27,113 nt of DNA, taken from IMG/VR virus record IMGVR_UViG_3300024239_000155, positions 1 to 27,113 of that record. One strand, given 5' to 3'. Within the stretch, counting starts at the first letter, position 1. Every line of letters begins with the position of its first letter. The notes under the pieces were generated by a model, which worked only from the letters and a program-made list of their open reading frames with translations, had not been told where the DNA came from and searched no databases. This document shows, in pieces, positions 1-27,113 of the stretch. A program made the translations under genes and the position numbers. The stretch comes from a virus.

Positions 1-135
1 AAGTTCTGTTCCGCCCTCTCGGCCACGCTGTGGCTGCAGGCCGGCTGGCGCCCGCGTTATTTACCCTCCATCCCCGCGCCTGACGACGTCGCGGCCGCAC
101 TGGCGGTCCCGCCACGGCTGCAGGTTCGGGCTTGA
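1..135 (+). CDS. C-terminal end of an unidentified gene (partial)
   Basis: The reading frame is open from the first base and stops at TGA 133-135, giving the last 44 residues of a protein that begins outside the window. The visible part contains the stretches SALSATLWLQAGWRPRYLP and PAPDDVAAALAVPPR and ends VRA. I do not recognise the family. It runs in the same direction as the next gene, whose start lies 26 bases after this stop, so it is probably part of the same late phage operon. No membrane segment or motif can be claimed from so short a piece. Confidence 0.5.
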   Translation, partial: KFCSALSATLWLQAGWRPRYLPSIPAPDDVAAALAVPPRLQVRA

Positions 136-160
136 ATTCAATTATCGAAAGGAAATCACG

Positions 161-601
161 ATGGGCGCCCTTACCAACTACTTCGAAAACAAGCTGCTTG
201 ATCTGCTGCTGCGCGCTCAGGCTTATACCCCGCCGGCCACGCTCTACATCGGACTCGATACTGTCGTCGGCAATGAAGCGGGGGGTGGAACTGAAGTCTC
301 TGGCGGTTCCTATGCCCGCGTTGCTGTGCCGGCAAGCCTGGTTAACTGGGCTGGTTCGCAGGGAGCCGGTACAACGGCCGCCAGCTCTGGAACGGGAGGA
401 ACCACCAGCAACAACGCCAGCATTACCTTCCCCGTGCCAACGGCAGACTGGGGGTCGGTCGTCGGCTTCCGCCTCTGGGATGCATCGAGCGGTGGCAATG
501 CCCTGATCTACCAGGCGCTCACGACACCCAAAACGATCAACAACGGCGACGCGGCCCCCGTCTTCAATGCCGGCGCCCTGACCATCCAGATCGACAACTG
601 A
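161..601 (+). CDS. phage structural protein of the 'LYIGLxT...GGTEVSGGSYAR' family (tail fibre-like or decoration-like)
   Basis: This 146-residue protein has the pattern of a small virion protein family found in many tailed phages and often annotated as tail fibre or minor tail protein. An N-terminal NYFENKLLDLLLR helix is followed by PPATLYIGLDT, the diagnostic GGGTEVSGGSYARVAVP, a Ser/Thr/Asn-rich stretch ending in SNNASITFPVPTADWG, and then VGFRLWDASSGGNALIYQALTTPKTINNGD. The fold is probably an all-beta sandwich. An AAAGGAAA ribosome-binding site precedes the ATG at 161. The exact role, whether capsid decoration or tail adhesin-associated, is not decided by the sequence. Its neighbours are other unfamiliar structural genes rather than the usual Mu tail-fibre genes. 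Confidence 0.75.
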   Translation: MGALTNYFENKLLDLLLRAQAYTPPATLYIGLDTVVGNEAGGGTEVSGGSYARVAVPASLVNWAGSQGAGTTAASSGTGGTTSNNASITFPVPTADWGSVVGFRLWDASSGGNALIYQALTTPKTINNGDAAPVFNAGALTIQIDN

Positions 602-603
602 GC

Positions 604-996
604 ATGAGCCTCCTCGCCGACATCCTCAAACTCGATCCGGCGCTCGTCGCTGCTCGCGACGACGCCGAGATCGCACGACTACTCTCTGTCGGTAAAACCC
701 GGCTGGTACCGACCGAGATCGGCAACGGCACGATCCTGGAGACGATCGGCCTCGATGCCGGGAATGCGTTGCTCGATGAACTGAGCAGTAATGCGACGTA
801 TCGCCACGTTCAGCCGCTGCTGGAACAAGGGCGTCTGCGCGTCGATTCGCAGCTCGTGCGCTTGACCCTGGACGCTCTGGCCGAGGTCGGAACCATCTCG
901 GTCGCACATGCGCTGGCATTGAAAGCCTTGGCATCCGTGCCAACCCCCGTATCGGTCGGCGACGTGTCCGACGCCCTCAACGCCGGAGGTTATTGA
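604..996 (+). CDS. hypothetical phage protein, 130 aa
   Basis: This acidic, mostly helical 130-residue protein begins MSLLADILKLDPALVAARDD and ends DALNAGGY. I do not recognise a family. There is no signal peptide, membrane segment or metal-binding motif. The start is two bases after the stop of the previous gene, and its stop TGA (994-996) overlaps the ATG of the next gene, so it is translationally linked on both sides. The context suggests a small accessory structural or assembly protein for the fibre-like module at the left of the window. That is an inference from position only. Confidence 0.65.
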   Translation: MSLLADILKLDPALVAARDDAEIARLLSVGKTRLVPTEIGNGTILETIGLDAGNALLDELSSNATYRHVQPLLEQGRLRVDSQLVRLTLDALAEVGTISVAHALALKALASVPTPVSVGDVSDALNAGGY

Positions 997-1448
997 TGAC
1001 CACGATACTGCGCAACGCTATCGGTTCAGCGGTCTCCCGGGCGTTTGCCAATGCGGTCGCCAACAACGCGTATGCCAATGCCGCCGATGCCATCCGACTC
1101 AATCCAGGCGTGGCAGGGTCTGACCACCTTGGCGCGCTGCTGGCTGATTTTCGGCTGACGGGCGTCACGTTCGCATCAGCCCCGGTTACCGGCGTCCTGC
1201 AGCTCGTGCGCGTCGACCGCGACATGGCCGGAAATCAGGGGCCGACACCGTCTGCGACGCTGCTGGGCACGCCGGTCGGCACGTTCTCACCAATGCCGAC
1301 CACCAGTAACGCACTTACAGGCTGGGTCATGGGTATCAACGCCGTCGCGCTTTCGCCGGACGCTGACTACTGGCTGTTCAACAACGGCACGGCTGTATCG
1401 CTGACAGCCTGCACCCTCACCGCGCAATGCTGGTCGCCGGGGTCGTAA
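996..1448 (+). CDS. hypothetical phage structural protein, 150 aa
   Basis: I placed the start at ATG 996 because GGAGG at 985-989 sits six bases upstream. A TTG three bases earlier would be the only longer alternative nearby. The protein opens with an Ala/Asn-rich helix (SRAFANAVANNAYANAADA). A beta-rich part follows, with GVTFASAPVTGVLQLVRVDRD and, near the end, LSPDADYWLFNNGTAVS. The second half looks like a small beta-sandwich of the kind seen in phage fibre or decoration proteins, but I cannot name the family. The ATG overlaps the upstream stop, and the following GTG gene begins four bases after this stop. All four genes from 161 to 2963 look like one transcription unit. Confidence 0.65.
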   Translation: MTTILRNAIGSAVSRAFANAVANNAYANAADAIRLNPGVAGSDHLGALLADFRLTGVTFASAPVTGVLQLVRVDRDMAGNQGPTPSATLLGTPVGTFSPMPTTSNALTGWVMGINAVALSPDADYWLFNNGTAVSLTACTLTAQCWSPGS

Positions 1449-1451
1449 TTC

Positions 1452-2963
1452 GTGAGTGCATTTGACCTCTCCCCTTTTTTGTGGCCGGAGGCTGAACAGG
1501 CCCGTCAGCCCAAATCATTAGGGCCAGTCGCTCCCTATTGGCTAGCGAGGGGGTTGTACTGTGCCTATGTCGGCGGTTTTGGCGATGTGCTTAATGGTGC
1601 GCGTGCAATCCCGGCTGATACAAAAATAACCCTTGGGCGCAGCGGAATACTCGCAAGCCAAGCAACGGCAGGTACACGTAGCTCTCCGATTTACTTCCCG
1701 CGGCTCATTTTGAATGCTCGCACAGAGCTATTTATTCAAGAATGCACGGTGCCCAAAATGTACGGAGCATGGATCGCCGGAGATACGTCAGGGGATTCTT
1801 GGTCTGGCGAGTACTCGAATGCAGAACTGGGCTGGACGATTCATGGCGCAGGGTGGGGTGAACGCAACAAGGTATTTGATGCCCAATCTCCTTTATCCCT
1901 TGTTGGCGCACCCCGCACAATTTGTGGCGTCTGGAATAAAGATAAGAACTCCGGTTTTGGCCGCGTGTTTGTCGATGGACGCGAGGTCGTAAGGACATCA
2001 GGGACAGCGCAGACGGTGGTTAGCAACCGCACGCATTCAACAGCGGGATCTGTTCTCGGCGCGGCGCAGAGTGTTTCTGGAATTGCTCTTTTTCTCGCGT
2101 TTTCGACTGACCTTGAACCCGCCGAGGTTCGGTCGTTGTCGCAAAACCCCTGGCAGATATTCACCCCGCAGCCGATTCCGTTCATCCTTGATTCATCGGG
2201 CGTCCCCGCTGGCGCCGAGTTGGCCGCCAACGCCCAGGCACAAACCACCGTTACAGGCACGCTGACCCTGCGGGCTGAGCTGGAAGGCGCAGCACTTGCG
2301 GTGACTTCCGCGAGCGGCGCGCTCTCGACACAGATCCCGCTGGTCGGCTCGGCGGTATCTGTGGCCTCCGCCTCCGGCCAGCTGCTGACCGAAATCCCGC
2401 TCACTGCTGCCGCGCTGGCCCAGGTGCTGGCGGCCGGCAACCTCTCGGCGCAGATCCGCCTGGATGGCGCCGCGCTCGCCCAGGTCGCCGCCTCGGCCGG
2501 GCTGTCCTCGGCCATTCTGCTGGCCGCCAACGCACAGACCGAGACGACGGCCAGCGGCACGCTCGCGGCCGACCCGGGCGGCCTGGCCGGCGACGCTCAC
2601 ACACAGACCGCCGTGGTGGCCACGCTCACCACCAGCATCAGGCTATCCGGTTCAGCCGCCGTGCAGGCCGGCGTCAGCGGAGTACTCACCACCAGCATTC
2701 CGCTCACGGCGGCCGCATTGGCCACCGCGATCGCCACCGGCGCGCTGACCACGCGGATCCTGCTCGCGGGCGACGTCGCCGTGATCAGCGCGGCAAGCGG
2801 TACGTTGAGCACGCAACCGATTGACGCGCCTGGCGTGAACTACCGCCTCAGCGCAACCGTCCGGCGCCTGACCTCGATCACAAATTCCAGCGAGCGCCTG
2901 ACCCGCGCCAGCACGGCGCACCGGCGCCTGACCACCCTGACACATGGAGTCCAGCATGCCTGA
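1452..2963 (+). CDS. LamG-like (concanavalin A-type) virion protein with ten 20-residue repeats
   Basis: A 503-residue protein starting at GTG 1452. Residues about 1-250 look like a LamG/concanavalin-type jelly roll as found in phage adhesins: LNARTELFIQECTVPK, then SLVGAPRTICGVWN, RVFVDGREV, and the typical closing ALFLAFSTDLEPAEVRSL and SQNPWQIFTP. Residues 257-457 are ten tandem units of 20 residues (one unit has 21), with a pattern like LxGxALAxxxASGxLSTxIP. A basic tail with RRLTS, ERLTR and RRLTT follows. Such a protein would bind glycans or decorate the particle, with the repeats forming a beta-rich stalk. GC differs sharply between the halves, about 53% in one 60-base sample at 1741-1800 against about 77% at 2461-2520. 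This points to a mosaic gene. The specific receptor is unknown. Confidence 0.7.
   Translation: MSAFDLSPFLWPEAEQARQPKSLGPVAPYWLARGLYCAYVGGFGDVLNGARAIPADTKITLGRSGILASQATAGTRSSPIYFPRLILNARTELFIQECTVPKMYGAWIAGDTSGDSWSGEYSNAELGWTIHGAGWGERNKVFDAQSPLSLVGAPRTICGVWNKDKNSGFGRVFVDGREVVRTSGTAQTVVSNRTHSTAGSVLGAAQSVSGIALFLAFSTDLEPAEVRSLSQNPWQIFTPQPIPFILDSSGVPAGAELAANAQAQTTVTGTLTLRAELEGAALAVTSASGALSTQIPLVGSAVSVASASGQLLTEIPLTAAALAQVLAAGNLSAQIRLDGAALAQVAASAGLSSAILLAANAQTETTASGTLAADPGGLAGDAHTQTAVVATLTTSIRLSGSAAVQAGVSGVLTTSIPLTAAALATAIATGALTTRILLAGDVAVISAASGTLSTQPIDAPGVNYRLSATVRRLTSITNSSERLTRASTAHRRLTTLTHGVQHA
2220..2822 (+). repeat. ten tandem 60-base coding repeats (20-residue units)
   Basis: Within the LamG-like gene the protein reads as ten consecutive units of 20 residues (the sixth has 21), each starting with Leu and most carrying a Gly or Ala near position 13 and an Ile-Pro, Ile-Arg or Ile-Leu ending. 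Examples are LEGAALAVTSASGALSTQIP, LTAAALAQVLAAGNLSAQIR and LSGSAAVQAGVSGVLTTSIP. The DNA is diverged, so these are old protein repeats rather than recent identical copies. The alternation of small and aliphatic residues suggests a beta-solenoid or trimeric beta shaft. Confidence 0.85.
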
Positions 2964-3252
2964 TGCCTACCTCGTCGGCGAAGCCGCGCGCATCAGCCTG
3001 CGCGTGGCCGATATCGACGGCGCCACCGCCGATCCCGGCACCCTCAAGCTCAAGGTCAAGGCGCCCGGCGGCGCCGTCACAACGCTGACCTACGGCGTCG
3101 ACGCCGATGTTATGCGCGACGGTCTGGGGCAATTCCACGCCGATATCGTCCTGCCCGCCGCCGGCCAGTGGGCCTACCGATGGGAACTGACCGCGCCCAA
3201 TACCGGCGCGGCCGAGGGCGTGATCGTCGTCGCAAAGAGCCGTGTCATTTAG
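2956..3252 (+). CDS. hypothetical phage protein with Ig-like beta-sandwich pattern, 98 aa
   Basis: I start this gene at ATG 2956 because GGAG at 2946-2949 is six bases upstream. The ATG at 2944 lacks a Shine-Dalgarno sequence. The frame reads MPDAYLVGEAARISLRVADI, then DPGTLKLKVKAPGG, GQFHADIVLPAAGQWAYRWE and finally EGVIVVAKSRVI. This is the strand pattern of small Ig-like domains (xGxYHxxxxLxxxGxWxxR) commonly found next to phage fibre or head-tail joining genes. It overlaps the end of the LamG gene by eight bases. The function is not known. It could be an accessory decoration protein. Confidence 0.65.
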   Translation: MPDAYLVGEAARISLRVADIDGATADPGTLKLKVKAPGGAVTTLTYGVDADVMRDGLGQFHADIVLPAAGQWAYRWELTAPNTGAAEGVIVVAKSRVI

Positions 3253-3269
3253 ATCAGAAAGACATTGAT

Positions 3270-3737
3270 ATGAACATTCAAGTTGAATTATGGCAGCTGC
3301 TCACCTTTGGCGTCGGGCTGCTGCTCTCCTTCTTCGGGGCCGCGTTTGCCGCCGGGAAGCTGCTCGGCGCTCAGTGGCAGAAAGGGCTTGATCAGCGCTT
3401 CGAGGCGCAGGACGAGGCGCGCACCGAAGGATCAAAGCTGTTTCGCCAGGCGCTCGACAAGCACATGGAGGATGAAAAGATCAACCGGGCGCAGCTGCTC
3501 GCCCTGGAACGCGAGTTCCTCCTCTGGCGCAGCGATCTCCCGCACAAGCATGGCGAGCGACTGTCCCGGCTGGAAGAAGCCATCAAGAGCGCACCGACCA
3601 ATGAAGACCTGGCGAAGGTTTATGAATCCGTTAATAAGCTGGCGGCCACCGTCAACCAGCTGGTCGGCGAGAACCGTGGGCAAACGGACACCTTGCGCTT
3701 GATCCTCAAACAAATCACCGAAAAGGGAATGAAGTGA
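3270..3737 (+). CDS. DUF2730 family protein (Mu gp25-like)
   Basis: A 155-residue protein from ATG 3270. It has an N-terminal membrane segment (LLTFGVGLLLSFFGAAFAAG, about residues 8-30) followed by a long charged coiled coil containing LEREFLLWRSDLPHKHGERL, then a final helix VNQLVGENRGQTDTLRLIL. This architecture and its position before gp26-like, small terminase and large terminase genes match the Mu gp25/DUF2730 family. The molecular role of the family is unknown. A longer in-frame opening reaches back to 3168 inside the previous gene, but that start has no support. The next gene starts at GTG 3734, overlapping this stop. Confidence 0.8.
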   Translation: MNIQVELWQLLTFGVGLLLSFFGAAFAAGKLLGAQWQKGLDQRFEAQDEARTEGSKLFRQALDKHMEDEKINRAQLLALEREFLLWRSDLPHKHGERLSRLEEAIKSAPTNEDLAKVYESVNKLAATVNQLVGENRGQTDTLRLILKQITEKGMK

Positions 3738-3979
3738 ACGACGACGACAAGAAACGCCGGAACTCGCTGCTGGCAACGGTAGCGTTCTACGGGCATGGCG
3801 TCACGCGCGAGCTGCGCGACGAACTGGAGACAACGCACGGCATCGCCGTCACGATGGACCGGGTGCGCGCCGATCTGCGCGTGCTGGCCGACGTCGGCGC
3901 CGTGCGCATCAATGGCGACCTGGCACAGATCACGGTCGAGGGCCGCGAGCACGTCGCCAAGCTGCGAGAGCTGTTCTGA
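3734..3979 (+). CDS. Mu gp26-like small winged-helix protein
   Basis: An 81-residue protein starting at GTG 3734, with AAGGGAAT just upstream. It has the helix-turn-helix and wing layout of an ArsR-like fold: RRNSLLATVAFYGHGVTREL, then a recognition-helix segment MDRVRADLRVLADVGAV, then RINGDLAQITVEGREHVAKL as the wing. Proteins at this position in Mu-like phages are called gp26. They are often auto-annotated as transcriptional regulators, although their location just before the terminase suggests a packaging role. Both ends overlap neighbours (GTGA upstream, TGATG downstream). Confidence 0.75.
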   Translation: MNDDDKKRRNSLLATVAFYGHGVTRELRDELETTHGIAVTMDRVRADLRVLADVGAVRINGDLAQITVEGREHVAKLRELF

Positions 3980-4473
3980 TGGCTCACCCCCCGGAAAAGC
4001 GCATGGAGCTGCGTACCGCCTACATCGGCGGTCTGCCGCTGGAAGCCGCTGCCGACAAGGTCGGGGTGCCGTACGCCACGGCCCGCAACTGGTTCATCGC
4101 GGCGCGCAAGGACGGCGACGACTGGGACAAGTTCCGCGCCGCCTCGCTGATCGTGGCCGGTGGCGGCATCGAGCAGGCCATGGGGCGCATCATCGCGGCC
4201 GGTCTGATGCGTTGCGAGGCGCTGCTGGACAGCCTGGAATCGATGGAGAACCCAAGCGAGGCCGTCAAGGCAATGGCTACCCTGGGCGATACCGTCTCCA
4301 AGCTCAAAGCCGCCGGCAAGTCGATGATGCCCGAGGCCGACAAGCTGGCCGTGGCCATGGACGTGCTCAAGCGCCTGGACGCCTTCATCCGCGAGAACTA
4401 CCCGCAGCACTCCGGAACCTTCGGCGAGTTGCTCAGCCCGTTCGGGCAGGAACTGGCGAGGGCGTATGGCTAG
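3979..4473 (+). CDS. terminase small subunit, DUF1804 family
   Basis: A 164-residue protein. The N-terminus MAHPPEKRMELRTAYIGG, followed by LPLEAAADKVGVPYATARNW, is the helix-turn-helix of the DUF1804 small terminases of Mu-like phages, which recognise phage DNA and feed it to the large subunit. The middle (IVAGGGIEQAMGRIIAAGLM) and the helical C-terminus (PEADKLAVAMDVLKRLDAFI) are the oligomerisation part. The start codon overlaps the previous stop (TGATG). The 3' end overlaps a 57-codon gene that leads into the large terminase. Confidence 0.9.
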   Translation: MAHPPEKRMELRTAYIGGLPLEAAADKVGVPYATARNWFIAARKDGDDWDKFRAASLIVAGGGIEQAMGRIIAAGLMRCEALLDSLESMENPSEAVKAMATLGDTVSKLKAAGKSMMPEADKLAVAMDVLKRLDAFIRENYPQHSGTFGELLSPFGQELARAYG

Positions 4474-4639
4474 CGAGATGGAACGCCTTGTTATCAAGGG
4501 GGTTATTGCCGAGCTGCCGGAGCCTGACCGCTTGAAGGCCGAGGCATGTGCGGATCGACTGCGTGAAGTGTTGGTCGAGTTCGGGGCGGTTGCCTTAATT
4601 GCTTTAGCCCTGGTGGTGGTCGAACAAGATGGCCGCTAA
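4466..4639 (+). CDS. small single-span membrane protein, 57 aa
   Basis: A short frame begins at ATG 4466, overlapping the last eight bases of the small terminase gene, and stops at TAA 4637-4639, overlapping the large terminase start at 4629. A second ATG at 4478 is an alternative start. It encodes MASEMERLVIKGVIAELPE, a short charged helix (DRLKAEACADRLREVLVE), then a hydrophobic run FGAVALIALALVVV (about residues 39-52) and the tail EQDGR. The overlaps at both ends fill exactly the interval between two packaging genes, which argues for a real gene. I do not know a homologue by name. It might place a packaging component at the membrane, but that is speculation. Confidence 0.6.
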   Translation: MASEMERLVIKGVIAELPEPDRLKAEACADRLREVLVEFGAVALIALALVVVEQDGR

Positions 4640-6410
4640 CCAAACCACCGAGAAATCCTTCCTCGAAGAACTCGAGGAGATCGCCCGTTCCGCCCGTGCC
4701 GAAGCCGAGGCGCGGTCGGTCGGCCTTGATCCGTCGCCGGCTGCACGCCTGGCGCGTCGTCGCCGCGTGCTGTTGGACTGTGACTTCGAGTTCTTCGCTT
4801 ACACCTACCTGCCGCACCACATCCGGCCGCCGGCATCGAACTTCCACCGCCATTTTTTCGAGCGCTACCCGCAGCTCCTGGACAAGCCGTCCGGTGCCAA
4901 GGAATGGTGGATCGCGCCTCGAGGCGAGGCCAAATCCTCACTAACCACCAAGGTCGGCCCGGTGTGGTGTGCGGTTCGCGCGCTGCTGCAGAAGGAAAGC
5001 ATCCGCCATGAAATCGGCTGGCCAGCCGACAAGCCGCTGCCGTACTTCATCGACTACATCACCATGCTCGGCGCGGAAACCAAACTGCCGACCAAGCTGC
5101 TCGAAGTCGTTAAAGTCGAACTGTGTTTTAACGCGGCGCTGGCGCTGGACTTCCCGGAAGCCTGCGGTTCGACCAAGAACTGGAAAATCGGCGAGTTCAC
5201 CACCAAGGCCGGCGTCAAGATGGAAGCCTTCGGCGCCGAGCAGGCCATCCGTGGCACCTTCCACGGCGCCAGCCGCCCCAAGCTGCTCCTGGGCGACGAT
5301 CTGATCACCGACAAGGAAGCCAAGAGCCCGACCGAGCGCGAGAACCGCTGGGACTGGTTGGAGAAGGCCGTCGACTTCCTTGGCCCGCCAGACGGCACTG
5401 TCAAGTTCGTCGGCGTCGGCACCATCCTCAACAAGGATGACCCGATCAGCCGCGCCAAGAAGGCCATCGGCCACCTGGTGCATCACTTCCGCGCCATCGA
5501 GCGCCTGCCAGATCACATGGATCTCTGGGAACGCTGCCAGGAGATCATGCTCAACGACGACAAGCCTGCGGAGGAAGACGCCGCCAAATATGGCGAGGTT
5601 CTCGAAGAGCACGAGTTGCCGTCATACCTGTTCTACCAGGAGTACCAGGCCGACATGGACGCCGGCGCCGAGATCTCGTGGCCGACCGTGCGCAGCCTGT
5701 ACTGGCTGATGCGCCAGCGCGCCAAGAACGCCCGCGCCTTCGGTACCGAAATGCAGGGCGAGCCGAGGAGTGACGAAGATAAGGTATTTGCGCCGATCAC
5801 CTTCTCGATTCATCGACTCGACCGCTGGGTCATGCTCGGCGGCGTCGATCCGTCGATGGGCAAGGGCGAGAAATCGCACCCGTCAGCCCTGATCGCCGGC
5901 GCCTGGGATCGCGAGAGAGCCCAGCTGCATGTGGTCGAGGCGCGCATCAAGCGCCGCGTGCCGTCCAAGCTGGAAGCCGACCTGATCCAGTTCCAGCGTG
6001 ATTTCCATTGCCTGCGCATCGGCTTTGAGAACAACAACGCCTACGAGCACAGCCGCCAGACCTTTGTCACGGCAGCCCTGAAGGCCGGCATACAGTTGCC
6101 GCTGATCGGTCTGCCCGCCACCATCGAACGGGAAGTGCGCATTGACGGTATGGAACCCTTTATCACGGATGCCATGTCGCCGCGCATCCTGTTCGATCCG
6201 TCGCTTACTTTGCTGCTGGCCGAACTCGACAGCTGGCCGGAAAAGCAGGGCAACCACGACTACGACGGGCTTTGCGCGCTCTATGTCCTGTGGGATGTGG
6301 CTGTGCGTTATGGCGGGTCATCGTCCGGGTCCAACGGCTTTCAATCCATCCCACGGCAAAGCACGGGCCGCGACGACGATAACTACGGCGAATCCAGGAG
6401 AATGATGTGA
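4629..6410 (+). CDS. terminase large subunit (Mu gp28-like)
   Basis: A 593-residue packaging motor that cuts phage DNA and drives it into the prohead. The ATPase part has a Walker A-like loop APRGEAKSS at residues 96-104 and a Walker B strand KLLLGDDL at 218-225. The C-terminal RNase H-like nuclease begins at GGVDPSMGKGE, with the probable first metal-binding Asp at residue 407. Later acidic motifs include RIGFENNNAYE and GNHDYDGLCALYVLWD. Length and order fit Mu gp28-type terminases, which package by a headful mechanism and carry flanking host DNA in Mu. The stop overlaps the GTG of the portal gene. Confidence 0.95.
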   Translation: MAANQTTEKSFLEELEEIARSARAEAEARSVGLDPSPAARLARRRRVLLDCDFEFFAYTYLPHHIRPPASNFHRHFFERYPQLLDKPSGAKEWWIAPRGEAKSSLTTKVGPVWCAVRALLQKESIRHEIGWPADKPLPYFIDYITMLGAETKLPTKLLEVVKVELCFNAALALDFPEACGSTKNWKIGEFTTKAGVKMEAFGAEQAIRGTFHGASRPKLLLGDDLITDKEAKSPTERENRWDWLEKAVDFLGPPDGTVKFVGVGTILNKDDPISRAKKAIGHLVHHFRAIERLPDHMDLWERCQEIMLNDDKPAEEDAAKYGEVLEEHELPSYLFYQEYQADMDAGAEISWPTVRSLYWLMRQRAKNARAFGTEMQGEPRSDEDKVFAPITFSIHRLDRWVMLGGVDPSMGKGEKSHPSALIAGAWDRERAQLHVVEARIKRRVPSKLEADLIQFQRDFHCLRIGFENNNAYEHSRQTFVTAALKAGIQLPLIGLPATIEREVRIDGMEPFITDAMSPRILFDPSLTLLLAELDSWPEKQGNHDYDGLCALYVLWDVAVRYGGSSSGSNGFQSIPRQSTGRDDDNYGESRRMM

Positions 6411-8008
6411 GCAAGATCGTTGACCAACACGGCAACCCCATTGACAAGGGCGTGCTCAAGGAACCGCAGACCTCCCGCGTAGCCAGCCTGCAGAACGAAT
6501 ACCTGGTCAGCAACCTGGACGGATTAACGCCGTCACGGCTCGCCGCGACACTGCGCGCGGCCGACAATGGCGATCTGATGGCGCAGCACCGGCTGTTCTC
6601 GGACATGGAGGAGCGCGATGCGCACCTGTCGGCCGAGATGCAAAAGCGTAAGAATGCCCCGCTGACCCTCGACTGGAGCATCGTTCCGCCGCGTAACGCC
6701 ACGGCGGCCGAGAAGGCGCACACCGAATGGCTGACCGAAGTACTAACCGACGCGGTCGATCCCATCGAAGATTTGATCCTTGCATTGATGGATGGCGTCG
6801 GGCACGGCTTCGCACCGGTCGAACTGGAGTGGCGCCAGGAAGGCGGCGAACTGCTGCCGGCCTTCAACCCGCGTCCGCAGGAGTGGTTCCAGCTGGACAG
6901 GAATCGCCGCGAGATCCGGCTGCGCGACATGAGCGTCGACGGCGCGGCGCTGGCCTCGTTTGGCTGGGTCTTCCATACCCACGGCAAGGCCAAGACGGGC
7001 TATGCGGCACGGATGGGCCTGCATCGCGTCCTGTCCTGGCCGTTCCTCTACAAATGTTACGCCATCGGCGACTTTGCCGAGTTTCTGGAAACCTTCGGCC
7101 TGCCGATCATCATCGGCAAGTACTTCGCGGGCGCCAGTCCGGAAGAAAAGGCCAGCCTGATGCGTGCCGTCACGGCCCTCGGCCACGACGCCAGGGCGAT
7201 CATGCCGGCCGATATGGAGTTGGAGGTCGAGAAGATCGTTGGCGGCGGCGACTCGACGCCACACCTGGCAATGGTCGATTGGGCCGAGCGTTCCGAATCC
7301 AAGGCCATACTCGGCCAGACAATGAGCGCCGAATCGAAGTCGAGCGGACTCGGCTCCGGCAACGCGGATCTGCACCGTGAAGTGCGCCGCGACATCCTGG
7401 AAGCCGATGCCCGCGAGGTCGCCGGCACCATTACACGGGATCTGCTCTATCCGCTCATCGCGCTGAATCGTGGCAACATAGACGGCCTGCGCCGCTGCCC
7501 GCGCCTGGTGTTCGACACGGGCGAAGCTGAGGACATCAAGCTCTTTGCCGATGCGCTGCCCAAGCTGGTTGGCGTCGGCATGCGCATCAAAACGGAATGG
7601 GCGCATGAAAAGCTGCGCATCCCCCAGGGCGAGGACAAAGACCCGGTGCTTGTCGTCTCCGCACCGGCCAACGTGCTGAACCCCGAACTGCGTCCGGAGC
7701 CGGGCAAGCAAACGCCAGCGGATCCGAAGGCCAACCTGGCCGCCCTGTCCGCCGAACGTACGGCAGCTGCACGCGACGCCTTTGACGACCTGACCGATCT
7801 GATGGCCGACGAGTGGGAGCCGACCCTGGAGCCGCTGACCACCCCGATCAGCCGCCTGGCCGAAGAATGCACCTCCCTCGAAGAATTCCGCAATCGCCTG
7901 CCTGAAGCCATCGCCCAGATGGACGCCAGTGCCGTCGCCGATCTGCTGGCGCGCGGCCTGTTCGCCGCCTACCTGGACGGCCGGGCCATTCCGGGCAAAA
8001 CCGGCTAA
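6407..8008 (+). CDS. portal protein, DUF935 family (Mu gp29-like)
   Basis: A 533-residue protein starting at GTG 6407 inside the terminase stop (GTGA). The N-terminus (MSKIVDQHGNPIDKGVL, with SRVASLQNEYLVSNLDGLTP) and the blocks DAHLSAEMQKRKNAPLTLDW, GFAPVELEW, PFLYKCYAIGDFAEFLETF and GLPIIIGKY are characteristic of DUF935, the Mu-type portal. It forms the ring at the capsid vertex through which DNA enters and to which the connector and tail attach. A C-terminal helical region (EFRNRLPEAIAQMDASAVAD) is also usual in the family. It lies between the large terminase and F as in Mu. Confidence 0.93.
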   Translation: MSKIVDQHGNPIDKGVLKEPQTSRVASLQNEYLVSNLDGLTPSRLAATLRAADNGDLMAQHRLFSDMEERDAHLSAEMQKRKNAPLTLDWSIVPPRNATAAEKAHTEWLTEVLTDAVDPIEDLILALMDGVGHGFAPVELEWRQEGGELLPAFNPRPQEWFQLDRNRREIRLRDMSVDGAALASFGWVFHTHGKAKTGYAARMGLHRVLSWPFLYKCYAIGDFAEFLETFGLPIIIGKYFAGASPEEKASLMRAVTALGHDARAIMPADMELEVEKIVGGGDSTPHLAMVDWAERSESKAILGQTMSAESKSSGLGSGNADLHREVRRDILEADAREVAGTITRDLLYPLIALNRGNIDGLRRCPRLVFDTGEAEDIKLFADALPKLVGVGMRIKTEWAHEKLRIPQGEDKDPVLVVSAPANVLNPELRPEPGKQTPADPKANLAALSAERTAAARDAFDDLTDLMADEWEPTLEPLTTPISRLAEECTSLEEFRNRLPEAIAQMDASAVADLLARGLFAAYLDGRAIPGKTG

Positions 8009-8011
8009 GGC

Positions 8012-9292
8012 ATGGCCACCGCCGACATGCTGCGCGCGGCCTTCAACCGCGCCCCCGAAGCGGCCGTCGAGTTCTTCCGGCAGAAGGGCTATCGCATCGG
8101 CTTCGACCACCAGGACGTCTGGCAGCAGCAACACCAGGCCGCGTTCACCGTAGCCAAGGCCATGCAGATCGACCTCCTCGAGGACATCCGCGAGCAGGTC
8201 GACCAGGCGCTGGAACTCGGCACCACGCTCGCCGACTTCACCGCCAACCTCAAGCCAAACCTGGTGCAGCGCGGCTGGTGGGGCAAGGCCACGATGGCCG
8301 ATCCGGTCACCGGCGAAATGAAGGACGTACAGCTGGGCAGCCCGCGCCGGCTCAAGGTCATCTACGACACCAACCTGCGCACGGCACACGCCGAAGGCCA
8401 GTGGGCGCGCATCCAGGAGGTCAAGGACGCCTTGCCCTACCTGATGTACGACCACACGCCGAGCGCGCACGAGCGCAAGGAACACAAGGCATGGGATGGC
8501 CTGGTCTTGCGTGTCGATGATCCGTGGTGGCCGACGCATTACCCGATCAAGGCGTACGGCTGCAAATGCCGCGCCGTCCAGCTCGGCCAGCGTCAGCTGG
8601 AGCGCATGGGGCTGACCGTCAGCGAGGCGCCGGCCGATCGCCTGGTCACCCACACCAACAAGCGTACGGGCGAGACACAGCAGGTGCCGGCCGGCGTCGA
8701 TCCGTCCTTCCACTACCCGCCGGGCGGCCGCCTGGCCAGCCTCGGCCAGATGCTCGCCGACAAGGTGGAGCGCGCCCCGGCCAACATCGGCGCCCAGGTC
8801 TTCAAGAGCGCCGCGCCGACCTCGATGCCTTTGCTCATGCAGAGCTACACCGCCTGGGTCAATGCCGTCGAAGCCGGCGGCGCCAAGGGGCTGGGTGGGC
8901 GCCGGGCGATCGGCGCGCTATCGCCGACGACGGTGACCGCGCTGGAAACCAAAGGCGTCACGCTGGCCAGCGCCGGCCTGTCCGTCGACCAGCGCGAGAT
9001 TACGCATCTATTTGCCGAGGACCGCAAGGCGCACAAGGCCGTTGGTCGCGAATGGGTCTATGCCTTGCCGGAGAAGTTGACGGCACCGGCGGCAGTCCTC
9101 TACGACAACACGCCGGGCAAGGAAGCGCTGCTCTACGTATGGAAGGAAGGGGGGCGTTACGTGCGCGTAGTCGTACGGCCGAACTTCAGGCTCAAAGGCG
9201 AAGCCTTCACCAACGCCGTGCGCAGCGGGCAGTTCGTGCCGGTGAGCAATCTGCGCGGGCCGCGTTTCACGCTGCTAGAGGGGTCGCTGTAA
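8012..9292 (+). CDS. F: minor head protein F (Mu gp30-like) with C-terminal PBECR-like nuclease domain
   Basis: A 426-residue protein. The N-terminal two-thirds is a Mu F/SPP1 gp7-type minor head protein, with RLKVIYDTNLRTAHAEGQW, then SAHERKEHKAWDGLVLRVDD and PWWPTHYPIKAYGCKCRAVQ. The family acts in head morphogenesis and may enter the host with DNA. After a linker, residues about 323-426 do not belong to the head domain: LSVDQREITHLF, GREWVYALPEKLTAPAAVLY, EALLYVWKEGGRYVRVVVRP and FRLKGEAFTNAV. This resembles the phage PBECR (Barnase/EndoU/colicin/RelE-like) nuclease domains often fused to F-type proteins. The head assignment is firm. The nuclease call is from pattern memory and its catalytic residues are not proven. 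Confidence 0.88.
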   Translation: MATADMLRAAFNRAPEAAVEFFRQKGYRIGFDHQDVWQQQHQAAFTVAKAMQIDLLEDIREQVDQALELGTTLADFTANLKPNLVQRGWWGKATMADPVTGEMKDVQLGSPRRLKVIYDTNLRTAHAEGQWARIQEVKDALPYLMYDHTPSAHERKEHKAWDGLVLRVDDPWWPTHYPIKAYGCKCRAVQLGQRQLERMGLTVSEAPADRLVTHTNKRTGETQQVPAGVDPSFHYPPGGRLASLGQMLADKVERAPANIGAQVFKSAAPTSMPLLMQSYTAWVNAVEAGGAKGLGGRRAIGALSPTTVTALETKGVTLASAGLSVDQREITHLFAEDRKAHKAVGREWVYALPEKLTAPAAVLYDNTPGKEALLYVWKEGGRYVRVVVRPNFRLKGEAFTNAVRSGQFVPVSNLRGPRFTLLEGSL

Positions 9293-9299
9293 CTGGCGG

Positions 9300-9335
9300 G
9301 TGGGACGCCCTCCTGGTCAAACCAGGCTCTCCCAC
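9300..9335 (+). terminator. two-part hairpin just after gene F
   Basis: Eight bases after the F stop, GTGGGA (9300-9305) pairs with TCCCAC (9330-9335). Inside it, CCTGGT (9312-9317) pairs with ACCAGG (9321-9326) around a CAA loop. Both arms are perfect 6-base matches separated by an internal loop. No T-run follows, so it is not a standard intrinsic terminator. It could protect or punctuate the 3' end of the packaging mRNA before the inserted minus-strand region. Confidence 0.45.
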
Positions 9336-9563
9336 ATGACCAAGGCTGAATGCATTGATATCAGACGACGCTTTTCCTGAACCTCGCACCAGTCGCAGCA
9401 CCATCAGTATAGGTGATTGTCAGATCTAAAAACAAACCCCGGCACGTGGCCGGGGCTGAATCCGCATAATCGCGCTGTATTGAAAAATCCGCCGTTGGCT
9501 TAGGCCAGCGTATCACCCACCCCCCGTTCGTTCAGTGGCGCGCGTTAATCGGGGTTTGTTTTA
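9336..9563. other. intergenic stretch between F and the minus-strand cassette
   Basis: I find no convincing gene here on either strand. It holds the terminator of the minus-strand cassette (9427-9455). It also holds an inverted copy of that terminator's foot: TAAAAACAAACCCCG at 9427-9441 against CGGGGTTTGTTTTA at 9550-9563, which differ only by one A. The rest shows no repeat or promoter that I can support. Confidence 0.6.
9427..9455 (-). terminator. intrinsic terminator of the minus-strand cassette
   Basis: Read on the minus strand, the perfect 7-base stem CCCCGGC/GCCGGGG (9437-9443 with 9449-9455, loop of five bases) is followed by TTTGTTTTTAG. This is a classic GC hairpin plus U-tract. 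It lies about 110 bases beyond the stop of the 180-residue minus-strand gene, so transcripts of that cassette would end here before running antisense through gene F. On the plus strand there is no T-run, so it is oriented to the cassette. Confidence 0.8.
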
Positions 9564-10106
9564 CTACTCCTGATCGGCGCAGTACGTGAAAAACTGGTAC
9601 GGGTCAGGAAAACCGAAGGCCGCCAGTGCGAGCATGTAACGTACGAGCGTAGACGATTTGGGTTTGCTCTGAGGGTTAAACGCAGTTGGCGCAAATAAAA
9701 TATCGTTGCACCAGATCGACTTGGTGATGCCGAGGGAAAGCATGTAGTCAACATCGAGAGTGCTCTCCAGTAACAAGGCTGGCTTACGGTTTTTATTTGT
9801 GGGTGACCAGCCTGCTCGGTAAGTCCACAGGCCTTTGATGTCGCCAATTATGCGTCCGAATATTGTTGAACAATACGTCTCGGCAACAAGTCGTTGCGCT
9901 CTGGTTAGCTCTTTTTGAGGGATGCCGACTAATAGTCGAACAGGAAAACTCGGGCCGATATTCAACTTGTCGAGCATCTGCGGCATCTTTCCGTCGCCCG
10001 TATAGAGGGCATTGGAGAACTCTTCGATGAATCGGGGAATGTCTGGGTGGTTGTGGTTACCGTCGAACAGGGTTTCGATTGAAAGGCAAGTGATTCGTTC
10101 AGCCAT
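9564..10106 (-). CDS. unidentified 180-aa protein of a minus-strand insert
   Basis: The start is ATG 10104-10106 on the minus strand, with AGGAGA a few bases upstream overlapping the stop of the first cassette gene, so the two are co-translated. The protein begins MAERITCLSIETLFDGNHNH. It includes PRFIEEFSNALYTGDGKM, PVRLLVGIPQKELTRAQR, LVAETYCSTIFGRIIG, SIWCNDILFAPTAFNPQS and FGFPDPYQFFTYCADQE. No signal peptide, membrane span or known catalytic motif is visible, and I cannot name a family. GC is about 47% in a 60-base sample (9661-9720), well below the flanking phage genes. The antisense orientation, own terminator and composition suggest a laterally acquired moron, for example a superinfection-exclusion or defence function. 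This is inference only. Confidence 0.7.
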   Translation of the reverse strand: MAERITCLSIETLFDGNHNHPDIPRFIEEFSNALYTGDGKMPQMLDKLNIGPSFPVRLLVGIPQKELTRAQRLVAETYCSTIFGRIIGDIKGLWTYRAGWSPTNKNRKPALLLESTLDVDYMLSLGITKSIWCNDILFAPTAFNPQSKPKSSTLVRYMLALAAFGFPDPYQFFTYCADQE

Positions 10107-10115
10107 GATCTTCTC

Positions 10116-10340
10116 CTATGCAACCGCTAGTTTAGACAGGCGACGGTCAATACGCCGCAACAGCTTGAGTATTTCGGTTTCGGGTGGGACGTAGATGTCC
10201 GTTGGGGAAACGCTCTCTTCTTTTGCGCGTTCAATCGCAAAGTAGGCTTTGGCATAGTCTTTGAGAAACGCGTATTGCTCGTGCTTATCCGTTGGTGATT
10301 TCGCCGGTCGGCGAGTCGGGAAGGGTATTACGCAAGCCAT
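10116..10340 (-). CDS. unidentified 74-aa basic protein, first gene of the minus-strand insert
   Basis: I start at the minus-strand ATG 10338-10340 because GGAGG lies five bases upstream. A GTG further upstream (10352) would include the ribosome-binding site itself. The protein begins MACVIPFPTRRPAKSPTDKH. A helical part with FLKDYAKAYFAIERAKEE follows, and it ends in PPETEILKLLRRIDRRLSKL plus AVA. It is small, highly charged and probably helical. It has no recognisable DNA-binding motif. Its stop is inside the ribosome-binding region of the 180-residue gene, so the two form one operon read away from gene I. A role as partner or regulator of the larger protein is possible but unproven. Confidence 0.65.
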   Translation of the reverse strand: MACVIPFPTRRPAKSPTDKHEQYAFLKDYAKAYFAIERAKEESVSPTDIYVPPETEILKLLRRIDRRLSKLAVA

Positions 10341-10617
10341 GATGGCCTCCACATATTAAGTTAAGAGACCGCGCCGGTTAGTAGCCGGTGCGGGCGGTCG
10401 GGTCTCAACTGGGCTATGTGGTAGCCCGGCGCTCATTCCCCTTGCGGGTGTTGTATTCGGCGCTCTCGACCCGACCATATCAATGCTACAGAGACAACAA
10501 TGCCAGCGCGAAGGCTGGCAGCGTGGGCGCATGATCGGTTGCGCTTCCGCCACATATTCAGTACCGGCGATCCTACGCCAGTGCCAAATATCGCGCAAGG
10601 GTTTTACTGGAACGGTT
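10341..10617. other. structured intergenic region between the minus-strand cassette and gene I
   Basis: I support no protein gene here. A 118-codon minus-strand frame across it has no ribosome-binding site and looks unlike a protein. The stretch holds several perfect stems: GGTCGGGTC (10396-10404) with GACCCGACC (10468-10476), GGGCTA with TAGCCC (10411-10416, 10422-10427), and TGCCAGC with GCTGGCA (10501-10507, 10514-10520). GAGACC (10365-10370) can pair with GGTCTC (10401-10406). CGGCGCTC is repeated at 10427-10434 and 10458-10465. It would be the transcribed leader of the minus-strand genes and the upstream region of gene I. Confidence 0.6.
10365..10476 (-). promoter_or_regulatory. possible switching leader RNA of the minus-strand cassette
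   Basis: On the minus-strand transcript, one central segment (10396-10406) can pair either with an upstream segment (10468-10476, nine perfect pairs) or with a downstream one (10365-10370, six pairs, enclosing an inner GC-rich stem around 10371-10391). The two pairings exclude each other. The second ends only about 13 bases before the GGAGG of the first cassette gene. That is the layout of an attenuator or translational switch. No ligand or trigger can be read from the sequence. Confidence 0.35.
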
Positions 10618-10631
10618 CTAAAGCCCTTTAG
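10618..10631 (+). promoter_or_regulatory. palindromic site upstream of gene I (candidate late-activator operator)
   Basis: CTAAAGCCCTTTAG has perfect 6-base arms (CTAAAG/CTTTAG) around CC. A 13-of-14 copy occurs before the P homologue at 21441-21454. In both places exactly 35 bases separate the site from an ATG (10667 and 21490). In phage Mu, late promoters PI and PP, activated by protein C, lie before I and P. I infer that this is the binding site of the corresponding activator here. No good -10 box shared by both can be pointed to. Confidence 0.5.
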
Positions 10632-10651
10632 ATGAAAGCGTTTTGATTGAC

Positions 10652-11713
10652 ATGCACCATGGGGGCATGAAACGAAACCGCCCCGCACATATCGCCCTGG
10701 CCATCGCCGCACTCGGTGTTGAACTGAGTCTCGACAAGGTGCCGGTCGACATCCGCCTGATTCCGGCCGGCGAGTTCCGCTCCAGCGATGGTAGCGGTCG
10801 CCCGGTTAGTTGCGCTGCCTGGGTCTGTACCGACGCCGACGGTGGGCGCCTGGTTGCTGACGCCAGCGCCCGCGCTTCCAAGCGCGTCATCGACTATGAA
10901 CACGCCACGCTGCACGCCAAGCAGGCGGGGAGTCGCGCTCCGGCTGCCGGGTGGTTCAAGGATCTTGAATGGCGCCCGGGGGATGGTCTGTACGCGATCG
11001 GCGTCGAATGGACATCACAGGCCGCGCAGGACATCGCCAGCCTCGCCTACCGCTTCATCTCCCCCGTCTTTTCCTACGACCCGGTCAGCGGCCGCGTCGA
11101 CAAGCTGCTGCATGCCGCCCTCACCAACGATCCCGGCCTTGATGGCCTGACCGATCTGGCGTCGCTGGCGGCTGAATACCTTTTACCCCCGATCAACCCA
11201 ACGGAGACAACCATGGATCTTCTGAAACAACTGCTGGCCGTCCTTGGCCTGCAGGAAGCAACAACCGAGGCAGAAGCGCTATCCGCTGTTGCTGCGCTCA
11301 AAACCAACGTCGCCGCGCTGAGTGCGCAGGTCACCGCGCCCGATCCGAGCAAATTTGCGCCGATCGCTACGCTGACCGCGCTCCAGGGCGAGAACTCGGG
11401 ACTGCAAACCCAGGTGGCAGCACTCACGGCGCAACTCAATGACGGCAAGCTTGACAAGGTGATCGAGGACGGCAAAGCCGCCGGCAAGATCACGCCGGCC
11501 ACAGAGGCGTGGGCGCGCGAGCACGGCAAGAAGGATCTCGCCTCGTTGTCTGCCTGGATACAGGTCGCGCCGGTCGTCGTCAAGCCGGGCGAAACGCAGA
11601 GCGGCGGCAAGGGAAATGGCGAGGGGGTCGCCGCGCTCACGGCGGAACAGACCCAAGTCTGCGAGCTGCTCGGCGTATCGCCGGCCGAGTTCCAGAAGAC
11701 CCTGGCTGCGTAA
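10652..11713 (+). CDS. I: prohead protease I (Mu gp32-like)
   Basis: A head maturation protease of the Mu I family, about 353 residues. Conserved segments are MKRNRPAHIALAIAAL near the N-terminus, PAGEFRSSDGSGRPVSCAAW, the family motif VIDYEHATLHAK, and APAAGWFKDLEWRPGDGLYA. AYRFISPVFSYDPVSGRV comes next. The C-terminal half (after residue about 187) is the scaffold domain, which is also made separately from an internal start. The family cleaves the scaffold and itself during head maturation. The start is uncertain: TTG 10643, ATG 10652 or ATG 10667 are possible, and the last gives the N-terminus most typical of relatives but has its G-rich stretch too close. It lies just downstream of the palindromic site. 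Confidence 0.9.
   Translation: MHHGGMKRNRPAHIALAIAALGVELSLDKVPVDIRLIPAGEFRSSDGSGRPVSCAAWVCTDADGGRLVADASARASKRVIDYEHATLHAKQAGSRAPAAGWFKDLEWRPGDGLYAIGVEWTSQAAQDIASLAYRFISPVFSYDPVSGRVDKLLHAALTNDPGLDGLTDLASLAAEYLLPPINPTETTMDLLKQLLAVLGLQEATTEAEALSAVAALKTNVAALSAQVTAPDPSKFAPIATLTALQGENSGLQTQVAALTAQLNDGKLDKVIEDGKAAGKITPATEAWAREHGKKDLASLSAWIQVAPVVVKPGETQSGGKGNGEGVAALTAEQTQVCELLGVSPAEFQKTLAA
11213..11713 (+). CDS. Z: nested scaffold protein Z, in frame inside gene I
   Basis: Inside gene I, GGAG (11203-11206) lies six bases before an in-frame ATG at 11213. Translation from there gives a 166-residue protein beginning MDLLKQLLAVLGLQEA, containing a coiled-coil segment (LTALQGENSGLQTQVAALTA) and ending PAEFQKTLAA. 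In Mu the scaffold Z is produced in the same way from the 3' part of I. The strong internal ribosome-binding site and the switch from protease to helical, Ala/Gln-rich sequence at exactly this point support the same organisation. The scaffold would fill the prohead and be removed by the protease. Confidence 0.8.
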   Translation: MDLLKQLLAVLGLQEATTEAEALSAVAALKTNVAALSAQVTAPDPSKFAPIATLTALQGENSGLQTQVAALTAQLNDGKLDKVIEDGKAAGKITPATEAWAREHGKKDLASLSAWIQVAPVVVKPGETQSGGKGNGEGVAALTAEQTQVCELLGVSPAEFQKTLAA

Positions 11714-11746
11714 GCCAGACCGGCCCCTCATTTACAGGAGAAAAAC

Positions 11747-12151
11747 ATGCCTTTAGCCACAGACCGCAATACCCCGATGAAGGATGGAGAGCTGATTTCC
11801 GTCCCGGTTGCCGCCAACGCCAAGATCTACGGAGGCGCGCTGGTCGTTGCCAGCGCCACCGGTTTTGCTGCGCCGGGCAGCGTGGCCACGACGCTGACCG
11901 CGCTGGGCCGCGCCGAGAACCTGGTCGACAACACCGGCGGGGCCGATGGCGCCAAGACCGTGCTGGTACGTCGCAAGCAGGCGTTCAAGTTTGCCAATCA
12001 CGCCGCCGACCTTGTTGTCCAGGCCGACTTTGGCAAGACCTGCTACGTGGTCGATGACCAGACCGTTGCCAAGACGGCCGGCGGCGCCACGCGATCCATC
12101 GCAGGCAAGGTCATCGGCGTCGAAGCAGACGGCGTCTGGGTCGAGTTCTGA
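11747..12151 (+). CDS. capsid decoration-like protein (Mu-like phage conserved protein)
   Basis: A 134-residue protein with AGGAGA upstream of ATG 11747. It carries the pattern of a family lying between scaffold and major capsid protein in many Mu-like phages: MPLATDRNTPMKDGELISVP, AANAKIYGGALVVASATGF, TLTALGRAENLVDNTGGADG and KTVLVRRKQAFKFANHAADL, then FGKTCYVVDDQTVAKTAGG. The sequence is predicted to be all beta, with the feel of a small decoration protein that stabilises the capsid. The name is inferred from position and pattern. I know of no direct functional test for this one. Confidence 0.75.
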   Translation: MPLATDRNTPMKDGELISVPVAANAKIYGGALVVASATGFAAPGSVATTLTALGRAENLVDNTGGADGAKTVLVRRKQAFKFANHAADLVVQADFGKTCYVVDDQTVAKTAGGATRSIAGKVIGVEADGVWVEF

Positions 12152-12206
12152 TCGCTGGGCCCCACCACGCCGTAACGCAATACCCGTTAATTTTCAGGAG
12201 ATCCAC

Positions 12207-13259
12207 ATGAAGAAAACCTTACTTCTTGGCGCCGCGCTCGTTTTTGCCGCGCTGACTGCCTTTGCCCTGCCGGCGCCAGTGAGTGGTACCGGCCTTACCC
12301 TGGCGATGGACGCCGACCAGGGCATGCTGTCGAATCTCGTATTCGGCGGCCTGCTAGTCAATGCAGGGACGTTGTCGAGCATCTTCACCGGCCTCAAGAC
12401 GATATTCAACAACGCCTTGAAGGCGGCGCCAGGCAACTGGTCAAAGACCGCGATGGAGGTTCCCTCCACGGGCGCGGGTGAAGACTATGCCTGGTTGAGC
12501 CGCTTCCCGCGCATGCGCAAGTGGTTGGGTGACAAGGTGGTCAAGAACCTCGAAGCAGGGAAGTACTACAAGGCCAACGAGGACTGGGAGGCGACCATCG
12601 CCGTCAAGCGCAATGACATCGAGGACGATCGGCTTGGCCTCTATAACACCCAATCGTTGCAGGCCGGCGAATCAGCGGGCGAACTGCACGACATCATTGT
12701 GGATGACCTGAAAAACAATTCGTTTGTCCAGAACGGGATCGACGGCCAGTACTTCTACGACACGGATCACCCGGTCGGCGGCGCCAGCGTCTCCAACAAG
12801 ATCACGGCGGCACTGTCAGCCGCTACCCCGGCGGCAGCCGCTGCCAGTTACGGTGCGCTGCGCCTGGCGATCATGAACTTCAAGGACGAAGAAGGCATGC
12901 CGCTGCGCCTGGTGCCGGACACGCTCGAAGTTCCGCCAGCGCTTGAGTCCATCGCCAAGATTCTGTGCGAATCGGACAAGCTCCAGGATCAATCGCCAAA
13001 CCCCTACAAGGGCACGGCAACGGTCGAGGTCAATCCCGGCCTGACCAGCGCCACCGCGTACTTCCTGCACGTGACCAAGAAGCAATCGGTCAAGCCGTTC
13101 ATCGTGCAGATGCGCAAGAAGCCGGTGTTTGTCTCGCAGACCAGCTCCGAGAACGACGATGTGTTCAACCGTGCCGAGTTCAAGTTCGGTGCCGAAGCAC
13201 GCGCCACCGGCCTCTATGGTTACTGGCAGCTTTCCGCCGGCAGCACAGGCGCCGGCTGA
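12207..13259 (+). CDS. T: major capsid protein T (Mu gpT-like)
   Basis: A 350-residue Mu-like major head subunit. Recognisable segments are LVNAGTLSSIFTGLKTIFNN, then AGEDYAWLSRFPRMRKWLGD, VKNLEAGKYYKANEDWEATI, VKRNDIEDDRLGLYN and GQYFYDTDHPVGGAS. The start at ATG 12207 is preceded by CAGGAG six bases upstream. Unusually, the N-terminus MKKTLLLGAALVFAALTAFA, followed by LPAPVSG, looks exactly like a secretion signal peptide. Homologues of Mu T normally begin close to the LVNAGTL segment, 40 or so residues later. In-frame ATGs at 12306 and 12327 are possible internal starts, but neither has an obvious ribosome-binding site. A terminator-like hairpin follows the gene. Confidence 0.92.
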   Translation: MKKTLLLGAALVFAALTAFALPAPVSGTGLTLAMDADQGMLSNLVFGGLLVNAGTLSSIFTGLKTIFNNALKAAPGNWSKTAMEVPSTGAGEDYAWLSRFPRMRKWLGDKVVKNLEAGKYYKANEDWEATIAVKRNDIEDDRLGLYNTQSLQAGESAGELHDIIVDDLKNNSFVQNGIDGQYFYDTDHPVGGASVSNKITAALSAATPAAAAASYGALRLAIMNFKDEEGMPLRLVPDTLEVPPALESIAKILCESDKLQDQSPNPYKGTATVEVNPGLTSATAYFLHVTKKQSVKPFIVQMRKKPVFVSQTSSENDDVFNRAEFKFGAEARATGLYGYWQLSAGSTGAG

Positions 13260-13281
13260 TCAATATCGAACCCTGAGCCAC

Positions 13282-13304
13282 AGCCCCCTCGCGGTGAGGG
13301 GGCT
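13282..13304 (+). terminator. hairpin after the major capsid gene
   Basis: AGCCCCCTC (13282-13290) pairs perfectly with GAGGGGGCT (13296-13304) around a five-base loop, and TTTAC follows on the plus strand. The nine-base GC stem with a short T-run suggests an intrinsic or partial terminator. It would reduce read-through from the highly expressed capsid gene into the connector genes. Confidence 0.65.
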
Positions 13305-13338
13305 TTACTGAGCGTTTGATCCAACACCAGGAGCAATA

Positions 13339-13764
13339 ATGGCGACCAAGACCAAGGCAACACCCAGGAAGACGAGCGTTAAAACCGCTGCGACGACTGC
13401 AAAAACTGCGACTGCTGCGCCAAAGGATACTTCAGCGCCCACGTCGGAGACTGCCGCTGAAGTGTCAGCAACGGGGGTGGAGCAATCCACCCCCCAGGCT
13501 GCTCTTCAATCGGCTGTTACCGGCACCACTCCGAGCGAGACGACGAGTGATTCCCCCTTTGGGGGCGCGACGGCAGACACGTCCGGAGCCAGTGAGCCGG
13601 TTGTCAGGTCGCTGATCGTGAGTTCACGGATTGACGGCTTCCGCCGTTCCGGTCGCCCCTGGAGCCGCACGGCTGAAACGGTCAGCATTGACGACTTCAC
13701 CGAAGACCAGGTCAAGGCGCTGCTGGCAGAGCCGATGCTTGACGTCGTCGTGGTGGCTCAGTGA
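13339..13764 (+). CDS. HI1506-related (FluMu/Mu gp35-like) protein
   Basis: A 141-residue protein with CAGGAG upstream. The first 90 residues are Ala/Thr/Ser-rich and low in complexity (MATKTKATPRKTSVKTAATT). The C-terminal 50 residues form the conserved FluMu-type domain: VRSLIVSSRIDGFRRSGRPW, SRTAETVSIDDFTEDQVKAL and LAEPMLDVVVVAQ. That domain recognises the family of HI1506-related proteins which sit between the capsid and DUF1320 genes in Mu-like phages. The function is unknown. It may be a head-associated or connector accessory. The stop overlaps the GTG of the next gene. Confidence 0.8.
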   Translation: MATKTKATPRKTSVKTAATTAKTATAAPKDTSAPTSETAAEVSATGVEQSTPQAALQSAVTGTTPSETTSDSPFGGATADTSGASEPVVRSLIVSSRIDGFRRSGRPWSRTAETVSIDDFTEDQVKALLAEPMLDVVVVAQ

Positions 13765-14261
13765 ACTACATCGCCCCCCTCGATCTCTTGACGCGCTTTG
13801 GCGCCGAGGAGCTGGCACAGGTCGCCGATCGCGGCACGCCGCGCCTGGTTACGCCTGAGCTGCTCGCCTCGGCGATCGGCGGGGCGGATCTGGCTACCTG
13901 GGCGAGCGCCGATGCCGATGCCGTGGGCGCGGCGCTGGCCACGATCGATACGGCGATCGTCGACGCGGAATCCGCCGTCGACGGCTACCTGTCCGGGCGT
14001 TACGCCACGCCGATGCCGACCCCGCCGGCCGCCGTCAAGCGCATGGCCGCTGATATCGCGCGCTATTACCTGTACGACGATCACGCCACCGAAACCGTGC
14101 AGAAGCGCTACGACGCCGCGATCGCCTATTTCCGCGACGTGTCCAACGGCAAGGTGTCGCTCGGCCCCGAAGCGCAGGCGGGAACCCCCGTTTCCGGTGG
14201 TGGCTCGGTCGAGTTTGTCACGTCCGGCAAAGTCTTCGGCCGTGCCGAGCGGGGGCTGTGA
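13761..14261 (+). CDS. DUF1320 head-tail connector protein (Mu gp36-like)
   Basis: A 166-residue protein from GTG 13761. It has the DUF1320 features: MNYIAPLDLLTRFGAEELAQ, a helix with IDTAIVDAESAVDGYLSGRY, and PPAAVKRMAADIARYYLYDD, followed by ETVQKRYDAAIAYFRDVSNG. Proteins of this type are adaptor-type connectors that bind below the portal. The C-terminus (FVTSGKVFGRAERGL) is typical. The start overlaps the previous stop (GTGA), and the stop overlaps the next ATG. Confidence 0.9.
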   Translation: MNYIAPLDLLTRFGAEELAQVADRGTPRLVTPELLASAIGGADLATWASADADAVGAALATIDTAIVDAESAVDGYLSGRYATPMPTPPAAVKRMAADIARYYLYDDHATETVQKRYDAAIAYFRDVSNGKVSLGPEAQAGTPVSGGGSVEFVTSGKVFGRAERGL

Positions 14262-14749
14262 TGGACGTCTGGGGGCGTGTTGATGACCGTGAAGTACTCG
14301 GCGGCCTGCAGCGCCTGATCGCCCTGGGGCGCAATGCCCAGCCGGCGTTAAAGGTCATTGCTGAATTGGGTGTTTTATCCACGCGCCGGCGTTTTAAAAC
14401 CGAAACCGGCCCCGATGGAAAACGCTGGAAGCCAAGCCTTCGCGCCCAGCTCAGCGGCGGTTTGACGTTACGTAAAGATGGTCATCTTGATGGATCGATC
14501 AGCGCTGGCGCGGGCACCGACTTTGCGGAGTGGGGCGTCGGAATGAAATATGCCGCCATCCACCAGTTCGGCGGAGTCATCCGCGCCAAGGGCGGCGCGC
14601 TCAAGTTCGCCTTGCCCGGTGGCGGTTTTGCCGTCGTCAAAGCCGTGACGATGCCGGCGCGCCCCTACCTCGGCGTTAATGACGACGATCGTCGCGACAT
14701 CCTGGATGTCTTCGAACGTCACATCGCGGGGGTGTCGCGTGCTGGCTGA
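14261..14749 (+). CDS. G: virion morphogenesis protein G (Mu gpG / P2 gpS family)
   Basis: A 162-residue protein. I choose ATG 14261, which overlaps the previous stop, over the GTG three bases earlier. The pattern RRRFKTETGPDGKRWKPSLR, then GLTLRKDGHLDGSISAGAGT, WGVGMKYAAIHQFGGVIRAK and VTMPARPYLGVNDDD is that of the phage virion morphogenesis/tail completion family. In phage Mu the G gene lies directly after F. Here it sits between DUF1320 and DUF1834, a rearranged order also seen in other Mu-like prophages. Confidence 0.88.
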   Translation: MDVWGRVDDREVLGGLQRLIALGRNAQPALKVIAELGVLSTRRRFKTETGPDGKRWKPSLRAQLSGGLTLRKDGHLDGSISAGAGTDFAEWGVGMKYAAIHQFGGVIRAKGGALKFALPGGGFAVVKAVTMPARPYLGVNDDDRRDILDVFERHIAGVSRAG

Positions 14750-15347
14750 ACTCGAAACCAACCTGGTCGCCCTGATCAAGAACTCCGCCCTGGGCAAACG
14801 TCTACGCTGGGTCGATTCGCTGCCGGATCTCGAAGGCGACAGCCTGATCGGCCGCTTCGCCAATGATGCGCCAGCCGTCTATGTCGCCATGGGGTCGTTC
14901 CCGATCAAGGGCGGCATGGTCCAGCCCAAGTACGGGATCGCCTGCATCGCGCGCAACAGCCGCAGCCACCAGGCGGCGCGGCACGGCGACGGCGTGCAGA
15001 TCGGGTTGCATGAAATGCTGGAAGCCGTGATGGTTCTGGTTGACGGCCAGGCCGTGGCCTACAGCGCCGAGGATGCGATCGCGTTCGAAGCCTACTCGTG
15101 CGACCTGATCAGCAGCGAGGATCTATACAAGAGGGGCGTCTACGCCGGTGTCGTACAGATCCAGGCCACGGCGGATGTGCCGCTGCCGGCCGCGCTCGAT
15201 GACCTGGCCGACTTCAAGACCTTCCACGCCGATTTCGATATCGACCCGCACCAGGCACCGGCCGAACACAACAAGTGGCTCGACGAACCGCCGGACCACA
15301 GCAGCTCGACCCCCGAGCTTTCCGACACCCTTCCACTACAGGAGTAA
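14739..15347 (+). CDS. DUF1834 tail terminator-like protein (Mu gp37-like)
   Basis: I start at GTG 14739, which overlaps the end of gene G by 11 bases. The longer in-frame opening at 14679 lies well inside G. The 202-residue protein begins MLAELETNLVALIKNSALGK, has GIACIARNSRSHQAARHGDG and QIGLHEMLEAVMVLVDGQAV, and ends in a variable tail after FHADFDIDPH. The pattern fits DUF1834 (gp37), placed at the head-tail joint where a tail terminator or connector is expected. The C-terminal 25 residues are Pro/Glu/Ser-rich and probably disordered. Confidence 0.85.
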   Translation: MLAELETNLVALIKNSALGKRLRWVDSLPDLEGDSLIGRFANDAPAVYVAMGSFPIKGGMVQPKYGIACIARNSRSHQAARHGDGVQIGLHEMLEAVMVLVDGQAVAYSAEDAIAFEAYSCDLISSEDLYKRGVYAGVVQIQATADVPLPAALDDLADFKTFHADFDIDPHQAPAEHNKWLDEPPDHSSSTPELSDTLPLQE

Positions 15348-15352
15348 ACACC

Positions 15353-15565
15353 ATGCCCAAGATTTTCGCGGTACCGAAAGACGGCGTACTGGTTCGCCAC
15401 GCCAACGGCAAGCCGCTCGATACCGCCGGTGAAACCGTCGAACGCGATTCGTACTGGTTGCGCCGCGAGCGCGACGGCGATGTCACGCTCGGCGAAATCC
15501 AGGCCGATGCGCTCGCCGACGTCGTTGAGCCTGCGCCAGCGGCCCCGGCCAAGAAGACCAAGTAA
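15353..15565 (+). CDS. DUF2635 small protein (Mu gp38-like)
   Basis: A 70-residue protein with AGGAG upstream of ATG 15353. It opens MPKIFAVPKDGVLVRHANGK, continues with ERDSYWLRRERDGDVTLGE, and ends in an Ala/Pro/Lys tail. This matches the DUF2635 family, which always lies just before the tail sheath gene in Mu-like phages. The role is unknown. It may help sheath or tail-terminator assembly. Confidence 0.85.
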   Translation: MPKIFAVPKDGVLVRHANGKPLDTAGETVERDSYWLRRERDGDVTLGEIQADALADVVEPAPAAPAKKTK

Positions 15566-15596
15566 GCAGCCTCACCTTTAACCACCGGAGCCAACC

Positions 15597-17075
15597 ATGC
15601 CCGACAACATTACGTTCATGACGATCCCCACTGACTGGCGCGTGCCTGGTCAATACATCGAGATCGACCACACCAAGGCCGTGCGCGGTCTGCCAGGCAT
15701 GCCGCGCCGGATCCTGATGATCGGCCAGCGGCTGTCGACTGGCATCATTCCGGCCGGCGTGCTGACCCGCGTTACCCGCAAGGAAGACGGCGTTAATTAT
15801 TTCGGGCGTGGCTCGATGCTGGCGCAGATGATCACGGCAGCGGTCAAGGTCAATCCCTACACCGAGATGTGGGCACTGGCGCTGGATGATCTGCCGGCCG
15901 GCGTGGCCGCAACACAGACCATTACCGTGACGGGCTCGCCGACCGAGGCCGGTACCGCGTACCTGTACATCGGTGGCAAGCGCCTCGCCGTCGGTATCAC
16001 GGCCGCACAGACGCCGACGCTGATCGCCACGGCGATCGCCGCTGCCGTCAATGCGGATCTCGATCTGCCCGTCACCGCCACCTCGGCCGTCGGCGTTGTC
16101 ACGCTGACGTCGCGTCACAAGGGTGCAGAGGGCGCCGGCATCGACGTGCGCTGGAACTACTACGACGGCGAGACGATGCCCAAGGGCGTCACGATCGCGA
16201 CCACGGTGGGCGCCGCCGGCACCGGCAATCCGGATGTGCTGACGGCCATCGCGGCCATGAGCACCGGCGGCTACTACAGCATCGTCATGCCCTGGGCAGA
16301 CACTGCCAACCTGGTGGCGATGGAAACCGAGCTGCAGAGTCGTTGGGGCGGTATGGACATGCGCGCCGGCCATGTGTTCACCTTCAAGGGCGCGACGGCC
16401 GCCGGGCTGTCCACCTTCGGTTCCGCGCGCAACAGCCCGCACAGCACGGTATTCGGCCTCAACAAGTCGCCCTCGCTGCCCTGGGTGATCGCCGCCCAGG
16501 CCGCAGCGGCCGTCGAGTTCTCCGGCGGCAACGACCCGGCGATTCCGTTCCGTGGCCTGTCGTTGCCTGACGTGCTGGCACCGGCCGAGGCCGATCGCTT
16601 CACCCAGACAGAGCGCAACCTGGTACTGCATGACGGCATCAGCACGATCATTTTCGACGAGTCCGGCGCAGCGATCGTCGAACAGGTGGTCACCACCTAC
16701 CAGACCAACAGTTTCGGCCTGGATGACCGGTCGTTGCTCAAGCTGAACACCAAGTGGACGGTGGACTACATGCGCTACGTGTTCCGCTCGGCGGTAGCGC
16801 GCGACTACCCGGCGCACAAGCTGGCCAGTGACGACGTTCTCGGCCGCATCGCGCCGGGACAGAAGATCGCCACGCCACGGCTGATCACCAACACCCTGAT
16901 TGCGGCCGCCGCGCAGCTGGAATACGTCGGGCTGCTCGAAGATCTCGCCGGCTTCAAGCGCGACATCAAGGTTGTCCGCTCCGAGGCCGACGAGTGCCGC
17001 GTCAATGCGGTCATTCCGCCCAACGTCGTCAATCAGTTCGACGTCTTCGCGGCCGCTGTTCAATTCATTCTGTGA
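15597..17075 (+). CDS. L: tail sheath protein L (Mu gp39-like)
   Basis: A 492-residue protein forming the contractile sheath. Typical segments are the N-terminal TIPTDWRVPGQYIEIDHTKA, PRRILMIGQRLSTGIIPAGV and GRGSMLAQMITAAVKVNPYT, then the C-terminal AADRFTQ-type region ADRFTQTERNLVLHDGIST and VVTTYQTNSFGLDDRSLLKL. The C-terminus (PPNVVNQFDVFAAAVQFIL) is that of Mu-type sheaths, which interlock with neighbouring subunits. The presence of a sheath shows that the phage is a myovirus. CGGAG precedes the ATG. Confidence 0.95.
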   Translation: MPDNITFMTIPTDWRVPGQYIEIDHTKAVRGLPGMPRRILMIGQRLSTGIIPAGVLTRVTRKEDGVNYFGRGSMLAQMITAAVKVNPYTEMWALALDDLPAGVAATQTITVTGSPTEAGTAYLYIGGKRLAVGITAAQTPTLIATAIAAAVNADLDLPVTATSAVGVVTLTSRHKGAEGAGIDVRWNYYDGETMPKGVTIATTVGAAGTGNPDVLTAIAAMSTGGYYSIVMPWADTANLVAMETELQSRWGGMDMRAGHVFTFKGATAAGLSTFGSARNSPHSTVFGLNKSPSLPWVIAAQAAAAVEFSGGNDPAIPFRGLSLPDVLAPAEADRFTQTERNLVLHDGISTIIFDESGAAIVEQVVTTYQTNSFGLDDRSLLKLNTKWTVDYMRYVFRSAVARDYPAHKLASDDVLGRIAPGQKIATPRLITNTLIAAAAQLEYVGLLEDLAGFKRDIKVVRSEADECRVNAVIPPNVVNQFDVFAAAVQFIL

Positions 17076-17087
17076 GGTAGATAAACA

Positions 17088-17438
17088 ATGGGACAACTGA
17101 CTGGACGCGCGTATATCACGGTCGCCGGCAAGCGGCTGGCGTCAAAGGAAGGCGCCAAGCTGGGCTTCGGCAACCTGGAGCGCACTGCTGAGCTTGGCGA
17201 TGGTGGCGTTCTTGGGTATAAGGAAAAACCAACCGTGCCGTATATCGAATGCACGATTTCCCATAGCGCCGACACGTCTCTTTCCGAGTTCGCCGACATG
17301 GTCGATGTAGGGGTTTCGTTTGATACGGACTCCGGCCGCAGTTTTGTTTTGCGTAACGCCTGGAACGCCAAGGCGTTGGAGATGGACAAGGGCGATGTGG
17401 CACTGCGCTTCGAAGGCATGAGCTGCGAGGAGCGATAA
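17088..17438 (+). CDS. M: tail tube protein M (Mu gp40-like)
   Basis: A 116-residue protein forming the inner tail tube. It begins MGQLTGRAYITVAGKRLASK and includes FGNLERTAELGDGGVLGYKE, TVPYIECTISHSADTSLSEF and DMVDVGVSFDTDSGRSFVLR, which is the Mu tube protein pattern. It is placed directly after the sheath as expected, and a single base leads into the gp41-like gene. Confidence 0.92.
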   Translation: MGQLTGRAYITVAGKRLASKEGAKLGFGNLERTAELGDGGVLGYKEKPTVPYIECTISHSADTSLSEFADMVDVGVSFDTDSGRSFVLRNAWNAKALEMDKGDVALRFEGMSCEER

Positions 17439-17711
17439 ATGGACGCCACCAAGATTGATATTCCGCTGTCGCACCCGATCCCCTACGGCGAAACGACGCT
17501 TTCGGTGTTGCAGTTGCGCCGACCGAAGGCCGGTGACTTCAGAGGCTTGAAGGGCATGGACAAGCCGTTTGACATGATCCTCGACTTTGCGGCCACGCTT
17601 TCAGGGCTGACGCCCGCCATCATCGATCGCATTGACGTTGGCGATATGCCAAAGCTGATTGAGGTGGTGAGCGGTTTTTTGGGGGAGTCCCCCGTAACTG
17701 GGACGAAGTGA
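17439..17711 (+). CDS. tail assembly chaperone (Mu gp41-like), zero-frame product
   Basis: A 90-residue protein of the Mu gp41 tail assembly chaperone family: IDIPLSHPIPYGETTLSVLQ, RRPKAGDFRGLKGMDKPFDM and AATLSGLTPAIIDRIDVGDM, followed by PKLIEVVSGFLGE and the tail SPVTGTK. These chaperones coat the tape measure while the tube forms around it. It starts immediately after the tube stop. A slippery sequence near its end allows a longer product (see the separate entry), which is conserved behaviour for this gene position in many phages. Confidence 0.88.
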   Translation: MDATKIDIPLSHPIPYGETTLSVLQLRRPKAGDFRGLKGMDKPFDMILDFAATLSGLTPAIIDRIDVGDMPKLIEVVSGFLGESPVTGTK

Positions 17712-17830
17712 TCGGCGACGTCGCGTACACTTTCCACTTTCCACCATCTGAAATCTGGGCAATGGATGTGGACGAAGTCTTGTTCTGGCACACCCAGGCG
17801 TCGCGCCTTAACCGCCCGGCCGATTCCTGA
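17439..17830 (+). CDS. frameshifted tail assembly chaperone fusion (gp41 plus extension)
   Basis: If ribosomes slip back one base at 17675-17681, the first 81 residues are followed by 49 residues from the -1 frame, ending at TGA 17828-17830 (130 residues in total). The extension reads GVPRNWDEVIGDVAYTFHF, PPSEIWAMDVDEVLFWHTQA, then SRLNRPADS. This is the typical second half of such chaperones (a WD...YxFHxPPSExWxM pattern), although it has no start codon of its own that fits. The long form would bridge the chaperone and the tape measure. The extension overlaps the tail of the antisense ORF at 17808. Confidence 0.85.
17661..17693 (+). promoter_or_regulatory. programmed -1 frameshift signal
   Basis: The zero-frame codons GGT TTT TTG place the heptamer T-TTT-TTG (17675-17681) in the phase required for tandem -1 slippage. 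GAGGTGG (17661-17667), a Shine-Dalgarno-like stimulator, is eight bases upstream. GGGGG (17681-17685) pairs with CCCCC (17689-17693) immediately after, forming a tight hairpin. Slippage joins the gp41-like frame to the downstream frame. Confidence 0.85.
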
Positions 17831-17999
17831 AGAGCCTGGACATCAGATCGAAGAGAGCGCCAAAGAGCGCCAGTAGCAGCACTGCACCGATCAGGAAAAC
17901 GCCGCCGGCCAGCCAGCCGTCGGCGGCAACAACCCGCCAGCCGATGGCGAATAAACCGATCAGCACAGCCCACACGAGAAGCGATTTAACGAGTTTCAT
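17808..17999 (-). CDS. small antisense membrane protein, 63 aa
   Basis: On the minus strand between chaperone and tape measure, ATG 17997-17999 opens MKLVKSLLVWAVLIGLFAIG followed by WRVVAADGWLAGGVFLIGAV, then LLLALFGALFDLMSRLF and RNRPGG. This is a clear two-span membrane hairpin with a positive end. Extensions to ATG 18023 or TTG 18026 are possible, and AAGG precedes the former at a suitable distance. No plus-strand gene occupies 17831-18013, so the ORF fills a real gap. I do not know its function. A superinfection-related or lysis-accessory role would be speculation. It overlaps the 3' end of the frameshift product and, if extended, the first codons of the tape measure. Confidence 0.5.
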   Translation of the reverse strand: MKLVKSLLVWAVLIGLFAIGWRVVAADGWLAGGVFLIGAVLLLALFGALFDLMSRLFRNRPGG

Positions 18000-18013
18000 A
18001 GGATCAGCATAGC

Positions 18014-19810
18014 ATGTCCGCATCAATGATGACCTTGGGTGTAACCATCAAGCTGTTCGACCAGATGTCGGGCGGCCTGAGTGGCATCGTCACGCGGGTT
18101 GAAGGGCTGCGCGGGAAAATCGGCGCGCTGGCCGATAAAGCGTCTGCCCTGGGGCGTGGGGCGCTTGGCTCGGGGCTGATTGCCGGTGGCGCTCTAATGA
18201 AGACGGTGTCAGCGTTTTCTGAACTGGAGGATGCCTCCACCCGGCTCAAGGCCGTCATGATGGGGCGTGATGGCACGGTCGGCGCCTTCGATCAGGTCAA
18301 TGCCCTGGCTGTTCGCTTGGGCGATCAGCTTCCCGGTACAACGGCGGACTTTCTCCAGATGATGGTCGCGCTCAAGGCGCAGGGCATCAGCGATGATTCG
18401 ATTCTTGGAGGCGTCGGCGAAGCGTCCGCCAAGATGGCCGTTTTGCTGAAGAAATCGCCCGAAGAAATGGCCGTGTTCTCGGCCAAGCTGAAGACCGCGC
18501 TCGGGGTGGCGGATGGCGACATGCTGGCGTTCATGGACACCATCCAGCGCACGTACTATATGGGTGTCGACGCCACCGAAATGATGTACGCCTTCGCGCG
18601 TTCGGGCGGCGCCCTGAAGACGATCAAACAGCAGGGGCTGGAAGCGGGCAAAGCGTTGTCCCCGCTGTACGCCATGTGGATCAAGGGCGGCATGTCGGGA
18701 GAGACCGTGGGTACCGGGTTCGCCTCGATCACCAATTCGCTGCTCGATCGGGAGAAGGTCGGCAAGGGGAACGCGCTGCTCAAGTCGATGGGGCTTGGGC
18801 CGCTGAAATTCACCGACAAGCAGGGGAACTTCGCCGGCATCGAGAACATGATTGCCCAGTTCGACACGCTCAAGTCGCTCGATGCCACCAAGCTCAATGC
18901 CGTGCTGAAGGAGATGTTCGGCGGCGGGCAGGATCAGTCAATGGTCGCTACGATGGTCAGTAATGGCATCGAGGGCTACCGCAAGCAGGTCGAGGCGATG
19001 GAAGCGCAGGCCGACCTGCAGAAGCGCGTCGAGGCAGTGCTTAAAACACTGACCAACGTCTGGGAAGCCGCCTCTGGAACCTTCACCAACTTGCTGGCCA
19101 GCCTCGGCGAAGCGGTCGGCGATGATCTGAAGACAATGGCAGAGTTGTTCGGGCAGGCATCGGAAGCCATAAAGGGCTTTGTCAAGGAACATCCAACGAT
19201 GGCGATGTGGCTTGGCCGCCTGGCGCTGGCTTTGACTGGCGTAGCGATTATTGGCGGGGCCTTGCTGCTTATCGTCGGCGTTGTCGGCAAGGTAGCCGCC
19301 GGGTTTATGGCGCTTGGCCCGGCGGTGTTGTTTGCTGTCAGCGCCTTTTCGAAACTGATGTTGTTTGCGCGAGTCATTGCCGCCATCTTTATGGCTAACC
19401 CGATCTCGCTGGCGATCATGGCCATCGTCGTCGGGCTGGCGCTGGCGGCCAAGCTGATCTATGAAAACTGGGAGCCGATCAAGGCGTTTTTCATCGACCT
19501 GTGGGAGGGCGTAAAGAATGCCTTCTCCAGCGCGATCGACTGGATAAGCGTGAAAATGCAGTCGATGACGGACATGATTCCTGACTGGGTGAAGAATCCG
19601 TCACAGATCCAGGAGAAGGCCAAGTCGTTCTTCGGCGATTCCCTCGGGCCGGCCAAGGCAGGTGCTGTGATCCCCGGCGGGCAGAGTTCAAATGTCGGTG
19701 GCGAAATAAACATACGCGTCGAGGATAACCGGCTCTCTGTAACCAGCTCCACATCAAATCCCAACGTCCCCATCAATACGGACGCCGGCATGTCGATGCT
19801 CCACCCATGA
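18014..19810 (+). CDS. tail tape measure protein (Mu gp42-like)
   Basis: A 598-residue protein that sets tail length and is ejected with DNA. The N-terminus MSASMMTLGVTIKLFDQMSG, followed by GLSGIVTRVEGLRGKIGALA, and the block AFSELEDASTRLKAVMMGRD mark a TP901-type tape measure core. GISDDSILGGVGEASAKMAV and YMGVDATEMMYAFARSGGAL follow. The hydrophobic segments between residues about 395 and 480 (LALALTGVAIIGGALLLIVG and FMANPISLAIMAIVVGLALA) are the usual membrane-active region. The C-terminal tail is Ser/Asn-rich. AGGATC lies eight bases before ATG 18014. ATG 18026 is an alternative start. Confidence 0.93.
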   Translation: MSASMMTLGVTIKLFDQMSGGLSGIVTRVEGLRGKIGALADKASALGRGALGSGLIAGGALMKTVSAFSELEDASTRLKAVMMGRDGTVGAFDQVNALAVRLGDQLPGTTADFLQMMVALKAQGISDDSILGGVGEASAKMAVLLKKSPEEMAVFSAKLKTALGVADGDMLAFMDTIQRTYYMGVDATEMMYAFARSGGALKTIKQQGLEAGKALSPLYAMWIKGGMSGETVGTGFASITNSLLDREKVGKGNALLKSMGLGPLKFTDKQGNFAGIENMIAQFDTLKSLDATKLNAVLKEMFGGGQDQSMVATMVSNGIEGYRKQVEAMEAQADLQKRVEAVLKTLTNVWEAASGTFTNLLASLGEAVGDDLKTMAELFGQASEAIKGFVKEHPTMAMWLGRLALALTGVAIIGGALLLIVGVVGKVAAGFMALGPAVLFAVSAFSKLMLFARVIAAIFMANPISLAIMAIVVGLALAAKLIYENWEPIKAFFIDLWEGVKNAFSSAIDWISVKMQSMTDMIPDWVKNPSQIQEKAKSFFGDSLGPAKAGAVIPGGQSSNVGGEINIRVEDNRLSVTSSTSNPNVPINTDAGMSMLHP

Positions 19811-21027
19811 CTTATATTGCCCCCTGGCGCAAGCAGCTGCAGCCGGCCAAGTTCCGGGACGTTCCCTTCTTCGTAAAGTCCGCGAATACGCAAGTCGGCC
19901 GGCGCGTCGAACTGCACGAATACCCGCAGCGCGATGAAGCCTTCCCGGAAGACCTCGGCCTCAAGGCCGACGCCTTTACGATCGAGGCCATCATCATCGG
20001 CCCCGACTACAGGACGTCACGCGATAAGCTTATCGTGGCGCTCAAGAAGGCCGGCGCGGGCGAACTGGTGCATCCGTACTACGGCCGGCGCACGGTTACG
20101 CTGGTCAGCCCCGCGCGCATTGTCGAGTCACCGGATGAAGGCGGGATGGCTCGCTTCTCCCTGGACTTCGTCGAAGCCGGCGAAAACGAGCAGCCGAGCG
20201 CCCGCGTTGATACGCAATCGGTGGTCGAGGAGCGCGCCGACGACGCCACCAGTGCGTGTGCCGACGAGTTTGCCGAGACCTACAGCCTGGACGGCTCGCC
20301 CGAGTTCGTTGAAACCAGCGCGCTGGATACCGCCCGCGACATGATGTCGGCGCTGGAATCGGCACGGCGATCGCTGGTGCCGGATCTCTCCGTGCTGTCC
20401 GACTACATGGCGGCAGCCAGCGGCGTCGTGGGTAGCCTGAACAGCCTGATCCGCGCCCCGGCAGCGTTCGCCCAGACCATCCTCGGCATGTTCGGGAGCC
20501 TGAAGGCGCTGGCGCTCAGCCCCTTGCACGCCTTAAACAGCTATCGCGGCCTGTTCGACTACGGCAATAAGCACGCCTCGGTACCGCGCACCACGCCGGC
20601 GCGGCGACGCCAGGCGACCAACCAGGCGGCCATGATCGGGCTGGTGCGCCGATCGGCGCTGATCGAAGCCTCGCGCCTGGCCAGCCGTACGGAGTTCGAT
20701 ACCTACGACCAGGCCGTCGCCATGCGCGACGATCTGGCCATCCGCCTGGACGATGAAGCGGCGGGCGCCACTGTCTCCGATCCCGTCTATCAGGCGCTGA
20801 CCGCGCTGCGCGTCGCGTTAATCCGCGATCTGACCGCCCGTTCGATTAACGCGCCCCGCGTCTCGACCGAGATCCTGCCGGCCACGCTGCCGGCACTGGT
20901 CGCCGCCTACCGCATCCACGGCGACGCCACCCGCGCCGACGAACTGATCAGCCGCAATCGAAAGCGCATCCGCCACCCGGGGTTTGTTCCTGGGGGCGTG
21001 GCGCTCGAGATTGTCTCCAGTAAATGA
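19807..21027 (+). CDS. N: DNA circularisation / baseplate protein N (Mu gp43-like)
   Basis: A 406-residue protein. Its first 110 residues are the DNA_circ_N domain: WRKQLQPAKFRDVPFFVKSA, NTQVGRRVELHEYPQRDEAF and EDLGLKADAFTIEAIIIGPD, then VHPYYGRRTVTLVSPARIVE. Despite the historical name, the Mu N family is a virion protein of the tail tip/baseplate that contacts the tape measure and hub. The ATG overlaps the tape measure stop (ATGA). The central region is helical and variable. Confidence 0.9.
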   Translation: MTYIAPWRKQLQPAKFRDVPFFVKSANTQVGRRVELHEYPQRDEAFPEDLGLKADAFTIEAIIIGPDYRTSRDKLIVALKKAGAGELVHPYYGRRTVTLVSPARIVESPDEGGMARFSLDFVEAGENEQPSARVDTQSVVEERADDATSACADEFAETYSLDGSPEFVETSALDTARDMMSALESARRSLVPDLSVLSDYMAAASGVVGSLNSLIRAPAAFAQTILGMFGSLKALALSPLHALNSYRGLFDYGNKHASVPRTTPARRRQATNQAAMIGLVRRSALIEASRLASRTEFDTYDQAVAMRDDLAIRLDDEAAGATVSDPVYQALTALRVALIRDLTARSINAPRVSTEILPATLPALVAAYRIHGDATRADELISRNRKRIRHPGFVPGGVALEIVSSK

Positions 21028-21049
21028 CGCACCGGGCGAGGCCAAGACG

Positions 21050-21409
21050 ATGAGTGATGATGTTGTACGTCAGTTTCCAGGGACGGAATTGCCAGAAAAC
21101 CTGCTGGACATTGCGCCGCGACACCACGGATTTTGCCAACACGAGAAGGTGACGCTTGAAGAGCACACACGAACCGTGACCTGCGCAAAGTGCGGGGCAA
21201 CGATCGACCCGTTTAATTTTCTGATGCAGAACGCAAAAACCATTCAAATGGCTTGGCAGCATTACCGGATGGCAATGCATAAGGTCCAGGAGATTACGGA
21301 ACGCGTAGATGTCTTGAAACGCGAAGAGAACCGCCTGCGCTCCATTGTGAAACGTCTGCAAGCGAAAAGCAGTGCAGTGCTGGATGTACGCGGCGAAAGC
21401 CGACTTTGA
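21050..21409 (+). CDS. zinc-ribbon-like coiled-coil protein inserted between N and P
   Basis: I start at ATG 21050. The longer frame from 20984 overlaps N and lacks support. The 119-residue protein has a possible zinc site made of Cys29, His31, Cys45 and Cys48 (HHGFCQHEKV, then TRTVTCAKCGATIDPFNFL), followed by a long helix (HYRMAMHKVQEITERVDVLK, REENRLRSIVKRLQAK). Similar small CxxC-DPF proteins occur in other phages with no known role. In Mu, N is directly followed by P, so this gene is an insertion. It ends inside a 10-base hairpin that would stop transcription before the P promoter region. Confidence 0.7.
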   Translation: MSDDVVRQFPGTELPENLLDIAPRHHGFCQHEKVTLEEHTRTVTCAKCGATIDPFNFLMQNAKTIQMAWQHYRMAMHKVQEITERVDVLKREENRLRSIVKRLQAKSSAVLDVRGESRL

Positions 21410-21442
21410 TGCCGCGCACTTAAAGCCCCGGAGTCGGCTTTT
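21396..21442 (+). terminator. hairpin overlapping the end of the zinc-ribbon gene
   Basis: AAAGCCGACT (21396-21405) pairs perfectly with AGTCGGCTTT (21432-21441), and the right arm runs into TTTT at 21439-21442. The left arm lies within the last codons of the zinc-ribbon gene (stop 21407-21409). A competing smaller stem AAAGCC/GGCTTT (21422-21427 with 21436-21441) uses the same right arm. It would act as a transcription terminator between N plus zinc-ribbon and P, although the T-run is short and the larger loop is 26 bases. Confidence 0.6.
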
Positions 21443-21454
21443 AAAGCCCTTTAG
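21441..21454 (+). promoter_or_regulatory. palindromic site upstream of gene P (candidate late-activator operator)
   Basis: TTAAAGCCCTTTAG matches the palindrome before gene I (10618-10631) at 13 of 14 bases, and exactly 35 bases separate each from a downstream ATG. It begins inside the T-run of the preceding hairpin, so part of the match could come from the terminator. The downstream arm CCCTTTAG is not explained by that. Mu has its PP late promoter before P. Confidence 0.5.
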
Positions 21455-21489
21455 TCGATCACCTTCGCATCAATCGGTAGCCTCCATAC

Positions 21490-22605
21490 ATGGCTTCCGA
21501 CTCCCCTCTTGGCATTGCTGAACTCAACGTCGCCGGATCGTTCTACGGCGGCTGGAAGTCGTTGCGCGTTACCCGCTCGATCGAGCAGCTGGCCGGCACC
21601 TACGATCTCGAGATAACCGAGCGCTGGCCGGGCCAGCCCGAATCTTCCCCCATCAAGCCGGGCAACAAGTGCCAACTGCTGCTCGACGGCGAACCGGTGA
21701 TTACCGGTTACGTCGATATGCTCGCAGTGGACTATGACTCGCAGCATCATTCGTTGCGTGTGTCCGGTCGGGATAAGACCGGGGATCTGGTTGATTGCTC
21801 GGCCGTTCACAAGTCCGGCCAGTGGCATAACGTCAAGATCGATCAGTTGGCCCGCGATCTGCTCAAGCCCTACGACATCAAGATCAACATCGAAGCCGAT
21901 ATCGGCAGCGCCTTCAGTTCATTCAACATCCAGGAGGGCGAGAGCGTCTTCGAATCCCTGGAGCGCGCTGCGCGCATGAAGGCGTTGCTGCTCACCAGTA
22001 ATCCGCTCGGCGACCTGGTCATCACGCGCGCCGGTAAAGAACGCCTGGATTACGCGCTGGTCGAGGGCGTCAATATCAAGGCGGCGCGTGCCGAGTTCTC
22101 CTGGAAGGAGCGGTTCTCTACCTATACCGCCAAGGGCCAGGGGCGCCTAGGTGAAGACGGCGACCAAGCGCATGCCGCGCCGGCCGCCAGCATTACTGAC
22201 ACCGTTATCTCTCGGCATCGCCCTTTGATCGTCCTGGCCGAGAGCCACGGCGAAAACGCCTCGCTGCAGGATCGCATCGAGTGGGAGCGAAACGTCCGGC
22301 GCGGGCGCAGCGCACGTGGGTCGATCACAGTGCAGGGCTGGCGTCATCCGGGTGGCGGCCTGTGGCAACCGAACATGCTGGTGCCTGTCACTTCGCCCAT
22401 GCTGTGGCTCGACGGGGCGGAAATGCTGATTGTCGGCTGCACCTGGACGCTCGATTCTCGCGGGACCAACACCGAACTGGCGATCGCCCGGCCGGAAGCC
22501 TTCCAGCTCCTCGAGGGCGTCGCTCAGTCGAAGCTGTTCGGCAAGCTCAAGACCAAAGAGCAGCGCGACAAACGGGAAAAAGTCGACGACTGGAGCGGGC
22601 TGTGA
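21490..22605 (+). CDS. P: baseplate hub protein P (Mu gp44-like)
   Basis: A 371-residue protein of the Mu gp44/phage D hub family (T4 gp27-like fold). It has LNVAGSFYGGWKSLRVTRSI, EQLAGTYDLEITERWPGQPE and KCQLLLDGEPVITGYVDMLA, then HSLRVSGRDKTGDLVDCSAV and WHNVKIDQLARDLLKPYDI. A characteristic RSARGSITVQGWRHPGGGLW and LWQPNMLVPVTSPMLWLDG are seen near the C-terminus. It forms the trimeric hub onto which the spike docks. The promoter-like palindrome and hairpin lie just before it. The stop overlaps the GTG of the spike gene. Confidence 0.93.
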   Translation: MASDSPLGIAELNVAGSFYGGWKSLRVTRSIEQLAGTYDLEITERWPGQPESSPIKPGNKCQLLLDGEPVITGYVDMLAVDYDSQHHSLRVSGRDKTGDLVDCSAVHKSGQWHNVKIDQLARDLLKPYDIKINIEADIGSAFSSFNIQEGESVFESLERAARMKALLLTSNPLGDLVITRAGKERLDYALVEGVNIKAARAEFSWKERFSTYTAKGQGRLGEDGDQAHAAPAASITDTVISRHRPLIVLAESHGENASLQDRIEWERNVRRGRSARGSITVQGWRHPGGGLWQPNMLVPVTSPMLWLDGAEMLIVGCTWTLDSRGTNTELAIARPEAFQLLEGVAQSKLFGKLKTKEQRDKREKVDDWSGL

Positions 22606-23069
22606 GCGCCGATATCACGCGCCTGGTCGCGCGCATGACCGGCCCGCTGGCACGGCGCGTCCGCTTGATGGTGGCGCGCGCTGTTGTCACGGCCATTGGC
22701 GACGCCGGGAAGATCCAGTCCGCCCAGGTCAAGCTGCTCGACGGCGAAGTGCGCGACGGCGTCGAGATCCTGCAGCAGTACGGCTTTACCTCGATTCCAA
22801 ACGGCCAGCCAGAGGGCTTGTATTTCTCGGTCGGCGGCGATCGCGACCACGGTGTGATGCTCAACGTTGCTGATCGTCAGTTTCGCCTGGGCAACATCAC
22901 ACCAGGGGAAGTGGCGATTTATACCGACGAAGACGAATCCGGTAACGAGCACCGGATCCATTTCAAGCGCGGACGAGAAATTCACTTGATGGCGGGGACT
23001 ACTCGTATCGTCCTGACCCCTGACGGGATCACCATCGAGACGCCCTCGCTGGATATCGTGAAGGTCTGA
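22602..23069 (+). CDS. baseplate spike protein (Mu gp45 / gpV-like)
   Basis: A 155-residue protein starting at GTG 22602. It has the OB-fold part of phage spikes (LMVARAVVTAIGDAGKIQSA, LLDGEVRDGVEILQQYGFTS, PEGLYFSVGGDRDHGVMLNV) and then the beta-prism needle (GEVAIYTDEDESGNEHRIHF, MAGTTRIVLTPDGITIETPS). It is shorter than Mu gp45 (197 residues in Mu) and ends at the prism (DIVKV), without an obvious terminal iron-binding apex. The next gene encodes a PAAR-like tip, which could supply the point. Confidence 0.9.
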   Translation: MSADITRLVARMTGPLARRVRLMVARAVVTAIGDAGKIQSAQVKLLDGEVRDGVEILQQYGFTSIPNGQPEGLYFSVGGDRDHGVMLNVADRQFRLGNITPGEVAIYTDEDESGNEHRIHFKRGREIHLMAGTTRIVLTPDGITIETPSLDIVKV

Positions 23070-23070
23070 C

Positions 23071-23337
23071 ATGCACGGGATCGCTCGCATCGTCCAGGAT
23101 ACAGCCGGCGCCATGATCATCGGAGCGCTGCAGGACTTCGTCACGGTCGAAGGAACCTTGTGGTCTGTCCTCGGCGATCCCGTTCAGGGGCACGGTGTCG
23201 CAGCCCACGCGGCCCCCGTGATGGCGCAGGGTAGTCCGTTCGTCCGCATCAACGGCATTCCGGTCTGTCGCGAAGGGCACCAGGCCAGCTGCGGGCACCC
23301 CGCCACGGGTAGCGCCGCGATGAGGATCAGCGAATGA
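23071..23337 (+). CDS. PAAR-like spike tip protein
   Basis: An 88-residue protein starting two bases after the spike gene. The pattern MHGIARIVQDTAGAMIIGAL, then GDPVQGHGVAAHAAP, MAQGSPFVRINGIPVCREGH and QASCGHPATGSAAMRISE is that of a PAAR domain, with the repeated GS-V-ING-PV-R-GD scheme and His/Cys residues (Cys near VCREGH, Cys-Gly-His) suited to a metal ion. PAAR proteins cap phage and type VI secretion spikes and sharpen their tips. Immediate coupling to a short spike supports this. The stop overlaps the next ATG. Confidence 0.78.
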   Translation: MHGIARIVQDTAGAMIIGALQDFVTVEGTLWSVLGDPVQGHGVAAHAAPVMAQGSPFVRINGIPVCREGHQASCGHPATGSAAMRISE

Positions 23338-23786
23338 CCGACCTGCGCACGATCTTCATCGACATGGATCAGGGCGCCGATCTGGCGCTGGAAACCTTTG
23401 CGCTGGCCAGCGACGACGGACTTGAGACGGCCGTCATTCTCTCGCTGTTCACCGACGCCCGCGCGCTCGACGACGACACGTTGCCTGCCGGGCAGACGGA
23501 TCGGCGCGGCTGGTGGGCGGATGCTTTCCCAGCCATTGCCGGCGATCGCTTTGGTTCTCGGCTGTGGCTGTTGCGGCGATCCAAGCAGCTCCAGGAATCG
23601 CTCATCGTGGCCCGGGAATACGCCGAGGAAGCGCTGGCCTGGCTGGTTGAAGACGGCGCGGCGAGCAAGGTCGAAGTCGAGACCTTCATTGCGCGCTTCG
23701 AGATCATGGGGATGATCGTCCGCATCTATCGGCCAGACGGATCAACGGCTCCCTTCCGATTCGAAACCTTGTGGACTGCGATGTGA
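23334..23786 (+). CDS. baseplate protein gp46-like
   Basis: A 150-residue protein of the GP46 family: MTDLRTIFIDMDQGADLALE, ETAVILSLFTDARALDDDTL and PAGQTDRRGWWADAFPAIAG, followed by SRLWLLRRSKQLQESLIVAR and YAEEALAWLVEDG. The DRRGWWAD motif is diagnostic. Members are wedge components of the baseplate, related to gpW/gp25. It overlaps the PAAR gene stop and is followed by the J-like gene one base after its stop. Confidence 0.92.
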   Translation: MTDLRTIFIDMDQGADLALETFALASDDGLETAVILSLFTDARALDDDTLPAGQTDRRGWWADAFPAIAGDRFGSRLWLLRRSKQLQESLIVAREYAEEALAWLVEDGAASKVEVETFIARFEIMGMIVRIYRPDGSTAPFRFETLWTAM

Positions 23787-23787
23787 C

Positions 23788-24858
23788 ATGACCTTCGCCC
23801 GACCTGACCTGACCACCCTGATCAACCGCGCGGAAGCCGATATCGAGAGCCGTTTGCCCGGTGCCGACGCGCGGCTGCGGCGCTCGAACCTCAACGTTCT
23901 GGCGCGCGTGCATGCCGGCGCGACGCATGGCCTGTACGGCTTCCTTGACTGGATCGCCCTGCAGATCCTGCCGGACACGGCCGATGCCGACATTCTCGAA
24001 CGGCACGCCAATATCTGGCTCCCGTCCGGACGCGTTCCGGCGGCCTATGCGGTCGGGCAGTTGACGGCCACCGGGACGAATGGCGTGGCCATTCCCGCTG
24101 GTACGGTGTTCAAGCGGGCAGACGGTGCGACCTACTCCTCCGAGGCCGAGGCCGTCATCGTCGCCGGCCAGGCGCTGGTGACGATCGTGGCGGACGAGGC
24201 TGGGCAGACCGGCAACGCAGCGGCGGGCGTGACGTTAAACCTGGATTCGCCGATCGCCGGGATTAACGCCGCCACCGTCGTCACGGCGGGCGCGCTGACC
24301 GGCGGCGCCGATATCGAGGATGACGACAGCCTGCGCGCACGTTTGCTCGAGCGAATTCAGCAGCCGCCCCAGGGCGGCTCCAGGAGCGACTATGTCGGCT
24401 GGGCCAAGGAAGTGCCCGGTGTCACACGCGCCTGGTGTTATCCGGAGGAGATGGGCGACGGGACGGTTACCGTGCGCTTCGTGCGCGACGACGACGCCAG
24501 CCTGATTCCCGACGTCAATGAGGTTGCGGCCGTCCAGGCGTATATCGATGATCTGCGCCCGGTGTGCGCCGAGCTGTTCGTAGTGGCACCCATACCCGAC
24601 CCGATCGCGTTCCAGGTGCAACTGGTGCCGGCTACGGTGGCGACCAAGGCAGCGGTCGAGGCCAGCCTGCGCGACCTGTTGCTGCGCGAGGCGGTTCCTG
24701 AAGGCGGCTTGAGCGAGGGGAAGATCCTGGTGTCGCATATTCGCGAAGCGATCTCGCTGGCAGCGGGCGAATCCGATCACGTGCTGGTTGCCCCGGCCGC
24801 TGACGTAGCGCCAGCGACAGGACATATGGCGACCTTCGGGAGCATCGCGTGGTTATGA
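23788..24858 (+). CDS. baseplate J-like protein (Mu gp47-like)
   Basis: A 356-residue baseplate wedge protein: MTFARPDLTTLINRAEADIE, SNLNVLARVHAGATHGLYGF, ILPDTADADILERHANIWLP and AIPAGTVFKRADGATYSSEA, then GADIEDDDSLRARLLERIQQ, PPQGGSRSDYVGWAKEVPGV and TRAWCYPEEMGDGTVTVRF. This is the classic baseplate J pattern. It assembles with gp46- and gp48-like proteins around the hub. The stop overlaps the ATG of the next gene (ATGA). Confidence 0.95.
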   Translation: MTFARPDLTTLINRAEADIESRLPGADARLRRSNLNVLARVHAGATHGLYGFLDWIALQILPDTADADILERHANIWLPSGRVPAAYAVGQLTATGTNGVAIPAGTVFKRADGATYSSEAEAVIVAGQALVTIVADEAGQTGNAAAGVTLNLDSPIAGINAATVVTAGALTGGADIEDDDSLRARLLERIQQPPQGGSRSDYVGWAKEVPGVTRAWCYPEEMGDGTVTVRFVRDDDASLIPDVNEVAAVQAYIDDLRPVCAELFVVAPIPDPIAFQVQLVPATVATKAAVEASLRDLLLREAVPEGGLSEGKILVSHIREAISLAAGESDHVLVAPAADVAPATGHMATFGSIAWL

Positions 24859-25451
24859 ACACGGACGCCTACCGCGCTCAGTTGCAGGCGCTGCTGCCGC
24901 TTGGCGATGTCTGGCCGCGCTCGCCAAATGCCACGCTGACCAAGCTGCTCGCCGCGCTGGCCGCCGAGCTGTCGCGCGTCGACGGACGTGCGGAACAGCT
25001 GCTGGCCGAAGCCATGCCGGCCGCCTCGCTTGAACTGCTCACGGACTGGGAACGCATTGTCGGTCTGCCGGATGCGTGCAGCGCAGAGCTGGCCACCACG
25101 ATCACCGAACGCCGGCAGAACGTCGTCTCGAAACTCACTCAACGCGGCGGCTGCAGCCGTGCCTGGTTCATTGAGTTCGCCGCCGGTCTCGGCTACACGA
25201 TTGAAATCGACGAATTCAGGCCCTTTGTTACCGGGATGAGCCGATGCGGCGACCGACTCAACGGCGGCCACAGCGTCCGTCACACCTGGCGCGTCCGCGT
25301 CCCGGATGCACGCTTCACGCCTTTTCGCACCGGCGTCAGCCAGTGCGGCGATCTGCTCGGCAAGATCACCCGTGCCGAGGATCTGGAATGCCAGCTCAAG
25401 CGCCGAAAGCAGGCGCATACCCACCTGATCGTTTCCTATGAAGGAGTCTAG
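24855..25451 (+). CDS. baseplate protein gp48-like (DUF2313)
   Basis: I start at ATG 24855, which overlaps the previous stop. A GTG six bases earlier is an alternative. The 198-residue protein has AYRAQLQALLPLGDVWPRSP, LAALAAELSRVDGRAEQLLA, DWERIVGLPD and LTQRGGCSRAWFIEFAAGLG. The paired Cys-Gly-Asp motifs GMSRCGDRL and GVSQCGDLL, typical of DUF2313, appear in the C-terminal part. This is the tail-fibre attachment or wedge protein of Mu-like phages (YmfQ-type). The fibre gene follows after a clear AAGGAG. Confidence 0.92.
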   Translation: MNTDAYRAQLQALLPLGDVWPRSPNATLTKLLAALAAELSRVDGRAEQLLAEAMPAASLELLTDWERIVGLPDACSAELATTITERRQNVVSKLTQRGGCSRAWFIEFAAGLGYTIEIDEFRPFVTGMSRCGDRLNGGHSVRHTWRVRVPDARFTPFRTGVSQCGDLLGKITRAEDLECQLKRRKQAHTHLIVSYEGV

Positions 25452-25454
25452 TTA

Positions 25455-26285
25455 ATGAAATACGTACAACCCATTGGGGCGGCCGAAGGTGCCGCGTATG
25501 TTGACGGCAATCCGACGAGCGGAACCGAGGGCAGCGCAGTCCCTGCAGCGGCGATCGAACATCCGCAGCGAGAGATTTTGTCCGTAGTGGAATCGGCCGG
25601 CATTGCTCCGGATCCGCTGGTTCTGAATCAGCTGGCGAAAGCCATACAGTCAGGGCGCCTGTGTTCTGGTGTCGCAGGCGCTGGCGTTAATGCACTGACC
25701 CTGGTGTTGTCGCCAAGTGTCGAGACGTTGTCAAACGGGATGACCGTTGTAGTTCGTGCCGGGGGGAGCAACACCATCGTAGCGCCAACTCTGGCGGTTG
25801 GTTCGGTTGCCGCGAAAGCGATCGTTAAAGGGGCAAACTCGCCGTTGGCTGTTGGCGATATCGCGGGCGCAGGCCATTGGATTGAGCTGCAATACGATAT
25901 GACGCTGGATAAGTGGGTGTTGCTGAATCCTGCGAGAGGCGTGATTACTGGAGTCCTGGTTTCGGATTTCACCGCGAACCAGTCGCTTTCAGCAAACGGC
26001 TATCTGAAGCTTCCAGGGGGGTTGATTATTCAGTGGGGCGAATCGGCCTCATCTGTTGCGAACGGCGCAAATACACAGCTCACCGTAACGTTTCCGATAG
26101 AGTTCCCAACTGCCTGCCTTTCGGTAATACCAGGAGGCCGCGACACCGCAGTTGCGTCAGCTTATAGCAATGCCGGCGTCAAGCTTTACACGAAGAGCAA
26201 AACGGGCGCGGTTTTGCTTGTTGACAGTTTTAGTGCTGGCGGCGAGGGGGCAACATATGCCGACTATCTGGCTATCGGTTATTAA
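25455..26285 (+). CDS. tail fibre protein with gp53-like C-terminal domain
   Basis: A 276-residue protein. It begins MKYVQPIGAAEGAAYVDGNP followed by TSGTEGSAVPAAAIEHPQRE, an N-terminal region common to fibres that attach to DUF2313 wedges. A beta-rich middle (LTLVLSPSVETLSNGMTVVV, then GGSNTIVAPTLAVG) is followed by the C-terminal domain NGYLKLPGGLIIQWGESASS, then NTQLTVTFPIEFPTACLSVI and ADYLAIGY. This closing GYxxLPxGLIIQWG to AIGY pattern marks the putative tail fibre gp53-like C-terminal fold, the receptor-binding tip. It is much shorter than Mu S, so host range is probably set by this tip. Confidence 0.88.
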   Translation: MKYVQPIGAAEGAAYVDGNPTSGTEGSAVPAAAIEHPQREILSVVESAGIAPDPLVLNQLAKAIQSGRLCSGVAGAGVNALTLVLSPSVETLSNGMTVVVRAGGSNTIVAPTLAVGSVAAKAIVKGANSPLAVGDIAGAGHWIELQYDMTLDKWVLLNPARGVITGVLVSDFTANQSLSANGYLKLPGGLIIQWGESASSVANGANTQLTVTFPIEFPTACLSVIPGGRDTAVASAYSNAGVKLYTKSKTGAVLLVDSFSAGGEGATYADYLAIGY

Positions 26286-26294
26286 GGAGTTGAA

Positions 26295-26936
26295 ATGAAA
26301 TTCAGCAAAACAACGGGGTGCTTCTACCCGGAAGGCCTCGGCTACAGTGATGTACCTGACGATATTATTGATGTTCCAAAGGAAGACTTTGCCGCTGCTA
26401 TGGCGCGTGAGCCCGGCGAAACCCTTGATGTCGCAGAAGGTCGCGTCGTCGTAGTGCCGAAGACTGCACCAACGACCGGGGAAATCAAGGCGGCAAAGTT
26501 GAAAGCCATCAAGGCAGAGCGCGATCGCCGTTCCGAGGCCGGCTGCCAAGTCGCCGGACACTGGTTCCACAACGACATAAAGTCCCGCTCGCAGTGGGAG
26601 CGCATGGCGAACCGATCGGCGGTGCTGGCGGACGCCGATCCGTACCTTGTTGATGGCGAGCAGGTAAAGTGGAAAACCATGAGTGGATCGTTTGTTCCCC
26701 TGACTGCGGGGTTGATCCGGCAGGTCGTCGACACATTCGAAATTCAGGAGGTGGCGACGTTCAAAGCCGCCGAGATCCACCGCGCAGCGATGACCGCTGC
26801 AGCCGATCCTTCCGGCTACGACTATTCGGGCGGCTGGCCGGAGATCTATGAAGAGCCACAACCGTCCACGAACTGGACATCAAATACAGCGTCGCAAACG
26901 CCCACGGAAGCCCGAAAGAAAGCGGCGAATTGGTGA
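26295..26936 (+). CDS. tail fibre assembly-like protein, DUF4376
   Basis: A 213-residue protein with AAGGAG upstream of ATG 26295. It opens MKFSKTTGCFYPEGLGYSDV followed by PDDIIDVPKEDFAAAMARE, a pattern of fibre chaperones. After a Lys-rich helix (KAAKLKAIKAERDRRSEAGC) comes the DUF4376 part QVAGHWFHNDIKSRSQWERM, then KTMSGSFVPLTAGLIRQVVD. Proteins of this type follow fibre genes and help their folding or assembly. The C-terminal tail (NTASQTPTEARKKAANW) is low in complexity. Confidence 0.85.
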   Translation: MKFSKTTGCFYPEGLGYSDVPDDIIDVPKEDFAAAMAREPGETLDVAEGRVVVVPKTAPTTGEIKAAKLKAIKAERDRRSEAGCQVAGHWFHNDIKSRSQWERMANRSAVLADADPYLVDGEQVKWKTMSGSFVPLTAGLIRQVVDTFEIQEVATFKAAEIHRAAMTAAADPSGYDYSGGWPEIYEEPQPSTNWTSNTASQTPTEARKKAANW

Positions 26937-27113
26937 TAACCAACTACCAACCTGAAATGATGGGTGGTCTACTGTTCTGACCCAGCGCGACCAGTGCCAT
27001 TCATCGCGCAAAACAGTGCCAACCTTCGCGCCGCGCTACAAGACATTCGGGAATAGTTCGTTGAACTTCTTGTCGGTGTTGCCATCGACCAGATTGCCTG
27101 TGCGTTTTGCTTC
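26937..27113. other. window edge: possible insertion-sequence end or host DNA
   Basis: No complete gene is visible. From about 26971 the segment TGTTCTGACCCAGCGCGACC is followed by two copies of CAGTGCCA separated by CGCGCAAAA-type bases, a repeat style seen at ends of some insertion sequences of the IS21 type. No U-like second fibre gene follows the fibre chaperone. I cannot confirm an element from this much sequence. Confidence 0.3.
27036..27113 (-). CDS. partial minus-strand frame at the right edge
   Basis: A frame open from the window edge stops at TAG (27036-27038) on the minus strand, giving 25 C-terminal residues: EAKRTGNLVDGNTDKKFNEL then FPNVL. It reads like real protein, but it is too short for a family call. 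It might be the end of a transposase or of a host gene running towards the prophage. Confidence 0.3.
   Translation of the reverse strand, partial: EAKRTGNLVDGNTDKKFNELFPNVL

Follow-up and report, generated by a model that had tools for sequence, protein, structure and literature searches.

A palindrome repeated upstream of two late genes of a Mu-like phage very probably represents the docking site of the phage's late-gene activator protein. It is highly likely that the two dyads are the operators of the late promoters PI and PP for an activator of the Mor/C family, with transcription starting at or near the ATG and yielding leaderless mRNAs. It is also probable, with somewhat less certainty, that a whole group of betaproteobacterial Mu-like phages possesses leaderless mRNAs for all its late operons under one Mor/C activator, the operator specificity having been switched within the group through a simple helix code pairing glutamine with TAAA and arginine with TAAC.

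The window, meaning the whole stretch of DNA analysed here, is a virus record of 27,113 bases and evidently a fragment of a phage genome. The Mu-like genes recognised in it are those for the portal, the gene I protease, the sheath, the tape measure, N and P. Its closest relatives come from Betaproteobacteria, e.g. Propionivibrio, Rhodocyclus and Zoogloea, and a megablast comparison with named phages gave nothing beyond one 52-base match. Gene I (10667..11713, plus strand) encodes a Mu-like head maturation protease (PHROG 328, E=4.6e-101; Pfam Mu-like_Pro, E=3.8e-88) and gene P (21490..22605, plus strand) a baseplate hub (PHROG 177, E=6e-119; Pfam GpP-like domains). The start codon of gene I, regarded as uncertain in the initial annotation of this DNA, is supported at 10667 by the N-termini of relatives.

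The putative PI operator is a 16-bp element on the plus strand (10617..10632) holding the palindrome CTAAAGCCCTTTAG at 10618-10631, with the core TAAA-N4-TTTA at 10619-10630. The putative PP operator, likewise on the plus strand (21440..21455), holds the palindrome TTAAAGCCCTTTAG at 21441-21454, with its core at 21442-21453. The two palindromes are 10,823 bp apart; the centre of each dyad lies 42.5 bp ahead of its ATG (counted to the A), and 35 bases separate the palindrome end from the ATG at I (10667) and at P (21490), so that the positions and distances first annotated were reproduced. Exact TAAA-N4-TTTA dyads occur twice in the window, only as the PI and PP copies, against 0.03 expected. 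With up to three mismatches allowed, the palindrome gave seven strand-wise matches against 1.06 expected, and none of 100 shuffles reached as high a count. A candidate third site at 19170 (minus strand), a match with two mismatches, lies inside the tape-measure gene without promoter context and was rejected.

For comparison, 91 relatives were fetched with the sheath gene as an anchor and flanks of up to 10 kb, and the DNA before I and P was read. TAAA-N4-TTTA stands before both genes in L007, L047 and L081 and before P in L004; TAAC-N4-GTTA precedes both genes in L006, L037 and L087; and more distant phages carry GAA-N4-TTC before I, in almost the same position. What is conserved is thus the position; the sequence is shared within a phage and varies from one phage to another. 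The initial annotation would have given up its proposal if close relatives lacked the palindrome; the dyad is conserved upstream of their I and P genes. More complete contigs were scanned with the arm motifs of each phage, and such dyads numbered three in G001, G002 and G033, four in G013 and two in most others. Copies before the lysis gene, I and P were all present in G002, G013 and G033; the gene preceded by the third copy in G002 is an Amidase_2 endolysin, and in close relatives some 0.5-0.8 kb separate the lysis-gene copy from the Mor gene upstream of it. Nine contigs contained 23 dyads, compared with 0.27 expected from first-order Markov sequences, and 19 of these have an ATG 36-37 bases after the 12-mer, compared with 0.02 expected. 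The third copy, together with those at I and P, indicates that each of the Mu promoters Plys, PI and PP is matched in position in these phages. The search for further copies, recommended at the outset, was thus successful at the lysis gene of relatives; the window, which does not reach the Plys position, holds the I and P copies and no more, and a mom-type fourth copy was not found in the contigs scanned.

Single records show deviating arrangements. In L115 (G029, 1501-1990) the Mor gene is not in its customary position before the lysis gene but precedes gene I by a few hundred bases. An extra TAAC-N4-GTTA dyad at about 37855 in L147 (G013) has no promoter context and is probably due to chance. 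In L134 (G001) the Mor gene and a TAAC operator (near 6962 and at 7524-7838) are on the minus strand, with I and P on the plus strand, which suggests a rearrangement, a second prophage or an assembly join.

Forty promoters from related sequences, the full-contig members of which were chosen by ATG distance, were aligned on the dyad. A -10-like hexamer starts 24 bp after the 12-mer dyad, with A in the second place in 90% and T in the sixth place in 90% of the promoters, and no comparable column was observed nearby in this set. The corresponding hexamers of the window, both on the plus strand, are CACCAT at PI (10655..10660), with A at -11 and T at -7 if the A of the ATG is +1, and TAGCCT at PP (21478..21483), a hexamer that many relatives also have at Plys and PP. 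The earlier impression that the two promoters have no common -10 box has therefore to be replaced by an A-N3-T hexamer at a fixed place in both. The gap between hexamer and ATG is 6 or 7 bases at 10 of 10 PP promoters and at 17 of the 21 PI promoters with the hexamer in place, and 9-12 bases at the other four of these 21; in four Burkholderiales PI promoters the hexamer is off its fixed place. On the lysis side the gap was 6 or 7 at all 23 sites tallied, gaps of 5-10 or more being allowed. A sigma70 consensus scan at PP returned no two-hexamer match. The following features of Mor/C-type promoters were thus identified: (i) a recognisable -10 with fixed A-N3-T; (ii) no -35 hexamer; (iii) a 16-bp element fitting the dyad geometry of two 5-bp arms and a 6-bp spacer near -43.5, overlapping the -35 region, with its centre at -42.5 when counted from the A of the ATG as +1, a reference point that we infer.

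With the same count the hexamer occupies -12 to -7 and, as the dyad centre at -42.5 matches that of the Mu middle promoter Pm (-43.5) only if the ATG lies at about +1, the late mRNAs are predicted to be leaderless. Shine-Dalgarno pairing, defined by an anti-Shine-Dalgarno energy of <= -4 kcal/mol, was present at 27% of I starts, at 10% of P starts with the dyad and at 86% of P starts without it; at other late genes it reached 56-100%, except for F (25%, n=4). Starts with the hexamer 6-7 nt before the AUG and no Shine-Dalgarno sequence are thus the rule, with exceptions at some relatives' I genes, and Shine-Dalgarno-like sequences precede I in Shewanella and Vibrio relatives. The start codon is probably the very first codon of each late message, with no leader before it, and the ATGs of gene I (10667) and gene P (21490) are predicted leaderless starts. 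Alternatively, the dyads may be activator operators with transcription starting further upstream, the leaders being short and ordinary and the ATG spacing a matter of compactness only. Such an arrangement is unlikely. It agrees with the leaders of Mu lys and I, about 23 and 25 nt according to published oligo design (PMC4461284), and with some -10s before I in relatives (TAAGGTGG, GAGGAT), which resemble Shine-Dalgarno sequences and account for most of the 27% at I; however, the 6-7 nt gap is kept across three unrelated genes in divergent phages, Shine-Dalgarno sequences are missing at most dyad starts and present at dyad-free P genes, and the tract tabulated contains no second conserved hexamer. 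A literature search covering few subscription papers revealed no paper on leaderless late mRNAs of Mu-like phages, their novelty being thus unproven.

Of 38 viral records, 26 yielded a Mor-family gene (PF08765), and many of the other records are fragments. A further set of 10 records or genomes yielded it in 9 cases, in two of these genomes on a contig other than that of the prophage. The solved relatives of the protein are Mu Mor and C (PDB 1rr7, 9l0x, 9l0y). The Mor gene is absent from the 27-kb window and is presumably located on the missing left part of this phage genome. In an AlphaFold model of a Mor relative, the modest confidence of which (pLDDT 74.5, pTM 0.44) restricted its use to helix positions and the nearest PDB families, the recognition-helix motif (residues 90-94) falls where the second helix of the predicted HTH begins. 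Over 34 rows in all, glutamine as the fifth residue of this motif (MRIYQ, as in L007, VRVYQ and similar) is associated with TAAA at every one of 52 half-sites, arginine (IHIYR, as in L014 and L037, VHVYR, INVYR, VYFYR) with TAAC at all 34 half-sites, and lysine with variable operator sites; only the central AA and TT were fixed in the operator search, which left the fourth base free. At the level of sequence, the recognition helix and the operator change together in relatives. The operator and helix classes cluster on the tree, with three changes on the best tree and one forced by supported branches, and since they follow the tree, the covariation backs the pairing without amounting to a large number of separate events.

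An activator specificity different from that of Mu had been suspected for this phage, and the covariation of the operator with the phages' own Mor-family recognition helix is in line with it. The dyad could also be the operator of a lysogeny repressor, as palindromic operators near promoters are typical of repressors too, but this is very improbable, since a centre at -42.5 upstream of a -10 without a -35 is the Mor position at Pm, the copies lie at late genes and the partner in covariation is a Mor-family activator. The proposal of a late-promoter operator, made in the initial annotation, is well supported by the retention of the dyad at I and P in relatives, the third copy at the lysis gene and the helix covariation; what the present analysis adds to it is the third promoter, the helix code, the shared -10, the fixed gap, and the scarcity of Shine-Dalgarno sequences with the leaderless starts predicted from it.

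From the element, its copies, their geometry, the covariation and the scarcity of Shine-Dalgarno sequences, all read from sequence, we infer binding, activation and RNA start in the following order. A dimer of the Mor/C-family activator would bind the dyad, which has its centre at about -42.5 and takes the role of a -35 element, and recruit the host sigma70 RNA polymerase to the weak -10 (xAnnnT). Transcription would then start at the A of the start codon or 1-2 bases from it, so that the operons for lysis, the head (I) and the baseplate (P) would all have leaderless mRNAs; in some Burkholderiales relatives there may be short leaders, at most about 5 nt long.

The Mu late promoters Plys, PI and PP, activated by C, resemble those described here in heading the lysis, I and P genes, in having an activator of the Mor/C family and in a dyad upstream of a poor -10 without a -35. 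In contrast to Mu, the operator sequence is different, three copies were found with no mom-type fourth, and leaderless messages are predicted in place of the Mu lys and I leaders; PP of Mu is situated within the gene before, at a distance of about 350 bp. The Mor site of Mu is a 16-bp dyad of two 5-bp arms with a G/C-rich 6-bp spacer, centred at -43.5 (PMC4287176, PMC4390567). Its arm and spacer design at Pm is shared by the present dyads (centre -42.5), whereas these head late operons. Mu encodes separate Mor and C proteins, while here nearly all records with a match showed a single Mor-family gene for each phage. Leaderless transcripts have been described in the betaproteobacterium Burkholderia cenocepacia, where, similarly, a -10 directly before the start codon replaces the Shine-Dalgarno sequence; in contrast, those genes are enriched for transcriptional regulators (PMC4603805), and in the present phages they would be lysis and structural operons governed by a single activator.

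The Mor/C system offers a ready test of a joint change of specificity in an activator family and its operators, with a predicted helix-base code for Mor/C proteins in which Gln reads TAAA and Arg reads TAAC. Leaderless messages in proteobacteria are usually regarded as rare and weakly translated. In these phages whole lytic-phase operons may start with such messages and, if this is true, late phage genes would depend on translation without a Shine-Dalgarno sequence. The layout of dyad, -10 and ATG can also be used as a rule when uncultured Mu-like phages are searched for late promoters.

Upstream of PP the plus strand carries a terminator-like hairpin with a short T run (21395..21442; -21.1 kcal/mol, z=-2.6), which was not matched by a terminator consensus scan at PP. 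The sharing of bases between the P copy and a hairpin, noted at the outset as a weak point, is real but amounts to about 2 bases, and in L004, L007, L047 and L081 the P dyad is present although the sequence of the hairpin upstream is missing. That the palindromes themselves are terminators or RNA hairpins has next to no probability: a stable hairpin does adjoin the P copy, but by itself the palindrome forms only a weak fold (-2.8 kcal/mol at I, z=0.3), the P dyad of relatives occurs without that hairpin sequence and the distance to the ATG is fixed. The hairpin follows an extra small gene between N and P (ORF 20984-21409, PHROG 1621 match), and the two together are likely to be cargo inserted upstream of PP, which, as a late promoter, would restart transcription behind the hairpin. 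In L007 and other close relatives the stop of N stands directly before the PP dyad. A 180-aa ORF without a PHROG or Pfam match, on the minus strand between the gp30-type gene and PI (9564-10106), is possibly also cargo upstream of a late promoter.
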